A stretch of DNA of 64,000 bases. Source: Acetobacter fallax. GTDB lineage: Bacteria; Pseudomonadota; Alphaproteobacteria; Acetobacterales; Acetobacteraceae. Below are positions 1 to 64,000 of the stretch, piece by piece. The notes under the pieces were generated by a model. That model had not been told where the DNA came from. It saw nothing but the letters and a program-made list of their open reading frames with translations, and searched no databases. Both the position numbers and the translations under genes were made by a program. Position 1 is the first letter of the stretch. Every line of letters begins with the position of its first letter. Where the stretch lies: NCBI RefSeq assembly GCF_011516735.1, contig NZ_WOSX01000007.1, positions 62,001-126,000 of the forward strand. The letters run 5' to 3'.

Positions 1-796
1 GATCACCCGCATTGATATAGCCCATGCGGAAAGCGACCTCTGCCGGTGAACCCACAAGCATGCCCTGTCGGGACTGAATCGTATGCACGAACTGGCCAGC
101 CTGCATCAGGCTGTCAGGGAGACCTGCATCCAGCCAGGCACAACCGCGACTCAGGCGATCAACATGCAGACTTCCTTCTTCAAGATAGAGCCGGTTGAGA
201 TCCGTAATTTCCAGTTCACCACGTGGCGAGGGTTTGACCTGGCGAGCAAACTCCATGACGCGGTTATCATAGAAATACAGTCCGGTAATCGCCCAGTTTG
301 ATACGGGATGCTTCGGTTTTTCGTCGACTGACAGTGCTTTTCCTGTTTCGTCGAAGCTGACAACGCCATAGCGCTCAGGGTCGCGTACCTGATAGGCAAA
401 GACTGTAGCCCCTTTCGGGCGCGTCGCCGCAGCACGCAGCAATACTGACAGATGATCGGCAAAGATGAGATTGTCGCCGAGCACAAGCGCGCAGGGGCAA
501 CCATCAATCCAGTCACCTGCGATCAGGAACGCCTGTGCGATGCCATCCGGGCTCGGTTGCTCGCGATATTCAAACCGAACCCCAAACTGTGAGCCATCTC
601 CCAGCAGACGCCTGAACTGCGGCAGATCCGCCGGCGTCGAGATGATCATAATATCCCGGATTCCGGCGAGCATCAGCGTCGTCAGAGGATAATAAATCAT
701 CGGCTTGTCATAGACAGGAAGAAGCTGCTTGCTGGCCGCCAGAGTCATCGGATAGAGGCGTGTCCCCGATCCTCCAGCCAGCAGAATGCCCTTCAT
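1..796 (-). CDS. rfbA: Glucose-1-phosphate thymidylyltransferase RmlA, 3' end cut by window edge
   Basis: This enzyme couples dTTP and glucose-1-phosphate to dTDP-glucose, the first step of dTDP-rhamnose synthesis in the cytoplasm. The N-terminus reads [16 protein letters not shown], the nucleotide-binding signature, followed by the [10 protein letters not shown] segment typical of RmlA. About 265 codons are visible; the family is about 290 residues, so only a short C-terminal piece is missing. It lies 27 bp downstream of rmlB on the same strand and is probably cotranscribed. The ATG at 796 has only a weak GAG-type ribosome site. The gap to rmlB holds a run of nine C that affects an alternative upstream start (see findings). 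Confidence 0.93.
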
Positions 797-823
797 GTTC
801 GTCTCGACGGGGGGGGGTCTTAC

Positions 824-1906
824 TCATTTCGCGTCAGTTCCGGATGTTGTTGTCGTTGTCTGACCGAGACGTTCACCGGTATACCGGCGCGCACGGATGG
901 ATTCCCACCATGAACGGTTGTCGAGATACCACTGAACTGTGCGGCGGATACCTGACTCGAAGTTGTGCTTCGCTTTCCAGCCCAATGCTGTTTCCGCATG
1001 AGTAGGGTCGATTTCGTATTTGAAGTCGTGTCCCGGACGATCTGGCACAAATCGGATCAGGCGCTCGCGGGGGCCTTTCGGATCAGGCGAAAGTTCGTCG
1101 AGAATCTGGCAGATGGTCCTGACGACTTCGAGGTTCGTGCGCGGCTGGCGGGCGCCGATCGCGTAAGTCTCGCCTGGCTGACCGATCTCAACGGCTTTGA
1201 CGAGTGCCTCTGCGTGGTCTTCGACGAAAAGCCAGTCGCGAATATTCTCGCCTTTTCCGTAAACCGGCAGTTCCTTGCCTTCGATGGCATTGATCGTTAC
1301 CAGCGGAATAAGCTTCTCGGGGAAATGCCAGATCCCGTAATTGTTTGTGGTGTTGGTGACGAAGGTTGGCAGGCCGTAAGTATGATACCAGGCACGAACA
1401 AGATGGTCGGAAGATGCCTTGGAGGCTGAATACGGACTGCGCGGATCGTAAGGTGTGGTCTCTGTGAATGGCGGGTCGCTCGGTTCCAGAGCCCCGAATA
1501 CTTCATCCGTGGAGATATGATGGAACCGGAAAGCTTTGCGCGCGACTTCATCCAGTGTCTGCCAGTAGGTTCGCGCTGCCTCAAGCAGCGTGTAAGTCCC
1601 GACGACATTGGTCTGGATAAAAATGCCCGGGCCATCAATGGAGCGGTCCACATGGCTCTCTGCCGCGAGGTGCATGACCGCATCCGGGCGGAAGGAGTCG
1701 AAGAGCTTTGCCAGGGCAGGCCCGTCGGTGATGTTCACTTCGGCGAACTGGTACCGGTCCGATGAAGCGGCACTTTGTACCGTTTCCGGGGAAGCTGCGT
1801 AAGTCATGCAGTCCACATTCAGAACCGAGTGATCAGTGGCACCAATCAGGTGACGCACTACGGCGGATCCAATGAATCCACATCCACCGGTCAAAAGAAT
1901 ACGCAT
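824..1906 (-). CDS. rfbB: dTDP-glucose 4,6-dehydratase RmlB
   Basis: This is the second enzyme of dTDP-rhamnose synthesis, converting dTDP-glucose to the 4-keto-6-deoxy sugar. The 360-residue product starts [17 protein letters not shown], the Rossmann NAD-binding loop of extended short-chain dehydrogenases. It carries the D-E-V-F-G segment near residue 135 and the catalytic YSASK motif (Tyr-x-x-x-Lys). Length fits the family. The frame is open for 28 more codons upstream, but the ATG at 1906 gives the conserved N-terminus directly. It is first of the visible leftward pair with rmlA. A divergent gene starts at about 2078, so promoters for both should lie in the 170 bp between. Confidence 0.95.
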
Positions 1907-2077
1907 CAATCCATCCCGTTTCGAAGGCCCGGAAGGGCTACAATTTGCGTATAGCCGAGTGCGGGTCCGATCACTAGCAAGCACTTTCATATTGATTGAA
2001 GAGCGCCGCGTCGTGCGCCTTATTTAACCGCGACCGGTGCGGAGTTAATGTTTATTTAACGGAAAATGGAAGCATTC

Positions 2078-4273
2078 ATGTTGGCAGGCGCCCCCGGTAA
2101 GGCTCTTTTTCAGGGCTCCGAGCGACCAGATCTGCAGGTTATCGCAGCTCAGCGTATTATTCGTCTCGTTTCAAAAGTCACAGCTACTTTCCGTATCAGG
2201 TCTGATGGGACGATTGACATCGGTGATGCTGCAATATGCCGGAACGATGCGCGCTATCAGGCATTTGTCGTCAGACACGCTCTCGAACTGGCGACCCTGC
2301 TTGATGTGGGGCAGCAGCTGTCTCCGGAGCGGGCAATGCCGCGAGCGAGTTTTGCAGCAGCGCGAACTGCTGCTCTGTTTTGTGGTCTGGATGCAGTTCT
2401 TCCGGGCGATGACGTCTGGCGGCCAGACTGGCTCGGCCCCATGAGCAGTGACGTACCTCCCGAAGCGTCCGTGATCGGCGAAGTCTGGCCCATATTGCGG
2501 GTTTTTCTTCCTGTACCTTCAGAAGTGACAGAGCATCTCTCAACCACTGATCTTGAGGATCTCAGGGAGTGGCTTGCCCGCTCCTGGGCATTTATCGGGC
2601 CTGCCGAGACGCTTATGGCCGCAGGTGGTGACGCAAGACTCATGGTCAATCCGCACACGGGCCTGAATCATTATGGCTGTTCGCATCGCCCCAGACCATG
2701 GGCGGTCACGTTCGCATCTTCAACAGCGTCTTCCGTATCGGAGCGTGGATTTTCCGGTGCCGAAAAGGCCCGCCAGCGTTTACAGCACGCGCTCCTTTGC
2801 GATGACAGTAAGGGTCTTTGCGCGACGCTTGCCGGTGAGGTGCGTGCTTTCCTGGCCGTGTATTTCGGGTTGTCACCTGAGGAAGGGATCGTGCTTGCAC
2901 CTTCAGGTACGGATTGTGAACTCGCCGCTCTGGCCATCTCGTTGCTTGGGGCCGGCGGGAAAGCACTCACCAATATTCTGATTGCACCCGATGAAACGGG
3001 CAGCGGTGTGCCTCTCGCTGCTGCGGGGCGCCACTTTGCCGATGATACTGCCCGTCGGTCGAAGGTTTCGCGCGGCCAGATGATTAATGGTTTTGATGGA
3101 CCATGCTCTGGCGACGGCGAAGCTTATATCCAGGTCGAGGACGTGAGGCTGCGGGATACAGAAGGAGAGGCTGTTGCGTCCGACATCCTGGCGAGGCATT
3201 GCCGGGAACGGATTTCCGATGCGATTGCACGAGGGCGTCACGTGCTTCTGCATCAGCTTGATCTGTCGAAAACAGGCCTTCTGGCACCGACAGAGGAGAT
3301 TCTCGAAGCCTTCGCGGACGAATTCGGTAATGCGGTCGATATTGTCGTTGACGCCTGCCAGGATCGTGTGACGCCGGAGCGTGTCGGGGGGTGGGTAGCC
3401 AGCGGTCGTGCCGTCATGATTACCGGATCCAAGTTTGTGACCGGTCCACCATTTTGTGGTGCATTGCTGCTTCCCGCGCAATGGCGCGAGAGACTGAATT
3501 GCGGATATCTGCCGGGAGGCCTGCGCGACTACGCGGGCCAGAACGAATGGCCGGATTGCGCAGCCACCCGGTATCTGCCGGATGATGCGAATTATGGGCT
3601 GATTCTCAGATGGCATGCAGCCATGGCCGAAATGGAGGCTTTCAAAGCTGTTCCGGCTAAGGAGACACGGGCGCGGCTTGAGCGATTTCTGGAGGCGGCA
3701 CGCGATGCGCTGATATCCTGTGACGACATAGCGTTGCTTGAAACGCCGGACCCAGTGAGACCCGCCCTGCCTGGTGCCTGGGATGGCATGACCACAATCC
3801 TCAGCTTTCTTGTCAAAGCGCCGGATTTAACCATGCACGAAACAGGAAGTGAGGGCTTTAAGCCTTTCGGACTTGCGGATGCGCGTCGTCTTTATCACTG
3901 GCTGAATGCGGATCTTAGTCGGATTTTTTCAGCAGATGAGCCCGAACGGATCAGCGGGCTGGCAAAGCGGTTGTGTCACATTGGCCAGCCGGTTGCCGTT
4001 CCATCCGCAATCCTCGGCGGCGCCTGTGCCGGCGCACTGAGAATCTCAGTTGGTGCCCGTCTCGTGTCCGGAGAACCCTCACATGAGGGAATGGATACCG
4101 ACCTGCGTCTTGAGCGTGAAATCGCCGATGTGCGTGAGGTCATCGCAAAAATCAGCCTGATCAGGCGGCACTGGGATCGCATTCGGGCAGTCGACCCTCT
4201 GCCGACCTATGCGCCACTGCCGGATGCTGATGATGTGGAAGATAATATCATGAAACAAAATGGAGATTTCTGA
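2078..4273 (+). CDS. Large PLP-fold (fold type I) protein of unknown substrate
   Basis: The product is about 731 residues. The middle third looks like a fold type I pyridoxal-phosphate enzyme: a G-T-D segment near residue 277 (cofactor phosphate contact), V-V-D-A-C-Q-D near 423 (Asp for the pyridine nitrogen) and T-G-S-K-F near 451 (candidate Schiff-base Lys). The N-terminal 200 residues and C-terminal part match nothing I recognise. Start: an ATG at 2066 is in frame, but the ATG at 2078 has a GGAAG ribosome site 5 nt upstream and is preferred. The stop overlaps the next start (TGATG), so it is translationally coupled to a histidine phosphatase. I infer a two-gene pathway but cannot name the substrate. 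Confidence 0.7.
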   Translation: MLAGAPGKALFQGSERPDLQVIAAQRIIRLVSKVTATFRIRSDGTIDIGDAAICRNDARYQAFVVRHALELATLLDVGQQLSPERAMPRASFAAARTAALFCGLDAVLPGDDVWRPDWLGPMSSDVPPEASVIGEVWPILRVFLPVPSEVTEHLSTTDLEDLREWLARSWAFIGPAETLMAAGGDARLMVNPHTGLNHYGCSHRPRPWAVTFASSTASSVSERGFSGAEKARQRLQHALLCDDSKGLCATLAGEVRAFLAVYFGLSPEEGIVLAPSGTDCELAALAISLLGAGGKALTNILIAPDETGSGVPLAAAGRHFADDTARRSKVSRGQMINGFDGPCSGDGEAYIQVEDVRLRDTEGEAVASDILARHCRERISDAIARGRHVLLHQLDLSKTGLLAPTEEILEAFADEFGNAVDIVVDACQDRVTPERVGGWVASGRAVMITGSKFVTGPPFCGALLLPAQWRERLNCGYLPGGLRDYAGQNEWPDCAATRYLPDDANYGLILRWHAAMAEMEAFKAVPAKETRARLERFLEAARDALISCDDIALLETPDPVRPALPGAWDGMTTILSFLVKAPDLTMHETGSEGFKPFGLADARRLYHWLNADLSRIFSADEPERISGLAKRLCHIGQPVAVPSAILGGACAGALRISVGARLVSGEPSHEGMDTDLRLEREIADVREVIAKISLIRRHWDRIRAVDPLPTYAPLPDADDVEDNIMKQNGDF

Positions 4274-4971
4274 TGGTAGCCGTGACATCCGGACTGATTC
4301 CTGAAGGACAGAAGAATCACGGCAATTTTCTGGATGCGCCGAAACTGGAATCAGGTATCACGCGTTTCTGGCTCATCCGCCACGCTCTGGTTGAGCAAAA
4401 CGCCCGGGCAATGCTCTACGGTACCATGGATGTGCCGCTATGTCCTGAAAGCCTGGTTGCACAGCAACCAATGTATAATGCCTTGGCCCGTCGTTTACCA
4501 TCAGACGCTCTGTGGTTTGTCTCGCCTCTGATCCGCACGCGGCGAACCGCACAGGCAATTCAGAACGCGGGTTATGGTGCGCGGGGCCTGACAGTTGAAC
4601 CGGATATGGTTGAGCAGGATCTGGGTGAATGGCAGGGGTTGCCACATGGCGATCTCCCTGGAAAACTACAGATGCCTCCACATCAGTTCTGGCCCCTCTC
4701 GGGAAATGAATGCCCGCCGGGTGGTGAGAGCATGATGACGGTCTGTTCGCGCGTCGGGGCCGCACTGAGTCGGCTGGCCAGAGATAATGCATCACGGGAC
4801 ATGGTTCTCGTCAGTCATGGCGGAGCGATACGAGCCGCGCTGGCGCATGCTCTGAAAATCACACCGGATACAGCACTCCATTTTTCGATCCAGAATCTTT
4901 CTCTCACGATTCTCGAGTGTCACGATGGTGCCTGGCGTGTCGTTACAGTGAATGAATTGCCAGGAATCTGA
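4273..4971 (+). CDS. Histidine phosphatase family protein
   Basis: The 232-residue product is a member of the phosphoglycerate-mutase/histidine phosphatase superfamily. It has L-I-R-H-A at residues 34-38 (the R-H motif with the phospho-accepting His37), an acidic E-Q-D-L-G-E-W-Q segment near residue 115, and L-V-S-H-G-G-A-I-R near residue 178 carrying the second catalytic His. The first 30 residues form a short extension before the core. The start overlaps the stop of the preceding PLP-fold gene, so the two are coupled. The family acts on many phosphorylated small molecules; the substrate here is not evident. It is followed by 131 bp and a tRNA gene. Confidence 0.85.
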   Translation: MVAVTSGLIPEGQKNHGNFLDAPKLESGITRFWLIRHALVEQNARAMLYGTMDVPLCPESLVAQQPMYNALARRLPSDALWFVSPLIRTRRTAQAIQNAGYGARGLTVEPDMVEQDLGEWQGLPHGDLPGKLQMPPHQFWPLSGNECPPGGESMMTVCSRVGAALSRLARDNASRDMVLVSHGGAIRAALAHALKITPDTALHFSIQNLSLTILECHDGAWRVVTVNELPGI

Positions 4972-5102
4972 GGGTTTTCCAGTGTTTTTCGCAAGCTGTG
5001 CAGAGCGTCTGGACAGGGTGATATTTTTTCAGCTGATAAAATACGTTTTGTCCCTTGCGCCTTCGGAAAGTCTGATCTAAACGAGCCCTCGTCGAACAGG
5101 AC

Positions 5103-5177
5103 GCGGGCGTAGCTCAGGGGTAGAGCACAACCTTGCCAAGGTTGGGGTCGTGGGTTCGAATCCCATCGCCCGCTCCA
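5103..5177 (+). tRNA. tRNA-Gly (anticodon GCC)
   Basis: A full cloverleaf can be drawn: acceptor stem GCGGGCG pairing with CGCCCGC, a D arm with AGCTCAGGGGTAGAGC, anticodon stem CAACC/GGTTG with loop TTGCCAA (anticodon GCC at 5135-5137), T arm with GGTTCGAATCC, and an encoded CCA. The 3' end faces the conjugative element, as expected for a tRNA used as an integration site. The reverse frame across it gives the well-known false peptide GIRTHDPNLG. Confidence 0.97.
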
Positions 5178-5195
5178 GATTTTCCAAGGAAAATC
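5178..5195 (+). other. Perfect hairpin directly after tRNA-Gly
   Basis: An 8-bp stem (GATTTTCC pairing with GGAAAATC, AA loop) begins at the first base after the encoded CCA. It may help 3' processing of the tRNA or mark the crossover region if the tRNA is the attachment site. It has no T-run of its own. Confidence 0.5.
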
Positions 5196-5207
5196 AGGCG
5201 GTTAAAG

Positions 5208-5230
5208 ACGTTCCTTCGGGACCGTTTTTT
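5208..5230 (+). terminator. Rho-independent terminator after tRNA-Gly
   Basis: A stem with one mismatch and a UUCG tetraloop (CGTTCC-TTCG-GGACCG) is followed directly by six T. This is a standard intrinsic terminator shape and sits 30 bp after the tRNA. Confidence 0.8.
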
Positions 5231-5418
5231 GTTTACAGTGTGCCGTAGCACAGGAATGTAAGCATTTTGTAAGCAGCCCGGAGCAAATCGGGGGTGGCTA
5301 CGGCGTAGCGTGCCGAATCCCGTGGCACACATCGTCAGGATGTTCGGGCGGGTGATGTTCATAAGTAGAACAGCGCTCTTGAACGAGATGCCGGCTAACA
5401 AGAGTATGGCAAAGGCCG

Positions 5419-6051
5419 TCATGCCTGTGCTCCTGGCCGTTTCGCGATGCTCGTGACCCATGCATGCAGGGCGGAGGCCTCGTCTGGCAATGCCAGCTTC
5501 AGTCGGCTACGGGCGAAATCCAGCGTGACGAACGCGGTGATGTCAGCGATCGAGAAGGCATTGCCCGCGACATAGGGTACATCGCGCAGCCGGGTGTCCA
5601 GATCGGCCATGAAATCGGCCAGCCTCTGACGGCCGCGCGCGGTAAGCTCGGGGATTTGCGCATAGCCGTGTGGTCCGACCAGTGCGCGGCCCGACAGTCC
5701 CGGCAGGCTGTTCCGTACGGCTTCCATCGCGGCAAGATAGCCGTCGATCTCCATGCGCCGGTCCCACATGCCGATGATGGCGCGTTGTTCTCGCGTCGCG
5801 CCCATCAGAGGGGGATCGGGATGCAACTCCTCCAGATAACGGCAGATGACGGGCACCTCGCTGATCGCGGTGCCGTCGTCCAGTTCCAGGACGGGAACGG
5901 TGCAGGAGGGGTTAAGGAGGCGGAACGTGGGCGCGAACTGCTCGTGCTTCGCCAGATCAACTGTAACGATAGGAATCGTCAGCCCTTTCTCGGCGATGAA
6001 GAAGCGCACACGCCGTGGATTGGGGGCGGTGGGGTAGTCGTAAAGCTTCAT
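5419..6051 (-). CDS. Glutathione S-transferase family protein
   Basis: The product (210 residues) starts MKLYDYPTAPNPRRVRFFIA, a thioredoxin-fold N-terminal GST domain, with the conserved V-P-V-L-E-L-D-D-G segment (cis-Pro and glutathione contact) around residue 50 and S-E-V-P-V-I-C-R-Y-L-E just after. The C-terminal all-helical domain includes F-S-I-A-D-I-T-A, the usual N-capping/hydrophobic staple region. The ATG at 6051 is chosen because upstream codons do not match the family. It overlaps the stop of the upstream SRPBCC-like gene by 4 bp, so the two are coupled. It probably handles an electrophilic compound under control of the divergent LysR gene. Confidence 0.9.
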   Translation of the reverse strand: MKLYDYPTAPNPRRVRFFIAEKGLTIPIVTVDLAKHEQFAPTFRLLNPSCTVPVLELDDGTAISEVPVICRYLEELHPDPPLMGATREQRAIIGMWDRRMEIDGYLAAMEAVRNSLPGLSGRALVGPHGYAQIPELTARGRQRLADFMADLDTRLRDVPYVAGNAFSIADITAFVTLDFARSRLKLALPDEASALHAWVTSIAKRPGAQA

Positions 6052-6617
6052 GGCAATGCTGCGCGCGGGTGATGAGAGGGCGGAGACTCCGACTGTTCCC
6101 GGATGGTCGCGAGCATGCGGCGGCGGATCAGGCCGCTGACCGGGCGGATCAGATACCAATAGGGCGTGAAGCGACGCCTGGCCCGGTCCATGGCGCAAAA
6201 CACGCGGGTTTCCGTCACCAGCAACTGGGTACCGTGTGGTCCCGGCTGGATGGAGAAGCCCAGAGCGAGCTTGCAGACGTCATCATGGCAAGGGGTGAGA
6301 AAAGCGTCCGTTGTGGGAATGTCGCACAATCCGTAATCCGCCCGCCAGAACGCGCCGACGAGGCCGTAGACCAGGGCGGCATCGCCTCGCCGTTCCAGCA
6401 GCGTGAAGTCGGTGAGGTCCAGATTCCGTTGCCGCGCATGGCCTAACAGCCGGGCGGGCATTTCGCGCAGGCGGATGGCGGCACGAACCAGCGGATCGTC
6501 CTGATTCCGCCATGCAGCCACCGCGTTCATGATGCGACTGGCCGGGGCGGAGATATCGACACTGTGTCGCTCGCTGAAATCGAAGCGCGGGATGAATTCG
6601 TCCAATAGGTTCATCAT
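6048..6617 (-). CDS. SRPBCC-like hypothetical protein
   Basis: This is a 189-residue protein with no signal peptide. It starts MMNLLDEFIPRFDFSERHSV and has an internal pattern (two aromatic-rich beta segments around G-L-V-G-A-F-W and L-A-L-G-F-S, then a basic C-terminal helix with R-A-R-R-R-F) like the small START/SRPBCC ligand-binding proteins found next to oxidoreductases or GSTs. No catalytic motif is seen. It is the first gene of a two-gene leftward operon with the GST, overlapping it by 4 bp. Function is unknown; a hydrophobic ligand pocket is a guess from the family resemblance. Confidence 0.6.
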   Translation of the reverse strand: MMNLLDEFIPRFDFSERHSVDISAPASRIMNAVAAWRNQDDPLVRAAIRLREMPARLLGHARQRNLDLTDFTLLERRGDAALVYGLVGAFWRADYGLCDIPTTDAFLTPCHDDVCKLALGFSIQPGPHGTQLLVTETRVFCAMDRARRRFTPYWYLIRPVSGLIRRRMLATIREQSESPPSHHPRAALP

Positions 6618-6750
6618 GCTTCCATTTCTCTTCGGCGAGGTGGTACATTAGCGCACTATGCCACAAGAGCATTTTGCACCGCAGCGCGGATATTGCGATG
6701 GCTTCATGGCGAAGGCAGAGAGTAACGTCATAATATATCGTGAACGAATT

Positions 6751-6775
6751 ATTGTTGCAGACTTGAAAGCACAAT
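6751..6775. promoter_or_regulatory. Candidate LysR operator in divergent promoter
   Basis: ATTGT and ACAAT form an inverted repeat with a 15-bp spacer in the 214-bp gap between the SRPBCC/GST operon and lysR. Such long interrupted dyads (containing T-N11-A) are typical LysR sites. The surrounding 60 bp are clearly more AT-rich than the flanking genes. Confidence 0.4.
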
Positions 6776-6831
6776 GACTGGATTTTGGCAGGTCATGCCG
6801 AAGGTCTTCAAAAAATCGGGATAGACAGAAA

Positions 6832-7758
6832 ATGTCGGTTCGGCGACCACCTCTCGATCTGCGGGAATTGCTGTTCGTGCGTGTCATCGCGAGGGAGGGA
6901 AGTATCCATGGAGCCGCACGGGCGCTGGGAGGCAAACAATCTGCCGTAAGCCGGTCCTTGCGGTTACTGGAAGAGCGACTTGGCGTCTCCCTTTTTCGAC
7001 GCACGTCGAGCGGTGCCCGGCTCACCCCGGCGGGAGTTGCCTTTCTGCGAGAGGCTGAGAAGTTGCTCGATGGAACAGTCGGACTGTACGAGCGCACGCG
7101 GCGTTGGAGCCGGGGCGAGACCGGCGTCATCTCCGTGGGCGTCCAGGGCAGCATCCCACCCGGCCGGATCTCGGCGATACTGGAGTCGTACAGCCTTGCG
7201 CAACCCGGTATCTCCTTCACTTATCGGGATAATGCGAAAAAAGAACTGTTCCAGGCCCTGGAACAGGAGGAGATCGACCTCGCGATAATGACGCTGCCCC
7301 TGCCCGGCAGCATGGTGGCCACCGTCCCGCTCTGGAGCGATCGTGTCGTTGCGATCATGTCGGCCGAACATCCGATCGCACAGGTCGGAACCGCGTCATG
7401 GGCTGAGTTGCATGATGGAATCTTTCTGATCGGCAAGGATGATACCGGCGAGGAACTGCTCGCGCTCTTGATGCGCAAGATGCGGCAGGCGGGATTCGTG
7501 CCGGTGACACGTCAGGAGGCGGTCAGAAGCCTGCGGGTCGTCGCATTGGCAGCGAATGGCAGCGGCATCGCTCTGTTGCCGGATGCCTGGCTGGGTTTTC
7601 TGCCCGCTGCCATCCGGGAGCGGATCGCGGTAGTGGAAGTCATCGACGGGGACGGATTTTCCCACTTCGCCTATGGCGCGGCTTGGCATCGTGAGCGCTG
7701 CCCACCGGCCGCGAGGACAGTCATCCGTTTTCTGGAGCAGCAGGCGACTGCGTTTTAA
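6832..7758 (+). CDS. LysR family transcriptional regulator
   Basis: The 308-residue product has an N-terminal winged helix-turn-helix (residues about 8-66; G-S-I-H-G-A-A-R-A-L-G-G-K-Q-S-A-V-S-R-S is the classic LysR helix pair) and a C-terminal substrate-binding domain starting near residue 92. It is transcribed away from the SRPBCC/GST operon and is likely to regulate it. Its last 38 bp overlap, on the opposite strand, the end of the DUF2274 gene that closes the trb operon, so transcription from the two sides converges. The co-inducer is unknown. Confidence 0.93.
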   Translation: MSVRRPPLDLRELLFVRVIAREGSIHGAARALGGKQSAVSRSLRLLEERLGVSLFRRTSSGARLTPAGVAFLREAEKLLDGTVGLYERTRRWSRGETGVISVGVQGSIPPGRISAILESYSLAQPGISFTYRDNAKKELFQALEQEEIDLAIMTLPLPGSMVATVPLWSDRVVAIMSAEHPIAQVGTASWAELHDGIFLIGKDDTGEELLALLMRKMRQAGFVPVTRQEAVRSLRVVALAANGSGIALLPDAWLGFLPAAIRERIAVVEVIDGDGFSHFAYGAAWHRERCPPAARTVIRFLEQQATAF

Positions 7759-7981
7759 CGGGTGCCCGCCGTGGCTCCTGCCGGAGCTTTCGGAACGCGC
7801 GGTCGGAGGTGATAAAGCCACGGATCATGTGCGGTACGAGACGGGCCGGATCGACGGACTGGCCGTTCTGGCTGACCAGGGCAGCATAAGCGACGAGATC
7901 GCGATGCAGGTCCGCAGGCAGGTCCACGGTGACACGGACCGGCTTCTCGTCGGGAATTTCGGTGATGCGCAGCTTCGTCAT
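7721..7981 (-). CDS. DUF2274 domain protein, last gene of trb operon
   Basis: This is an 86-residue protein, MTKLRITEIPDEKPVRVTVD at the start, matching the small DUF2274 family usually found directly after trbI. The P-V-R-V-T-V-D-L-P-A-D-L-H-R-D-L pattern near residue 14 resembles a ribbon-helix-helix DNA-binding fold, so an autoregulatory or partition-like role is possible but unproven. It overlaps trbI by 4 bp (ATGA), and its 3' end runs 38 bp into lysR on the other strand. Confidence 0.8.
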   Translation of the reverse strand: MTKLRITEIPDEKPVRVTVDLPADLHRDLVAYAALVSQNGQSVDPARLVPHMIRGFITSDRAFRKLRQEPRRAPVKTQSPAAPENG

Positions 7982-9180
7982 GGAGCCGGTTCCTTTGGGT
8001 GCCAGGGTTTCAGGACAAGGTCGCGATTCAGGATAAGCGTGAACGGCAGGCCCGGGCGGTCTGTCAGCGTCGGCTGAATATTCAGGCTGCGATCAATCAG
8101 CCGGTTGCCGACCATAGAAAACCCGTTGCTCGCGCCGGAGCGGATGGCCTGCATCAGGTTGTTCTCGTTCCATGACGTCCCGGCCTCGGAGCCCACGCTG
8201 AGGAGGGTCGTGACGAGGGCCGCCTTGAACAGTTGCCCCCAATGATTGTTCACCTCATCGGACAGGCCAGACTGGCCGATGGCGTCGCCACCGGGCAGCT
8301 TTTCCAGGACGAGGCTTTCGCCATTCGGATAGATCAGCCGCGTCCAGATGATCTGGGTGCGCTGCTGCCCGAAGGAAATGCCGCTGTTATAGGCTCCGAA
8401 CAGGGTGCTACCCTGCGGGACGAGCAAGAACCGGCCTGTCGGACTGTCATAGACGTTCTGGGTCACATGCCCCACGATCTGGCCGGGCAGATCGGAACTG
8501 ATCTTCGTGTTCAGCGCGCCGGCAATGACGGTCCCGGCCTGGAGCATATAGGGCGAGGCGGGAGATACGATCCGGTCCGGGCTGACCGTCGCGCGATCCG
8601 GCTGACCTGCCAGAAAGGCGCGATTGCCGGTCTGCTGGTCGGGGCCGGTCGGTGATGCCTGTGCTCCGGGAGCGGTGGCCATGACCGGAATCGTCTGCGC
8701 AGCCTGGCCCTCCCGCGCCTCGATCTGCGCGAAGAGCCTGCTGGTGCGTGCCGCCTCGATCTCCTGATCGCCACGCCGGTCTCCCATGCCGGAAACCGGT
8801 CCCGCGCGACCGTTCCGCTGTGCATCGAGGATCGGCTTGCCGAGATCGCCGGGCAAAGGCGGCCCGAGTTTCGGGGTGGCGGTATAGTCATTGGGGAGTG
8901 CGGCCAGCCCGTCGGCCGAGGGGCGGGTGTCGGTGTCCTGTGCCCCCTGGAGCGGCCCCTTCTGCGCACCATTTTGCAGCGCGTAGCCCAGCGCAAGACC
9001 GATCGCGAGCATCCCCGCACCACCCAGCGTCCAGATGACGGGGCGCGAGAGCCGGACCACCGGCGGACGCTGCGCGCGCAGCCGCAGATCGGGAGAGGGC
9101 GGCGGGGATGATGGTCCTGTTCCGCTTCCGCTTGTGGTGGCTCCCGTATTCCCTTCCGGGCGCTCTTCCGCGCCGCTCAT
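7978..9180 (-). CDS. trbI: TrbI/VirB10 conjugal transfer protein
   Basis: TrbI is the VirB10-type core-complex protein that links inner and outer membranes of the type IV secretion channel. The 400-residue product has a short cytoplasmic proline-rich N-terminus, one transmembrane segment at about residues 48-68 (V-I-W-T-L-G-G-A-G-M-L-A-I-G), a flexible Pro/Gln-rich linker and a C-terminal VirB10 beta-barrel domain from about residue 210 (L-Q-A-G-T-V-I-A-G-A-L onward, ending with L-I-L-N-R-D-L-V-L). Start and stop overlap neighbours by 4 bp, so it is coupled with trbG upstream and DUF2274 downstream. Confidence 0.95.
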   Translation of the reverse strand: MSGAEERPEGNTGATTSGSGTGPSSPPPSPDLRLRAQRPPVVRLSRPVIWTLGGAGMLAIGLALGYALQNGAQKGPLQGAQDTDTRPSADGLAALPNDYTATPKLGPPLPGDLGKPILDAQRNGRAGPVSGMGDRRGDQEIEAARTSRLFAQIEAREGQAAQTIPVMATAPGAQASPTGPDQQTGNRAFLAGQPDRATVSPDRIVSPASPYMLQAGTVIAGALNTKISSDLPGQIVGHVTQNVYDSPTGRFLLVPQGSTLFGAYNSGISFGQQRTQIIWTRLIYPNGESLVLEKLPGGDAIGQSGLSDEVNNHWGQLFKAALVTTLLSVGSEAGTSWNENNLMQAIRSGASNGFSMVGNRLIDRSLNIQPTLTDRPGLPFTLILNRDLVLKPWHPKEPAP

Positions 9181-10178
9181 GACTTCCTGCCATCCGTGCG
9201 CACGATCCGTACCCGCTGCTCGGAATGCCTGTCGCCCAGCCGCAATTCGGCGGCGGCAAACAGGCGATCGACGATCATCCAGTTCTGCCGGACGCGGTAG
9301 TTCACCAATTCCGGCCCGCCATCGGCCCCCAACACGAACAGCGGCGGCAGTTCGCCCTGCCCGATACCGGACGGAAACGCGATATAGACCTTGTGGCCAT
9401 CGTCAAACGCCCGGCTGGGCAGCCAGGGCGGCGTGCCACCTTTCACCGGCTGAATAGCGTAACGGAAATTCAGCGCATTCAGATCCAGCCCCGCATCCAC
9501 CGGGGCTGCATCATCGGCGTCGCTGTCCTGCCGATGCAGGGCAATCAGGTCGTCCTCGGGATAATCCCAGGACACCGACGCCATATAGGTCGTGGGTGTC
9601 GCCCGCAGTTCGGCAAGGTAGCTCCTCCGGTCGGTATTGACGATCAGATTGGTGATGAGATCCGGTCGCGTCGGCTTGACCAGGATATGCACGCGCCTGG
9701 TCGTGCCCGCGCCACTGGTGGTATCGCCGACAATCCAGCGCACGGTGTCCCCCACCGCGACCGGGCCAGTACCGACCAGCTTCTCGCCCTGCTGGAGCAT
9801 GATGTCGGTGATCTCGCCGGGCGCGGCATAGACCTGATAGAGCGCGCCCGCGCTGTAGGGATAGACCTGCACCGCATTCACATAACCGGCCCGCGTCGGC
9901 TGGATGCGGGCGGCAAGATTGGCCTGGGTCACGCGCACGGTAGGGTCAGCCGCCTCGGGCACGACATGGGCACGCCGCAAGGGTGGAAGCGGCTTGAGTT
10001 GACCCGGCAGGGGAAGCAGCCGCGGGACTTCCACCACCCGCACAGGCTTCGGCGGATCAGGCAGGAGCATGGCCTGGGCCGCGTCGTCATATCGTATGAC
10101 GGGTGGATGGTACTGTTGCGCGCAACCCGCCAGGGGCAGGGTCAGCAACGGCAAAGCACGAAGAGCACGACGGATCAT
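9177..10178 (-). CDS. trbG: TrbG/VirB9 conjugal transfer protein
   Basis: TrbG is the VirB9-type outer-membrane-associated part of the mating channel. The 333-residue product begins with a lipoprotein-like signal (MIRRALRALPLLTLPLAGC, candidate lipidated Cys19). The C-terminal half is rich in beta strands and contains the family pattern N-F-R-Y-A-I-Q-P and R-A-F-D-D-G-H-K-V-Y-I-A-F-P. It overlaps trbF upstream and trbI downstream by 4 bp each. The separate trbH seen in RP4 is absent; the Cys here may supply the outer-membrane anchor. Confidence 0.95.
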   Translation of the reverse strand: MIRRALRALPLLTLPLAGCAQQYHPPVIRYDDAAQAMLLPDPPKPVRVVEVPRLLPLPGQLKPLPPLRRAHVVPEAADPTVRVTQANLAARIQPTRAGYVNAVQVYPYSAGALYQVYAAPGEITDIMLQQGEKLVGTGPVAVGDTVRWIVGDTTSGAGTTRRVHILVKPTRPDLITNLIVNTDRRSYLAELRATPTTYMASVSWDYPEDDLIALHRQDSDADDAAPVDAGLDLNALNFRYAIQPVKGGTPPWLPSRAFDDGHKVYIAFPSGIGQGELPPLFVLGADGGPELVNYRVRQNWMIVDRLFAAAELRLGDRHSEQRVRIVRTDGRKS

Positions 10179-10861
10179 TGGCCAAGCTCCTTCGACCAGT
10201 TAATGGCGGAGACGTAGATTCCGAGCGGGTTTTTCCGCAGATGATCCGCGTCGCGCGGGGTGCGCAGAACAACCGAGACGATGGCGGTCCAGCGTTCGGT
10301 GCCGGTGAACGCGCCGTCACGGTAATGGCGCTCCGTCCAGGCCACCCGGAAACTTCCGGGAGAGGCCCGGATCACCGAGGCGATGTCCACCTCGACCTGC
10401 TCGTGCCCGATCCGCGAAAACGGATCATTCAGGCGGGCATAATCATTGAGGGCCACAGCGCCGGACGTGGTGGTGAAATCATAGGCGCGCAGCCAGTTCT
10501 GCCGGACAACCACGGCATCCGAAGACAGGGACCGCACGTCATGGACGAACTGCGCCAGATACCAGGCGATCTGCGGATCGGCGGGCATGTAGCCGGACGT
10601 GGCCGGGGCAACGACCTGCGCCTGCCCCAGCCGGTCCACCTGCACGACCCACGGCGTGATGGTGCCGCGCGCGGACTGCCAGACCAGCCCGCCCCCGAGA
10701 CCGGCGGACAGGAACAGGGAGCCAAAGGCCATGAGACGCCAGTTGCGGGCTTGCACGCGGGCCGAGCCGATGCGCTCATCCCAGATCTGCGCTGCCTTCT
10801 GGTATGGGGTGACGGGCTCGGGCGTGGTCCCGTAGCGTGTTGTGGAGCGACGGAACATCAT
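10175..10861 (-). CDS. trbF: TrbF/VirB8 conjugal transfer protein
   Basis: TrbF is the VirB8-type bitopic inner-membrane protein of the channel. The 228-residue product has a cytoplasmic N-terminus (T-P-Y-Q-K-A-A-Q-I-W-D-E-R-I-G-S is the usual TrbF signature), a single transmembrane helix at about residues 43-61, and a periplasmic domain with the W-T-E-R-H-Y-R-D-G segment typical of VirB8. It overlaps trbL and trbG by 4 bp. Confidence 0.95.
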   Translation of the reverse strand: MMFRRSTTRYGTTPEPVTPYQKAAQIWDERIGSARVQARNWRLMAFGSLFLSAGLGGGLVWQSARGTITPWVVQVDRLGQAQVVAPATSGYMPADPQIAWYLAQFVHDVRSLSSDAVVVRQNWLRAYDFTTTSGAVALNDYARLNDPFSRIGHEQVEVDIASVIRASPGSFRVAWTERHYRDGAFTGTERWTAIVSVVLRTPRDADHLRKNPLGIYVSAINWSKELGQ

Positions 10862-12297
10862 TCTTTCTCCGAGAGATCGATGGACGTGGACCCGCCCCCG
10901 CCATCGGCGGAGCGGATGATATGGGCGGCCTCGGCGGCATGGGTGGCGGCGTTGCGGCGCTTCATGTTCCGCGCCCAGCGGGGCGGCTTGCCGTCGGAGC
11001 CGTCGCCGCTATCGGGGTCGCCTCCCGAGGGGCCGCCACCAGGGTTACCGCTACCGGCAGGCCCGGTACCGGGATCACCTCCGCCGCCGGACGGGCCTGA
11101 AGACCCACCGTCACCCGATGGCCTATCGCCTTCTCCGGCGCCGCCCATCGCACCGGCGGCCCAGCGTCCGCCAGCAGAGTAGCTTTCCTTCAACGAGGAT
11201 GTTGCCGCGCCGACCTTGCTCTTCACGGCGTTCATCGCAGCACCCCCAGCGGCGCGACCGACATTGCCAGCCGCCGATGCCATGCCCGCCGCACCAGTCT
11301 GTCCGGCCGCCCCCATGGAGTAGGCTGTCGTGGCGGCACCTGCGACGGCAGCCCCTCCGCGCGCTGCCGCTGCCGTCGCACCGAGGGCCGCCGCTCCGCC
11401 AGACGCCACGGCGGCGGGCGCGGCAACAGCCGCAGCCCCCATCGCGCCCACCGCCATCGCGGTTCCCGCTGCTGCCCCGGCACCAAGCTGCGGGGCACCG
11501 GAAATCAGCCCATTGGCGAGCGAGCCGCCGAAAATGGCGAGACCCACGATGCAGAGTGACGCCAGCACGACGGACAGCGCCTGGCCGATGGTGGGCGCAC
11601 TATCACCGTAGGACGTCGTGAACTGCCTGAAGAGCACGGAAGCTATGGCGGAAATAACCGCCAGCACCATGATCTTCACGCCGGACGACACGACATTGCC
11701 CAGTACCTTCTCGGCGAGGAACGCCGTGCGGTTGAACAGGGCAAACGGGATCAGCACGAAGCCCGCGAGTGAGGTCAGCTTGAACTCGACGATCGCCACG
11801 AAGAGCTGCACCGCGAGGATGAAGAAGGCCGCCAGCACGATGAACCAGCACAGGAGCAGGACGAGGATCTGCACGATGCTGGCCAGCGCACCGAAGGAAA
11901 ACGCCAGTTTACTCGCCGCATCCAGCAGCGGCTGCGCGGCATCGAGCCCGGTCGCCGCCAGTCGGCCGGGATGCATGAAATCCCCAAGCGCCAGCGTGCC
12001 GCCCCCGGCTTTGAGCCCGAGGGCCGCGAAACTGTTGAAAACGATCCCCGACAGGCCGCTGAAATGGTCAATGACGAAGGCAAAGAAGCCGATATACAGC
12101 GTCCTCTTCACCAGACGCTGGATGATGTCCTCATCGGCGGCCCAAGCCCAGAACAGGCCGGCCAGCACGATGTCCAGCACCGAGAGCGAGCCGGCCAGCG
12201 ACACCACACTTCCCTTCACCAGACCGAAACCGCTGTCGATCGTAGTCTCGAAGGTATTCAGGAAACCGTCGATGATGCCGACATTGTCGCTCGCCAT
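10858..12297 (-). CDS. trbL: TrbL/VirB6 polytopic conjugal transfer protein
   Basis: TrbL is the VirB6-type inner-membrane pore component. The 479-residue product has several membrane helices in its first 300 residues and then a long low-complexity tail rich in Ala, Gly and Ser (about residues 260-440), ending in a basic patch (R-N-M-K-R-R-N). Such Gly/Ala tails are common in this family. It starts 3 bp after the stop of trbJ and overlaps trbF by 4 bp. Long antisense frames over the Gly/Ala tail are composition artefacts. Confidence 0.93.
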   Translation of the reverse strand: MASDNVGIIDGFLNTFETTIDSGFGLVKGSVVSLAGSLSVLDIVLAGLFWAWAADEDIIQRLVKRTLYIGFFAFVIDHFSGLSGIVFNSFAALGLKAGGGTLALGDFMHPGRLAATGLDAAQPLLDAASKLAFSFGALASIVQILVLLLCWFIVLAAFFILAVQLFVAIVEFKLTSLAGFVLIPFALFNRTAFLAEKVLGNVVSSGVKIMVLAVISAIASVLFRQFTTSYGDSAPTIGQALSVVLASLCIVGLAIFGGSLANGLISGAPQLGAGAAAGTAMAVGAMGAAAVAAPAAVASGGAAALGATAAAARGGAAVAGAATTAYSMGAAGQTGAAGMASAAGNVGRAAGGAAMNAVKSKVGAATSSLKESYSAGGRWAAGAMGGAGEGDRPSGDGGSSGPSGGGGDPGTGPAGSGNPGGGPSGGDPDSGDGSDGKPPRWARNMKRRNAATHAAEAAHIIRSADGGGGSTSIDLSEKE

Positions 12298-12300
12298 TGC

Positions 12301-13071
12301 TCAATATCCAGAACTTGGGATGGCGACGGCCTGGGGAACATAGGCGTCATACTGCGAAAAATGCTGATATTGGGCTTCCGCCCCTGCCTCGTTCGCCGCC
12401 TGTCGCGCCCGTTCGAGGTCCGCAGCCCGGCCATTGGCGGCCAGTTCCGCCTGGATGTCGAACAGTTGCCGGGATTGCAGGGCCATAAGCTGGTTGCCGG
12501 CCTGCGCGGCCTGCAACGCCCCGGTTGACGTTTGGCTGGCCGAAACCAGTTGCGTCATGGCCGAACTGTCGCTCGGGATGTTTCCTACCACCCGCGCCTG
12601 AAGCTTCAGGGCGTCCTCGAACCCACCCACAGAATTCTGCCAGCGTGTCTGTGCCTGGCTGAACAGGGCACCGTCGGACATGCCAGAGGACACGGACGTG
12701 TACGCCTGCTGGTACTGCTGCTCGACGGACTGGACGCTGTAGGCAATATTCTGCGCCTGCGCGAGCAACGCTGTGGTTTGGGAAATCGTCGATTGCAGCG
12801 TCGACAGTGTCGAAAGTGGTAGGCTCGCCAGATTGCGACCTTGGTTGACCAGCATCTGCGCCTGATTGGCCAGTGACGTGATCTGGTTGTCGATCTGCTG
12901 GAGCGTGCGGGCCGCGATCAGCACGTTCTGGACGTGGTTGGCGCCGTCATAGACCGCCCATTGGGCATGGGCTGACACGACTGGCATGACAAAAGCCAGA
13001 GCAGCGCCGAAGACCACGGCACATCCGGGGCGGAAATCTTTTGCCCGAATACGGAAAGGTTCTTCCGTCAT
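12301..13071 (-). CDS. trbJ: TrbJ/VirB5 conjugal transfer protein
   Basis: TrbJ is the VirB5-like periplasmic, pilus-associated protein. The ATG at 13071 gives a 256-residue product with a signal peptide (basic N-terminus, hydrophobic stretch, A-H-A before about residue 37). The mature part is alpha-helical and Gln/Ala-rich with predicted coiled coil (Q-Q-I-D-N-Q-I-T-S-L-A-N-Q-A-Q-M-L-V-N-Q-G), typical of TrbJ. The start overlaps the trbE stop (ATGA), which settles the choice over a longer open frame. No trbK entry-exclusion gene is visible between it and trbL. Confidence 0.92.
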   Translation of the reverse strand: MTEEPFRIRAKDFRPGCAVVFGAALAFVMPVVSAHAQWAVYDGANHVQNVLIAARTLQQIDNQITSLANQAQMLVNQGRNLASLPLSTLSTLQSTISQTTALLAQAQNIAYSVQSVEQQYQQAYTSVSSGMSDGALFSQAQTRWQNSVGGFEDALKLQARVVGNIPSDSSAMTQLVSASQTSTGALQAAQAGNQLMALQSRQLFDIQAELAANGRAADLERARQAANEAGAEAQYQHFSQYDAYVPQAVAIPSSGY

Positions 13072-15500
13072 GGCATCGCTCCTTCCCGAAGAAGATCGGC
13101 CGCCCACATGACGCCACGCGCCTCGAACCAGGCTGGGAGAAAGCCGGCCCGCCCATGTTCCACCAGCATCGCGTCGATCAGCCGGTGGTCGTCCTTGCCG
13201 GAGGCGGCGCACAGGGCGAGTGCCACCGGCCCGAGCCCCAGTTCGAAGAGGCGATTTCCCCGCTGGGTCTGGCAGTAATATTCCCGCTTCGACGCCGCGC
13301 GGGCGATAATGGCGATCTGTCGGTCGTTCAGCCCAAAATCGCGGTAGATGGCCGCGATCTGCGGCTCAATGGCCCGTTCATTGGGCAGGAAGATCCGCGT
13401 CGGGCAACTTTCCACCACAGCCGGGGCAATGCGGGAATTGGCGATGTCCGACAGGGACTGGGTGGCGAAAATCACCGACGCATTCTTCTTGCGCAGGGTT
13501 TTCAGCCACTCCCGAAGCTGGCCAGCAAAGTCCCCGTCATCCAGAACCAGCCAGCCCTCATCAATGACCAGCAGGGTCGGACGGCCATCCAGCCGTCCTT
13601 CGATCCGATGAAACAGGTAGGACAACACGGACGATGCCGCCCCGGACCCGATCAGCCCTTCCGTTTCAAACACCACGACATCGGCGTCACCCAGCCGCTC
13701 GGTGTCCGCATCCAGCAGGCGGCCATAGGGACCACCCAGGCAATATGCCGCCATTGCCTGCTTCAGGGCGTTGGACTGGAGAAGTGCTACCATACCTGAC
13801 AGGGTCCGCTCCTGAACGGGCGACGACGCCAGGGAGTTCAGCGCCGACCAGAGGTGAGACTTCACCTCGGGGGTCAGCGTTACCCCTTCACCGACAAGGA
13901 TCTGCCCCAGCCATTCCGTGGCCCATTTGCGCTCGTCGGGATCGTCAATCCTTGCCAGCGGCTGAAGGGAGACGGCGGAATGCCCATCGCCCTCGTCCGT
14001 CAGCCCGCCTCCAAGATCGTGCCAGTCCCCGTCCATCGCCATCGTCGCCGCACGCATGGACCCGCCGAAATCGAAGGCGAAAATCTGCGATCCCGCATAA
14101 CGCCGAAACTGGAGCGCCATCAGCGCCAGCAGCACGGATTTGCCCGCCCCTGTTGGTCCTGCGATCAGCGTGTGGCCAACATCGCCGACATGAAGGCTGA
14201 ACCGGAATGGTGTGGCGCCCGCCGTCCTGCCGTAGAACAGCGGTGCTGCCTTGAAATGCCCGTCCTGCTCCGGCCCTGCCCAGACGGCCGACAGCGGAAT
14301 CATATGCGCCAGATTCAGCGTCGAGACCGGGGGCTGACGAACATTGGCGTAGACATGGCCGGGCAGCGAACCCAGCCATGCCTCCACCGCGTTGAGGCTT
14401 TCCGTCATGCAGGTGAAATCGCGGCCCTGGATGATCTTCTCAACCAGCCGAAGCTTTTCGGCCGCGATGGAGGCGGAACCGTCCCAGACCGTGATGGTCG
14501 CGGTAAGATACGCCTGTCCGACATCGTCGGCACCGAGGGACTGCAAGGCCAAGTCAGCATCGGCAGCCTTATTGGCAGCGTCGTTGTCCACGAGAACGGA
14601 TGCCTCGTTGGTCATCACCTCCCGGACAATGGCTGCGATGCTCTTACGCTTTGCAAACCACTGCCGGCGGATCTTCGTCAGCACCTTGGTGGCGTCGGTC
14701 TTGTCGAGCAGGATGGCACGGGTTGACCAGCGATAGGGCATCGCCAGCCGGTTCAGGTCATCCAGGATTCCGGGAAAGGTCCGCGACGGGAAACCGGTGA
14801 TCGTCAGCGTTTTCAGGAAGGCATCGCCGAGTTTCGGCTCCAACCCGCCCGAAAGCGGCTGATCGACCAGCAGCGCGTCAAGATGCATCGGGATTTCCGG
14901 CACCCGGACACGCTGGTTCCGCGTCGAAATGGTCGAATGTAAATAGGTCAGCGTTTCACCGTCATTGAGCCAGGTGGCCTCGGGCATGAAACCGTCCAGC
15001 AACGCCAGCATCCGGTCGGAGCGATCCACGAACGCATGGAGTATGCCGTGTGGGTCCGGCCCTTCGCGCTCCCTGCCCTCGAACAGGAACCGGGCAGCCC
15101 GGTCGGACGATTCCGCCGGTGGCAGCCAGACCAGGGTCAGGAAATACCGGCTCTCGAAATGCGCGCCCTCATCCTCGAACTGCTCACGCCGTTCCAGATC
15201 GACCATGTGCGAGGCGGCATCCGGGAAATCGCTCTCGGGATAGAGTGTGGCCGGGACGCGCTGCGCCTCGACGAACACCGCCCATCCGGAGCCCAGACGG
15301 CGGAGATTACTGTTGAGCCGTGCGGTGACACCGACCAGTTCGGCAGGCGTGGCGCTATCCATATCGGGACCACGGATGCGCGCCGTGCGCTGGAAGCTGC
15401 CGTCCTTGTTCAGGACGACGCCTTTCTCCACGAGCACGGCCCATGGGAGAAAATCCGACAGGAGGGCGGCGCGATTGCGATATTCGCCAAGGGACATCAT
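13068..15500 (-). CDS. trbE: TrbE/VirB4 conjugal transfer ATPase
   Basis: TrbE is the VirB4-type ATPase that powers assembly and substrate transfer at the inner membrane. The product is 810 residues. It carries the CagE/TrbE N-terminal domain, a Walker A motif G-P-T-G-A-G-K-S near residue 445, and Walker B around L-L-V-I-D-E-G-W near residue 645, followed by the R-K-K-N-A-S-V-I-F-A-T-Q-S helicase-like motif. Two adjacent ATGs (15500 and 15497) follow a GGGAGG site; the first is used here. Confidence 0.95.
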   Translation of the reverse strand: MMSLGEYRNRAALLSDFLPWAVLVEKGVVLNKDGSFQRTARIRGPDMDSATPAELVGVTARLNSNLRRLGSGWAVFVEAQRVPATLYPESDFPDAASHMVDLERREQFEDEGAHFESRYFLTLVWLPPAESSDRAARFLFEGREREGPDPHGILHAFVDRSDRMLALLDGFMPEATWLNDGETLTYLHSTISTRNQRVRVPEIPMHLDALLVDQPLSGGLEPKLGDAFLKTLTITGFPSRTFPGILDDLNRLAMPYRWSTRAILLDKTDATKVLTKIRRQWFAKRKSIAAIVREVMTNEASVLVDNDAANKAADADLALQSLGADDVGQAYLTATITVWDGSASIAAEKLRLVEKIIQGRDFTCMTESLNAVEAWLGSLPGHVYANVRQPPVSTLNLAHMIPLSAVWAGPEQDGHFKAAPLFYGRTAGATPFRFSLHVGDVGHTLIAGPTGAGKSVLLALMALQFRRYAGSQIFAFDFGGSMRAATMAMDGDWHDLGGGLTDEGDGHSAVSLQPLARIDDPDERKWATEWLGQILVGEGVTLTPEVKSHLWSALNSLASSPVQERTLSGMVALLQSNALKQAMAAYCLGGPYGRLLDADTERLGDADVVVFETEGLIGSGAASSVLSYLFHRIEGRLDGRPTLLVIDEGWLVLDDGDFAGQLREWLKTLRKKNASVIFATQSLSDIANSRIAPAVVESCPTRIFLPNERAIEPQIAAIYRDFGLNDRQIAIIARAASKREYYCQTQRGNRLFELGLGPVALALCAASGKDDHRLIDAMLVEHGRAGFLPAWFEARGVMWAADLLREGAMP

Positions 15501-15513
15501 CGCCCTGCCCTCC

Positions 15514-15789
15514 CTACGCCCGCAGCCAGGCGGGGTAACGGAGATGTCGCCGCCCGACCTCGATGAACAGCGGATCACGCTTCGCCCCCCAGACCGCGAG
15601 CCCGTGGCCCACGATCCAGAATGCGGCTCCGATCAGCCAGAGCCGCAGGCCCAGCGCGATCGCGGCGGCCAGCGTGCCATTGGCGATGGCGACGGCACGG
15701 GGCGCACCACCCAGCAGGATGGGATCGGTCAGCGAGCGATGCACCGGGACATGGAACCCCGGCAACGCGTCATCGTCATATCCCGCCAT
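15514..15789 (-). CDS. trbD: TrbD/VirB3 conjugal transfer protein
   Basis: This is a 91-residue VirB3-type membrane protein. It starts MAGYDDDALPGFHVPVHRSL and has the hallmark sequence around L-T-D-P-I-L-L-G-G-A-P-R followed by two close transmembrane helices (residues about 30-68). The ATG overlaps the trbC stop (TGATG), supporting this start over the longer open frame. Confidence 0.9.
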   Translation of the reverse strand: MAGYDDDALPGFHVPVHRSLTDPILLGGAPRAVAIANGTLAAAIALGLRLWLIGAAFWIVGHGLAVWGAKRDPLFIEVGRRHLRYPAWLRA

Positions 15790-16121
15790 CAGATCAGTGC
15801 TCCGCCGGAGAACGAGAAGAACGACAGGAAGAACGAGCTGGCGGCGAAAGCGATGGACAGGCCGAAGACGATCTGGATCAGGCGGCGGAACCCACCCGAT
15901 GTTTCCCCGAACGCCAGGGTCAGACCCGTGACCGTGATGATGATCACCGAGATGATCTTGGCGACCGGTCCCTGCACGGATTCCAGAATCTGGTTGAGCG
16001 GCTCCTCCCACGGCATGTCGGAGCCCGACGCCAGGGCCGAGGAGCACCATGCGATGGACAGCAGCAGCATGGTGGAGAGGACAGGCGCGTGCCGACGCAC
16101 ACGGAACAGCGTGAGGTTCAT
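15789..16121 (-). CDS. trbC: TrbC/VirB2 pilin
   Basis: This is the 110-residue major pilin precursor. It has a basic N-terminus and signal-like helix (residues about 14-31, ending A-L-A-S), a short polar part, and two hydrophobic helices typical of TrbC/VirB2 pilins (I-I-S-V-I-I-I-T-V-T-G-L-T-L-A-F and the F-G-L-S-I-A-F-A-A-S-S-F-F region). Related pilins are cyclised by a TraF-type peptidase; a traF homologue lies at 50.2 kb. It starts 2 bp after trbB and overlaps trbD. Confidence 0.92.
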   Translation of the reverse strand: MNLTLFRVRRHAPVLSTMLLLSIAWCSSALASGSDMPWEEPLNQILESVQGPVAKIISVIIITVTGLTLAFGETSGGFRRLIQIVFGLSIAFAASSFFLSFFSFSGGALI

Positions 16122-16123
16122 TT

Positions 16124-17095
16124 CTAATCTCCATCGGTATCGATTGAATGAATGCGATAGGCACCAGTGCCGGGATCAATCCCGTCCACGGTGGCGAGTT
16201 CGGACAGGCGACGGGCCGTCCCGCGTCCAGACAGGACAGCGATCACGTCAATGGTTTCCGCGATCATGGCGCGTGGCACCGTGACCACCGCTTCCTGGAT
16301 CAGTTGTTCCAGACGATACAGGGCAGCCAGCACCGATCCGGCGTGCAGCGTGCCGATACCGCCCGGATGGCCAGTACCCCATGCCTTGACCAGATCAAGG
16401 GCCTCGGCCCCACGTACCTCACCGATGGGGATACGGTCGGGACGCAGGCGGAGACCGGACCGGACGAGATCCGACAGGGTGATGACGCCCTCACGGGTGC
16501 GCAGGGCGATGAGATTGGGCGCCGTGCATTGCAGTTCGCGCGTGTCCTCGATCAGCACGATGCGATCGCCGGTTTTCGCAACCTCGGCCAGGAGGGCATT
16601 GACCAGCGTGGTCTTGCCCGTCGATGTGCCGCCCGCGACCAGAATGTTCCTCCGTTCCGTGACAGCGCGGCGCAGGAATGCCGCCTCGTCCGTTGTCATG
16701 ATCGCGGCCTCGACATAGTCGTCGAGGGTGAACACGGCGACAGCGGGCTTGCGGATCGCGAAACTTGGGGCGGTCACAACGGGCGGCAGCAATCCCTCAA
16801 ACCGTTCGCCAGTCGGCAATTCCGCCGATACGCGCGGGGCTGCCTCATGCACCTCCGCCCCGACATGGTGTGCGACCAGGCGGACGATGCGCTCGGCATC
16901 GGCTGGTGCAATCACATCACCCGTATCAGCCAGCCCCTCAGACAGACGGTCGACCCACAGCCGCCCATCGGGGTTGAGCATCAGCTCGACCACAGCCGCA
17001 TCGGCAAGGTGCCCGGCGATCGCAGGCCCCATCGCCGTACGCAGCATGGAAATGCTCCGTACCCTTGCCCCTTGGTTGATGGCGGAAACCGACAT
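16124..17095 (-). CDS. trbB: TrbB/VirB11 conjugal transfer ATPase
   Basis: TrbB is a hexameric VirB11-type secretion ATPase on the cytoplasmic face of the channel. The 323-residue product has Walker A G-G-T-S-T-G-K-T at residues 155-162, an Asp box I-L-I/V-E-D-T-R-E near 188, and the His box [15 protein letters not shown] near 240-254. It is the first gene of the trb run. The 146-bp gap upstream has no gene and holds a 20-bp motif shared with the traG promoter region, so trbB may have its own promoter as well as read-through from traG. Confidence 0.95.
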
Positions 17096-17217
17096 GATCT
17101 TCCCCGGTATAAGCCGAGCGCGATGGGCGCACGGCGACGGGGATCATTAGGAAAGGCAGGAAACGGGGCGGTTCAACAAGAATTCAGGCGTCGTAGAAAC
17201 GCAGCGAGACGGAGGGC

Positions 17218-17237
17218 AAAAATACTTGCGGGGTGCG
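17218..17237 (-). promoter_or_regulatory. 20-bp motif upstream of trbB (copy 1)
   Basis: On the + strand this reads AAAAATACTTGCGnnGTGCG. It is identical to a copy upstream of traG apart from the two n positions. It lies about 122 bp before the trbB start and 5 bp from the stop of the ribbon-helix-helix gene. A shared operator or promoter element is inferred. Confidence 0.5.
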
Positions 17238-17241
17238 AAAA

Positions 17242-17688
17242 TTACGACTCCGGATCATCCTGTGCGGCGGGGTCCGAAACGTCCTCCGGAATTTCCTGCT
17301 GGAGTCGTGGTCCCTGAGCCAGCCTGCGGCCGAGGGCCGCGACGAAATTATCGTAGCGCGCTCCGGCTTGTGCCCGCGCTGCCTTGGCGGCCGGTTCGGG
17401 AAGTGGCGGGGTCGTGGTCAGCCAAAAGCGGATGAACAGCGCCAGGGTCTCCACCGTGATGCCAATATCACGCTCCAGCCGCGCGAGGCGCCGGTCCTGC
17501 CGGTCGAGACGCTTCGATGTGGCAGCCTCGCGGCGCTCCTCGCCATCGGGCGAAAGGAAGGAGGCGACAGCGGCCTCGACGATCAGCGACATCGGCTGCG
17601 CGCGTCGCGCGGCATAGGCGGACAGAGTCTTCATCACCTCGGGATCGAGATAGACGGAGATCTGGGCCTTCTTTTTCGGCATTGCCAT
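17242..17688 (-). CDS. Ribbon-helix-helix (CopG-like) protein between traG and trbB
   Basis: The 148-residue product starts MAMPKKKAQISVYLDPEVMK. Residues 6-45 fit a ribbon-helix-helix domain: a short beta strand (Q-I-S-V-Y-L) then two helices. The rest is charged and helical, probably coiled coil. The ATG at 17688 has GAGG 5 nt upstream, better than the ATG at 17682. It sits between traG (stop 8 bp upstream) and trbB, a common position for such genes in this element type. It is a candidate repressor for the 20-bp motif found before traG and trbB, but that link is inference. Confidence 0.8.
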   Translation of the reverse strand: MAMPKKKAQISVYLDPEVMKTLSAYAARRAQPMSLIVEAAVASFLSPDGEERREAATSKRLDRQDRRLARLERDIGITVETLALFIRFWLTTTPPLPEPAAKAARAQAGARYDNFVAALGRRLAQGPRLQQEIPEDVSDPAAQDDPES

Positions 17689-17695
17689 TGCGGCC

Positions 17696-19687
17696 TCACA
17701 ACTCAAGCTCATCGCCACGGTCGAGCGACGCCTGCCGGGCGACACCGCGCATGAGATCATTCATCCGGTTGTTGCGGGGCGCGATGTCGTCGAATTCATC
17801 GACCGGATCGGGCGTGAACTCGTTCTCCATCGGCTCCTTTTTCTCGACAGTGCCTTCGTCCAGTTCGGGCTGATGGCGCCGGGCGGACTGCTTCGGGTCT
17901 TCTTCCTCGTCCTCCACTGTCCGCGTTTCGGCCGCCGCATCGGGTGCCGGCGGCCTGGGTGGGAGGGGGCGGCGGCTCCAGTCGTCCGGGCACCCGTCCT
18001 TCGGGGGCGTAGGCTTTGGCGGTGGCAGAATGCGTTCCTGGAAGCGCGCATCCTCGAAGTAACGGGCCTTCTTCGCACGGATCGGATACAGCCCGGAGAC
18101 CATGACGATCTCGTCCGCTGGCGGGAGCTGCATGACTTCTCCCGCCGTCAGCAGCGGGCGTGCCGTCTCCGAGCGCGAAACCATCAGATGGCCCAGCCAA
18201 GGCGAAAGACGGTGGCCCGCGTAGTTCTTCATCGCCTTCATCTCGGTGGCGGTTCCGAGCGCGTCGGAGACACGTTTGGCCGTCCGTTCGTCGTTGGTGG
18301 CGAAGCTCACGCGGACATGGCAGTTGTCGAGGATCGAATTGTTCGGCCCGTAGGCCCGCTCGATCTGGTTGAGGGACTGGGCGATCAGGAAGCTCTTGAT
18401 CCGGTAGCCCGCCATGAAGGCCAGCGCCGATTCAAAGAAATCCAGACGCCCGAGGGCCGGGAATTCGTCGAGCATCAGCAGCACACGCCGCCGCCGCGCC
18501 GCAGCATCAAGATCTTCTGTCAGCCTCCGGCCGATCTGGTTCAGCACCAGACGGATCAGCGGCTTGGTGCGGCTGATGTCAGACGGTGGCACGGTAAGGT
18601 AGAGCGTCACCGGGCGATCGGCGCCGACGATGTCGGCGATCCGCCATTCGCAGCGCCGCGTCACCTCCGCGACCACCGGGTCGCGATAGAGGCCGAGGAA
18701 GGACATGGCTGTGGACAACACGCCCGAGCGCTCGTTGGGGGACTTGTTCAGCAGTTCGCGCGCGGCCGAGGCCACGACGGGATGCGGGCCGGCATCGCCA
18801 AGATGCTTCGTCCGCATCATCGCTGACAGCGTGGTGGCGATCGGGCGCTTCGGGTCCGACAGGAAATTGGCGACACCGGCCAGAGTCTTGTCGGGCTCGG
18901 CATAGAGGACATGCAGGATGGCGCCGACGAGAAGGGAGTGCGAAGTCTTCTCCCAGTGGTTGCGCTTCTCCAGGCTGCCTTCCGGGTCTACGAGGATATC
19001 GGCGACGTTCTGGGCATCACGGACTTCCCACTCCCCGCGCCGAATCTCCAGCAAAGGATTATAGGCGGACGAGGCTGCGTTGGTGGGATCGAACAACACG
19101 ACACGTCCGAAACGGGCGCGGAATCCCGCCGTCAGCTCCCAGTTCTCACCCTTGATGTCGTGGACGATGGCCGAACCGGGCCAGGTCAGGAGCGTGGGGA
19201 TGACCATGCCGACACCCTTGCCGCTGCGCGTTGGTGCGAAGGTCAGGACGTGCTCTGGCCCGTCATGCCGCAGGTACTCTTGACGATAGCGGCCTAGTAC
19301 CACGCCGTCGGGGTCAAGTAGGCCGGCCTGGGCGATCTCCTTGGCGTCAGCCCAACGGGCCGAGCCATATGTCTCGATCCGCTTCGCCTCGCGCGCGCGC
19401 CAGACCGATAGCCCGATCGCAGTGACCGCAGCCAGGATGCCGCCCGACGCGGCGATATAGGCACCCCGTGCGAAGACCTCCGGCGCATAGGCGTCATACG
19501 CATACCACCACCAGAAGAACGCGGGCGGAAAGTAGAATGGGAACCGCAGGATTACGAACCAGGGTCGCCCGAGTTCAGCCTGGAAGGCCAGCTTCCAAGC
19601 GATCCATTCGGTCGCAGTCCACATGGTCAGCAGGACGATCGCCAAGACGACGATGATCTGCCCCCAAAGAATCTTGGTGCCCGACAT
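17696..19687 (-). CDS. traG: TraG/VirD4 coupling protein
   Basis: TraG is the type IV coupling protein that brings the relaxase-DNA complex to the channel. The 663-residue product has N-terminal membrane helices (about residues 8-28, 45-65 and 75-95), Walker A P-T-R-S-G-K-G near residue 152 and Walker B L-L-M-L-D-E-F-P near 405. The C-terminal 100 residues are acidic and Pro-rich. It is preceded by GGGAGGG and starts at 19687. It opens the leftward transfer operon, with a 20-bp motif about 92 bp upstream also present before trbB. The cargo region begins on its upstream side. Confidence 0.96.
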   Translation of the reverse strand: MSGTKILWGQIIVVLAIVLLTMWTATEWIAWKLAFQAELGRPWFVILRFPFYFPPAFFWWWYAYDAYAPEVFARGAYIAASGGILAAVTAIGLSVWRAREAKRIETYGSARWADAKEIAQAGLLDPDGVVLGRYRQEYLRHDGPEHVLTFAPTRSGKGVGMVIPTLLTWPGSAIVHDIKGENWELTAGFRARFGRVVLFDPTNAASSAYNPLLEIRRGEWEVRDAQNVADILVDPEGSLEKRNHWEKTSHSLLVGAILHVLYAEPDKTLAGVANFLSDPKRPIATTLSAMMRTKHLGDAGPHPVVASAARELLNKSPNERSGVLSTAMSFLGLYRDPVVAEVTRRCEWRIADIVGADRPVTLYLTVPPSDISRTKPLIRLVLNQIGRRLTEDLDAAARRRRVLLMLDEFPALGRLDFFESALAFMAGYRIKSFLIAQSLNQIERAYGPNNSILDNCHVRVSFATNDERTAKRVSDALGTATEMKAMKNYAGHRLSPWLGHLMVSRSETARPLLTAGEVMQLPPADEIVMVSGLYPIRAKKARYFEDARFQERILPPPKPTPPKDGCPDDWSRRPLPPRPPAPDAAAETRTVEDEEEDPKQSARRHQPELDEGTVEKKEPMENEFTPDPVDEFDDIAPRNNRMNDLMRGVARQASLDRGDELEL

Positions 19688-19779
19688 CGGGAGCCCTCCC
19701 TTTTAGAGGAGGAAGGAACGGCGGATTCCTGCGTTCAAGTGCTTTTAAGCGTTGTTCGCAGCCGGGCAAACCAGAGCGA

Positions 19780-19799
19780 AAAAATACTTGCGCTGTGCG
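19780..19799 (-). promoter_or_regulatory. 20-bp motif upstream of traG (copy 2)
   Basis: This is the second copy of AAAAATACTTGCGnnGTGCG (+ strand reading), 18 of 20 bases identical to the copy before trbB and in the same orientation relative to the gene. It lies about 92 bp before the traG start. Confidence 0.5.
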
Positions 19800-20253
19800 G
19801 ACAAGGTCCGCCCAGCCGATCCTGGGACACACCGGTAGCAGGCGATTCGGAGATAGGGCTGAGCTTCAAAATTACGGTGACGGCAATGACAATGAGGAAT
19901 GGACGATCGGCAGCGCAGCCTGCATCGGATGGAAAATATGTTAAAAAGAATAGGAATTATTGGAAATATAGAGACATGGAATTTCTTTTTAGAAGAATAG
20001 CAGAGTATAGGAACTTCTGAATACAGTGTTGGTCAAAGCAGAGAATGCTACGACTTCATTAATCAATACTCGCTTCATCTCCAAACTTTTTGCCGAGTTG
20101 ACGGATATGCATCGCGAAGGTGCAGCGCGCACGCGCGCTTACGTAAGGGTGACATGGGGATATCCCATGTGCTATCCTGAAATCAGCGTGTCGAAACGCT
20201 TTTTTGCAACTGGGCGGCCTCCTATGTCGGGTGGCCTGCCGAATAGAACACCC

Positions 20254-20364
20254 GGACCTACGGTCCTGCGGTGAACAGCTTTGGCTGTTCTCAGCAGGGG
20301 AATAGGCAGGAGGTGGCTACGCCCAGTGCAAAACACCTTTCGACCCGCCCGACGCCAGGCGGGT
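20254..20364 (+). ncRNA. Candidate structured RNA (stem-loop cluster)
   Basis: Four stems occur in 110 bp. First, GGACC/GGTCC with a TAC triloop (20254-20266). Second, GAACAGC/GCTGTTC with a TTTG loop (20273-20290), extended by CCTGC/GCAGG across a 3x3 internal loop (20265-20298). Third, AGGT/ACCT (20311-20314 with 20335-20338) enclosing GGC-TAC-GCC. Fourth, ACCCGCC/GGCGGGT (20343-20364). The strand is uncertain. I do not recognise the family. It could be a small RNA, the leader of the 20428 gene, or DNA secondary structure. Confidence 0.4.
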
Positions 20365-20427
20365 ACGGGGAGTCACGCCCTCAATTCGCTTCCGTCGTCG
20401 TCATGTCGTGCGAGACGGAGAGCGGAT

Positions 20428-20658
20428 TTGGCGATAGAAAACGATGACGAAACTTCCGATAAGTGTTCTGCGTCAGACATGGCAGACGCCTTGATCCGAT
20501 CCTTCGGATGGAGTGGAGCGCGGAACAAAGCGCATACGCATGTCTTGCGATGTGTTGACGCGGGTCAGAGCGACAGCGCGCAATTCTGGATGAATGTACG
20601 AAATATCGTGGATCACCTCATGACGTTGGGGCCGCAGGACCGTGACTTAATTCACTGA
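20428..20658 (+). CDS. Small hypothetical protein upstream of NepR-like gene
   Basis: A TTG start at 20428 has a good GGAGAG ribosome site 6 nt upstream and gives 76 residues. An ATG at 20479 would give a shorter form. The C-terminal half (R-S-F-G-W-S-G-A-R-N-K-A-H-T-H-V and F-W-M-N-V-R-N-I-V-D-H-L-M) looks like a folded helical protein rather than a random frame. I recognise no family. It lies 23 bp before the NepR-like gene on the same strand, so the two probably form an operon. Confidence 0.5.
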   Translation: MAIENDDETSDKCSASDMADALIRSFGWSGARNKAHTHVLRCVDAGQSDSAQFWMNVRNIVDHLMTLGPQDRDLIH

Positions 20659-20681
20659 TCGGTCATGGAAGGTATTCGGAG

Positions 20682-20882
20682 ATGGACATCGAGTCTGAGG
20701 ACCAGATCGTCAAATTCTGGATAAAACAGCATTTTCGTGCGCGGTTTGGTAGCATTATCAATGAGCCCGTTCCTGATGCACTTCTAGGTCTTCTTCGTGA
20801 ATCGAACGAGTGTACAGACTTTGAAATTCCTGATGATCGGCCGCATCCTAACCGACCGACATCCACCGCACAGGAAGGTTAG
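20682..20882 (+). CDS. NepR-like anti-sigma factor
   Basis: The 66-residue product contains I-K-Q-H-F-R-A-R-F-G-S-I-I-N-E-P-V-P (residues 14-31) followed by D-A-L-L-G-L-L. This matches the core of NepR, the small anti-sigma factor of the alphaproteobacterial general stress response (pattern L-R-x4-V-x-E-P-V-P-x2-L-L-x-L-L). NepR holds the sigma factor EcfG until phosphorylated PhyR removes it. No phyR or ecfG gene is in the window. The chromosome normally carries its own nepR, so this would be an extra, element-borne copy able to damp or rewire the host stress response (inference). Confidence 0.7.
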   Translation: MDIESEDQIVKFWIKQHFRARFGSIINEPVPDALLGLLRESNECTDFEIPDDRPHPNRPTSTAQEG

Positions 20883-20957
20883 TGTGGGATGCAAACGCCA
20901 TGGTTGGCGGCAACGGTGAAATGAAGTAGTCACAAAAGGCTCGTATGTCCTCTGAAT

Positions 20958-23900
20958 TCAGCGCTTCCGAAACAGGCTAGCATAAAGGGTTGGTAGAACA
21001 AGCAAAGTGAGCAGGGTCGATGTCACAAGACCTCCAATCACAACAGTCGCAAGCGGCCGCTCGACCTCCGCGCCCATGCTTCCCGAAAACGCCATCGGGA
21101 AGAAGCCCAGACTAGCGACGCTTGCGGTCGCGATGACAGGCCGGAATCGGGCGCGTGCTGCCTCGAATGCCGCCGTTGCCGCATCAATGCCGGCTTCCTG
21201 AAGCGCGCGGATCTGACTTACAAGAACGACGCCATTGAGAATGGCCACACCAAACAGCGCAATGAAACCGATGCTGGCAGCAATACTAAACGGCAACCCA
21301 CGCAAGGTCAGTGCGAAAATTCCTCCCGTCGCTGCTATAGGGAGATTGATGAATACCAGGGAGGCCGCCCTGAATGATCCTAATGCTGCAATCAGGAGCG
21401 CAAATATCAACAAGAGAGCGATGGGTAGAACCAGACCCAGACGTTGCATTGCCGATTTCAGGTTCTCGAACTGTCCGGCCCATTCAAGACGATAGCCTGA
21501 CGGGAGTCTGACCTTCTCCGCAACCGCTTTTTGCGCCGCTGCGACAAAGGAACTGACGTCCCGCCCCCGGACATTGGCCTGAACAATGACGCGCCTATGA
21601 ATACGGTCCCGATCAATCCGGGAAGGGCCGTCTATCACCTGTAGTTTCGCAATATCCGACAGCAAGACCCACCCTTGTCCGTCCAACCTGCGCACGGGCA
21701 GATTTCCGATCATCGAAACTGACAGGGTCGAAGTCGGATCAAGGCGGATCTGAGTTGGTATGATCGCGTTGCCCACAACAACAGGTTTTCCGATCAATCC
21801 ACCGATAGCCGTGATCTGGGCAAGAGCGTCGGACACGGCCACCCCACGTCTGGCTGCGGCATCCCGATTGATGTCGATATGCATGAAGGGCACTGTTCCG
21901 TCGCCCTGTGGGGCAACATCCGCAGCCCCCGGAACCGCCGCCACGGCTGAGGTCACTTCATCGGCCAGTTTCGCCAGTTCCTTCAAGTCATCGCCATAAA
22001 CGGAGATAGCTATTTGAGTGCGAACACCTGAGAGCAATTCATCCATTCGCATCTGGATCGGCTGTGACCATTCGTAATTGGCACTGGGGAGCTTCGCCTT
22101 GAGGGTGTCGGCCATCGCCTGAACCAACTGATCCTGGGTCCGCCCGGTCTTCCGCTGCGAGAGGGGCTTCAGAATGATGAAACTGTCTGACTCGTTGGGG
22201 CCCATAGGATCTGTCGGAACAGCCGGTGTGCCAATATTTGTTACCACCGTCTGAACTTCAGGGAACGAACGGATGATTCGTTCCTGTTTCCCGATTTCAT
22301 CAATGACGGTAGGCAGTGAGGCGCTCGGCCAGCGCGTGACCGTTGTCGTCAGGGAGCCTTCTTCCAGCGTCGGTATAAACTCCCCACCCAACCGCGTGGC
22401 CAGGCCAACCGAAACGAGGAACACAGAGATCGTGACGATGATCACTGTCCTGCTATGCTTTTCGCTCCAGGCCAGCATCGGCTCGTAATAGCGTCGCACA
22501 AACTGCACGAACCTCGTCTCCTGGTGAGACTTCGGATCACGCAGGAGTACTGCTGCAAGGACGGGGATGCAAATGAAGCAGTAAATCAGTGATGCCAGCA
22601 ACGCCATGGCGACGGTCTGCGCCATGGGGCGGAACATCTTGCCCTCGATATCTTCCAGAGTGAGGATCGGCAGGTAGACCATAATGATCACGAAAATCGA
22701 AAATGTCACCGGCCTGACGACAGACTTCGCCGCTTCAATAGCTGTGTCCCGCATGGAACGCTTTGTGCCTTCAGCCTCCCTCAACGTCATGAAGTGCTCG
22801 ACGACAACGAGAGAGCTGTCGACAATCATACCGAAATCAATTGCGCCGAGGCTCAGCAGGTTGGCCGAGACCCCGAAAACCCTCATGCCGATGAAGGCTG
22901 ACAACAGCGCGGCGGGGATGGCGGAGGCAATGACCAGCGACGCGCGCCAGTCACCCAGAACCACGATAAGAACGACAAGCACCAGAGCCGCGCCGATCAG
23001 GAGATTTTCCTTGACGGTGGAAATGGTTTCTCCCGTTAGCGTCGAGCGCATATAGTAGGGGTCAAGCGTCACGCCGGCTGGCAACAACTTCTGGATACCA
23101 GGAAGTGCTTTGCGGATATTTGCAAGAACGGCATTCGAGCTTGCTCCGTCCTGCATCATTACCGCGCTCAGGACGATCTCTCCGTTTCCGTCCCGGGTCG
23201 CCGCGCCGAGGCGCGTCCGCGGACCCAGTGCGATACTCCCCACGTCCTGGACCCGGATGACATGCCCGTTCCGGCCGATTCTGACCGGGATCAGACCGAA
23301 ATCATTCAGGTCGCCGACCAGGGCACGGCCAACAATCACCTGCTGCTCGGCCTGGTGGGCAATCCAGCCACCACCAGCCGAGGCGTTATTACGGTCAACT
23401 GCCTGATAGACGTCTGTCACCGTGACTCCGTAGGTACGCAGCCGAAGCGGGTCGAGCGTGACCTGAAAGGTCTGTTCCGCGCCACCATTGATATTGACCT
23501 CGGCCACGCCCGCTAGAAGTCTCAGTTCAGGCGCGACCGTCCAGTGCATGATGCGGTTGAGGTCCAGGAGCGAATAGCCAGGTCCGCGGATCTGGAACTG
23601 CATGATCTCGCCCATGCCGGTCGTCCGCGGCCCCATCTGAACGCTGACACCCGGAACGGCGACACTCTCACGAGCGGCCGGCAGACGTTCGGCGACACGT
23701 GCGCGGTCCAAGTCGATGTCTGTCGCATCGTCGAATTGTAGATAGACCGCAGATACACCCGTCCTTGATACCGAGCGCAAATCAATGAGACCCGGAAGAG
23801 CAGTCAGACTGGTCTCGACCGGAAAGGTAATCAACTTTTCGACTTCCTCGGTCGCAAGCCCGGGAGCAGTAACCGTCACCATGACCTGGCGGGGTGAAAT

Positions 23901-24014
23901 GTCGGGAACAGGCTCGACAGGAAGCCCTTCGACACAGGCCAGTCCGGTTATCAGGAGGGCAAAAATCAGACCGAAAACAAAAAAGCGTTGCTTCTGGAAG
24001 AATTCAAAGAGCAT
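20958..24014 (-). CDS. czcA: Heavy-metal efflux RND transporter, CzcA-like
   Basis: This is the inner-membrane proton-driven pump of a tripartite divalent-cation exporter. The 1018-residue product has twelve expected membrane helices in two halves. The fourth helix reads D-F-G-M-I-V-D-S-S near residue 392, the motif that marks the Zn/Co/Cd/Ni subgroup of metal RND pumps (CzcA, CnrA, NccA) rather than the Cu/Ag subgroup. It ends a leftward operon with the adaptor (gap 2 bp) and outer membrane protein. Metal specificity cannot be fixed from sequence alone. Confidence 0.92.
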   Translation of the reverse strand: MLFEFFQKQRFFVFGLIFALLITGLACVEGLPVEPVPDISPRQVMVTVTAPGLATEEVEKLITFPVETSLTALPGLIDLRSVSRTGVSAVYLQFDDATDIDLDRARVAERLPAARESVAVPGVSVQMGPRTTGMGEIMQFQIRGPGYSLLDLNRIMHWTVAPELRLLAGVAEVNINGGAEQTFQVTLDPLRLRTYGVTVTDVYQAVDRNNASAGGGWIAHQAEQQVIVGRALVGDLNDFGLIPVRIGRNGHVIRVQDVGSIALGPRTRLGAATRDGNGEIVLSAVMMQDGASSNAVLANIRKALPGIQKLLPAGVTLDPYYMRSTLTGETISTVKENLLIGAALVLVVLIVVLGDWRASLVIASAIPAALLSAFIGMRVFGVSANLLSLGAIDFGMIVDSSLVVVEHFMTLREAEGTKRSMRDTAIEAAKSVVRPVTFSIFVIIMVYLPILTLEDIEGKMFRPMAQTVAMALLASLIYCFICIPVLAAVLLRDPKSHQETRFVQFVRRYYEPMLAWSEKHSRTVIIVTISVFLVSVGLATRLGGEFIPTLEEGSLTTTVTRWPSASLPTVIDEIGKQERIIRSFPEVQTVVTNIGTPAVPTDPMGPNESDSFIILKPLSQRKTGRTQDQLVQAMADTLKAKLPSANYEWSQPIQMRMDELLSGVRTQIAISVYGDDLKELAKLADEVTSAVAAVPGAADVAPQGDGTVPFMHIDINRDAAARRGVAVSDALAQITAIGGLIGKPVVVGNAIIPTQIRLDPTSTLSVSMIGNLPVRRLDGQGWVLLSDIAKLQVIDGPSRIDRDRIHRRVIVQANVRGRDVSSFVAAAQKAVAEKVRLPSGYRLEWAGQFENLKSAMQRLGLVLPIALLLIFALLIAALGSFRAASLVFINLPIAATGGIFALTLRGLPFSIAASIGFIALFGVAILNGVVLVSQIRALQEAGIDAATAAFEAARARFRPVIATASVASLGFFPMAFSGSMGAEVERPLATVVIGGLVTSTLLTLLVLPTLYASLFRKR

Positions 24015-24016
24015 TT

Positions 24017-25180
24017 TCAGTCTCCATCGAGACCGGACAGAAGCGCCATCGCCTTGAGCGTAAAGCTCCCCTTTGCGACGATAGTGTCATCAGGCTTGAG
24101 ATCTCCGGACACCACGCTCTGCTCTGGCCCTTCGAGGAGCACACGAACGGGAACAGGTTGAAACGTATCGGCGCCGGTCTGCCGGTACACCACCATATGC
24201 CCGTCGACATTCTGCGGGGCGGCGGACGGCACGATCAGACCGCTGGCCTGCTCCTGCGCAGGAAGCCAGGCATTGAGCTGGGTGCCGGGCCGGAATCTCC
24301 GACGCGGATCCGAAAATGTCGCGACAACCTTCACCAGCCCAGTTTCGGGATCGGCAGTACCTTCAATGGTCTGAACCTTTGCCATCGCGGCTTGCGCGGG
24401 ATCGGCTCCCACGGGCATGAACGTCATCTCAGTGCCAATTGAAATGTCTGATGCATCTTCGGGGCGGACGTTAGCCACGACCCATACGGTTTCCAGACTC
24501 GTAATCCTGATTACGACGTCTGTGGGCGAAATATCATTATCGACAGCCGTACCGACCTGTTCGACCATGCCATCAACCGGCGCGATCAGGACCGAATTTT
24601 CGAAGTCCACGATCCGTTCCGTTGGCGAGGTGAATTCTTCCTCAAGACGATGGGTCAGGGTTTTGACCGCAGCGTCCTGAAAGTGGACAGCGTTCTGCGC
24701 CTCGTGCATCACGGCAAGGCGACGCGACACTTCGCCCGCGGAGACTGTGGCCCCGGCCAATGACTTACCACGACGGTACGCCAGTGCAGTATCAGCGAGG
24801 TTGGCCTGGGCGCTGGCCAGACTAGCTTTCGCCTGGGCAAGCTGGAGATCGACGACATGCAATGAGTGATCAATATAGGAGACGAGCGTCTGGCCGACGG
24901 TGACTTGCTGGCCGGGCAGGACGTAGACCGCGCGGACTTTGCCATCGCCTGCCGGCCGTATGGACACGGAACGCGCGATGTTCTCCGTTACACTCGCCAT
25001 CGCCTGAATTCGGGGTCTTACGGAGCCTTTTTTAACCTTGACGGTTTCAAGACCCTCGGCCTGCCGGGCTTCTGCATCCATGGTCACGGTCTGCTGCCAC
25101 CCCTCTGTTTCTTCCGCCAAAGCCAGGTGAGGTAAAGCCACGAATAGGGCTGCGACAACGAGGATACAGGTCGATCTCAT
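24017..25180 (-). CDS. czcB: RND periplasmic adaptor protein, CzcB-like
   Basis: This is a membrane-fusion protein joining the pump to the outer membrane channel. The 387-residue product has a signal peptide (hydrophobic residues 5-20, cleavage after A-L-A), a beta/lipoyl half near residue 80 (I-R-P-A-G-D-G-K-V-R-A-V-Y), a central coiled-coil hairpin (residues about 108-165), the second lipoyl half (V-L-I-A-P-V-D-G-M-V) and beta-barrel domains. It overlaps the outer membrane gene upstream by 4 bp and precedes the pump by 2 bp. Confidence 0.9.
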   Translation of the reverse strand: MRSTCILVVAALFVALPHLALAEETEGWQQTVTMDAEARQAEGLETVKVKKGSVRPRIQAMASVTENIARSVSIRPAGDGKVRAVYVLPGQQVTVGQTLVSYIDHSLHVVDLQLAQAKASLASAQANLADTALAYRRGKSLAGATVSAGEVSRRLAVMHEAQNAVHFQDAAVKTLTHRLEEEFTSPTERIVDFENSVLIAPVDGMVEQVGTAVDNDISPTDVVIRITSLETVWVVANVRPEDASDISIGTEMTFMPVGADPAQAAMAKVQTIEGTADPETGLVKVVATFSDPRRRFRPGTQLNAWLPAQEQASGLIVPSAAPQNVDGHMVVYRQTGADTFQPVPVRVLLEGPEQSVVSGDLKPDDTIVAKGSFTLKAMALLSGLDGD

Positions 25181-26463
25181 GGTATGTACCCCAAGGCGAT
25201 AACAGTTCTGACGATCGCAATGCGATGATCGATTTCGGCCTGGCTGAAGGTCAGCAGGGCGTTATAGGCATCCATGCGGGCACGAAGCGCCTCTATGAGT
25301 GATGTTTCACCGGATCGCCACGACCGCTCCATGGCGTCCGCGCGCGCAAGCATCTCGTGCGCGGCCTGAGCCGTACTGACGATCGAGGCCGATGTGTTTT
25401 TCAGATGTGCCTGGACGCGCGCCATCTCGGCCCTGACGGTCCTCTGGGTGGCGATCTCCTGCCGGATGGCGGTGGAAAGCGCACTCTGAGCGGCCGTTCT
25501 CACGGGAACCGATGTGACGTCACTTGGGATCGGCATCCTGAGACTGACCCCAACCTGCGTGTCCCATGGCGAACCGTACTGGCCCTGATTGATCACGCCG
25601 ACGCCGATTTCCGGATTGGGCATATAACTGTGAGCGGCAAGATGATCCTGTTCCGTGGCGACCGTGACGCTCTGGTGAGCCGCACGCACGCGCGGGTCGT
25701 TCGCCTCGCTCCATGGCCGCGCGGTCGCTCGCAGGAATAGCGGCCAGTGCGTGTCGATTTCCGACAGACCGGCTTTCGTCGGATGGCCGGTCAGAATATC
25801 CAGATTGGCCTGGCCGGCCTCGACTTCCTCGTCGATGGCATTGCGATCGCTTTCCGAAAGAGCGATCCGCGCATCCACCGCCTGCTGTTCCGCCGATGTG
25901 CTTTCTCCTGCATGGCTCGATGCCCGCACGGCCCTGGCCATGCGTCGCAACGCAGCCAGTGTGGAATCCATGGCAGATCGCCGTCGCTCGGCGAGCAGGA
26001 CAGCCCCGATGGCATCCGTGGCACGAATGGCCACCGCCATATGGGCGACATCCTTCTGTACTACAGCGGCCTGTGCATCGGCTTCAGCCACATGCTCAGT
26101 TGCCGTTCCTTGTCCTGGCAGCCAGAGAGGAACGGAGAGACCCACCTGTGTCGTGCGGTACGCATAGTTACGGCCGCTGGGTCTGTCGTCATAATATTGA
26201 GCATCGACCGATGGCCCACCTGCGAACCAGGATTTCGCGGCACGCTGGCGTTTCTTTGCCCCAGCTTCCTGAGTCGCGAGATCATTCTGGGCAGGATCAT
26301 TCGTCCATGCTGCTGCGATGACATCATGCAAGGTGGCGGGAATCGCTGTCGTATCGTCGGCTGTGGCCACGCCACCCGACACCAAAGCCATTGCGAGGCT
26401 CGCCGCCACAGATTTCCACCGACACCGAACACAACACACGGACATTCGACTGAAAATTCTCAT
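25177..26463 (-). CDS. czcC: Outer membrane efflux protein, CzcC/TolC-like
   Basis: This is the TolC-family channel of the exporter, 428 residues. It has an N-terminal signal sequence (residues about 18-36, ending V-A-T-A-D) and two repeats of long helices with TolC-like sequences (L-R-A-R-M-D-A-Y-N-A-L-L-T-F near the end). The order outer membrane protein, adaptor, pump is the czcCBA order. It follows the P-type ATPase by 6 bp, so all four genes likely share the MerR-controlled promoter at 28.67 kb. Confidence 0.88.
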   Translation of the reverse strand: MRIFSRMSVCCVRCRWKSVAASLAMALVSGGVATADDTTAIPATLHDVIAAAWTNDPAQNDLATQEAGAKKRQRAAKSWFAGGPSVDAQYYDDRPSGRNYAYRTTQVGLSVPLWLPGQGTATEHVAEADAQAAVVQKDVAHMAVAIRATDAIGAVLLAERRRSAMDSTLAALRRMARAVRASSHAGESTSAEQQAVDARIALSESDRNAIDEEVEAGQANLDILTGHPTKAGLSEIDTHWPLFLRATARPWSEANDPRVRAAHQSVTVATEQDHLAAHSYMPNPEIGVGVINQGQYGSPWDTQVGVSLRMPIPSDVTSVPVRTAAQSALSTAIRQEIATQRTVRAEMARVQAHLKNTSASIVSTAQAAHEMLARADAMERSWRSGETSLIEALRARMDAYNALLTFSQAEIDHRIAIVRTVIALGYIP

Positions 26464-26469
26464 AATATT

Positions 26470-28629
26470 TTACGATGTTGCATCGAGGCTGCGGGAGCGC
26501 AGCAGCCTCAGCGCGTTGAGGGTGACGAGAACGGTTGCCCCGGTATCGGCCGCAATGGCGATCCAGAGCCCTGTCAGCCCCGCGATGGTGGCAATCAGGA
26601 ACACTCCTTTCAGCCCAAGAGCGATCGAGACATTTTGACGAACATTTCGCATGGTCGAACGGGCGAGGCGGATCAGCGCTGGAATATCGGAGACTCTGTT
26701 CCGCAGGATGGCGGCGTCGGCTGCCTCCAGGGCAACATCGGTCCCCGAGCCGATTGCGACCCCGACAGTTGCCTGTTTGAGTGCAGGCGCGTCGTTGATG
26801 CCATCTCCGACCATCATAACACCGCCCTGCGCGGCCAGAGCCCGTATTTCGGCCAACTTCTGCTCCGGCAGCAGTTCGGCCTTGTAATGCGCCCCCAGCA
26901 TTGAGGCGATCGCGGCGGCTGTCCGGCTATTGTCGCCCGTCAGGATGACCGGCGTAATACCGAGGTTGCGTAACTGGCGCATGGCTTCTGCCGCGTCCGC
27001 GCGCGGCTCGTCACGGAGGGCAATCAACGCGAGTGCCTTGTCACCATACAAGACGGCAACGGTTTTTCCTTCCGCCTCAAGTTCGGTGGCACGTGCGGTG
27101 TCAGTAGCTGACAACGCGCCGTCGCGTACCGCCTGAAGGGGGCTGGAGATCGTGAAATCCATTCCGTCAATGCGGCCTGTCACCCCTCTTCCGGGAATTG
27201 CCCTGCTCTCCTGTGCAACGGGAATGTCGATACCCGGCCCGTTACTCTGGGCTCGGCGCAGGATAGCCTGGGCCAATGGATGGCTGGACGCGCCTTCAAC
27301 GGCGGCGGCGACAGCAAGAACCTGAGTTTCGGGCAAGCTGTCCAGCACGATGATGTCGGTGACGTCAGGCCGTCCCAGTGTGAGGGTTCCAGTCTTGTCG
27401 AGTGCGACTGTCTTCACCCGCGCAGTGGCCTCGATGACCGCTCCTCCCTTGATGAGCAGCCCGTTATGTGCCCCCAGGGCCAGCGCGGACGCTATGGCTG
27501 CGGGAACCGATATGACGAGCGCGCAGGGGCAACCAATCAGCAGAAGGGACAACCCGCGATAAACCCAGACCGACCAAGCCTGAGCAAACGCCAGTGGGGG
27601 AAGGCATACGACGACCGCCGAAAGCACGACGATCGTCGGCATGTACCAACGGCTGAAGCGGTCGATGAACCGTTGAGTCGGTGCGCGTGCCTCCTCGGCC
27701 TGCTCTACAAGATGGATGATGCGGGAGATGGTGTTGTCCGCCGCAGTGCGGGTCACGCGAACCCGCAACGCAGCTTCCGTGTTGACCGAGCCGGCGAAGA
27801 CGGCATCCGTCGGCCCACGCGACACTGGCACGCTCTCACCAGTGACCGGACTTTCATCAATGCCACTTACGCCGGAAATAATCTCTCCATCCGCCGGAAT
27901 GCGGTCTCCCGGCCGGACCAGGACCACATCGCCTAGTCGGAGTTCGACAGCAGGAACCTCCCGGATACCGGCAGTGTCTTCGCGCAAGGCGATTTTCGGT
28001 ACCAACGCTCCGAGCGCGCGGATACCATCACGGGCATGACTGACGGCAACGCCCTCAAGGAGTTCCCCGACCGCGAAGAGGAAGACGACGAGTGCAGCCT
28101 CCTGGGCCGCGCCGATAAATAGCGCACCGATCGCCGCGATCATCATCAGGGCTTCGATGGAAAACGGCTGAGCAACCCGGAGCGAGGCTAAGGCGCGGCG
28201 GGCAACCGGAAAAAGCCCTACCAGGCAGGCCCCGACAAATGGCCAGGGTTTCATCTCGTTTGGTGCGATCAGGCTGATACCCCAGGCCAGCACCAACAAA
28301 ATACCGGTCGTGACAACAAGTCGTCCCTTTCCGGTTTTATACCAGGGCGTATCAGGCGCGCCGGCGTCATTCGTCGCATCCTGAGCAAATACAATGTCAG
28401 CTACAGTGGCAGGATTGAGGCGCCGGATACCATATCCCAGGCTCCTGACCATCTCTTCGACTTTGGTCACGGAAATCGCATTCTCATCCATGGTCAGTCG
28501 CAGTTTCTGAGACACCAGGGAAATCTCTACATTCTGGACGCCTGCGATTTGACCAAGCGCGCCCTTCACCTTGCTGACACAAGCAGCACAGTCCATGCCC
28601 GTGACATCCCACTCGCGCCTGTCCGGCAT
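26470..28629 (-). CDS. P1B-type metal-exporting ATPase (ZntA/CadA-like)
   Basis: This pump moves metal ions from the cytoplasm to the periplasm. The 719-residue product has an N-terminal heavy-metal-associated domain with G-M-D-C-A-A-C (Cys14, Cys17), the membrane C-P-C motif near residue 367, the phosphorylated Asp in D-K-T-G-T near 409, a S-S-H-P-L motif, and the hinge G-D-G-I-N-D. The pattern fits the Zn/Cd/Pb group. The ATG at 28629 has AGGAGA 6 nt upstream and is preferred to an in-frame GTG 18 bp earlier. It heads the czcCBA-like operon. Confidence 0.92.
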   Translation of the reverse strand: MPDRREWDVTGMDCAACVSKVKGALGQIAGVQNVEISLVSQKLRLTMDENAISVTKVEEMVRSLGYGIRRLNPATVADIVFAQDATNDAGAPDTPWYKTGKGRLVVTTGILLVLAWGISLIAPNEMKPWPFVGACLVGLFPVARRALASLRVAQPFSIEALMMIAAIGALFIGAAQEAALVVFLFAVGELLEGVAVSHARDGIRALGALVPKIALREDTAGIREVPAVELRLGDVVLVRPGDRIPADGEIISGVSGIDESPVTGESVPVSRGPTDAVFAGSVNTEAALRVRVTRTAADNTISRIIHLVEQAEEARAPTQRFIDRFSRWYMPTIVVLSAVVVCLPPLAFAQAWSVWVYRGLSLLLIGCPCALVISVPAAIASALALGAHNGLLIKGGAVIEATARVKTVALDKTGTLTLGRPDVTDIIVLDSLPETQVLAVAAAVEGASSHPLAQAILRRAQSNGPGIDIPVAQESRAIPGRGVTGRIDGMDFTISSPLQAVRDGALSATDTARATELEAEGKTVAVLYGDKALALIALRDEPRADAAEAMRQLRNLGITPVILTGDNSRTAAAIASMLGAHYKAELLPEQKLAEIRALAAQGGVMMVGDGINDAPALKQATVGVAIGSGTDVALEAADAAILRNRVSDIPALIRLARSTMRNVRQNVSIALGLKGVFLIATIAGLTGLWIAIAADTGATVLVTLNALRLLRSRSLDATS

Positions 28630-28663
28630 CCGGATTCTCCTGTTCACCCAGCAGCGAATCCGT

Positions 28664-28694
28664 TATCTACTTCCTCTAGTCGCTAGAGGTTCAA
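28664..28694 (-). promoter_or_regulatory. MerR-type promoter/operator for the ATPase-czcCBA operon
   Basis: Read leftward, a -35 TTGAAC and a -10 TAGATA are separated by 19 bp, the overlong spacer typical of MerR-activated promoters. The spacer contains a perfect dyad, CCTCTAG and CTAGAGG around 3 bp. It sits between the ATPase gene and the divergent merR-type gene. Confidence 0.85.
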
Positions 28695-28704
28695 GGGGGC
28701 TTTT

Positions 28705-29148
28705 ATGTTCAGTATCGGAAAATTATCCGGGTCAACTGGCGTCAAGGTGCCGACCATCCGCTATTACGAGCAGATCGGCATCCTTGAGGAGCCCGACCGA
28801 AGTGAAGGAGGGCAGCGTGTCTATGGAGAGGAAGCAAAAAAACGCCTGAGTTTTATTCGCCATGCGCGGGAACTTGGATTTTCACTAGATGAAATCCGTG
28901 AATTACTAGATCTTGCTGACGATCCCAATCAAAACTGTATGGCCGCATATGAGATAGCAAAACGCCAATTGATCGAGGTCAGGAACCGTATTGCCCGCCT
29001 GACGGCTCTCCAGGGCGAATTGCAACGCATGTTGGATCAGTGTTCATGCAACACAATCGGGACCTGTCGGATCATTCAGGTCCTGAGCGATCATTCTTTA
29101 TGCACGTCAGAACATCTCGGCACGGAGGCAGGGTGCAAAGCGTCGTAA
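28705..29148 (+). CDS. MerR family metal-responsive regulator (CadR/PbrR-like)
   Basis: The 147-residue product starts with a MerR winged helix (I-G-K-L-S-G-S-T-G-V-K-V-P-T-I-R-Y-Y-E). Cys78 (in Q-N-C-M-A-A) and the C-terminal C-S-C-N-T-I-G-T-C cluster are placed like the metal-binding cysteines of CadR/PbrR regulators for Cd, Pb or Zn. It is divergent from the ATPase operon, with the 19-bp-spacer operator between them, and likely controls that operon and itself. The next gene (CDF transporter) follows in the same direction after 50 bp. Confidence 0.9.
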   Translation: MFSIGKLSGSTGVKVPTIRYYEQIGILEEPDRSEGGQRVYGEEAKKRLSFIRHARELGFSLDEIRELLDLADDPNQNCMAAYEIAKRQLIEVRNRIARLTALQGELQRMLDQCSCNTIGTCRIIQVLSDHSLCTSEHLGTEAGCKAS

Positions 29149-29198
29149 ACAAATCATCGAGTATCGCAAACGGGTCGCAGCATGCAGGAGTAGTCCCC

Positions 29199-30125
29199 AT
29201 GAACCGCACCATAAAGACCGCATGGGGCACACTTGCCGTCAGTCTGGTCGTTCTGGCCCTGAAGCTTGCCGCCTACTGGATGACGGGCAGCATCGCGCTT
29301 TACTCGGATGCGCTGGAAACAATCGTCAATGTAGCGGCCGCCGTCGGCGCGCTTATCGCCCTGTGGGTCAGCGCACAACCCGCAGACGCAAACCATCCCT
29401 ATGGCCACCAGAAAGCGGAATATCTGAGCGCGATCATCGAGGGTGGCCTCGTGCTCGCAACGGCAATTCTGATCTTCCAGGAAGCCTGGATCGGCTGGCA
29501 GCACCCGAAAGCACCGGACACGCCGCTTCTGGGCTTGGCCCTGAATGGCAGCGCCGGGGTTATAAACCTGTTCTGGGCGCTGCTACTGATCCGCAATGGC
29601 AAGCAGTGGAAGTCGCCCGCGCTCGTCGCGGGCGGCCGGCACATCCTGACGGACGTCTGGACGACCATTGCGGTCCTGATCGCTTTTGCGCTGATCCCGG
29701 TGACTGGTTGGCTCCGGCTTGACCCGGCCATCGGCGGCCTGGTCGCAGTCAATATCCTTTGGGCAGGTTATGGTGTCGTGCGGGAAGCCGTCGCCGGGCT
29801 GATGGATGAAGTCTCCGATCCCGAATTGATTTCACGCCTGGACCGGACGATCGCAGGGAATGCATCAGGGGCGATCGAAGCCCACGACGTGCGGGCGCGT
29901 GTCGCGGGCAACACGACATTCATTGAATTTCATCTCGTGGTCCCGACGGGGATGACCGTCGGCAGGGCGCATGAGATCTGCGACCACATCGAGCACGCAC
30001 TCAGGACACAGCTCGGGCAGGCTGTGATCAACATTCACATCGAGCCCGAGGAGAAGGCGAAGCATGGCGACGTCATCATTCTGGACCGACACGCACACGT
30101 CAAAAATCGCGAAGAACTGATTTAG
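29199..30125 (+). CDS. Cation diffusion facilitator (CDF) metal exporter
   Basis: This is an inner-membrane proton/divalent cation antiporter of 308 residues. Helix 2 carries S-D-A-L-E-T-I-V-N, the loop after it has H-P-Y-G-H-Q-K-A-E (conserved in Fe/Zn-type CDFs), and the cytoplasmic C-terminal domain contains H-D-V-R-A-R and I-N-I-H-I-E-P, the usual metal-binding fold. The ATG at 29199 has AGGAG upstream; a longer frame begins inside merR and lacks similarity. It is downstream of the merR-type gene and is probably part of the same metal response. Confidence 0.9.
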   Translation: MNRTIKTAWGTLAVSLVVLALKLAAYWMTGSIALYSDALETIVNVAAAVGALIALWVSAQPADANHPYGHQKAEYLSAIIEGGLVLATAILIFQEAWIGWQHPKAPDTPLLGLALNGSAGVINLFWALLLIRNGKQWKSPALVAGGRHILTDVWTTIAVLIAFALIPVTGWLRLDPAIGGLVAVNILWAGYGVVREAVAGLMDEVSDPELISRLDRTIAGNASGAIEAHDVRARVAGNTTFIEFHLVVPTGMTVGRAHEICDHIEHALRTQLGQAVINIHIEPEEKAKHGDVIILDRHAHVKNREELI

Positions 30126-30479
30126 CCGCAGCAGGACTTTCGCTCGGCCTGAACCGCCGGGCGCGGAGCCGCTCCGTAATCCGCAGCGTATCCACTCCAA
30201 AGCCGCGTTTGCCAAACCTTGTGGTGTCTGCCCCGTGGCGGCATCGAACTGGCCACCTCTAAATGGGTCAATTGGATCAATAATCGTTGCCTTCTGTCAT
30301 CCATTGGAAACATCCCGCCAGAAGTGGCTGAGGCACGTTTCCATGCACAACAGAAATCGCATGCATTGGCCGCTTAAACCGGATAGAAAACGTCTCCGAA
30401 AACCCGGGGCCATTCAAATGGCGGGATATGGTGATCGTGGAGTGGCTGCTTCACGATCCTGACTGGAAAGTATGTAACA
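30126..30479. other. 354-bp stretch between CDF gene and YnfA-like gene
   Basis: It contains no complete gene. It holds the C-terminal remnant of an IS3-type transposase (annotated separately) and the region upstream of the next gene. Confidence 0.6.
30246..30377 (+). pseudogene. Remnant of IS3-family transposase (OrfB C-terminus)
   Basis: One frame reads E-L-A-T-S-K-W-V-N-W-I-N-N-R, then S-I-G-N-I-P-P-E-V-A-E-A-R-F-H, and stops at TAA. This matches the conserved end of IS3-group transposases (W-V-x-W-x-N-x-R ... I-G-N-I-P-P-x-E-A-E). Only about 43 codons remain; the catalytic D-D-E part is gone and no inverted repeats were seen. It marks an old insertion and deletion in the cargo region. 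Confidence 0.75.
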
Positions 30480-30812
30480 GTGGGGTTTGTGCTACCTTTC
30501 ATCATCTATGTCGTCGCGGGTTTTGCAGAGATCGGCGGATGCTTCGCCTTCTGGAGCTGGCTCCGGCTGGGGCGTTCGCCGCTGGTTCTCGTTCCGGGCA
30601 TGGTGTCGCTGGTCCTGTTCGCCTTTCTGCTGACCCGTATCGATACGGATACGGCGGGGCGGGCCTATGCAGCCTATGGCGGCGTCTACATCACCGCCTC
30701 GCTCATGTGGATGCGACTGGTCGAGGGGCGCACCCCGGACCGGTGGGAGATTGTTGGTGCCCTAGTGTGCCTCGGCGGGGCCAGCCTGATCCTGTTCGCG
30801 CCCCGGACGTAA
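30480..30812 (+). CDS. UPF0060 (YnfA-like) small membrane protein
   Basis: The 110-residue product has four predicted membrane helices and the family signature [13 protein letters not shown] with [11 protein letters not shown] near residue 61. YnfA-type proteins belong to the small-multidrug-resistance-like superfamily, and homologues often sit next to metal genes. The start is GTG. It converges with the CDF-like gene at 30823. Confidence 0.9.
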
Positions 30813-30822
30813 ATTGAGGGGG

Positions 30823-31428
30823 CTATGCTGCCGCGCGGTGCTCATTGCGCGCGGCCTGCCAGACTTCGCGGGCGGCGTCGGCGTTCATCGCGGCGATACC
30901 GAGCCCGACAAGTAGGTCCGGCCATGCGGCGTGCCACAGAAAGGCCGTGACCAGGCCTGCGACGATGATCGCGATATTGGCCAGCACGTCGTTGCGCGCC
31001 GACAGGAAGGCAGCGCGCGTCAGACTGCCTGCATGATAGCGATAGCGGGTCAGCATGAGCGCACAGGAGAAATTTACCACAAGCGCCCCCAATCCTGTCA
31101 CCGACAGGACGAGCGGCTGGGGCGGTGTCGGAAGATTGAATTTTTGCCATGCGGTCCAGAGCGTCGCGAGCGCCGGAACCAGCAGGATAGCGGCAAGGGC
31201 CATTCCGACCCGCGCCCGGCTGCGCGCCGTCCAGCCGAGTGCCGCTACGATCAGGAAATTGACGGAGGCGTCTTCCAGGAAATCGACGCTATCCGCGAAC
31301 AGGGAGACCGAGCCGATGGCAAGCGCTACCGTGAATTCGATGCCAAAATAGGCAAGATTCAGAAGTCCCACGAGAGAGATGACCCGTCGCAGGGTGCCGG
31401 CCATGTCGTTCGGTGGTGTGGAATTCAT
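30823..31428 (-). CDS. Short CDF-like cation transporter
   Basis: This is a 201-residue membrane protein with about six helices. Helix 2 has F-A-D-S-V-D-F-L-E-D-A-S-V-N and helix 5 has S-A-R-N-D-V-L-A-N-I, the paired Asp-containing motifs of CDF transporters. It lacks the cytoplasmic C-terminal domain, so it is about 100 residues shorter than ordinary CDFs; this compact form is known beside MerR regulators. It lies 61 bp downstream of a merR-type gene on the same strand and is probably expressed with it. The likely role is zinc or cadmium efflux. Confidence 0.82.
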   Translation of the reverse strand: MNSTPPNDMAGTLRRVISLVGLLNLAYFGIEFTVALAIGSVSLFADSVDFLEDASVNFLIVAALGWTARSRARVGMALAAILLVPALATLWTAWQKFNLPTPPQPLVLSVTGLGALVVNFSCALMLTRYRYHAGSLTRAAFLSARNDVLANIAIIVAGLVTAFLWHAAWPDLLVGLGIAAMNADAAREVWQAARNEHRAAA

Positions 31429-31489
31429 CGTTTTTATCTCTTTCGTTCTATCAGGTTTCTCCCATCCGAAGATGGATTATAGGCGAAGA

Positions 31490-31939
31490 TCAGACCGCAC
31501 TTTCGCAGCATGCGCGGTTCCCCGCCGGCTCGATGGTGGCAAGTTCGTCAAGAATCACGCACTCGGAGCCGGGACCGCCGGCGCATTGTGCGTCGCAGGT
31601 CGCGACGAACCCGGCGATGCTTTTCTCGAGCGCCTTCAATTCGCGCAACTTCGCCCGGACGTCCATCAGGTGAGTATGCGCGAGGTCGCGGGCTTCCGCA
31701 CAGGATCGCGTACGGTCCTGTACCAATTCGACCAATGCCCGAACCTGATCGATCGAAAAGCCAAACGCCCGGCAGCGCCGAATGAAGGTAAGCCGTCGAA
31801 CATCGTCTTCAGCATAACGCCGCTGATTGCCTTCCTGTCGTTCCGGACGTGGAAGCAGGCCGATCTCTTCATAATAGCGGATCGTGGGGGCATTGGTACG
31901 GGTGCGCTCGGCCAACTCGCCGATCTTGTATCCGGGCAT
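31490..31939 (-). CDS. MerR family heavy-metal-responsive regulator
   Basis: The 149-residue product has a MerR HTH (I-G-E-L-A-E-R-T, then T-I-R-Y-Y-E-E-I-G-L-L-P), a dimerisation helix, and cysteines at S-C-A-E-A-R, C-D-A-Q-C, S-E-C-V and a terminal A-C-C-E. This is an unusually Cys-rich effector end, suited to a thiophilic metal. It is divergent from the 32046 operon, with a 19-bp-spacer operator between, and lies upstream of the short CDF-like gene. It likely controls both sides. Confidence 0.9.
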   Translation of the reverse strand: MPGYKIGELAERTRTNAPTIRYYEEIGLLPRPERQEGNQRRYAEDDVRRLTFIRRCRAFGFSIDQVRALVELVQDRTRSCAEARDLAHTHLMDVRAKLRELKALEKSIAGFVATCDAQCAGGPGSECVILDELATIEPAGNRACCESAV

Positions 31940-31965
31940 GGGGGGAAACTCGCGTAAAAAATATC

Positions 31966-31996
31966 TTGAACCTCAAGTTACTTGAACTCGTAAACA
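31966..31996 (+). promoter_or_regulatory. MerR-type promoter/operator for the 32046 operon
   Basis: A -35 TTGAAC and a -10 TAAACA are separated by 19 bp. The spacer holds TCAAGT and ACTTGA around a single T, close to the CueR/ZntR-type consensus. It faces right, towards the Cys-protein/MerT-like pair. Confidence 0.8.
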
Positions 31997-32045
31997 AGCG
32001 CCAGACCGTCACGCGAACGGGCGGAACGGCATCGAGGAGAGTATC

Positions 32046-32423
32046 GTGACGAAGCCAAACGAGCCTGCCCCACTTGCCTGCACACTGGAGAACAGCGATC
32101 TGGCGAGGCGGCTGGAGTGGATCGCCAGTCTCAACGCCAGGGCGCTTCGGTCAGCGCACCGAGATGGTCTTCATCTCGTGCTGGATTATGATCCTGCCGC
32201 ACGGGACGATATCGCGCGTATGGTCGAAGGCGAACGAACCTGTTGCGCGTTCCTCGCGTTTGACATCGCTGAACGTATGGATGCGCTGACTCTGACGATT
32301 ACTGCCCCGGAGTATGCGCGTGAGGCTGCGGAAACGCTGCTTGAGCAGTTTGCGTCGCGCAGTCAGCCAGCAACCGCGCCGATGAAAAAGACCTGCGGGT
32401 GCGCGGCGGAGTGCGGCGCATGA
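32046..32423 (+). CDS. Cys-containing cytoplasmic protein in MerR-controlled operon
   Basis: The 125-residue product has no signal peptide or membrane segment. It has E-R-T-C-C-A-F-L near residue 65 and a C-terminal K-K-T-C-G-C-A-A-E-C, both likely thiol metal sites. The start is GTG with GGAGAG 6 nt upstream. It directly follows the MerR-type promoter and overlaps the MerT-like gene by 4 bp. I do not know a named family; a soluble metal-binding or delivery role for the membrane partner is inferred. Confidence 0.65.
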   Translation: MTKPNEPAPLACTLENSDLARRLEWIASLNARALRSAHRDGLHLVLDYDPAARDDIARMVEGERTCCAFLAFDIAERMDALTLTITAPEYAREAAETLLEQFASRSQPATAPMKKTCGCAAECGA

Positions 32424-32776
32424 GCGAGGCGAGCGCATCGGGAAACAAGGCGGCCAGCGCGGTTGCCATGACGGCGTCCAGTGCGGCGCTGGCCTGCGGC
32501 GTGTGCTGCGTCGTGCCGCTCGCGCTGCCGGCCGCGATCCTCGGGTCAGTAGGCGGTATTCTCGCCTGGTTCGCCAACGCCTATCGCTGGCTGACGCCGG
32601 TCGCGATCCTGGCGGTTGCTGTCGGTTGGTTCTGGGTGGGTTATCAGGCGTACCAGACAGGACACAGGCCTGGCTGGCAGACGCTCGGCATCATGGGGTT
32701 CGCCACGATCATGGGGTGTCTTGCATGGCTCTGGCCACGGATCGAGCCGGTGGCGATTGGGTTCTTGCGCGGGTAG
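32420..32776 (+). CDS. MerT-like small membrane transporter
   Basis: The 118-residue product has three predicted membrane helices. The first contains A-C-G-V-C-C-V-V-P-L-A-L-P, which resembles the vicinal Cys-Cys of MerT (S-S-C-C-L-L-P-L-A). The ATG overlaps the upstream stop (ATGA). No merA, merP or merB is nearby, so this is not a standard mercury-reduction operon. Transport of Hg or another thiophilic ion is likely, direction unknown. Confidence 0.72.
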   Translation: MSEASASGNKAASAVAMTASSAALACGVCCVVPLALPAAILGSVGGILAWFANAYRWLTPVAILAVAVGWFWVGYQAYQTGHRPGWQTLGIMGFATIMGCLAWLWPRIEPVAIGFLRG

Positions 32777-32843
32777 CCTGCCGCGGATCGGACGCCATTA
32801 TTGGACCCACGCCAAGACCTTAACCGCCTCCCGGAACGATACG

Positions 32844-33266
32844 TCACGGGTTGGGCGTGCTTCCGATCGCAGAGGCACCCAGCATATCGAGCACCGGGCA
32901 AGTCAGGGCCTCCGACTCACGGCATTGTTCGATGCTTGTTGTCAGGAGCGATGCGAGCCGTTGCAGGTCGGAGATCTTGCTCTGGATGTCGCCCAGATGA
33001 GCTATGGCGAGTGTTCTGACCTCGTCGCAGGAGGGTAGGCCGGGTTCTGCCAAGGCGAGCAGGGTTCTGATTTCCTCGATGTCGAAACCAAGATCCCGCG
33101 CGCGTCGGACGAATGACAGGCGCCTGACATCCTCGGCCCGATAATGGCGATAGCCATTACGCGCCCTTCGCGGCGCGGGAATGAGGCCGATGCGCTCATA
33201 GTAGCGCACCGTCTCCAGATGAACGCCGGTTTCCGATGCCAGCTTGCCGATCGTGATGGCGACCAT
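32844..33266 (-). CDS. MerR family metal-responsive regulator
   Basis: The 140-residue product has the MerR HTH (I-G-K-L-A-S-E-T-G-V-H-L-E-T-V-R-Y-Y-E-R) and cysteines at P-S-C-D-E-V, E-Q-C-R-E-S and L-T-C-P-V, arranged like MerR/CadR-type sensors. It is divergent from merT, with a perfect-dyad, 19-bp-spacer operator between the two, and its 3' end converges with the MerT-like gene at 32420. It likely represses and activates the merT/GDCCVxC operon. Confidence 0.9.
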   Translation of the reverse strand: MVAITIGKLASETGVHLETVRYYERIGLIPAPRRARNGYRHYRAEDVRRLSFVRRARDLGFDIEEIRTLLALAEPGLPSCDEVRTLAIAHLGDIQSKISDLQRLASLLTTSIEQCRESEALTCPVLDMLGASAIGSTPNP

Positions 33267-33281
33267 GCGTCACTCCTGCTC

Positions 33282-33312
33282 TTGAGTCCGTAGCCACTAC
33301 GGGGTGTAGCAT
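33282..33312 (+). promoter_or_regulatory. MerR-type promoter/operator for the merT operon
   Basis: A -35 TTGAGT and a -10 TAGCAT are spaced 19 bp apart. The spacer contains CCGTAG and CTACGG around CCA, a perfect dyad. It faces merT. Confidence 0.85.
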
Positions 33313-33342
33313 GAAGCGCGACGCAATGGGAAAGTGACGATC

Positions 33343-33768
33343 ATGGATGAGACGGCGGACCTGCCTCAACGAACATCACGTAGCCGCATGGGCATGGAAA
33401 GAGGTGGAGTCCTGTGTGTCGCGGGCGGTATGGCCGCCGGTGTGGGTGCGCTGATCGCGTCGTCCTGCTGCCTCATTCCGCTCGCCTTCGCTTCTCTGGG
33501 CGCCGGTGCGGGGGTTTTCAGTGTTCTGTCGAGACTTGCGCCATGGCGCGTGCCATTGATTGCGCTGGCGGTCGCGGCGCTGGTCAGCGCCTGGGCGCTC
33601 AATCGGCGGCAGGCCAGGGTCTGTTGTGCGGGTGTGGAAAGTGGGTCTATCCGGCGACGCATCGGGGTTATCCAGATGCTATCCTTTGCCACCGCGCTCA
33701 TCGTGCTGGCGGCATTGGTGTGGCCACGCCTGGAACCCGTCCTGCTCAGGAGCCTGTCTGTAAGATGA
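33343..33768 (+). CDS. merT: MerT-type mercuric transport protein
   Basis: The product is about 141 residues with the MerT signature A-S-S-C-C-L-I-P-L-A-F in helix 1 and further helices near the middle and end. A second Cys pair (R-V-C-C-A-G-V) lies in the loop after helix 2, as in MerT. The ATG at 33343 is used; an in-frame GTG at 33334 is possible. It is under a MerR-type operator and overlaps the next small gene by 4 bp. merP and merA are absent. Confidence 0.82.
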   Translation: MDETADLPQRTSRSRMGMERGGVLCVAGGMAAGVGALIASSCCLIPLAFASLGAGAGVFSVLSRLAPWRVPLIALAVAALVSAWALNRRQARVCCAGVESGSIRRRIGVIQMLSFATALIVLAALVWPRLEPVLLRSLSVR

Positions 33769-33989
33769 TTCGGCCTGCCTCGCTTCTGACCTGTCCCGCA
33801 TGTGGCCAGCAATCACTGGAAACCATGCCGACCGATGCCTGCCAGTTCTTTTACGATTGCCCGCATTGTGGCGTCGTCTTGAAACCGAAGCCGGGGGATT
33901 GCTGCGTCTTCTGCTCCTATGGCGACGTTCCTTGCCCGCCGGTTCAGGAACATGGGCGACTGGCATGCTGCGGAGACGGTTCGACATAG
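33765..33989 (+). CDS. GDCCVxC-domain small protein
   Basis: The 74-residue product carries two Cys-x2-Cys pairs (L-T-C-P-A-C and D-C-P-H-C) and the family motif G-D-C-C-V-F-C near residue 50, ending A-C-C-G. Members with selenocysteine exist; here all positions are Cys. With 11 Cys in 74 residues it is probably a metal-binding or thiol-redox protein. It is coupled to merT by an ATGA overlap, so a role handing over mercury or a similar ion is inferred. Confidence 0.8.
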   Translation: MIRPASLLTCPACGQQSLETMPTDACQFFYDCPHCGVVLKPKPGDCCVFCSYGDVPCPPVQEHGRLACCGDGST

Positions 33990-34200
33990 ACCTGGGGCGG
34001 CAGCGGCGATGAAGTAATGGTGTCGTCCTGGCCAGTAATGTGACGATCGCCGTTTGACGGTGCGGTCCATGCATCGTGTATCCATTTGGAAAACCGGCAC
34101 GTTATCATCAAAATCGAAGCGTAGAGCGCGGGCGGTAGTCTGCTCATCGCTTGCAGCGGGGCCCATTCTCGATTGAGCCACCGTGCGGTAGGATCGGGCC

Positions 34201-35250
34201 ATGAACCGCATTGGCATCCTTTTCGCATTATTGTCCGCGATCCTGTTTGGAGCCAGCACACCGTTCGCCAAGCTTCTCCTTGGCTCCGTCGATCCGTGGA
34301 TGATGGCCGGGCTGCTCTATCTCGGTTCCGGGATCGGTCTGGCGGCGGTGCATCTGTTGCGCTGGATGCGTGGACGCCCCGTTGCGGAAGCGCCGTTGCG
34401 GCGTGGGGACTTGCCCTGGTTGGCGTTGGTGATCCTGGCGGGTGGGATTGCCGGCCCATTGCTGTTGATGCTGGGGCTGGCGCGCACCGACGCGGCCAGC
34501 GCGTCGCTGTTGCTCAATCTCGAAGGGCTGGCGACGATGGGGATTGCCTGGATCGTATTCCGCGAGAACGTGGACCGGCGGCTTCTGCTGGGCGCCTTCG
34601 CCATTCTCTCGGGCGCCGCGTTATTATCATGGCAGGGGCATGCGATGCTTGACCAGGGCGCCCTGTTCATCGCAGCGGCCTGCCTGTGCTGGGGGATCGA
34701 CAACAACTTGACCGGCAAACTTTCTGCGGCCGATCCGATGCAGATCGCAATGCTCAAGGGGCTGGTCGCAGGGACGGTCAATCTTCTGCTGGCGTTCGGG
34801 AGGGGCGGTGTCCTGCCGACTGTCGGGGGACTCGGCGCCGCTGGAGCCGTGGGGTTCATGGGTTACGGGGTGAGCCTTGTCCTGTTCGTGCTGGCCCTGC
34901 GCCATCTCGGTGCCGCGCGCACGGGGGCCTATTTCTCGCTTGCGCCGTTCGTCGGCGCGCTGCTGGCGGTTGTGGTGCTCCACGATCCCTTGTCGCTGAG
35001 GTTGCTGATCGCCGGCGGCCTGATGGGTTTCGGGTTGTGGCTCCACCTGTCGGAGCGCCACGATCACGAGCATGCGCACGAGGCCATGGAACATGAGCAC
35101 CGGCATCGCCATGACGAACACCATCAGCATGCGCACGGGCCTGGCGATCCGACGGGCGAACCGCACACGCATCGGCACCGGCACATGCCGATGGTCCATC
35201 GGCATCCGCATTATCCCGACCTGCATCATCGGCACGGCCACGCTCACTGA
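34201..35250 (+). CDS. DMT (EamA-like) transporter with histidine-rich C-terminal tail
   Basis: The 349-residue product has about ten membrane helices in two EamA repeats (residues about 5-135 and 150-282). After the last helix a tail of about 65 residues is over one third His, in H-x-H runs, such as H-D-H-E-H-A-H and H-R-H-R-H-D-E-H-H. His tails in transporters usually bind Ni, Co or Zn, and the metal-gene neighbourhood supports that. The substrate is unknown; metal export or a metal-regulated metabolite exporter are both possible. Confidence 0.85.
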   Translation: MNRIGILFALLSAILFGASTPFAKLLLGSVDPWMMAGLLYLGSGIGLAAVHLLRWMRGRPVAEAPLRRGDLPWLALVILAGGIAGPLLLMLGLARTDAASASLLLNLEGLATMGIAWIVFRENVDRRLLLGAFAILSGAALLSWQGHAMLDQGALFIAAACLCWGIDNNLTGKLSAADPMQIAMLKGLVAGTVNLLLAFGRGGVLPTVGGLGAAGAVGFMGYGVSLVLFVLALRHLGAARTGAYFSLAPFVGALLAVVVLHDPLSLRLLIAGGLMGFGLWLHLSERHDHEHAHEAMEHEHRHRHDEHHQHAHGPGDPTGEPHTHRHRHMPMVHRHPHYPDLHHRHGHAH

Positions 35251-35411
35251 CGCGGTGCCAACGCCTCAATGATACGGCAGTCGGCGACGGTGCCATGGTG
35301 GCATTGCCCGATCATCGCGACCAGTTCCCGACGCAGGGCCTGCAAGTCACGCATCTTGCCGTCGATCTCCGCCAGATGCGTGCGGGCGATGACGTCGTTC
35401 TTCGCGACGTG
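35244..35411 (-). pseudogene. Truncated MerR-family regulator (C-terminal end only)
   Basis: Leftward, the frame reads V-A-K-N-D-V-I-A-R-T-H-L-A-E-I-D, then C-H-H-G-T-V-A-D-C-R-I-I-E-A-L and stop. This is the effector end of a MerR-type metal regulator, with its Cys/His cluster. The HTH part is missing and the upstream sequence does not continue the family. Its stop overlaps the 3' end of the DMT gene, so that transporter may once have had this divergent or convergent regulator. Confidence 0.7.
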
Positions 35412-35531
35412 CGGGGAACGCATCCGGGAATGCCCTTCTTGGCATTGAAAACAGTCGGGACAATGCCAACGTCGTCATGGTTCGTGCGGATCGCCATGCC
35501 GGGCCGCATCATTGCCTCATGGGAGGCCGTC

Positions 35532-35702
35532 ATGATGACAAACTGCATGCAGGGCATGGGATGGGGCATGGGCCTGTTCGGCCTGCTCACGCTGATCGTG
35601 CTCGTGCTCGCGATCGCGGCACTGGTCAAGTATCTGTGGTGCGCGGAGGGATGGAGGACGCGGATCGGCCGAGTCCCTTCCGCAGATCGGACATTCAAGT
35701 GA
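35532..35702 (+). CDS. Small Met-rich membrane protein
   Basis: The 56-residue product starts MMTNCMQGMGWGMGLFGLL, continues with one hydrophobic helix (residues about 14-34) and ends in a basic tail. GGGAGG lies 5 nt before the ATG. The Met/Cys/Gly-rich start resembles small copper-associated membrane peptides near Cus-type systems. Function is not known. Confidence 0.6.
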   Translation: MMTNCMQGMGWGMGLFGLLTLIVLVLAIAALVKYLWCAEGWRTRIGRVPSADRTFK

Positions 35703-35813
35703 GTTGCCCGGCCTCGCGTGGCGAGGGATGTCCCAGCCCAAACGACCGGCCCAAGAGCGCGGCATGACTTCCGCTCCGTGCATAAGAGATTGCCCCCTTT
35801 GCCTGTTTGCGAG

Positions 35814-36185
35814 ATGATGGCCGGTATGCGGTGGTGCTTTCTCCGACGTCTGGTATTCGTTATCGTTGGTCTTGCCTTTATGGGCGCGGCCACCGTGCAG
35901 GCTATGCCGCCGCAGAATGCCGAGCAGGCCACGAGCCTGGATGCGGCCATGCCATGCTGTGATGGGTCGGTCTCGATGCATCCCGCCGGAACGACCGCAC
36001 CGTTCAAGGGCATGACGCCGGAGTGCCTGAAAACCATGCAGTGCCTCGGCGTGCCTGATCGCCCAACGCAGGCCGCGGCGATCGGAAGCCCGGTCCGCTA
36101 CAGCATGATCGCCTATAGCCTTGCCGAACGTGTTCCTGTCGGCCGCTCGCCCGAGCCGCTTTCCTTCCCTCCCAGAACCGCCTGA
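35814..36185 (+). CDS. Secreted Cys-containing small protein upstream of Cus genes
   Basis: From the ATG at 35814 the product is about 123 residues with a basic N-terminus and hydrophobic signal helix (L-V-F-V-I-V-G-L-A-F-M), cleavage near T-V-Q-A. The mature part has A-M-P-C-C-D-G-S and T-P-E-C-L-K-T-M-Q-C-L, four Cys plus several Met and one His, suited to periplasmic copper or silver binding. The start is uncertain because the ribosome site is weak. It heads the run leading to the CusCBA-like genes. Confidence 0.6.
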   Translation: MMAGMRWCFLRRLVFVIVGLAFMGAATVQAMPPQNAEQATSLDAAMPCCDGSVSMHPAGTTAPFKGMTPECLKTMQCLGVPDRPTQAAAIGSPVRYSMIAYSLAERVPVGRSPEPLSFPPRTA

Positions 36186-36322
36186 TCCCACCGGCGCCGT
36201 GACGGCGTTGGTTTCCGCACGTCCTGCGTTCAGGAGCGCGCGTATTCGCGCGTCCTGACCGCAACCGGACGTCGATCAGCGCTCTATCCCCGGATTTCCG
36301 GGGCGGGAAGGATTCCATTATC

Positions 36323-36733
36323 ATGCGTACATATCTGATCGCGGGTGCGTTGGCGCTCGCCTCCTGCGTCGTCGTGACCGGTGCCTTTGTGTCACCGACA
36401 TTCGCGGCAGCGACGGATTATCGTTTCGAGGCTGCCGGCAAGCAGGCACATCTGAGCGGTGACAAGGCTGTCATGATCGTGCGGCTTGTGCATGTGCCCG
36501 ACGGCAAGCCGGTCATGGACGCCGTCATCTTCGAGAGCAAGGCCGACATGAGCCCCATGGGCATGGCGACGATGACCTCGCCCACGACCATCGAGCCGGC
36601 GTCAGGCGATGGGCTCTATCGTATCGACCTCGATGCCGGTGCTCCCGGCCCGTGGGCGATCACGCTCGCGGCCAAGGTGCAGGGTGAAACCGAGACGGTG
36701 CGCGGTTCCGTTGTTGTCACGCTGGAGAAATAG
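36323..36733 (+). CDS. FixH-family periplasmic protein
   Basis: The 136-residue product has a signal peptide (cleavage near T-F-A-A-A) and one beta-rich FixH/YtkA-like domain, with M-S-P-M-G-M-A-T-M Met-rich segment around residue 75 and G-P-W-A-I-T-L near the end. Such proteins accompany Cus/Czc systems and may bind Cu(I) or Ag(I) in the periplasm. It is followed at once by the outer membrane channel gene. Confidence 0.78.
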   Translation: MRTYLIAGALALASCVVVTGAFVSPTFAAATDYRFEAAGKQAHLSGDKAVMIVRLVHVPDGKPVMDAVIFESKADMSPMGMATMTSPTTIEPASGDGLYRIDLDAGAPGPWAITLAAKVQGETETVRGSVVVTLEK

Positions 36734-36734
36734 C

Positions 36735-37991
36735 ATGGCAACCCGGCGGAACCGTGACGCGGCGGGGCGCCTGCTCCTGGCTGCGGCTGCTCTTATCGTT
36801 TCATCCGGGGCTGCTCGTGCGGCTGAAGGGCCGCCGGGTGCCACCGTAGAGAGCCTGCTCGCGCTCGGCGAGCGCCTGAACCCCGCGGTGCGGGCCGCCG
36901 GACTCGATACGACCGCCGCTGCGGCCCAGGCGGAAGCGGCCGGTGCGCTGGACGATCCGGTGCTGACGGAGAATTACCAGAATTATCACTCCGGCGGCCT
37001 GTTCAGCATGAACTTCATCACGATCTCGCAAACTTTCCCGCTCGGGGGAAAGCGGGATCTGCGTCATCGTGCGGCGCTGTCCGAGGTGGACGCGGCGCGC
37101 GGCCGGGAGCGGGCCGCCCAGGACGAACTCGACGCGCAGATCAAAATTGCCTTCGCGCGCTATTACGCTTTTACCCGCGCGCTGGTGGTCAACCGGCAGA
37201 TCCAGACGCTCGCCCGCAAGATGCGGCAGGCGACCATGGTGCGCTACGGCCAGGGCGACGGTGCCCAATCGGGCGTGATCCAGGCCCAGGAGGAGGAGAC
37301 GAACACCGTCATCGAGGCGAGCCGGCTGGAGGCCGAGCGAGAGTCCGCCGCCGCCCAACTGAATGCGCTGCTGGCCCGCCCCCCGGGCGCCCCATTGGCC
37401 GAGCCCATGCGGCTACGTCCGATCCCAGCGGTTCTGCCGCGCGTGGAGAGCTTGCTCGACCGGGCGCGCAGCGGGAATGGCGCCGTCCATGCGAACAGCG
37501 CGGCAATCGACGAGGCGGAAAGCCGGAGACGGCTGGCCGAGCGGGCCTGGTATCCCGATGTGACGGTCGGCGGCGGCCCGGTCGTGCAGACCAATGCCCC
37601 GACGGGGTTCAGCGCCATGGTCTCGCTGAGCATCCCCGTGCAGTTCGGTGCCAAGCGCGCCGACGAAGACGCGCAGACCGCGCGCCTTGATGCCGCCGAG
37701 CGCCGTCGCGACGGAACGATGGCGACCATCCAGGCAGCCTTGGCCGAAGCCTTGGCCCGCCTCAAGGCGGCGCGCGATGTGGAGAGCCTCCTCCGTCGCC
37801 AGCGTATGCCGCAGGCGGACGCGCTCTCGCGGACGACGCTGGCCAGCTACAGCCAGGGGCATGGCGATCTCGCGGCAGCGATCGCGGCGGAACATCAGAT
37901 GCACGACACCGAGCTGGAGCTTCTCCGGACCGAGACCGACGAACAGACGGAACTGGCCACCATCGAGCGCCTGATCGGGGGTGATCTGTGA
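36735..37991 (+). CDS. cusC: Outer membrane efflux protein, CusC/TolC-like
   Basis: The 418-residue product is a TolC-family channel with a signal peptide (residues about 12-30, G-A-A-R-A). It has the N-L-x-S-Q-like segment I-T-I-S-Q-T-F-P-L-G-G-K-R near residue 97 and two long helical repeats. The start codon follows the upstream stop by 1 bp, with GGAG 8 nt before. It overlaps the adaptor gene by 4 bp. Confidence 0.88.
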   Translation: MATRRNRDAAGRLLLAAAALIVSSGAARAAEGPPGATVESLLALGERLNPAVRAAGLDTTAAAAQAEAAGALDDPVLTENYQNYHSGGLFSMNFITISQTFPLGGKRDLRHRAALSEVDAARGRERAAQDELDAQIKIAFARYYAFTRALVVNRQIQTLARKMRQATMVRYGQGDGAQSGVIQAQEEETNTVIEASRLEAERESAAAQLNALLARPPGAPLAEPMRLRPIPAVLPRVESLLDRARSGNGAVHANSAAIDEAESRRRLAERAWYPDVTVGGGPVVQTNAPTGFSAMVSLSIPVQFGAKRADEDAQTARLDAAERRRDGTMATIQAALAEALARLKAARDVESLLRRQRMPQADALSRTTLASYSQGHGDLAAAIAAEHQMHDTELELLRTETDEQTELATIERLIGGDL

Positions 37992-39364
37992 AGGTGCGTC
38001 TTCTGTCCCTGGTCCTGGCGTTGCTCCCGCTTTCGACCGCTACGCCAGGACCGGCGACGGCGACTGACCGAACGCCACTCTATTACCAGGATCCGGACGG
38101 CAAGCCCGCCTATTCCGCCAATCCGAAGAAGACGTCGGAGGGTCGGGATTATGTTCCGGTCTATGCTGACGGGTCACAGGGGTCTGGTGCCGCGTCCTCG
38201 CGATCCTCCGGTCCCTCGGCCCGGTCGGCGGATCGTGGCCGGGTGCTATTTTATCGCAATCCCATGGGGCTGCCCGACACTTCGCCGGTGCCGAAGAAAG
38301 ATGCCATGGGGATGGCGTACCTCCCTGTCTATGAGAACGAGATCCGGGATGCGGGAACGGTTTTTGTGCCGCCCGGTCGTTTGCAGATCCTCGGCGTGCG
38401 GACTTCCGTTGCCGCAGTGCAGCCGGTGCTGAACCGCAGCGTGCATGCCACCGGCATTGCCCAGTTCGATGAACGGCGCATCGCCTTGGTGACAAGCAGG
38501 GTCGGCGGCTGGGTCGAGCATCTCGATATCGCTGCCACAGGCGATCCTGTCTGGCGTGGCCAGGTCATGGCCGAAATCTACGCGCCGGATCTGGTTGCAT
38601 CCGAGCAGGAATATCTGATTGCCACCAGTTTGGACCCGGCTATGGCAACGGCCGCGCTGGAGCGCCTGCGCTCTCTTGGGGCGCCTGAGACCGAAATCGC
38701 GCGGCTGCGACGCACCCGGCATGCCGTGCGGCACATCCCGGTCGTTGCGCCGGCGGACGGGGTCGTGACCGAAAAGATGGCGGTGGAGGGCGCGCGCGTC
38801 GGGCCGGACCAACCGCTGTACCGGACGGCGGCGACCGCACCGATCTGGCTGATTGCCGAAGTGCAGGAGCAGGATCTGGGCGCGGTGCGGGTCGGTCAGC
38901 AGGCGCACGCCAGCCTTGTCGCCTTTCCCGGTCGTCGCTTCGACGGAACCGTCGATTTCCTCTATCCGAGCGTCTCCACCGAGACGCGAACCGGACGTAT
39001 CCGGATCGTGTTGCCGAATGCGGATAGTGTGCTGCGGGCAGGCATGTATGCCGATATCGCGATCGATGTCCCTGCGTCCATGGCGGGGCCGGTGCTGGTC
39101 GTGCCGTCCTCGTCGGTTATCGACAGCGGCACCCGTCAGGTTGTGCTGGTCGAAACGGGGGAGGGCCGTTTTGCACCCCGTTCGGTGCGCGTCGGCGCGC
39201 GTGGCAATGACGAGGCTCAGATCCTGGATGGCCTGAAGGCGGGGGAAAGCGTGGTGGTCGGCGCCAACTTTCTGATCGATTCCGAAAGTAATCTGCGCGC
39301 CGCCCTACAGGCCTTTACCGTGCCGGACAGCAAGCCTGCCCGGGCAGGGAGTGCCGGTCGATGA
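37988..39364 (+). CDS. cusB: RND periplasmic adaptor CusB-like with two metal-binding repeats
   Basis: The 458-residue adaptor has a signal peptide followed by two copies of a YHS-like heavy-metal-binding domain: residues about 30-60 (L-Y-Y-Q-D-P-D-G-K-P-A-Y ... Y-V-P-V-Y) and about 84-113 (F-Y-R-N-P-M-G-L-P-D ... Y-L-P-V-Y). The usual fusion-protein body follows: lipoyl, coiled-coil and beta-barrel parts, with V-V-A-P-A-D-G-V-V near residue 255. One such domain is common in this family, two are less so. It overlaps its neighbours by 4 bp. Confidence 0.9.
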   Translation: MKVRLLSLVLALLPLSTATPGPATATDRTPLYYQDPDGKPAYSANPKKTSEGRDYVPVYADGSQGSGAASSRSSGPSARSADRGRVLFYRNPMGLPDTSPVPKKDAMGMAYLPVYENEIRDAGTVFVPPGRLQILGVRTSVAAVQPVLNRSVHATGIAQFDERRIALVTSRVGGWVEHLDIAATGDPVWRGQVMAEIYAPDLVASEQEYLIATSLDPAMATAALERLRSLGAPETEIARLRRTRHAVRHIPVVAPADGVVTEKMAVEGARVGPDQPLYRTAATAPIWLIAEVQEQDLGAVRVGQQAHASLVAFPGRRFDGTVDFLYPSVSTETRTGRIRIVLPNADSVLRAGMYADIAIDVPASMAGPVLVVPSSSVIDSGTRQVVLVETGEGRFAPRSVRVGARGNDEAQILDGLKAGESVVVGANFLIDSESNLRAALQAFTVPDSKPARAGSAGR

Positions 39365-42300
39365 TTGCCAGAATCATTGCGGTGTCGGCGCGTAACCCGC
39401 TGCTGGTGATACTGGCAACGTTGTTCCTCGTGGGGGCTGGTGTCTGGGCGGTGATGAACACGCCGCTCGATGCCATTCCCGATCTCTCGGACACGCAGGT
39501 GATCGTCTATACCGACTATCCCGGCCAGGCGCCGCAGGTCGTCGAGGATCAGGTCACCTATCCCTTGACCACGGCGTTGCTGGCCGTGCCGCATTCGAAA
39601 GTGGTGCGCGGTTTTTCGACGTTCGGCACGTCGTTCGTCTACGTCGTCTTCGACGACGGTACCGATCTCTACTGGGCGCGTTCGCGCGTGCTGGAATATC
39701 TCAATTTCGCGCAGAAGCGCCTGCCCGCGGGTGTCACGCCGTCGCTGGGGCCGGATGCAACCGGTGTCGGCTGGGTCTACGAATATGTCGTCCAGGGTAA
39801 ACAGCGCACGCTGGCGGAATTGCGCAGCCTGCAGGATTGGGTGATCCGCTTTCAATTGACCAAGGCGTCCGGCGTCGCCGAGGTGGCCGCCATTGGCGGG
39901 TTCGAACGGCAATATCAGATCGTCGTCGATCCCCGGAAGCTCCAGGCCTACGGTATCCCGCTGTCGCGCGTGGGCGATGCGGTGCGGCAGGGCAATCAGG
40001 ATGTCGGCGGTCGCACCATCGAGCTGACCGAAACGGAATATATGGTGCGCGGTCGGGGCTATGTGCGCGATGTCCGCGATCTGGAGCGGATCGTGCTGAA
40101 GGTCGACGCCGTCGGAACGCCAGTCACGGTGGGAGACGTCGCGCGCGTCGAACTCGGCCCCGACGAGCGGCGCGGCATCGCGGAACTGGACGGTGTGGGA
40201 GAGGCGGTCGGCGGCATCGTCGTCAAGCGCGACGGAGCGGATGCCTTGACGACGATCCGGAGCGTCAGGCAGCGGATCGCCGAGCTGCTGCCTAGCCTGC
40301 CGCCGGGCGTTTCCATTGTGCCGGTCTATGATCGCTCGGCCCTGATCCTGCGTGCCATCGCCACGCTCCGGCACACGCTGATCGAGGAGAGTCTCATCGT
40401 CTCCTTCGTCTGCGTCGTCTTCCTGCTGCACGTCCGCAGTGCGCTGGTCGCGATCGTGACCCTGCCTGTCGGCGTCCTGTTCGCTTTCCTGGCCATGCAC
40501 ATGATCGGTGTCGGGTCGAACATCATGAGTCTGGGCGGCATCGCCATCGCGCTCGGGGCGATGGTGGATGCGGCGATCGTGATGATCGAAAATGCGCACA
40601 AGCACGTGGAGCGGCTGGCGCCCGGTGAAGCGCGTGGCCCGGCGCTGCTGGCGGCGGCGAACGAGGTCGGGCCGTCGCTGTTCTTCAGCCTGCTGATCAT
40701 CACCGTGTCCTTCCTGCCGGTGTTCGCCCTGGAGGGGCAGGAAGGACGATTGTTCAAGCCGCTCGCATACACAAAGACCTTTTCCATGGCGGGCGGCGCG
40801 CTGCTCGCGGTGACGCTGGTGCCGGTCCTGATGCTGGCCTTCGTGCGCGGCCGCATCCTTCCCGAAGCGCGTAATCCGATCAATCGCGTGCTGATCGCGC
40901 TCTATCGTCCCGTAATCCGCGTCGTGCTGCGGGGACCGGTCCTGCTCGTCCTCCTTGCGATCGGGATTGGCGCCGGTACGATCTATCCGGCGGCCCATCT
41001 GGGCAGCGAGTTCATGCCCGATCTGAACGAGGGGACATGGCTCTACATGCCGGTCACGCCGCCAGGTCTCTCGGTCACCAAGGCGGTCGAGCTGCTGCAG
41101 GGTCAGGACCGCATCATCAAGAGCTTTCCCGAGGTCCAGTCGGTGTTCGGCAAGGCCGGGCGCGCGGCGACGGCCACCGATCCGGCGCCCACGGAAATGT
41201 TCGAGACGGTGATCACTCTCAAGCCGCAAAGCGAATGGCCGGCCGGCATGACCCCGGACCAACTGAAGGCCGACATGAACCGGGCGCTTGACCTGCCGGG
41301 GGTGAGCAACGCGTGGACGCAGCCGATCCGCGCCCGCATCGACATGCTCGCCACGGGGATTCGTACCCCGGTGGGGGTGAAGGTGTTCGGGCCGGATCTG
41401 GGACAGCTCGCCAGAATTGCGGAACAGGTCGAGCAGGTCGTGCGCACCATTCCCGGAACCACCAGTGCGTTTGCCGAGCGCCTGGAGGGTGGCCACTATC
41501 TGGAGATTATACCCGACCGGAACGCGATCGCGCGCTATGGCCTGTCGGTCGACGATGTGATGCAGGTGGTGGCCACGGCGCTCGGCGGCCAGACGGTCAC
41601 GACGACCGTGGAAGGGCGCGAGCGTTACGGCGTGAGCGTCCGCTACCCGCGTGACCTGCGCGATGACCCGCAGGCGATCGCCGAACAGGTGCTGCTGCCG
41701 ACGCCGGGCGGGGCGATGATCCCGCTGGGGCAGGTGGCGGTGATCCGTCTCACCGGGGGACCGCCCTCGATCCGCACCGAGGATGCCCAGCTTGTCGCCT
41801 ATGTCTATGTGGACCTGAACGGACGCGATATCGGCGGCTACGTCAACGACGCGGCCCGCGCCGTGCGCGAGCGGGTTACGCTCCCGCAGGGATACCGCGT
41901 CGCGTGGAGCGGCCAGTTTGAATATATGCAGCACGCCATGGCGCGGCTGAAGCTGGTCGTGCCGGCAACGCTGGTTCTGATCTTCGTGCTGCTCTATCTC
42001 AATTTCGGACGGATCACGGAGACGCTGATCGTGCTGCTGTCGGTGCCGTTTGCGCTGGTCGGTGGGATCTGGCTGACCTGGTGGTTGGGCTACAATGTCA
42101 GTGTCGCTGTCGTGGTGGGGTTCATCGCCCTCGCGGGTGTCGCGTCCGAGACGGGCGTGATCATGCTGATCTATCTCGACAATGCCTTGGCAGACGTCAG
42201 CGGCAGGGCCCAGGCCGAAGGGCGCGCACTGACGCGCGCGGACTTGAGGGCTGCGATCATGCACGGCGCGGTGGAGCGCGTGCGGCCGAAAATGATGACG

Positions 42301-42480
42301 GTCACGGCGATCATGGCGGGCCTTGTGCCCATCCTGTGGAGCGCCGGCACCGGGTCCGAGGTCATGCGCCGGATCGCGGCCCCCATGGTGGGCGGCATGG
42401 TCTCGTCGACCGTGCTGACCCTGCTGGTTATTCCGGCGCTCTATGCTCTCGTGAAGGGATGGCTGCTGTCGCGTGGGTAA
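39361..42480 (+). CDS. cusA: Cu(I)/Ag(I)-type efflux RND transporter CusA
   Basis: This is the inner-membrane pump of the second tripartite system, 1039 residues. Helix 4 reads L-G-A-M-V-D-A-A-I-V-M-I-E-N-A-H-K near residues 398-415, the signature of the monovalent Cu/Ag subgroup, unlike the D-F-G-type pump at 21-24 kb. The N-terminus (P-L-D-A-I-P-D-L-S-D-T-Q-V) is also CusA-like. A 1173-residue antisense frame covers it and is rejected as a composition artefact. Confidence 0.95.
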   Translation: MIARIIAVSARNPLLVILATLFLVGAGVWAVMNTPLDAIPDLSDTQVIVYTDYPGQAPQVVEDQVTYPLTTALLAVPHSKVVRGFSTFGTSFVYVVFDDGTDLYWARSRVLEYLNFAQKRLPAGVTPSLGPDATGVGWVYEYVVQGKQRTLAELRSLQDWVIRFQLTKASGVAEVAAIGGFERQYQIVVDPRKLQAYGIPLSRVGDAVRQGNQDVGGRTIELTETEYMVRGRGYVRDVRDLERIVLKVDAVGTPVTVGDVARVELGPDERRGIAELDGVGEAVGGIVVKRDGADALTTIRSVRQRIAELLPSLPPGVSIVPVYDRSALILRAIATLRHTLIEESLIVSFVCVVFLLHVRSALVAIVTLPVGVLFAFLAMHMIGVGSNIMSLGGIAIALGAMVDAAIVMIENAHKHVERLAPGEARGPALLAAANEVGPSLFFSLLIITVSFLPVFALEGQEGRLFKPLAYTKTFSMAGGALLAVTLVPVLMLAFVRGRILPEARNPINRVLIALYRPVIRVVLRGPVLLVLLAIGIGAGTIYPAAHLGSEFMPDLNEGTWLYMPVTPPGLSVTKAVELLQGQDRIIKSFPEVQSVFGKAGRAATATDPAPTEMFETVITLKPQSEWPAGMTPDQLKADMNRALDLPGVSNAWTQPIRARIDMLATGIRTPVGVKVFGPDLGQLARIAEQVEQVVRTIPGTTSAFAERLEGGHYLEIIPDRNAIARYGLSVDDVMQVVATALGGQTVTTTVEGRERYGVSVRYPRDLRDDPQAIAEQVLLPTPGGAMIPLGQVAVIRLTGGPPSIRTEDAQLVAYVYVDLNGRDIGGYVNDAARAVRERVTLPQGYRVAWSGQFEYMQHAMARLKLVVPATLVLIFVLLYLNFGRITETLIVLLSVPFALVGGIWLTWWLGYNVSVAVVVGFIALAGVASETGVIMLIYLDNALADVSGRAQAEGRALTRADLRAAIMHGAVERVRPKMMTVTAIMAGLVPILWSAGTGSEVMRRIAAPMVGGMVSSTVLTLLVIPALYALVKGWLLSRG

Positions 42481-42571
42481 ACATGGCAGACGTGTCGGCA
42501 TATAATAGGGCATTATCTCCATGCCGTCTTCCGCCCTCATCCTGATCATAGAATGAAGACCTTCAAGTTTT

Positions 42572-43654
42572 CTACAAACGGACATCCTGTGTTGGCGACG
42601 CAAGCCAGGCCGCCAGTTGCCGGACCATGGATCTCGCGACACGGCCCGCCCCCAGCAGGGTGGCGCATGCGGGGCCGCACCAGGAGCCATAACCCAGCAG
42701 CCAGAGACGTGGCTCCCTGATGGCCTGCTGGCCGTCAACGCGGATCAGCCCGTCCGGCTCGATCACGTCGAGCGGCGCAAATGCACCAAGCGCGGGTCGG
42801 AAGCCGGTACACCAGATGATCGCGTCAATGGCCTCTTCCTGGCCATCGGGCCAGACGACGCCCGTAGCCGTCATCCGCACAAACGGGCGCACCGCGTGGA
42901 GCGCGCCTCGCTCCCTGGCGGCGCGCACGGGTGGTACCATGACGATATCGCCAAAGCCGCCAGTGGGCATGGCCGACGGGCCGCCGAGAACGCGAGCGGT
43001 CGCCCGCTCGAACAGGACTCGTCCGTCCACGTCATCGGGCAGGAAGACGGGATCATGCAGCGTGACCCATGTTGCCTGGGCGACAAGCGACAGTTCCGCC
43101 ATAATCTGCGCACCGGAGTTGCCCCCGCCCAGCACGAGCACACGGCGACCGGCAAAGGGTACCGCGTTGTGGTAATGGGAGGAGTGGATTTGCGCTCCCG
43201 CAAACAACCCTTGGCCCGGATAATCGGGGATGAAGGGCGCAGACCATGTGCCGGTGGCGCCGATGACCGCGCGGCTTAGGAAATCACCCACGCTGGTGCT
43301 GACATTCAGGAATTTCTGGTCAGTGCGTTCCACACGTCCGACCATTACGGGGCGGTGGATCGGCGGCGCATAGCGCGCTTCGTAGCGGTGCAGATAGTCA
43401 AGCACCTCGTCGCGGGTGGGGTAGCTGCCATCCGGCGTGTCGGGCATCGGCCAGCCGGGGAGAGAACTGTAGGACGCGGGCGAGAACAGATGCAGGGAGT
43501 CCCAGCCATGCACCCATGCACCACCTGCCTGGGTCCCGTTATCGAGAATGACGTAACGCAGTCCGGTCCGTCGTAGAAAATACGACGCGGCGAGGGCCGC
43601 CTGACCGCCCCCCACGATCACGACATCGAACTGCTCGCCCATTGCCCGGCTCAC
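42572..43654 (-). CDS. arsO: ArsO-like FAD/NAD(P)-binding monooxygenase
   Basis: The 360-residue product has an N-terminal FAD fingerprint ([11 protein letters not shown] near residue 12), a second nucleotide-binding fingerprint ([11 protein letters not shown] near 176) and A-T-G-T-W in between, typical of flavin monooxygenase-like proteins. As last gene of an ars operon it matches ArsO, a flavoprotein linked to arsenic resistance whose exact substrate is still debated. It overlaps arsH by 4 bp. Confidence 0.85.
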
Positions 43655-44349
43655 AGGCTTTCCGGGAGACGGAATTCCGTCTTCCGTTCGCTATAGCGGT
43701 CCACGAGGTAGTCGGCCCGGTCGCGCAGCAGCCATGTGAACTTCATCAGTTCCTCCATGACATCTACCATCCGGTCATAGAGGGGGGACGGCTTCATGCG
43801 GTCATCGTCACCGAACTGCGTATAGGCCATTGGCACGCTGGACTGGTTGGGGATGGTGAACATCCGCATCCATCGGCCCAGAACCCGCAGGGCATTGACG
43901 GAATTGAAGCTTTGCGATCCGCCTGAGACCTGCATGACCGCCAGCGTGCGGCCCTGCGTCGGACGGATCGAGCCTTCGGACAATGGCAACCAGTCGATCT
44001 GGTTTTTGAACACAGCGGTTATGTTGCCGTGCCGTTCGGGGCTGCACCAGACCTGGCCTTCCGACCAGATCGACAGTTCCCGCAGTTCCTGCACTTTCGG
44101 ATGCGTGGCAGGCACGGAATCCGCTATCGGCAGGCCGGTCGGGTCGAACACCCGTGTCTCGGCCCCCAGCACCTTCAGGATGCGTTCCGCCTCAAGCACC
44201 AGCAACCGACTGAAGGATCGGGGACGCAAAGAGCCGTAGAGCAGCAGGATACGCGGCGGATGGTCCACACGCGGTTGCGGTTCGAGCCGCGCGAGATCGA
44301 CCCGTTCAAGATATTCGGGGTGCAGGGCTGGCAGGTCAGGAGCGGTCAT
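43651..44349 (-). CDS. arsH: ArsH NADPH-dependent FMN reductase/organoarsenical oxidase
   Basis: The 232-residue product matches ArsH, a flavodoxin-fold enzyme that oxidises trivalent organoarsenicals. The phosphate-binding loop reads [11 protein letters not shown] near residue 38, and [11 protein letters not shown] and G-G-S-Q-S-F are also conserved. Length is normal. It lies between arsB and arsO in the leftward operon, 21 bp after arsB. Confidence 0.93.
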
Positions 44350-44370
44350 ATATATCGGTCCTTTCTTGTA

Positions 44371-45666
44371 TTACGGGTGGCTGATCAGGGGCAGCCACAG
44401 GGCCAGCGCCGCGAGTGTTGCCAGCAGGACGGGCGGCGTAATCGCCAGTCCAACTTTCATATACTGCCCCCATGTGACCCGATGGTTCTTGGATGCCAGC
44501 ACATGCAGCCACAGCAGTGTTGCGAGACTACCAATCGGCGTGAATTTTGGCCCGAGGTCGCAGCCGATGACGTTGGCATAGATCATCAGGTCGCGTGTCA
44601 GCGGCGTGATGTCGTGAGCCTGCTGGATCGCCAGCGCCCCGACCAGCACACTCGGCATATTGTTCATGATGGACGACAGAACAGCCGCCAGAAAGCCGGT
44701 GCCGATGGTGGCCGTGAACGTCCCTTGATGACCGAGCCAGACCAGTGCGGTCGCAAGGTAGTCAGTCAGCCCGGCATTGCGCAGCCCGTAGACCACCAGA
44801 TACATGCCCAGGGAGAAGATCACGATCTGCCACGGGGCACCCCGCAGCACCTTGCGAACAGGGATCACCCGGCCATACCCGGCGACGAGCAACAGGGTTC
44901 CGGCGGCCAGGCAGGCTACGACACAGACCGGGATATGAAACGGCGCGGTCAGGAAATAGGCCGCCAGTACGAGGGCCAGTAGCGGAAATGCCGCCCGGAA
45001 CACATGGGGGTCACGAATGGCCGTGGCAGGTGCGGGCAGTTCGGCGACGGGATAGGTCGCAGGCACCTGCCGCCGGTACCACAGCCACAAGACGGCCAGC
45101 GTTGCACCAAGTGCTACCAGATCGACAGGGACCATGATCGCGGCATAGCGATCGAACGCAATGCCAAAGAAATTGGCGCTGACGATGTTCACCAGGTTGG
45201 AGATGACGAGCGGCAGGCTGGTGGTATCCGCGACGAAGCCAGTGGCGATAATAAAGGCCAGCGCCGCAGCAGGACTGAGGCGAAGCTGCGTGAGGATGGC
45301 GATGACGATGGGCGTCAGCAGCAGGGCCGCGCCGTCATTGGCGAACACAGCCGCAATGGCCGCTCCCAGCACCACGATCAGCGGGAACAGCGTACGGCCT
45401 CGCCCTTTGCCCCAGCGCACGACGTGCAGGGCGGCCCAATGGAAGAATCCGGCCTCATCCAGCAACAGCGAGATGACGATCAGCGCGATGAAGGTGAAGG
45501 TCGCGTCCCAGACGATGTGCCACACGACAGGAATGTCGTGCCAGTGGATCACACCAGCCGCCAGGGCCACGGCGGCACCTGCCATTGCGCTCCAGCCGAT
45601 GCCCAGCCCCCGAGGCTGCCAGATGACAAAAACGAGCGTGACAACGAAAATCAGAAGCGCCAGCAT
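44371..45666 (-). CDS. arsB: ArsB arsenite efflux permease
   Basis: The 431-residue inner-membrane protein has the ArsB/NhaD-type permease layout of about 12 helices, with [13 protein letters not shown] near residue 108 and S-S-I-M-N-N-M-P-S near 330, conserved in ArsB. It exports arsenite (or antimonite) using the proton gradient. Its start overlaps the arsC stop by 1 bp. Confidence 0.94.
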
Positions 45667-46583
45667 CAGACGATCCGCTTGCCGGATTCATCGACGATCT
45701 TCTCGCCGTCTTCTTTGACGAAAGCGCCTCGCTGCGGGTTGGGCAGGATGTCCAGAACTGCCTCGGACGGACGGCAGAGTGCCGCACCCAGCGGGGTGAC
45801 GACGATGGGCCGGTTGATCAGGATTGGATGCGCCATCATGGCGTCGATTAGGTCGTCATCGCTCAGGGCCGGATTATCGAGGCCAAGCTCATCATAGGGC
45901 GTGCCCTTGCGCCGCAGGAGATCGCGAACCGAGATCCCCATGCGCGTGATCAGACTGACCAGTTCGGCGCGCGATGGCGGTGTTTTGAGATATTCGATGA
46001 TGGTTGGCTCGATCCCCGCATTTCGGATCAGGGCAAGCGTATTGCGCGATGTGCCGCAATTCGGGTTATGATAGATTGTGACGCCAGTTGGCTCGGTGCC
46101 AATGTCGCGCAATTTCGTCACCAAACTGGCAGTCTCAAGCTTGGCCAGCGGCAATGCGACAAGCAGGGAAATACGATTCTTCAGACCCTTGAACGCCGAG
46201 ACGAACGCTCGCTCCCGGTCGGCATCGGTTCCCGAAACATTACTCGGATCGGGAATGCCCCAATGGGCCGTGATGGGTTTCCCCGGCCATACCGGACAGA
46301 CTTCTCCAGCAGCGTCATCGCAGACGGTAAAAACGAAATCCATAACGGGAGCGTTCGCAACAGCAAACTCATCCCAGGGCTTGGAACGCAGTCCCTCGGT
46401 CGGGTAGTCGAAGCTCGCCAGCACTTTCAAGGCGAGAGGATTGACCTGCCCCTTGGGATGGCTACCGGCGGAGAAGACCCTGAAATGGCCAGCACCATCC
46501 TTGCGAAGGATGCTCTCGGCCAAAATCGAACGTGCGGAATTACCCGTACACAGAAACAACACATTGAAGACGCGATCGGTCAT
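45666..46583 (-). CDS. arsC: Fused arsenate reductase: LMW-phosphatase-type plus glutaredoxin-type ArsC
   Basis: This 305-residue protein joins two unrelated arsenate reductases. Residues about 5-145 are the low-molecular-weight phosphatase type (P-loop C-T-G-N-S-A-R-S from Cys12, and later D-D-A-A-G-E-V-C-P). Residues about 170-305 are the glutaredoxin-linked type ([10 protein letters not shown], catalytic Cys176). Each normally stands alone. A GTG at 46595 overlapping the arsR stop is an alternative start. It reduces arsenate to arsenite for export by ArsB. Confidence 0.88.
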
Positions 46584-46591
46584 TGGGGGGT

Positions 46592-46933
46592 TCACTCGGA
46601 TGGGCAGCAGGACGACAGTTCTGCAACCAGTGGCTCACAAAGTTCAGGGCTTTGCCCGCAGCAGTCCTTGACGAGAAACAGCATCAGTTCCCGCAGGCGC
46701 GGTAGGCAGGCACGATAGACAATCACACGGCTATGGCGCTGCGAGGTCAGCAGGCCGGCACGGGTCAGAGTGGCGAGGTGGGCCGAGATCGTGTTCTGCG
46801 GGACATCGAGATGCCGCGCGACGTCTCCGGCCGGCAGCCCGTTCGGTTCATGGCGCACCAGCAGGCGGAATATCTCCAACCGCGTGGATTGCGACAGTGC
46901 GCTCAGGGCCAACAGGGTCGATTCGGTATCCAT
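46592..46933 (-). CDS. arsR: ArsR family arsenite-responsive repressor
   Basis: The 113-residue winged-helix repressor has recognition helix Q-N-T-I-S-A-H-L-A-T-L near residue 46. Its metal site appears to be the C-terminal Cys91, Cys92 and Cys99, similar in placement to the ArsR subgroup that senses As(III) with C-terminal cysteines instead of helix-3 cysteines. More Cys follow at the end (S-S-C-C). It leads the leftward ars operon and is probably autoregulated at the dyad covering its start. Confidence 0.93.
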   Translation of the reverse strand: MDTESTLLALSALSQSTRLEIFRLLVRHEPNGLPAGDVARHLDVPQNTISAHLATLTRAGLLTSQRHSRVIVYRACLPRLRELMLFLVKDCCGQSPELCEPLVAELSSCCPSE

Positions 46934-46955
46934 ATATCCTTACTCGTGGATATAT
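46932..46955. promoter_or_regulatory. ArsR operator
   Basis: ATATATCC and GGATATAT form a perfect 8-bp inverted repeat with an 8-bp spacer directly upstream of, and touching, the arsR start codon. A TTGACA -35-like box (leftward) lies 8 bp upstream at 46963-46968, so the dyad covers the expected -10 region. Confidence 0.7.
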
Positions 46956-47175
46956 AGAATATTGTCAATTCCCTTTCGCCCGATGGGCCGTTCCTGTCGC
47001 CGGATTGTGCAGTGTCATTGCCGATTTCCGATTGGCTGCTTTCCCGACATATTGGCCGTGTCGGTCGTTCATCATTCTCTATATCCACTGACGAACCGAG
47101 CGTCGGCAACTTCCTTTCCCTCGGCGGGTCTATCTTCAATCCAGGGGAATTTAACTGTCCTTATCGCCACGACGA

Positions 47176-48915
47176 CTATAGCCCGAGCCCCCGGTTCCGG
47201 GTGAAGCTCCAGTCGATCCCGCCATCGTCGCGTGCGACGCCGGAGACGTGCTGGCCCCGCTGCTTCTCCAGCGACGGCGTCCATGGCACGAGCTGGAACT
47301 GGAGGCCGTCATCGATCATCGCATAGCGGCCGGAGGCCAGGGCCATGCGTTGCCGATACGTGCCGGTGACATACTCGCCCGATGCCGACTGACTGAACGT
47401 CCGGCCCGTCTCAGCGGCGAGCCGCTCTCCCACTTCGTGAAGCTCGCGGTCCCTGAGTTTCCCGATCAGGTTGCGCGCCAGGATCACCCCCTGCGTCCGG
47501 CGTTCGGCAAGACCCTGCTCAATCAGTTGCTCGGTCCGCCGCTCCATCGCCTCATGCACTTCGGCACCGAACCCCGCCTGCCCCAATGCAACAGGGTCGC
47601 GCGCCACTGCCTGCCGGTCGAGCCAGGTAGCCCCGCGCGCCGTCACCTGATCCTCGATCGACAGGTCGGAACGGACGGCCAGCGCCACGCGACGCTGCCC
47701 CTTCCTGTCATCGAAGGCGCGAAGCTCCACGACCGACCCCATGCTGCCATCACCGGTCGCGTCGAGATCGGGAAAACGGATATGATGCGTGCGGCCATCC
47801 ACGCCGTCGATGACGGCGTAGGCCGTGCCTTTCAGCTCGTCGTCCAGCCCCCGATCGACCAGCCTGCCGACGACAGGAACGTCGAGGCTTTCACCCGCCA
47901 GGACGTAGCTCGATGTGCTCCGCTCGATCCCGCGCTCCGTCAGCGAGCGGTGGATACGCTTGATGATGTCGCCGCGCTCCCCGAACTCGCGGAGCGTCGC
48001 CTCGGCGGATTCATCCAGCATCCATTGTCCCTGACCGACCTGATGGGCGAGACCGAGCCCCTCCAGGTGGCGCAGGCGCCCGACCTTCAGGGCCTCGAAC
48101 GGATCAGGCTGCCGATCCGGCGCTGGCGCCATGTCGATGATGCCGTTGCGGCCCGCATCGCGGGCGAGTTGCCGGTCGAGCTGGGTCCAGTGCTCGGCGC
48201 CGACCTGGCGTTCGAGGGCACGATGGATTTCGACGTCATTGCGTAGCCCGAGTTCCTGCGTCACCAGATCCTGGGCACGGGCGCGCAGGCCCTCCCGGAT
48301 ATAATCGCGGGAGATCACGAGGTCGCTGCCATCCTCGGCTACGCCCCGCACGAGGATGTGGACATGGGGATGCTGGGTGTTCCAGTGATCCACCCCCACC
48401 CAGTCCAGCTTCGTGCCGAGGTCTTTTTCCATCTGCCCGACCAGTTCGCGGGCATAGCCCTTGAGGTCGGCCATGTCGGGCGCGTCCTCGGGTGAGATGA
48501 TGAAACGGAAATGGTGGCGATCATCCTCGCAGCGCTCGGCGAACGCCTTCGGGTCGGCATCGTCGATGCCAGGACCGAAGAGCCGCGCCTTCTCGCCGTC
48601 CTTCGTCACCCCTTCCCGGCGCAGGTAACGCAGATGGGCGGCGAGCGGCGCCTTGCGCCCGCTGTGGCGCACGACACGGGCCTTGACGGTCACGCGGCGG
48701 ACACGGCTGGTCAGCAGACGATTGGCCCTGGCTGCTGCGACGCGGCCACGCCCGAAGGACGAGCGGGAACCGCCGCCGCTGCGGCCCGATCGGAAGCCAC
48801 CGCCTCCGGCACGCTGGGCCGAGGCGAGGGCCTGGGCGACGAAGGGCTTGAGCCGCTGGGCGCGGGGCGAGCGGATGCGGCCCAGACGGGGCTGGAAATC
48901 ATTCTCGCGGGCCAT
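47176..48915 (-). CDS. Relaxase (VirD2-like, DUF3363)
   Basis: This 579-residue protein nicks the transfer origin and pilots the strand. After a basic Arg/Gly/Ser-rich N-terminus (to about residue 70), the nuclease domain has H-H-F-R-F-I-I-S-P-E-D near residue 137 and D-H-W-N-T-Q-H-P-H-V-H near 175-185, the three-His metal site. The C-terminal half is the DUF3363 region. The ATG at 48915 is chosen because upstream codons are intergenic in character. The cargo (ars end) lies immediately downstream. Confidence 0.93.
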   Translation of the reverse strand: MARENDFQPRLGRIRSPRAQRLKPFVAQALASAQRAGGGGFRSGRSGGGSRSSFGRGRVAAARANRLLTSRVRRVTVKARVVRHSGRKAPLAAHLRYLRREGVTKDGEKARLFGPGIDDADPKAFAERCEDDRHHFRFIISPEDAPDMADLKGYARELVGQMEKDLGTKLDWVGVDHWNTQHPHVHILVRGVAEDGSDLVISRDYIREGLRARAQDLVTQELGLRNDVEIHRALERQVGAEHWTQLDRQLARDAGRNGIIDMAPAPDRQPDPFEALKVGRLRHLEGLGLAHQVGQGQWMLDESAEATLREFGERGDIIKRIHRSLTERGIERSTSSYVLAGESLDVPVVGRLVDRGLDDELKGTAYAVIDGVDGRTHHIRFPDLDATGDGSMGSVVELRAFDDRKGQRRVALAVRSDLSIEDQVTARGATWLDRQAVARDPVALGQAGFGAEVHEAMERRTEQLIEQGLAERRTQGVILARNLIGKLRDRELHEVGERLAAETGRTFSQSASGEYVTGTYRQRMALASGRYAMIDDGLQFQLVPWTPSLEKQRGQHVSGVARDDGGIDWSFTRNRGLGL

Positions 48916-49209
48916 TGGCGCCCCCAATGTGCGAAAAAGACAGGTGCAACAAGGAAAAGTAGGGTCGGCAAACATTGGCGGAGAGGGAGAAACATTGTGT
49001 AGGAAAGGAAAAAACGCTGGAAAACCAACACCCCAACCGAGGCGCAATGTGCGCCCTTTTATCTCGCCTCTCCTTTGCCCAGACCCAGTGCGGTCCCTGA
49101 TCCCTGCTACGATCCGTCATGAGAAACGCTGGACCACGCCGGACCACGATTATGCGCTGACCTGCGACCGGCTGCGAATGGGCGGTAAGGAGAGGCGGAT
49201 TCGGCATGG
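48916..49209. other. Candidate origin of transfer (oriT) region
   Basis: This 294-bp gap upstream of the relaxase has no gene but several repeats: AAACATTG twice exactly 20 bp apart (48970 and 48990), CAATGTGCG twice exactly 120 bp apart (48925 and 49045), and the palindrome GGCGCA-ATG-TGCGCC (49041-49055) followed by CTTTT. Position beside the relaxase and repeat content fit oriT. No exact RP4-type nic sequence was found. Confidence 0.5.
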
Positions 49210-49881
49210 TCATGGTGCCGACTCCCTGTCAGAAACCGTCACGAACAGGCCAGCGGAGTGCGGTGCAATAGGCAACAGATCGCGTGCGGTGATGTTGGCA
49301 GACGCATCGTTCGCGCGTGCGAAAAAGATCGGCGCGCGTCTCCAGGCCAGGGGATCGGGACGCGCCGCCGGAAGCGGTATTGCGTCACCGTTCTGGCCGA
49401 GAAGAGGCAGAAGACCGGCGACATAGGCGAGGGTTTCGGGCGGCAGCGGACGTTGCCGATCGCGGAAGTCCTCGTAGCGTCCCGGTCCGGCATTATAGGC
49501 TGCGAGAAACCCCGGTGATCCGTAGCGATCGTGCATCTCGCGCAGATACGCGGCACCCGCGAGAATGTTGTCATGCACATCGAATGGATCACTTCCCAGC
49601 CCATAGCGGACACGCAGGTCGGCCCAGGTCGCGGGCATGATCTGCATGAGGCCGAGCGCGCCTTTCGACGAAATCGCACTGGTATCACCGCCGCTTTCAG
49701 CACGCATCACCGCCCGTATCCAGGTGGTAGGAACGTCGAAACGGCGGACTGCCTCAGCGATTTGGGCAGCAAAAGAATCGGTGTCGGCGAGTGTCGAAAC
49801 CGACGCCGCCCGTGTCTGGTCGGCAGCAGCTAATACGCCGATCGCGGTGATGCCGACAGCGAGGAAGAACGCGGGTCGCAT
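49210..49881 (-). CDS. Lytic transglycosylase, VirB1-like
   Basis: The 223-residue product has a signal peptide (cleavage near T-R-A-A) and a transglycosylase domain with catalytic Glu62 in M-R-A-E-S-G-G, followed by G-A-L-G-L-M-Q-I-M-P and A-Y-N-A-G-P-G-R-Y. It opens the peptidoglycan for the mating channel. GAGGAG precedes the ATG. It follows the DUF736 gene by 4 bp. Confidence 0.93.
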   Translation of the reverse strand: MRPAFFLAVGITAIGVLAAADQTRAASVSTLADTDSFAAQIAEAVRRFDVPTTWIRAVMRAESGGDTSAISSKGALGLMQIMPATWADLRVRYGLGSDPFDVHDNILAGAAYLREMHDRYGSPGFLAAYNAGPGRYEDFRDRQRPLPPETLAYVAGLLPLLGQNGDAIPLPAARPDPLAWRRAPIFFARANDASANITARDLLPIAPHSAGLFVTVSDRESAP

Positions 49882-49885
49882 CGTC

Positions 49886-50224
49886 TCAATCTCCTCTTTC
49901 GGCGCGCTTTGACGGGCGCGTCCAGTTCAGCACCCAGACCGCGCGGTCGTCGGCGGTGCGGAAGAGATTGGCCCGGATGGGCTGCGTGAAGGCGGGATCG
50001 TCGAGTGCTACGGCGACGTATTCACCGGCCCTCTCGCCGGTGCGTTTCCAGCCTGCGCCGACCTCCGGACCGTCGGCATCGGTGAGATGGATGCGATAAT
50101 CCGGTGCATGTTCGGCGTCGGAAAAATCGGCCGGAATGAGGATAAGATCCTGCGTCACGGTAAGGGTGCGAATACGCCCGGCAAAGCCGGTTTTGGTGCG
50201 GGTGAAAAGACCGATCTGTGCCAT
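49886..50224 (-). CDS. DUF736 family protein (copy 1)
   Basis: This is a 112-residue protein starting MAQIGLFTRTKTGFAGRIRT, with beta-rich core and the family end pattern L-F-R-T-A-D-D-R-A-V-W-V-L-N-W-T-R-P. DUF736 proteins are conserved in conjugative elements of alphaproteobacteria; their function is unknown. A second copy is at 56.7 kb. It follows traF by 1 bp. Confidence 0.9.
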   Translation of the reverse strand: MAQIGLFTRTKTGFAGRIRTLTVTQDLILIPADFSDAEHAPDYRIHLTDADGPEVGAGWKRTGERAGEYVAVALDDPAFTQPIRANLFRTADDRAVWVLNWTRPSKRAERGD

Positions 50225-50225
50225 C

Positions 50226-50783
50226 TTAGTGTCCTTTCGCGGATGGATTGGAGGATAAGGCGACGGCCTGGCCGCTCCCGGATGGAAGCCAGACCGGAGT
50301 GGCTCGGCCGATGACGGTGGAGAGGGGCAGCGCGCCAAAATATCGGCCATCGAGACTGCGTGGCTCGGCCGGATTCATGACGAAGACCTGGCCGGGATCG
50401 AGGTGTTGGCAACCCCGCCAGACGGGCAGCGGGCGACCACGATGATCGACGGATCGCGCGTCGCCAGCGAATTTTCCGTCGATGGTGATGCGTTGTCCGG
50501 TACGGCACACGAACTGCCCTGCGATGGCCGCTACAGGTTTGAGCAGGGGCACACCGAGAGGGAGGTAGCCGCGCGTCGCCAGCAGCATCGCCTCGCGCTC
50601 GGGCAGACGGACAGCGGCCAGATCGCCGACATGCGGCGCAGGGTCCGTGTGCAGCCGATAAAGCCCGACGGGCACGCTCGCCGTTTCGTTCCAGATCAGC
50701 CGGGGCATAGGATGCAGGGCCAGCGAAACGCCCACACCGAGCACCGCGAAATAGGTGGCGAAGAACCAGCCACGCCGGGTCAT
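50226..50783 (-). CDS. traF: TraF conjugal transfer peptidase (S26 family)
   Basis: The 185-residue product has one N-terminal membrane helix (residues about 7-23), then A-S-V-P-V-G-L-Y with the predicted catalytic Ser36 and L-L-K-P-V-A with general base Lys82, matching S26 signal peptidases. TraF-type enzymes process and cyclise the TrbC pilin. It overlaps DUF2840 upstream by 4 bp. Confidence 0.92.
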   Translation of the reverse strand: MTRRGWFFATYFAVLGVGVSLALHPMPRLIWNETASVPVGLYRLHTDPAPHVGDLAAVRLPEREAMLLATRGYLPLGVPLLKPVAAIAGQFVCRTGQRITIDGKFAGDARSVDHRGRPLPVWRGCQHLDPGQVFVMNPAEPRSLDGRYFGALPLSTVIGRATPVWLPSGSGQAVALSSNPSAKGH

Positions 50784-51280
50784 GACGTCACCTGCCGCCG
50801 CTTGAGCCAGGCTGCGTGCTGCTCGCGCGTGTAGCTGCGGGGCTCATGTCCGGCAGTGATGCGATGGTGGAGATGCCGCCAGTAATCGGGCGCGGCATCC
50901 GCCGGGTCGATGCCCAGCGCGTCAACAGCGTCGATCGCCCGAAGCACGCGCTCGACCCTCGGCCAGCTATCGACACGCAGGAGGATTTCGCCACCGGGAC
51001 GCACAAATGGCAGAGTCTGGAATGGACTTCCTGCTTCCACCGCCCGCACGATGTCCACGCGGGAGACCGTGGCTCCCAGATCGTTCGACGCCCAGCGGAC
51101 GAAGGCGAAGATGCTGCCCGGCGCGAAACTGGAAATGCGGCGGCGACCATCAAGGATCTGTTCGTCAACGCGGTGGCCGAAGCGCAACCAGTGCTCGATA
51201 CGCTTCTCGATCCAGGTCAGTTCGACATGGGTCAGCGACGCCGCGCGGCGATGCGGCGGCGTAGAAAATCGTCCGTTCAT
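50780..51280 (-). CDS. DUF2840 family protein
   Basis: The 166-residue product contains the DUF2840 core: V-E-L-T-W-I-E-K-R-I-E-H-W-L-R-F-G near residue 18, P-G-x-I-F-A-F-V-R-W near 54 and a C-terminal P-R-S-Y-T-R-E-Q-H-A-A-W. It is conserved between the methylase/partition genes and traF in this type of element. Function is not known. It overlaps both neighbours by 4 bp. Confidence 0.88.
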   Translation of the reverse strand: MNGRFSTPPHRRAASLTHVELTWIEKRIEHWLRFGHRVDEQILDGRRRISSFAPGSIFAFVRWASNDLGATVSRVDIVRAVEAGSPFQTLPFVRPGGEILLRVDSWPRVERVLRAIDAVDALGIDPADAAPDYWRHLHHRITAGHEPRSYTREQHAAWLKRRQVTS

Positions 51281-51519
51281 GGCACGTCTCCGGGATTGTC
51301 AGGGAACTCACGGGCGAGCAGCGCGCGCAGCATGTCGGCGACGGTCATGCCGCGCTGGAACGCCGCGACCTTGATGCGGGCGCGCAGCGCCGGCGTGACG
51401 TCGATGGTCAGCCGGGCGGTGAAGTGGTTGGCAGCCGCAGGCTTGTCCGGCGCCTTGACCCAGCGTTCCGGGTCGGCGGGGCGCGACGCGAAGCCGGGTA
51501 GCGTGCGACGCTCTGTCAT
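51277..51519 (-). CDS. Small ribbon-helix-helix-like protein
   Basis: The 80-residue product has a disordered N-terminus and a C-terminal R-L-T-I-D-V-T-P-A-L-R-A-R-I-K-V-A-A segment that fits a beta strand and helix of a ribbon-helix-helix DNA-binding fold, then G-M-T-V-A-D-M-L-R-A-L-L. Next to parA and repA, a ParG-like partition or regulatory role is plausible. It overlaps its neighbours by 4 bp. Confidence 0.72.
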   Translation of the reverse strand: MTERRTLPGFASRPADPERWVKAPDKPAAANHFTARLTIDVTPALRARIKVAAFQRGMTVADMLRALLAREFPDNPGDVP

Positions 51520-52259
51520 GGCGATATTCCCTCGCCGAGCGGCAGCACGGACGCGATACGGTCGCGCGCTTTCTGCGCCATGACAGGATCGATCTCGCAG
51601 CCGACATAGCGCCGACCGGCGAGCCGACAGGCGACGCCAGCAGCCCCCGAGCCGGCGAACCAGTCGCCCACCAGGCCACCCGGTGGGCAGCTCGTGCGGA
51701 TCAGGATCTCCAGCAACGCCACCGGCTTCTCGGTCGGGTGGATGGCCCGGCCATGCGTATTACGGACCGGAATCACGGAGCGCATCAGGCGCGGGCCACC
51801 GTCCTCGCTGACGTAACGACCGGCATCGATCCGACCCATGTGGGGCGGCCGGTGTTTCCGTCGTACCGTGCGTGCCCGTGCGTCGGACGTGGTCGGAACC
51901 ACGTTGTAGACGGCGCGCCAGGGCGTATCGTCGCGATAGAACTGGACGATCAGTTCATGCACGCGCCGGAACCGATCGGCATGGAAGCTGGAACCGTTCT
52001 GCTTCTCCCAGACCAGTTCCTGGGCATATTTCCAGCCCGCATTCCGAAATGCCGCGTTGGATGCAAGGAAACTCCGCAGGGAGCCGAAAACCCAGAGCGA
52101 GCCGCTGGGTTTCAGGGCAGCGAGCGCCTTGCCGGGCCAATCCGCTATGCGCCGGTCCCATGCGAGCGACGTATCGCCATAGGGGGGATCGACCAGGATC
52201 ATGTCGTAGGGGCCGTGCCAGGGCATCAGGAGCGCGCTGTCGCCGGTCAGCAGGGTCAT
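51516..52259 (-). CDS. DNA (adenine/cytosine-N4) methyltransferase
   Basis: The 247-residue product has the catalytic D-P-P-Y-G at residues 25-29 and the AdoMet-binding D-W-F-A-G-S-G-A-A-G near 205. The order catalytic motif before AdoMet motif is the beta class. H-P-T-E-K-P-V-A is also conserved. No restriction gene is adjacent, so it is an orphan methylase, perhaps for protection during transfer or for regulation. It overlaps parA by 4 bp. Confidence 0.9.
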   Translation of the reverse strand: MTLLTGDSALLMPWHGPYDMILVDPPYGDTSLAWDRRIADWPGKALAALKPSGSLWVFGSLRSFLASNAAFRNAGWKYAQELVWEKQNGSSFHADRFRRVHELIVQFYRDDTPWRAVYNVVPTTSDARARTVRRKHRPPHMGRIDAGRYVSEDGGPRLMRSVIPVRNTHGRAIHPTEKPVALLEILIRTSCPPGGLVGDWFAGSGAAGVACRLAGRRYVGCEIDPVMAQKARDRIASVLPLGEGISP

Positions 52260-52894
52260 GACACCAGCCCCCCAATCTCGGCTGTCAGTGCGGCGATTTC
52301 GCGGGCGGCAATCCCCTGCGGGCGCAAGTCGCAGACCAAGCGGCCGGTGCGCGCCATGTCGGCGAACGCGACCCGCTGGCCGATCCGCGCTGCCAGCGCC
52401 GCCGGCTCATGCCCCACCAGCGCCAGCCGGGTTTCGCGGGCGATCACCGTGCGCGCGGCGCAGCGGTTCAGCACGAAACGGGCCAGCAGACCGGGACGGA
52501 AGAGCCGCGCTTCCGCCAGCAGCCGCAGCATTTCGGCCGAGGCCCAGCCGTCGAACGGCGAAGGCTGCACCGGGATCAGCACCAGATCGGCCGCCAGCAG
52601 GGCGGAGCGCAGCAGCGCCGCCACCCGAGGCGGACCGTCGATGACGACGTGATCCACCCCCTGAGCCAGTTCCGGCGCCTCGTGATGCAGCGTGTCGCGC
52701 GCCAGGCCGATCACGCCGAACAGGCGGGGCAGTCCCTCCCGTGCGCGCTGCGCCGACCAGTCCAGCGCCGAGCCCTGCGGGTCGGCATCGATGACCGTCA
52801 CGCGCCGGCCTTCCCGAGCCCATTGGCCCGCGAGATGCAGCGCCAGCGTCGTCTTGCCGACGCCGCCCTTCTGGTTGAGGAGGGCCACGATCAT
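52256..52894 (-). CDS. parA: ParA family partition ATPase
   Basis: The 212-residue product has the deviant Walker A K-G-G-V-G-K-T-T at residues 9-16, D-A-D-P-Q-G near 38 and V-I-D-G-P-P near 75, typical of small ParA (type Ib) proteins. It segregates the element's DNA together with a small DNA-binding partner, perhaps the ribbon-helix-helix protein two genes downstream. It overlaps repA and the methylase by 4 bp. Confidence 0.94.
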   Translation of the reverse strand: MIVALLNQKGGVGKTTLALHLAGQWAREGRRVTVIDADPQGSALDWSAQRAREGLPRLFGVIGLARDTLHHEAPELAQGVDHVVIDGPPRVAALLRSALLAADLVLIPVQPSPFDGWASAEMLRLLAEARLFRPGLLARFVLNRCAARTVIARETRLALVGHEPAALAARIGQRVAFADMARTGRLVCDLRPQGIAAREIAALTAEIGGLVS

Positions 52895-53982
52895 GGCCCG
52901 TCTCCGCGTGCTTTTGGGCCGGAAACGGAGGGACCAGGGCCGTTATCCACAAGGCGGCCCGCCCCATCAACATAAGAGTTAGATTCTAAGTTAGATAAGT
53001 TAAGGGCCGGAATCGCCGTTTCAGGCCAAAGACTTAGCTGCGATTCGTGCGTGCGAAGTCCCGATAGTCCTGCGTGTGATGTCCCGATAAGGGTTGCGTG
53101 TGAAATCCCGATACCATTCACATGGTTATCCACAGGAATTGTGGATAAGTCGGCCGGTAGGATGCGGAGCAATTCGCGCGCGCCGTCGCGCTCGATGCCC
53201 AGGCGATAGCCGGGCAACGACTGGCGGGCGGCGATATGCCGGATCTGGATGGCGAAATCCGAGACACGCACCAGGCTGCCGGATTTCGCATGCAGATGGG
53301 CGATCTCGAAGGTCCAGCCCGCACGCTGGCGGCCAGCATGCTTGCGGGCGATGCGATAGAGCCAGCGTTCGATGCCGCCGGTGAGGCGGAAATAGGCCGG
53401 GTCGATGGCAAGCACGAGCGAGCGGTCGATCACGCCGCGATAGAACCATTCGGGAATGACGATCTCGACACCAGCGGCGCGGCCCGTCTGGCTGGCACAG
53501 ATCTCCCATTCGGTGATCCAGGAGAACTGCTGACGGCGCCAGTTCTGGCCGTTGCGGATCGTAGTGGCGACCACGGTGGACTGGAGCCGGGTCAGTGCCG
53601 CCTTGAGTAGCCCATAATCCCGCGCTCCCGTCTGACGCCCGATACTGCTCAGAAGCTGATAGGGCGTGAAGCGCAGGAAGCGCGATGTCGTAAGACCAAG
53701 ATTTTCCGCCTCGACGATCTGGCTGGCGGCCCAGATCAGCACATCGGCGTCCCAGATCGTCGCCATGCCATGGTCGGGCATGCCGAAGACTTCGACACGG
53801 ACGTCACCGGCTTCATAGAAGATCGGCACCGTGCGCTTTGTCTTCGCGAGCGAGAAGAACGGTCGCTCCATCAGGTCGCGCTGATCGCGCGGGCTGGCAT
53901 CCCCGCCGGAGACCACGAACGGGTCGAGCCTGTTGCGTTCGCTTGCGCGCCTGGAACGCGGAATACCCGGCGCGGCATTCAT
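52891..53982 (-). CDS. repA: RepA replication initiator (RPA family)
   Basis: The 363-residue product matches the plasmid replication initiator protein A family: R-D-L-M-E-R-P-F-F-S-L-A-K near residue 36, then the conserved F-Y-R-G-V-I-D and R-W-L-Y-R-I-A-R-K-H segments. The C-terminal 110 residues are poorly conserved in character and are encoded by DNA full of repeats and DnaA boxes, so the origin appears to lie inside the gene. It overlaps the HTH gene upstream and parA downstream by 4 bp. Confidence 0.92.
   Translation of the reverse strand: MNAAPGIPRSRRASERNRLDPFVVSGGDASPRDQRDLMERPFFSLAKTKRTVPIFYEAGDVRVEVFGMPDHGMATIWDADVLIWAASQIVEAENLGLTTSRFLRFTPYQLLSSIGRQTGARDYGLLKAALTRLQSTVVATTIRNGQNWRRQQFSWITEWEICASQTGRAAGVEIVIPEWFYRGVIDRSLVLAIDPAYFRLTGGIERWLYRIARKHAGRQRAGWTFEIAHLHAKSGSLVRVSDFAIQIRHIAARQSLPGYRLGIERDGARELLRILPADLSTIPVDNHVNGIGISHATLIGTSHAGLSGLRTHESQLSLWPETAIPALNLSNLESNSYVDGAGRLVDNGPGPSVSGPKARGDGP
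52943..53148. other. Candidate replication origin (oriV) within the 3' part of repA
   Basis: Perfect DnaA boxes (TTATCCACA) lie at 52943-52951 and 53126-53134, and an inverted one at 53140-53148, 5 bp from the second. Three tandem repeats start at 53048, 53071 and 53095 (period 23-24 bp, core TGCGTGyGAArTCCCGATA). An AT-rich stretch at 52971-53003 has AGTTAGAT twice. This set (DnaA boxes, iterons, unwinding region) is the usual make-up of an iteron origin. Confidence 0.75.
53048..53115 (-). repeat. Three iteron-like direct repeats in repA
   Basis: Three copies of about 21 bp, spaced 23 and 24 bp apart, share TGCGTG at the left and TCCCGATA at the right. They lie in coding sequence yet stay similar at the DNA level. 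They probably bind RepA. Confidence 0.75.
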
Positions 53983-54230
53983 CGTGGGTCATGCCCGGCG
54001 GCACGCGCCGCGTCATAATTCGGGTCGGAGGTGGATTTGCACGCACCGGCGGCTGCCCATACGTCGAGGTCATCGATCAGATAGACGACGCGACCACCAA
54101 GCTTGCGGAACGTCGGTCCTGTACCGTGGCAGCGATATTTTTCCAGTGTGCGCGGCGAAAGTCCGAGAATTTGCGCAGCCTCATGGGTGCGCAGATAGCG
54201 CGCCGGTGAGGGCGTGGGTCTGTTGAGCAT
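53979..54230 (-). CDS. AlpA/excisionase-like helix-turn-helix protein
   Basis: The 83-residue product contains Y-L-R-T-H-E-A-A-Q-I-L-G-L-S-P-R-T-L-E-K (residues 12-31), a MerR-type HTH of the AlpA/excisionase group, and G-G-R-V-V-Y at the wing. It is the first gene of the repA-parA-traF operon, overlapping repA by 4 bp, and may regulate that operon or excision. An inverted repeat lies about 84 bp upstream. Confidence 0.88.
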   Translation of the reverse strand: MLNRPTPSPARYLRTHEAAQILGLSPRTLEKYRCHGTGPTFRKLGGRVVYLIDDLDVWAAAGACKSTSDPNYDAARAAGHDPR

Positions 54231-54313
54231 GATATGCCTCCGTCCGGTTTTGAAGCGTCGCGGCGAAGTCGCGGCGGATCGGGATGACGGTGGCGAAGAA
54301 AGCAGGCGTTGGG

Positions 54314-54347
54314 GGTGGACGAAGATTTTTCAGACTCAGTGTCCACC
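54314..54347. promoter_or_regulatory. Inverted repeat upstream of the HTH-repA operon
   Basis: GGTGGAC and GTCCACC face each other across a 20-bp AT-rich spacer in the 222-bp gap before the HTH gene. It may be an operator for that protein or part of the operon promoter. Confidence 0.4.
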
Positions 54348-54452
54348 TTCGGCGGACCATGACGCGCGCAAGAGTTACCGTGCGCAGCCGGGCGCAGGCC
54401 AGCGTCGAAAAAATGGAGGGAAACAGCGCAGGAGAGCGAAAAACGGCTGATG

Positions 54453-55239
54453 CTATTTGCCGTGTAAGAAATCCAGGTAACCGCCGTTTACCCGGTTCTC
54501 TGCGTCCTGAATCAGGCGATCCGCAAAGCGCCGCGCCGCAGTGTTCTTCCACTCGATGGAAGGTAAAATCGCCTGCCATGAACGGCCGGCGGCTATGGCG
54601 ACCTCACGTGGGCCGCCACCAATTTCCTGAATGTCGAAGGCGATCAGAAGCTGAATCTGCCGCGCACGCTGGAGCGGCGTGAGCTGGAGCGCGCGTGGAA
54701 GCAGGGCAACGCGGCTGCCACGCAGATGCCGGAAAAAGCGCAACGCCACGTCGAGACGAAGCTCGCCGGCAGCGTCCAGCGGCAGCAGCACGGCGGGGCG
54801 TTGCAAGGCCGAAGGGTCCAGAAGCCGAAGAAAGAGATCGCCAACCGCGTCGCCGATCGTAAGCCACCCGCCATCCGCATCGTCGTGACGGGCCAGGATA
54901 TTCCCCAGCATGGCGGGTTCGATCGGGGTCACCGTCGCGAAACCCGAGGGTGCCGGCGTGAGAATCAGCGTGGCCGGGGAGACCTCGGGCCTCCAGACCA
55001 TGCGGCCGCGGCGGGCGGGTTCATCGGGAGCATGGACAAAAGCCCAACCCCCAGCGTTCGGCGAACGCCGCGCGCTCTGCGGCGGCGTCCGTTGCCCGGC
55101 GGGCGATGCGTCGTTGCAGGCGGGCATACTCGCGACGGTACGTCGCGTTGCGGCGCAGGAACTCGACGGCGAAACCGGAACGGTCCAGAGTGCTGATACG
55201 GTCGCGTATTTCCTGTGAACGCCAGAAGGATGTCGGCAT
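54453..55239 (-). pseudogene. Transcriptional-regulator-like (DUF6499) plus DUF2285 gene split by a 1-base frameshift
   Basis: The first frame starts at 55239 (GGGAGG upstream) with MPTSFWRSQEIRDRISTLDR, a DUF6499-like domain, and runs to a stop at 55021. The second frame, ending at 54453, carries a DUF2285-like domain (A-L-Q-L-T-P-L-Q-R-A-R ... G-G-Y-L-D-F-L). Dropping one T from the four-T run at 55038-55041 (leftward reading) joins them as W-G-L-G-F-V-H-A-P-D, giving about 262 residues, the usual size of the fused protein. It is either broken, a sequencing error, or a programmed shift. Confidence 0.75.
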
Positions 55240-55377
55240 GGTGACCTCCCTGTCTGGCCCCTCATACGGCAAGGGGGCAGCCTCAATTAGCCGGATCGGA
55301 ACCGCGAGCGCATAGACCCTGATTTTCTATTGGGGAGAGTGCCGTGGGGGACCAGCGCGTGGGCCGGCGAAGCCCGG

Positions 55378-55641
55378 CTATTGCAGGCGCGGCTCCAGCA
55401 AATGCCGGTAGCCGGCTTTGGTCATCCAGCGCGCCCGTGCAAGATGGTTGTCGTAAACAGCCCTGGCGCGCACGGGTTCACAGACAGGATCGATTTTGAA
55501 CAGCACCGCAACGACTTCGCGCCAGTCGGCACCTTCCTCGTCGGCGATCAGGAGGCGGAGATAAAGGTCGAGATGCTGCTCGTCATAGGCGTTCACACGC
55601 GCCGTCAGAGGCGGGTGATCCTGGAAGGATGGGTGGGTCAT
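55378..55641 (-). CDS. Small DUF2285-like protein
   Basis: The 87-residue product has D-L-Y-L-R-L-L-I-A-D-E-E-G-A-D-W-R-E-V and H-L-A-R-A-R-W-M-T-K-A-G-Y-R-H-L-L, which resemble the DUF2285 helical core. Such small proteins occur beside the longer DUF2285 gene in related elements. DNA binding is suspected, not shown. The ATG at 55641 is used; codons further upstream do not fit. Confidence 0.65.
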   Translation of the reverse strand: MTHPSFQDHPPLTARVNAYDEQHLDLYLRLLIADEEGADWREVVAVLFKIDPVCEPVRARAVYDNHLARARWMTKAGYRHLLEPRLQ

Positions 55642-55771
55642 GACGATCCCTCGTGATAGCGCTGTTGGATCGGTTCGATAACAAATTCGTGGAATGACGA
55701 CCGTTCGACGGTTCCGCGCTGACGCAAAAAACAACGCGGGGCCGAGTGGGAAGGCTGCGCGGCCAGGCCGA

Positions 55772-56056
55772 TCAGGACGGCGCGCGTCTGCGACGGCCCG
55801 CATCCTGTCGCGTCTGTGGATCGGAAGTCTCGTGAAGAAACATGACACCACGCCCTTGCCCGGACTCGATGAACAGGATGCCCGCTGCTTCCAGCGCGCG
55901 GCGGACCTGGTCGATCGTGCCCTCATGGACACCAAGGCCACGCTCGGATTCAAGGCGCTTGAGCGCGGTCAATGCTACGAGGGCTTTTTCAGCGAGCCGT
56001 TCCTGTGTCCAGTTCAGGAGTGCCCGTGCCGCCCTTACCTGTCGGCCAGTGATCAT
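55772..56056 (-). CDS. XRE-family transcriptional regulator
   Basis: The 94-residue product has a Cro/CI-type HTH (residues about 5-60: Q-V-R-A-A-R-A-L-L-N-W-T-Q-E-R-L-A-E-K, then T-I-D-Q-V-R-R-A-L-E) with G-R-G-V-M-F near the end. A strong promoter overlapped by a 21-bp palindrome lies 40 bp upstream, so autoregulation is likely. It may control the neighbouring element genes. Confidence 0.88.
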   Translation of the reverse strand: MITGRQVRAARALLNWTQERLAEKALVALTALKRLESERGLGVHEGTIDQVRRALEAAGILFIESGQGRGVMFLHETSDPQTRQDAGRRRRAPS

Positions 56057-56095
56057 CCATGATCACATCCGACATGCAGGGCATGCACACCAGAA

Positions 56096-56129
56096 ATACG
56101 ACTATAATAGTCGTATAATGGAGATTCAA
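56096..56129 (-). promoter_or_regulatory. Promoter with overlapping palindrome upstream of the XRE gene
   Basis: ATACGACTAT and its exact reverse complement flank one central A (56096-56116). Leftward, a TTGAAT -35 (56124-56129) and a TATAGT -10 (56101-56106) are 17 bp apart, and the palindrome covers the -10 and spacer. This is a classic repressor site. Confidence 0.75.
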
Positions 56130-56236
56130 TATCGTTCTTTCAGTTGGATAGTGAGGAAACACCGGCGTCCTGCTTCTGATAGGACCGTCAGTGGGGTCCG
56201 CCGTCGGTACGGGCGACCAGACGAAAAGACCCCCGC

Positions 56237-56389
56237 TTACGCGGAGGCCTCCCCGTCGTGGCATTTTGCTGCGAATTGCGCGCATACCTGGTTCAGTTCA
56301 CGCTCGATTTTGGCCCGCTCACGACGGCTGAGGTGAAAGCTGGTCAGTTCGGCGCGCAGCATCTGGATCTGGTCGTGTAGCGTGGTCAT
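56237..56389 (-). CDS. Small conserved-type hypothetical protein (50 residues)
   Basis: The product begins MTTLHDQIQMLRAELTSFHL and is a charged amphipathic helix throughout (S-R-R-E-R-A-K-I-E-R-E-L-N-Q-V). AGGAG lies 7 nt before the ATG. The regular heptad-like pattern suggests a coiled coil. Function is unknown. A stem-loop element lies about 82 bp upstream. Confidence 0.65.
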   Translation of the reverse strand: MTTLHDQIQMLRAELTSFHLSRRERAKIERELNQVCAQFAAKCHDGEASA

Positions 56390-56729
56390 CGTCCTGCTCC
56401 TTTCGTTTTTCGAAGACAGGCCGTCGCCTCATGCGCGCGTGAATCGGGTCAAGGATCGCCGCAGGCGACCGCCCCAGCGGCGCGCGGGGGAGCCGATTTT
56501 GTCTGGTGTGCCCGTAGGGTGCGCCGGGCAAAATTGGGGGGACCGCGCGTCCTTGAGGCGGTTCACGCCGGGCATGGTACAATGGGAAGGCTGAGGGAAG
56601 CCCTGTTCCCCTTTCTTGCCCACACATTGGCAGATTGGGCGCGGCGCGACTGGTGCGCCCACCCGCCGGTTCGCGATCGGTCATGCGAAGGCCCCACCCG
56701 GACCGGCCGGGCGGGGGATCGCTGGCACC
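56390..56729. other. 340-bp stretch without a gene
   Basis: No coding frame is convincing. It contains the ribosome site of the 50-residue gene and one stem-loop element at 56471-56537. Confidence 0.6.
56471..56537. repeat. Stem-loop element A
   Basis: A GC-rich block with C-A-G-C-G-G is followed by an outer stem CCGATTTTG/CAAAATTGG (56493-56501 with 56529-56537, one G-U pair) and an inner hairpin GTGCCC-GTA-GGGTGC (56508-56522). It has the same layout as elements at 57.2 and 60.1 kb. Confidence 0.5.
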
Positions 56730-57056
56730 TCAGTCGCCGTTGCGGCGGCCGTTGGGGCGGGACCAGATCAGGCTGTAGCCCTCGCCGTCCTCGTCATCGA
56801 AGAGGTTGGCGAAGATCGGGGCGTTGAAGCTCGGATCGTCGAGCTTGAGGCTCAGATAGTCGCGCCCCTCGTTGGAGCGCCGGGACCAGGCCGCTCCGAT
56901 CTCGACCCGGCCGACGAAGACGCGGTGGCTGGGGGCATTTTCGTTCAGGCGCGTGGTCTCGGGGGCGATGCGGACGTTGGGGGTCTGGAGCGAGAGGGTG
57001 ACGATCTCGCCGTTATATCCGTTGCCGACTTTCTTGAAGGTGCCGATGGTAGCCAT
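56730..57056 (-). CDS. DUF736 family protein (copy 2)
   Basis: The 108-residue product starts MATIGTFKKVGNGYNGEIVT and has the DUF736 core with R-V-F-V-G-R-V-E-I-G-A-A-W and D-D-P-S-F-N-A-P-I-F-A-N-L-F. It is only distantly similar to the copy at 49.9 kb, so the two are old paralogues rather than a recent duplication. Function is unknown. A stem-loop element lies about 100 bp upstream. Confidence 0.9.
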   Translation of the reverse strand: MATIGTFKKVGNGYNGEIVTLSLQTPNVRIAPETTRLNENAPSHRVFVGRVEIGAAWSRRSNEGRDYLSLKLDDPSFNAPIFANLFDDEDGEGYSLIWSRPNGRRNGD

Positions 57057-57652
57057 GATACTGCTCCGTGATCTCTGTTACCGAGCCCGCACCATTGCGG
57101 CCTCGATGGCGATCGGACAGACGGAGGCGAGCGGCGGCGCATCCCGTAGGGACCGAAGCGCAGCGGAGGACGGCGGGACGGAATTTTCTTGTTTCGCGAG
57201 GAATGACGGCGCAGCCGTCAGGGGAAGAAAATTATGGACCGCTGTTGCGCCATGGCCGATCGAGGCGCAGCCGACCTTCGGCTAGATCAGCCATCTTGAG
57301 AGGCGGCATGCGTGCGCGGCCCGACAGAGCACACATCACGGAGACTATGGCCACCCGCGCCCCACGCAAGTGTCGGCCAGGAAGGGGAAGGCATCGTCAT
57401 GCCCTGCTTCCGACCCTGCACACGCCCCGTTCCGGGACTGCGTTTCGCACGGACACGCCCTGCCTTCCGGGATTCCACCGGCCGATGCTGACAGGAAGCG
57501 CTGGACGTCCACGCTCCAGGGAAAGAGCACCTTCAGCCAATATGCTGCAATCAGGGCCTCATCGATCGCTCCTGCCATACCCTCCTGACAGCGAGGCGGC
57601 CAGATGCGAAAGCCCCCGATCCTGTCCTGCCTCGCCGGTTGCCAGAGCGGTG
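57057..57652. other. 596-bp stretch without a convincing gene
   Basis: Several open frames cross it, but none has a ribosome site or recognisable sequence; the long rightward one continues antisense over the next gene. It contains stem-loop element B at 57158-57233 near its left end. The right half (57.3-57.65 kb) shows nothing I can name. Confidence 0.55.
57158..57233. repeat. Stem-loop element B
   Basis: The block GCGCAGCGGAGGACGGCGGG (57158-57177) is followed by outer stem AATTTTCTT/AAGAAAATT (57182-57190 with 57225-57233) and inner hairpin TGACGGC-GCA-GCCGTCA (57204-57220). The block matches element C in 16 of 20 bases, all differences being transitions. Confidence 0.6.
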
Positions 57653-58093
57653 TCAGACCCGCGCGATATTGCCGCCGGACGGTCCGGGTGGGGCCACGGT
57701 TGTAAAGCGGATGAAAGCGGTGACGCCCACCGCGATCGCGCCGATGATGGAGAAAAAGAGCTGCCACGCCGGAGACGGCATCAGCATCTGGGCGATCCCA
57801 TGTGTCGTGCTGTAGCCCATGATAATGGCGGGCACCGTATAGAGCAGGACGATCAGCAGCTTGAGCCACATCCACGGCACCAAGGCGAAGGCGACCTGGC
57901 CAATAACGAAGGTTGCAGCGCCCGCGACGAAACCGACGATGATCCCGCCGACAACACCAGCACCCGCACCATACGCCCAGAACCCGGCCATCAGACCCAT
58001 GGCGCAGGGCAGGGCGAAGACTGCCACGGTAAAGAACAACCAGCACAGGAAGCCAATGCCGGCGACGAGCAGGAAGGGAGCAAGGATGAACAT
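57653..58093 (-). CDS. Polytopic membrane protein of unknown function
   Basis: From the ATG at 58093 (GGAG 9 nt upstream) the product is 146 residues with about five membrane helices and many Gly/Ala/Val (M-F-I-L-A-P-F-L-L-V-A-G-I-G at the start, G-V-V-G-G-I-I-V-G-F-V-A-G-A inside). Longer versions would add a Trp-rich N-terminus that looks artificial. No transporter signature is seen. It stands alone between the DUF736 gene and the toxin-antitoxin pair. Confidence 0.65.
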   Translation of the reverse strand: MFILAPFLLVAGIGFLCWLFFTVAVFALPCAMGLMAGFWAYGAGAGVVGGIIVGFVAGAATFVIGQVAFALVPWMWLKLLIVLLYTVPAIIMGYSTTHGIAQMLMPSPAWQLFFSIIGAIAVGVTAFIRFTTVAPPGPSGGNIARV

Positions 58094-58334
58094 GGCGGCG
58101 GTCTCCGTGCAACCGACAATGTCGGACGGTCGCGCCTGCCACCACCACCACGGCGCAACCCGCATTATAGCGCAGATGATACGGTGACCGGAACGAAAAT
58201 CCGCGCGGCTTACGTCCCGCCGGTGACGATATCATCGAAATCTATCGCTGGTATGCGGACGTTGCGGTCAATCAGGTCGAGCGTTATTGCCTTCCCCCGT
58301 GATCCGGTGGCGTTGCGAAGAACCTTGCGATCCA

Positions 58335-58349
58335 TAGCACCTGGTGCTA
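58335..58349. promoter_or_regulatory. Palindrome upstream of toxin-antitoxin operon
   Basis: TAGCACC and GGTGCTA flank one central T, 12 bp before the toxin start. TTGCGA (58325-58330) and TACATA (58348-58353) could be a promoter spaced 17 bp. Autoregulatory dyads of this kind are usual for HigBA-type pairs. Confidence 0.6.
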
Positions 58350-58360
58350 CATAGGAGGTC

Positions 58361-58747
58361 ATGACCAATGCCGAGCCATCCCAGCGGGCATTCAAGACCG
58401 CCTGGTTCGCCAGGGCGGCCCGGAAAGCTCGCATCAAAGACGATGAACTCTGCAAAGCGATCCGGGAGGTCATGAAGGGTCAGGCCGTCGATCTGGGTGG
58501 TGGTGTCTTCAAGAAGCGCCTGAACAAGAACCTGCATCGCAGCATTATTCTTGCGAAAGGCGGTCGATACTGGATCTACGCCTATCTGTTCGCGAAGAAG
58601 GACCGGGACAATATCGATAGCGATGAACTGGAAGACTTCCGGACCCTCGCCAAAGCCTATGCCGTGCTGACCGGGGAACAGGTCGAACGGCTTTTGAAGG
58701 ATCGAGACCTGACGGAGATATGCCATGGCGATGAAGAGAAAAAATAG
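58361..58747 (+). CDS. Type II toxin, RelE/HigB-like
   Basis: The 128-residue product has the family pattern F-K-T-A-W-F-A-R-A-A-R-K near residue 11, L-G-G-G-V-F-K-K-R-L-N near 45, H-R-S-I-I-L-A and Y-W-I-Y-A-Y-L-F-A-K-K-D-R, matching RelE-superfamily mRNA-cleaving toxins. AGGAGG is very close (2 nt) to the ATG. The antitoxin gene follows, overlapping by 23 bp, the reversed order known for higBA. Confidence 0.85.
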   Translation: MTNAEPSQRAFKTAWFARAARKARIKDDELCKAIREVMKGQAVDLGGGVFKKRLNKNLHRSIILAKGGRYWIYAYLFAKKDRDNIDSDELEDFRTLAKAYAVLTGEQVERLLKDRDLTEICHGDEEKK

Positions 58748-59054
58748 CTTCCGGAGCGACATTTCCGAGGCCATTCATTCCGGGGCGGTAATGCTGCACA
58801 AGGTCGGCGCGCTCGACAAGGCGACGATGCGTGATTTTGACACGCGCCATCTGGTGGTGCCCCCTGCGATCGAGCCGATCGAGATCAAGCGTCTCCGCGA
58901 GGCGAACAATGTCAGCCAGCCGGTCTTCGCGCGGTATCTGAACACGAGCGAAAGCACGGTCGAGAAGTGGGAGAGCGGCGCCAAACGGCCGAGCGGGATG
59001 GCGCTCAAGCTGTTGAGCGTCATTCAGAAGCACGGTCTTGAGGTTCTTGCCTGA
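58725..59054 (+). CDS. HTH antitoxin, HigA/NadS-like
   Basis: The 109-residue product has a C-terminal XRE-type HTH (I-K-R-L-R-E-A-N-N-V-S-Q-P-V-F-A-R-Y-L-N, residues about 53-72, then S-T-V-E-K-W-E-S-G). The N-terminal half should bind the toxin. GGAG lies upstream of the ATG at 58725; a second ATG two codons on is possible. The pair would stabilise the element in the host. Confidence 0.88.
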   Translation: MAMKRKNSFRSDISEAIHSGAVMLHKVGALDKATMRDFDTRHLVVPPAIEPIEIKRLREANNVSQPVFARYLNTSESTVEKWESGAKRPSGMALKLLSVIQKHGLEVLA

Positions 59055-59084
59055 GACGCTGGCTTGCGGGGAAGGAGAGAGCGC

Positions 59085-60014
59085 TCACGCGCCGCCTCCG
59101 AACCGCAGGACCGGGATACCGAGCCGCTTTGCCTTGTCGGCCAGATTTTCCTGGATGCCTGAACCGGGGAAGACGATGACGCCGATCGGCATAGTGTCGA
59201 GCAGCGCATCGTTACGACGGAAGGGCGCCGCCTTGGCATGCCTGGTCCAGTCCGGCTTGAAGGCGATCTGCACGATATCGCGGTGATCGGCCCAACGTGA
59301 GGCAATGAACTCAGCACCTTTGGGCGAGCCACCGTGGAGCAGCACCATGTCGGGATGCTTGGCCCGCACCTTATCCAGCCGGTCCCAGATCAGGATATGG
59401 TCGTCGAAGTCCAGGCCCCCGGTCACGACCACCTTGGGGCCGGGCGGGACCAGCAACTCGCCCTCGGCGCGGCGTCGGGCGTTGAGGAAATCGCGGCTGT
59501 CGATCATGGAGGCCGTCATGGTGCGACGTGACACCAGCGAGCCGGCCTTCGGACGCCACGCGCTCAGGGTCAGGCGCTCGAACTGCTCCTGCGCCTCGTC
59601 GCGGAAGATCTCGTAGGCGTTGCGGCGCTCGATCAGGGTCAGCCCTTCGGCGATCAGCCGCTCCAGTTCCACCGAGCGGATCTCGCTGCCATCCTGTTCC
59701 TGCTGGCTCCGTTTCTGCGCCTGCTCGTTGCGGTCAAGCTCACGCTCAACCTGGCCGACCATGCGGTGGAAGATGTTCACGGTGGACCAGAGCAATGCTT
59801 CGAGATCGGCTTCCAGCCGTGTGTCGGTCAGCGTCGCAGCGATGGCGTCGAAGATGTCGGCCACAGCACCCCCGATGCGCTGCGCTTCGGGTAGCGGCCT
59901 GGGGTCCGGCTCGTCCGCGAAGGGACGGTAGCCATACATCTGGAGTTCGGTCAGCACATGCGCGGTGGATGAAGCGGCGTGCGGCGGTTCGAAATCGTCG
60001 GTCATGCGGGTCAT
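59085..60014 (-). CDS. DUF2493 (SLOG-like) domain protein
   Basis: The 309-residue product has a helical N-terminal half and a C-terminal Rossmann-like domain: K-V-V-V-T-G-G-L-D-F-D-D near residue 195, L-L-H-G-G-S-P-K-G-A-E near 225 and F-P-G-S-G near 285. This is the DUF2493 pattern, a SLOG-type nucleotide-binding family. Its role in conjugative elements is unknown. Stem-loop element C lies about 106 bp upstream. Confidence 0.85.
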   Translation of the reverse strand: MTRMTDDFEPPHAASSTAHVLTELQMYGYRPFADEPDPRPLPEAQRIGGAVADIFDAIAATLTDTRLEADLEALLWSTVNIFHRMVGQVERELDRNEQAQKRSQQEQDGSEIRSVELERLIAEGLTLIERRNAYEIFRDEAQEQFERLTLSAWRPKAGSLVSRRTMTASMIDSRDFLNARRRAEGELLVPPGPKVVVTGGLDFDDHILIWDRLDKVRAKHPDMVLLHGGSPKGAEFIASRWADHRDIVQIAFKPDWTRHAKAAPFRRNDALLDTMPIGVIVFPGSGIQENLADKAKRLGIPVLRFGGGA

Positions 60015-60334
60015 GAGGCTGTCCTCCCAGGTCTCCGGCTGCGCCCTTCGCGGCCTTTCCGGGGGCGGACAGCGGCAGACCAGGGACGGGCCGGAACCGC
60101 GCGCTGGCGCGCGGCCGCAGCACAGCGAAGGATGGCAGGGGGCCGGCTATTTTGCCTCGCGATGTAAAGCGCCCCCACAGGGCGCGACGGAAAATAGCCG
60201 GCTCACGCCATTGAAGGCCCGGCCCGGCTGACGCCCGCTCCCCACTTGAAAGGCCGGGGCGCGGACCTGCCGGACGGGAGGCACGACAGGCCCGCCGACA
60301 GAAGACGGCCCCCCCACTCCTCTTTCCGGCCCGC
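60015..60334. other. 320-bp stretch without a gene
   Basis: No believable coding frame is present. The main feature is stem-loop element C at 60120-60202. Confidence 0.6.
60120..60202. repeat. Stem-loop element C
   Basis: The block GCACAGCGAAGGATGGCAGG (60120-60139) is followed by a perfect 12-bp outer stem GCCGGCTATTTT/AAAATAGCCGGC (60142-60153 with 60191-60202) and an inner hairpin GCGCCC-CCACA-GGGCGC (60169-60185). It is the strongest of three related elements. Confidence 0.65.
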
Positions 60335-61381
60335 TCAGGTATCGGCGGCCTCCAGAAAGCGTGCCACGTCCGCTGGCGCGAGTTGCGGATGCAGGATCGC
60401 CCGCAGCGCGCCGCGTCCCAGCGCACGGAGATCATCATTGAAATCGCCCAGCCGTGGCGACAGGCCGATCAGTTCGATCCCGGCGTCACCCGCGCGGGCG
60501 TGCAGCGTCGCCAGCGCCTGATCCCCGGCCGGATCGTCGTCGCGCAGGACGTAGAGACGGCGTAGCAGCGGCGGAAAGATCAGGGCAGCGAGATGTGCCG
60601 AAGACAGGCAGGCGGCCAATGGCAGATCGGGCAGAACCTGCCGCAGCGAAAGCACCGTCTCGATGCCTTCCCCGGCGGCGAGCACGTCGGATGCCACCCC
60701 GAAGCGCACGGCATGACCGAGCAGCCCGCCCAAGGCACGGCGCGGATGGTCGACCGGTGCCTTGCCACGGCCGTCCGCCGCCAGCCAGGTGCGATGCACA
60801 CCGGTCAGAGTGCCGTCGAGGTCGGTGACAGCGGCGATCATGGCGGGCCAGGTCTCGGTCAGACCGTCCTCGTCCGGGCGGTAAAAGCAACGCGGATGGA
60901 AGCGCAGGGCTTCGGTTCCGTGCAAAAGCGTAATGTCGCGTCTACGGAGATACGCGTCTACGGATGTGCCTATGATCGGCCCGGACATGGCCCAGAGCCG
61001 TCGTGCCGCTTCGGAAGAACTGGCGGAAGCACGCTCACGGGCAGGTCGGTCCTGTGACGGCGGCACTGGGTCAGGATGCGGCAGGCTGAGGAAGGCGCGT
61101 GCCTCGTCGGCCACGTCGCGGAAATCCACCAGGCCGAGGCTTTCGCGGATCACGTCGAGCAGGTCGCCATGCTCACCCGACTGAGCGTCCGTCCATTTTC
61201 CCGCCCTGCCGTTGGCGGTGTCGTGGAGCCGGACGAACAGCGACCGGCCGGGCGTATTGCGCACGTCACCGACCAGCCAGTAATTGCCGTGACGGCGACC
61301 GGCGGACAGATACTGCCGGCACACCGCCTCCGCGTTCTCCGCCAGCCGACGGGCGAGATCGCCTGCATCATGCAAGGTCAT
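60335..61381 (-). CDS. Toprim-domain primase-like protein
   Basis: The 348-residue product has an N-terminal region with L-V-G-D-V-R-N-T-P-G-R-S-L and a C-terminal Toprim domain: A-A-G-E-G-I-E-T-V-L-S near residue 237 (catalytic Glu) and L-Y-V-L-R-D-D-D-P-A-G near 280 (Asp-x-Asp). Proteins of this group prime DNA synthesis on mobile elements. Its start overlaps the upstream gene by 14 bp. Confidence 0.9.
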   Translation of the reverse strand: MTLHDAGDLARRLAENAEAVCRQYLSAGRRHGNYWLVGDVRNTPGRSLFVRLHDTANGRAGKWTDAQSGEHGDLLDVIRESLGLVDFRDVADEARAFLSLPHPDPVPPSQDRPARERASASSSEAARRLWAMSGPIIGTSVDAYLRRRDITLLHGTEALRFHPRCFYRPDEDGLTETWPAMIAAVTDLDGTLTGVHRTWLAADGRGKAPVDHPRRALGGLLGHAVRFGVASDVLAAGEGIETVLSLRQVLPDLPLAACLSSAHLAALIFPPLLRRLYVLRDDDPAGDQALATLHARAGDAGIELIGLSPRLGDFNDDLRALGRGALRAILHPQLAPADVARFLEAADT

Positions 61382-61808
61382 CGCCCTGCCCTCCTGTGTC
61401 GGGATTGCCTCCGTCCAGGGCGATCGCCAGCCAGCGATCGGTGGTCATCCATGAAATCGTTTTGCGCCTGCCAAGGTCAAGCAGATGCGCACCGCCGCTG
61501 AAGGCGCCGATCCGGGGACGTGAACAGCTATTGGCCCACTGAAACCCCCATCGGCCCCGAAGCCGGAAGGCCCGCGCACAGCGTAGCACGAATTCCACGA
61601 CCTGATGCGGATCGCCAGTCACCTCATCGCGCATCCAAAGCTTGGTGCCACCATATTCCGGTTCTACAGAAAGCCGGAACCCATCAGATGGCGGGTCTTC
61701 CGCCGCCAGTTCGTCCATGAATTCATTGTAGAGATCGAGCGCCTTGGCAGCGTTTTCCACCGTACCCACATCGAGAACGCACGAGAAATGCGTGAAGAAA
61801 TCAGCCAT
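61368..61808 (-). CDS. Conserved element protein of unknown function
   Basis: The 146-residue product starts MADFFTHFSCVLDVGTVENA and reads like a compact alpha/beta protein, with V-V-E-F-V-L-R-C-A-R-A-F near the middle and G-R-W-G-F-Q-W-A-N. I know no functional family. It precedes the Toprim gene with a 14-bp overlap, so the two are probably cotranscribed. A terminator for the upstream DUF932 gene lies just before it. Confidence 0.75.
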   Translation of the reverse strand: MADFFTHFSCVLDVGTVENAAKALDLYNEFMDELAAEDPPSDGFRLSVEPEYGGTKLWMRDEVTGDPHQVVEFVLRCARAFRLRGRWGFQWANSCSRPRIGAFSGGAHLLDLGRRKTISWMTTDRWLAIALDGGNPDTGGQGDDLA

Positions 61809-61831
61809 CGGAATGACTCCCGAAACGAAAA

Positions 61832-61853
61832 AGCCCGGCGCAGTGGCCGGGCT
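61832..61853 (-). terminator. Rho-independent terminator after DUF932 gene
   Basis: AGCCCGGC and GCCGGGCT form an 8-bp stem with a 6-nt loop, followed in the leftward direction by a T-run (AAAAA on the + strand at 61828-61832). It lies 39 bp past the DUF932 stop. Confidence 0.8.
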
Positions 61854-61891
61854 CGTAAAAACGTCTTTACGGAAAGACAGAAAAGCGGCTT

Positions 61892-63076
61892 TCAGGAAGC
61901 ACGCTCCATCAGCCTGCGGGCCTTCTCTTCCAGATCCAGCCGCGTGTCCTGGTTGGCCTTTGTCCGCGCCAGCGCCGTAATCCCCTGCACGAAATCGAAC
62001 ACACTCTCGGGCTTGCGGCCTTCCTCGTGCAGCACGGTTTCGATGATCTTTGCGGTTTCCGGTTTCGAGAACCCGCGACGACGCAGGAAACTTTCGCGGT
62101 CTTCATCTGTTTTCGCGACCAGCGCCCGACGCGAGGCCTGAATGCCGGAGACGAACGAGGCCGGGCTGGCAGTGGCGAAATTCCGTAGTGCTGGTGTCGC
62201 CTGATGCACGAAGCGCGAGGCCGCGAACTTACTATGCCGGATGGTGATCTGTTCGAAATTTTCCACGCCCCACAACATCCTGTTTTGACACACCCCGCGC
62301 AGATAGAATGACGCAATGCCTAGGCTCTTGCTGCCGACTTCCGAATTCCAGGCGTAGAAACCCCGGAAATAGAGATCGGGATCGCCATTGGGCAGGCGTC
62401 CGGCCTCGATGGGATGCGTATCATCCACGAGGAACAGGAACACGTCCCTGTCTGACGCATACAGCGTCGTAGTTTCCTTGGTGATATCGACGTAGGGATT
62501 ATGGGTCATGGTGGCCCAGTCGATGACGCCCGGCACCTTCCAGTTGGTATCGCCTGTGCCGTCACCCGCGATCTTGCGCACCGCCCCGACCAATTCGTGA
62601 TCCCAGATGCGGCCATAATCCGGACCGGTCACGGCGCGCAGTTCTACCCGTCCGTCTTCGGTCTCCAGCGTTTTCACCAGTTCGGCGCGGTGCGACAGCA
62701 GCCCGTGCTGGAGATTGATCGCCGCCAGCGGTGCCGGCAGGTCGCGCAGATAGGAGGACGGCGCGCTGACCAGGCTGCACATCTGGCCGAAGGACCAATG
62801 CGTCGGCGCGATCGGCTCATGCTGTCCTGGCACGGTCAGGGTCAGACGCTCGACATTGTCGCGCGAGGCCTCGACGCGGATGGCGCGGCTTTCCACCGTG
62901 CGGGCTGTGGCCCGGTCTGCCCGCGCCAGCGTGGCAGCATGCAGGTCGGACAGCGACAGATAGCGTTCGTCATCGGGGCGCGAGAACCATTCGGACGATA
63001 CGCGGGCGCTGCGTTCGCCACGGGAGGGATCAATCCGGAAGCCCGTGCGGGCGGAAGACAGAATGGAAGCGGACAT
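61892..63076 (-). CDS. DUF932 domain protein
   Basis: The 394-residue product has the DUF932 (phage/plasmid-like) core: T-H-W-S-F-G-Q-M-C-S-L-V near residue 115, L-R-A-V-T-G-P-D-Y-G-R-I and Y-A-S-D-R-D-V-F-L-F-L-V, then F-R-G-F-Y-A-W-N-S-E-V-G. It is widespread on plasmids and ICEs; a role in DNA metabolism or anti-defence has been suggested but is not established. GGAGAG precedes the ATG at 63076. Terminators lie on both sides, so it is a single-gene unit. Confidence 0.88.
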   Translation of the reverse strand: MSASILSSARTGFRIDPSRGERSARVSSEWFSRPDDERYLSLSDLHAATLARADRATARTVESRAIRVEASRDNVERLTLTVPGQHEPIAPTHWSFGQMCSLVSAPSSYLRDLPAPLAAINLQHGLLSHRAELVKTLETEDGRVELRAVTGPDYGRIWDHELVGAVRKIAGDGTGDTNWKVPGVIDWATMTHNPYVDITKETTTLYASDRDVFLFLVDDTHPIEAGRLPNGDPDLYFRGFYAWNSEVGSKSLGIASFYLRGVCQNRMLWGVENFEQITIRHSKFAASRFVHQATPALRNFATASPASFVSGIQASRRALVAKTDEDRESFLRRRGFSKPETAKIIETVLHEEGRKPESVFDFVQGITALARTKANQDTRLDLEEKARRLMERAS

Positions 63077-63155
63077 GGGGACTCTCCTCTCTTGCCGGAT
63101 ATTCGGCATCAGAGGCGAAGCCGCCCTCTCACTCCTTCCCGGCCGGACCGGCACG

Positions 63156-63188
63156 AAAAAAGCGGCTTCCGGATAACGGAAGCCGCTT
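63156..63188 (-). terminator. Rho-independent terminator after the DUF6915-like gene
   Basis: AGCGGCTTCCG and its reverse complement form an 11-bp stem with a GATAA loop (63161-63187). In the leftward direction it ends in a run of T. It lies just past the stop of the gene at 63204. Confidence 0.85.
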
Positions 63189-63203
63189 TCTCGAAATCCC
63201 GCA

Positions 63204-63566
63204 TCAGCTCATACTGTGCGGTGTTTCATGCTCTACATCGAGAGGCCTGGCGCGTCCCATCCATGGACAGGGTCGGATTTCCTTCACCCAGTCCGCAAAG
63301 CTCGGGATAAACCCGAAATCTTCCCGGACGTGCTGTTCGCCGATCAGCCGGGTCGGCACTGCCCGCCCGGTCGAAAGCGTGAGTGTGACACCGAACAGTT
63401 TTTCGGCAAGGAAGATGCCTTCCGCATGGTGTCGCAGCGCCCGGTGCCGGAAGTCCGCCGTGATCAGTTTCGATTCATCGAACCATGTATGCAACGGCAG
63501 GTAATCCTCTACCGTACCGCCCCATTTCCGCACAGAGGAGAGGGCATGATGATAACTATGCGCCAT
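63204..63566 (-). CDS. DUF6915-like element protein
   Basis: The 120-residue product starts MAHSYHHALSSVRKWGGTVE and contains H-T-W-F-D-E-S-K, H-R-A-L-R-H-H-A-E-G-I-F and R-L-I-G-E-Q-H-V-R-E-D, a His-rich pattern found in small proteins on similar elements. The function is unknown; the clustered His, Glu and Asp could form a metal site. Its start overlaps the upstream gene by 11 bp and a strong terminator follows. Confidence 0.75.
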   Translation of the reverse strand: MAHSYHHALSSVRKWGGTVEDYLPLHTWFDESKLITADFRHRALRHHAEGIFLAEKLFGVTLTLSTGRAVPTRLIGEQHVREDFGFIPSFADWVKEIRPCPWMGRARPLDVEHETPHSMS

Positions 63567-64000
63567 GGTGCCCTTCCTCCGTCCATTCATGGCCGTAGTT
63601 TTCGACGGCGGTGTAACGCTCGTTATACTCCAGGGCGATGGACCGTCCCGCGACGTCAAAGGTAAACTCGCCATACGCACCATCATTGTTTTCCCAACCA
63701 CCGTGCGCTTCGGAAAGCAGGTCGTAGCAGACGTTCTCAATGACATCCTTGACGCTGCAATCATCAGTTTTCGACGTGGCACATTGCCAGTCGACAGAGA
63801 TGTAAGGCATGCAGTTTTCCAGAACCGTATTATCGGTTTCCGGAGTGACCGCCATATCTTCGATCTGGCCGCTATCTCCGCAACCATCGAAGGTGACCAC
63901 CGCTGTTTCGATCCCAGCAGCATCAAGGCAATCAAACAGTGCTTTGCGATTGACTGCTCCAAATTCCTGTTGCCGTTTCCGATAGGCCTCATAATGCTCG
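63556..64000 (-). CDS. DUF6878-like element protein, 5' end beyond window
   Basis: The frame is open to the right edge, so the N-terminus is missing. The visible 147 residues begin E-H-Y-E-A-Y-R-K-R-Q-Q-E-F and include V-T-F-D-G-C-G-D-S-G-Q-I-E and Y-D-L-L-S-E-A-H-G-G-W-E-N-N-D-G-A-Y-G-E, a pattern of acidic and Gly-rich segments conserved in DUF6878-type proteins on plasmids and ICEs. It is coupled to the next gene by overlap. Function is unknown. Confidence 0.75.
   Translation of the reverse strand, partial: EHYEAYRKRQQEFGAVNRKALFDCLDAAGIETAVVTFDGCGDSGQIEDMAVTPETDNTVLENCMPYISVDWQCATSKTDDCSVKDVIENVCYDLLSEAHGGWENNDGAYGEFTFDVAGRSIALEYNERYTAVENYGHEWTEEGHHGA

Follow-up and report, generated by a model that had tools for sequence, protein, structure and literature searches.

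What function is served by three stem-loop elements, each lying a short distance upstream of a leftward gene, and on which strand do they act? The elements (A, B, and C) lie in a 64,000-nucleotide stretch of Acetobacter fallax DNA (contig NZ_WOSX01000007.1, positions 62,001 to 126,000), hereafter the window, and the features discussed are collected in Table 1. All three hairpins of the original prediction were found with the pair counts given there: the outer stem has 12 perfect pairs in C (60142-60153 with 60191-60202), nine in B (AATTTTCTT/AAGAAAATT), and nine in A, one of them G.T. The predicted distance of 80-105 bp to the downstream genes agrees with our measurements of 82 (A), 102 (B), and 106 bp (C) from start codon to predicted element edge, and the 20-bp block of B and C was confirmed at 16 matches with four differences, all transitions. 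The predicted cores were correct, but the fold runs further outward: A, B, and C sit at the ends of nested hairpins about 150-280 nt long. In B, the Shine-Dalgarno region of DUF736 is paired in the outermost stem (57064-57072 with 57335-57343), and the region of A (56430-56600) folds at -99 on the + strand versus -66.9 on the - strand with RNA parameters. The layout described as common to the three elements held as well; missing from that description was a conserved loop, TTG-NY-TCGCG, common to B and C, which A does not carry although its layout is alike.

Table 1. Positions of the hairpins, their downstream genes, and the transfer functions in the window.
Feature	Position	Strand	Remarks
Element A, whole nested hairpin	~56430-56576, core 56491-56539	folds on +	upstream of 50-residue ORF
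Element B, whole nested hairpin	~57064-57343, core 57172-57244	folds on +	upstream of DUF736 gene
Element C, whole nested hairpin (approximate ends)	~60037-60272, core 60136-60208	folds on +	upstream of DUF2493
50-residue ORF downstream of A	56237-56389	-	+ strand = template; no Pfam family passed its cut-off
DUF736 gene downstream of B	56730-57056	-	PF05284, 1.3e-34
DUF2493/YAcAr gene downstream of C	59085-60014	-	PF10686, 1.9e-29
Toprim/DUF7146 primase-like gene	60335-61381	-	domain match
Relaxase (Relaxase + DUF3363 domains)	47176-49047	-	domain match
Candidate oriT	49041-49068	+	inverted repeat then TTTTATCTCGCC

B and C are one family. Both are scored by the family models (B: 4e-17 with R2 and 2.5e-17 with R3; C: 1.3e-19 with R1, 1.2e-7 with R2, and 3.1e-14 with R3), and A is detected by none of these three; relatives of A were found by blastn, and its structure is conserved in them. 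The family loop reads about TTG-NNN-CGCGAGGAA facing GGGGAA and is asymmetric and unpaired, and the apical hairpin is variable. Small palindromes were seen inside some apical loops. In alignments A4, A5, and the mixed A6, 97.7%, 91.4%, and 85.4% of cells are paired and both-side changes occur in 10 of 20, 11 of 18, and 13 of 15 pairs, respectively, figures reached by none of 500 shuffles in each case. Copies of both types, B and C, are present in five alphaproteobacterial orders, with paired positions changing on both sides, and recurrence of this kind excludes a chance origin of the hairpins. Of 398 Pseudomonadota genomes searched with a family model, 51 contain copies, against about 4 expected by chance. 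Neither an absence of further copies nor an absence of outer-stem covariation, the two outcomes named as refuting the prediction, occurred; the idea of an undescribed structured family with covarying stems is supported for B and C, with A at most a putative member. The family of B and C is widespread and apparently undescribed. Rfam gave no match to it, the only match in the whole window being a tRNA; there was no match within 56300-60400 at E 5, and seven related loci gave rRNA and tRNA matches only. In the literature covered (preprints excluded, few subscription papers) no paper joins any two of DUF736, DUF2493, and leading region.

Pattern-matching elements occupy 95 distinct places genome-wide, 81 of them before DUF736 or DUF2493 and 11 before another gene, the remaining 3 being duplicates that were skipped; these gene counts omit 20 of 104 model matches (better strand) that do not fit the sequence pattern, and because of synteny the DUF736 and DUF2493 copies are not independent. 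The gene-context table comprises 267 pattern-matching instances, with eleven loci left out (ten duplicates and L099). Other genes preceded by elements are ardA, ardC, and parB-like genes, for which ArdA, ArdC, and ParB_N were confirmed by Pfam. Spacing from the start codon to the loop-side stem end is near-constant (medians of 133 and 136 nt), and where a locus holds at least two elements a single orientation is kept throughout in 78 of 80 cases (77 of 79 without duplicate loci). The C-type pattern is missing in 10 of 99 sources (L008, L016, L030, L037, L056, L057, L072, L076, L080, and L085). Among these, L016 has a C-type element detected by the model, L037 has one that falls short of the pattern by a single base, in L072 and L080 the element in front of DUF2493 is of B type, and L008 shows no such hairpin directly before DUF2493. 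The B-type pattern is missing in 29 of 99 sources; several of these loci are short, and in L006 a model detects one. No element was detected before DUF736 in L210, or anywhere in L211 and L212, though DUF2493 genes are present in both. Locus L183 (genome G436) was rejected as a repeat of the window's three-element gene order, its middle element preceding a small-protein frame and not DUF736, and its 57-residue protein, which gave no BLASTP alignment with the 50-residue protein of the window, was rejected as a homologue. A Toprim gene adjoins C in the window and in seven of the relatives read.

Wobble pairs in the B/C-type stems are unevenly distributed between the strands. In 129 distinct arm pairs, counted over their first nine positions, a number chosen by the analyst, as were the ten of an earlier C-type count, the template strand shows 40 G.T versus 4 A.C. 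A non-redundant set of 40 arm pairs gave 13 G.T versus 2 A.C, and none of 500 and none of 2000 column shuffles reached the observed G.T share. Elements entered this count (207 in all) if 7 or more of 12 pairs were Watson-Crick and a GGAA-type anchor was present, a filter that favours paired stems and not G.T over A.C. C-type arm positions 11-14, mostly beyond the stem, show the opposite trend (32 A.C versus 7 G.T). For the inner stem of A, 20 variants in relatives yielded 145 Watson-Crick pairs, 79 G.T, 1 A.C, and 5 others. Of 107 non-redundant regions, the first 45 were folded with DNA parameters; the template strand was predicted to be the more stable one in 42 of them (mean -6.2 kcal/mol), versus 29 of 44 control segments (-1.65). 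Among 43 groups, some spurious candidates included, there were 23 G.T and 5 A.C, and the template strand was the more stable one in 33 (RNA parameters) and 35 (DNA parameters). Counts and predicted folds of this kind support the + strand, the template strand of the downstream genes, as the strand under selection for folding.

The folded strand also appears to be the transferred strand (T-strand). At the candidate oriT of the window, TTTTATCTCGCC is a variant of TTTATCCTGCC, found in relatives at the same place, and was recognised by position afterwards; in this orientation the transferred strand would run rightward and be the + strand. Candidate nic sites were placed with the nic consensus. 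L009 and L017 have a nic-like TATCCTGC in the relaxase-SLT gap, and L014 and L210 a nic-like TTGCGCCCT in the traA-traC gap, in each case on the same strand as the elements, which lie beyond the site; the window and L012 show the same agreement by a variant motif only. The folded strand is thus the T-strand in 6 of 6 loci with two relaxase types, all placements being motif matches only, four by the consensus and two by a variant judged afterwards. Wherever a nic-like site was placed, the hairpins sit in the leading region, and the identity of the folded strand with the strand entering the recipient is supported for these loci.

We infer promoter activity for the hairpins, and consider it probable that they are single-stranded DNA hairpins of the T-strand in the leading region, acting in the manner of Frpo as single-strand promoters of establishment genes. 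When the T-strand enters the recipient, each hairpin would fold into a short duplex recognised by host RNA polymerase, or by a helper bound to the conserved loop. Transcription would start near the A/T core and run leftward into DUF736, DUF2493, ArdA, ArdC, and similar genes until second-strand synthesis removed the hairpin and shut the promoter; the same start may also yield a primer for second-strand synthesis, as for Frpo. A linear scan along the strand found no -35/-10 boxes rebuilt in the stems. Among 41 non-redundant elements the best stem match to TATAAT was 3/6 in 32 and 4/6 in 9, and the two-box score along the strand was nominally higher than in shuffles (5.8 versus 5.3). An ordinary promoter was rejected as the identity of the elements, sigma-70-type promoter-like sites on both strands of 56200-60400 numbering 0 versus 0.7 in shuffles. 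So was an ordinary terminator, with 3 terminator-like sites in the same region versus 3.1 in shuffles, none of which is an element. With rather more reserve, we suggest that the elements could form a second, independent class of single-stranded DNA promoter that has no sigma-70 boxes, is recognised by the loop TTG-NNN-CGCGAGGAA/GGGGAA next to the A/T duplex, and allows early genes to be read only while single-stranded. As part of that tentative reading, the class would be widespread in alphaproteobacterial conjugative elements and present in some other Pseudomonadota. To our knowledge, it is chiefly in plasmids of enterobacteria, F and ColIb-P9 among them, that early expression of protective genes before the second strand is made has been worked out. 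If the elements are single-strand promoters, the same strategy would operate throughout the plasmids and ICEs of Alphaproteobacteria but rely on another recognition signal, and the family model would mark genes meant for first expression in many elements, DUF736 and DUF2493 included, and give the transferred strand from sequence alone.

In plasmid F, Frpo1 and Frpo2 are described (PMC9849209) as single-stranded DNA hairpin promoters that lie in the leading region and use the T-strand as template, the two early gene groups (ygeAB and ssb to psiA) being preceded by a copy each. The elements resemble Frpo in their leading-region position, where the T-strand templates the downstream gene (six loci, motif-based), in a stable stem-loop predicted on the T-strand with DNA parameters, and in an A/T core enclosed by a long nested fold, as seen when the F ssb upstream region was folded here. 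Unlike Frpo they have no -35/-10 boxes, carry the conserved asymmetric loop with CGCGAGGAA/GGGGAA, and precede a different gene set (DUF736, DUF2493); the F ssb upstream region, unlike the elements, has no strand bias in folding (-72.4 and -71.6). The leading region of F (48000-70000) contained no match to model R3 up to E 10, and with neither such a match nor -35/-10 boxes the elements do not, by sequence, belong to Frpo. Anti-defence islands contain Frpo-like candidates that were identified through BLAST similarity to known Frpo sequences and a -35/-10 consensus, and that are likewise single-stranded DNA promoters proposed on the T-strand before anti-defence genes (PMC11541004); the main text of that paper does not mention DUF736, DUF2493, DUF932, Alphaproteobacteria, rhizobia, or Agrobacterium. 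Long structured regions ahead of establishment genes such as ardC are shared with EGeRS1 of pLS20 (PMC8708921). According to that paper, the transferred strand of pLS20 is the non-template strand and its authors therefore regard a single-stranded DNA promoter as highly unlikely, whereas here the transferred strand is the template.

The main rival to the promoter reading is priming of the second strand, which we regard as rather unlikely: T-strand hairpins would be ssi sites recognised, perhaps via the loop, by the Toprim/DUF7146 protein or a host primase, and the neighbouring genes would be incidental. Like ssi priming sites (e.g., RSF1010 ssiA/ssiB), the elements are hairpins on single-stranded DNA; their sequence-conserved unpaired loop with a variable apical hairpin suits priming, as does the Toprim gene beside C, but priming needs neither a fixed distance upstream of gene starts nor a separate copy per gene. 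Promoter and priming functions are not mutually exclusive, since Frpo is named as both, reportedly in the very title of the Masai and Arai paper of 1997. The original prediction took the stems to indicate RNA structure. An antisense or small RNA that is read rightward, folds as the + strand, and targets the genes is quite improbable; it agrees with the folded strand, wobble counts being blind to the difference between G.U in RNA and G.T in DNA, but finds no sigma-70-type promoter-like site or Rfam match in the region and does not account for the match between folded strand and T-strand at all six loci with a placed nic-like site, a coincidence that favours single-stranded DNA. As a structured leader of the leftward mRNAs (a riboswitch, attenuator, or means of hiding the ribosome site), RNA structure fails and is very improbable: position before the start codons and the pairing of the DUF736 Shine-Dalgarno region by B speak for it, but G.U wobbles would be expected on the mRNA, where the template-strand G.T wobbles become A.C, and the coding strand folds less well than the template. 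Double-stranded binding sites or dispersed palindromic repeats with no single-strand function can be all but dismissed, for although C-type cores are near-palindromic (R1 scores the opposite strand of C at 36 versus 86 bits) and some apical loops contain palindromes, the structure is strand-asymmetric, with an asymmetric loop, compensatory changes, and a fixed gene context.

The three hairpins that precede the leftward genes for a 50-residue protein (A), DUF736 (B) and DUF2493 (C) are present where the original prediction placed them, with the stems it described. When the intergenic stretches were folded whole, these cores, correctly recognized, proved to be only the tips of longer nested folds. 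The outermost stem of B, read from the sequence, joins 57064-57072 with 57335-57343 in 9 perfect pairs. The Shine-Dalgarno region of DUF736 lies within it, paired with a stretch about 270 nt upstream. In a long read-through mRNA this stem could hide the DUF736 ribosome site; in a transcript begun inside the hairpin it would not.

Nested hairpins of the window, and larger palindromes in apical loops of related loci
Feature	Sequence	Position	Remark	Basis
A, whole nested hairpin	window	about 56430-56576	core at tip	folding of intergenic stretch
B, whole nested hairpin	window	about 57064-57343	core at tip	folding of intergenic stretch
C, whole nested hairpin	window	about 60037-60272	core at tip	folding of intergenic stretch
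Apical-loop palindrome	L014	6435-6545		
Apical-loop palindrome	L041	7746		
Apical-loop palindrome	L044	6629		
Apical-loop palindrome	L084	9936-10042		
Apical-loop palindrome	L016	8521-8636		
Apical-loop palindrome	L038	4773-4872		

Plasmid searches for relatives returned 735 records by protein and 1183 by DNA; ten regions were read to begin with, and 80 genome loci were retrieved. The same structures stand before DUF736 and DUF2493 in Rhodospirillales, Sphingomonadales, Hyphomicrobiales, Rhodobacterales and Caulobacterales. Among 99 sources (the window plus 98 loci, some duplicating the window's own genome), patterns identified 64 distinct C-type cores (in 89 of the 99) and 54 B-type cores (in 70). 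The C-type consensus is TTTTG-NY-TCGCGATG-N-AAAG-[hairpin]-N-CGGAAAA, its two single Ns covarying (C-G 40, T-A 18, G-C 4, mismatches 2; n = 64), and the B-type consensus is TTTCTTG-NY-TCGCGAGGAATG-[hairpin]-CAGGGGAAGAAA. Covariation, computed for a named structure, was analyzed in three alignments: A4 (C-type, 15 sequences; 97.7% of cells paired, both-side changes in 10 of 20 pairs), A5 (B-type, 20 sequences; 91.4%, 11 of 18) and A6 (23 mixed and distant sequences; 85.4%, 13 of 15). For all three alignments, none of 500 shuffles matched the observed covariation values, and sliding the partners lowered the paired cells to 60.5% or less. Hairpin C in the window was matched at 1.2e-7 by R2, a structure model built from B-type sequences, and B and C are therefore homologous. 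Since loci L072 and L080 have a B-type element before DUF2493, the two types are interchangeable. The expected copies with covarying stems in related elements were thus borne out for the B and C types, and the proposal of one family stands for these two but not for A, which in the window was matched by none of the models R1, R2 and R3. A has a conserved structure of its own in relatives, where a fixed-flank pattern found 33 instances comprising 20 variants, and is either a diverged member of the B/C family or an independent element of like layout. A Gluconacetobacter plasmid, pGDIPal5II (L008, 7765-8080), keeps the B-type at DUF736 and has no C-type hairpin directly before DUF2493. In some loci the apical loop contains a larger palindrome, and the letters of these palindromes are alike, which would fit insertion of small palindromic repeats at this point.

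Selection on a stem is more permissive of G.T (G.U) than of A.C, and what reads as G.T on one strand reads as A.C on its complement. All wobble counts follow the window's + strand. Over the first ten outer pairs, G.T exceeded A.C in both C-type (24 vs. 10) and B-type elements (40 vs. 8). For 129 distinct arm pairs the first nine pairs gave 40 vs. 4, a G.T share of 0.91 vs. 0.60 in column shuffles, with none of 500 shuffles as high; 40 non-redundant arm pairs gave 13 vs. 2 (0 of 2000 shuffles as high), and the inner stem of A in relatives 79 vs. 1. One count was contrary: at C-type arm positions 11-14, a stretch rich in mismatches in which most ungapped stems end, A.C outnumbered G.T by 32 to 7. 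With DNA parameters, 42 of 45 regions had the more stable fold on the template strand (by -6.2 kcal/mol on average; mean z -4.2 vs. -2.9), a bias that is partly one of composition because control segments 900 nt away also leaned to the template strand (29 of 44, mean -1.65). Folding therefore belongs to the template strand of the downstream genes and not to the mRNA; the earlier reading of the hairpins as RNA structure is not supported for the mRNA leader, since the wobbles are G.T on the template strand and that strand folds better.

Genome searches gave 95 distinct pattern-matching places: 53 before DUF736, 28 before DUF2493, 11 before others and 3 skipped. The eleven comprise two ArdC, two ParB-like and three small proteins, an IS110-like transposase and what is probably a broken DUF736 frame (both by visual judgement), an unassigned 65-residue protein and one unassigned case. 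Pfam identified ArdcN in both ArdC proteins and ParB_N in the one ParB-like protein, of the two, that was tested. ArdA (Pfam, 1e-41) is preceded in L129 by an element that only the models detected; in this ArdA-linked element (L118 / L129 9632-9711) a short extra insertion separates TTG from the CGCG motif. Distances to the start codon, measured from the stem end on the loop side, had a median of 133 nt before DUF736 (136 instances, 5-95% 120-138); before DUF2493 the median was 136 nt (113 instances, 120-151). Loci with at least two elements had them in a single orientation in 78 of 80 cases, or 77 of 79 without duplicate loci. The exceptions, L065 and L172, have an inverted DUF736 plus element adjoining tyrosine-recombinase-like genes, accompanied by it in L065 (7387-9489) and, in L172 (1926-5571), three in a row and flanked by inverted copies. 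It is as if this recombinase unit carries the DUF736-hairpin module; we take the three-gene row of L172 to resemble RIT elements. In L183, a small-protein frame follows each of two elements 750 bp apart (at 1842 and 2593), and a third, at 4638 before DUF2493, directly adjoins a coupling-protein-like gene.

Nic-like sites were placed relative to the element strand, on which the hairpins fold. The gap between the relaxase and SLT genes has TTTATCCTGCC on this strand in L009 and L017, and at the same place TCTATCTTGCC in L012 and GGCGCAATGTGCGCC-TTTTATCTCGCC in the window, the last two being variants recognized after inspection and then added to the pattern. When twelve whole loci were scanned with the pattern, sites turned up only in these four, all on the element strand. 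In two Ti-type plasmids, the traA-traC gap has TTGCGCCCT on the element strand, which is + in L014 and - in L210. Relaxases of these types cut at TATCCTG^C or GCG^CCCT, with the 3' side leading. On that basis, all six nic-like placements would assign the elements to the leading region, past nic and on the transferred strand. L129 yielded no nic-like site, and three ATCCTG matches near the L211 relaxase (two +, one -) were not accepted as nic. Among six further plasmid regions, model matches occurred in L209, L210 (before DUF2493, none before DUF736), L213 and L214, and none in L211 and L212.

Template-strand folding, a place on the transferred strand in the leading region, fixed spacing before early genes, and antirestriction genes are together as a single-strand promoter predicts. 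In plasmid F, early expression depends on the hairpins Frpo1 and Frpo2, in which -10 and -35 boxes are re-formed (PMC9849209). When the region upstream of F ssb was folded, it resembled the present elements in its A/T core within a long nested hairpin but differed in having about equal energy on both strands. Unlike Frpo, the elements had no -10/-35 box pair clearly above shuffles in a box scan whose 100% columns include ones fixed by the search pattern; the leading region of plasmid F had no model match, and a promoter scan found no ordinary promoter in the hairpin region of the window. By these comparisons the elements fall outside the Frpo family proper. Rfam has nothing at these hairpins, and the literature searched gave no description of the family, which we file as new and, on this analysis, as a candidate within a known kind, the single-strand promoters. 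Its members share an asymmetric loop, about TTG-NNN-CGCGAGGAA on one side and GGGGAA opposite (CGCGATGNAA and CGGAA in the C-type), an A/T-rich inner stem (77% A+T in the arm's inner seven positions vs. 29% in the outer five) and an apical hairpin variable in sequence and length. We infer that the A/T core would be the melting, -10 like part and the asymmetric loop the part recognized. The main rival is that the same hairpin primes the second strand, along with or in place of transcription.

R2 had matches in 20 of 289 genomes from the class and R3 in 51 of 398 from the phylum, the window's own included in both. For R3, at E 0.01 per genome, about four chance matches are expected and E-values are rough; four of the 51 had a best E above 0.001, and at least two (G000, the window's own, and G012) supplied model sequences. 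Seven of the 51 lie outside the class, one weak (G299), and the seven pattern-matching copies from out-of-class genomes (L200, L201, L203-L206, L208) all precede DUF736. G455 had eight matches.

The window lies within a conjugative element. It codes for TrbI, CagX, VirB8, TrbL, TrbE-like, TrbB-like (T2SSE) and TraG-like proteins, for an S26 peptidase, and for relaxase, SLT, DUF736, ParA and RPA proteins. Its right part holds the A, B and C genes, Toprim and a DUF932-like gene (slightly below the Pfam cut-off). A second related element in the same genome (L006, G000:C36:14000-30000) has A-, B- and C-type hairpins, and loci in Acetobacter, Asaia, Endobacter and Gluconacetobacter encode a DUF2493 protein identical to the window's, which makes an acetic acid bacterium the probable host. 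Between B and C, a RelE-type toxin gene and an HTH gene lie on the + strand (58361-59054), opposed to the leftward genes.
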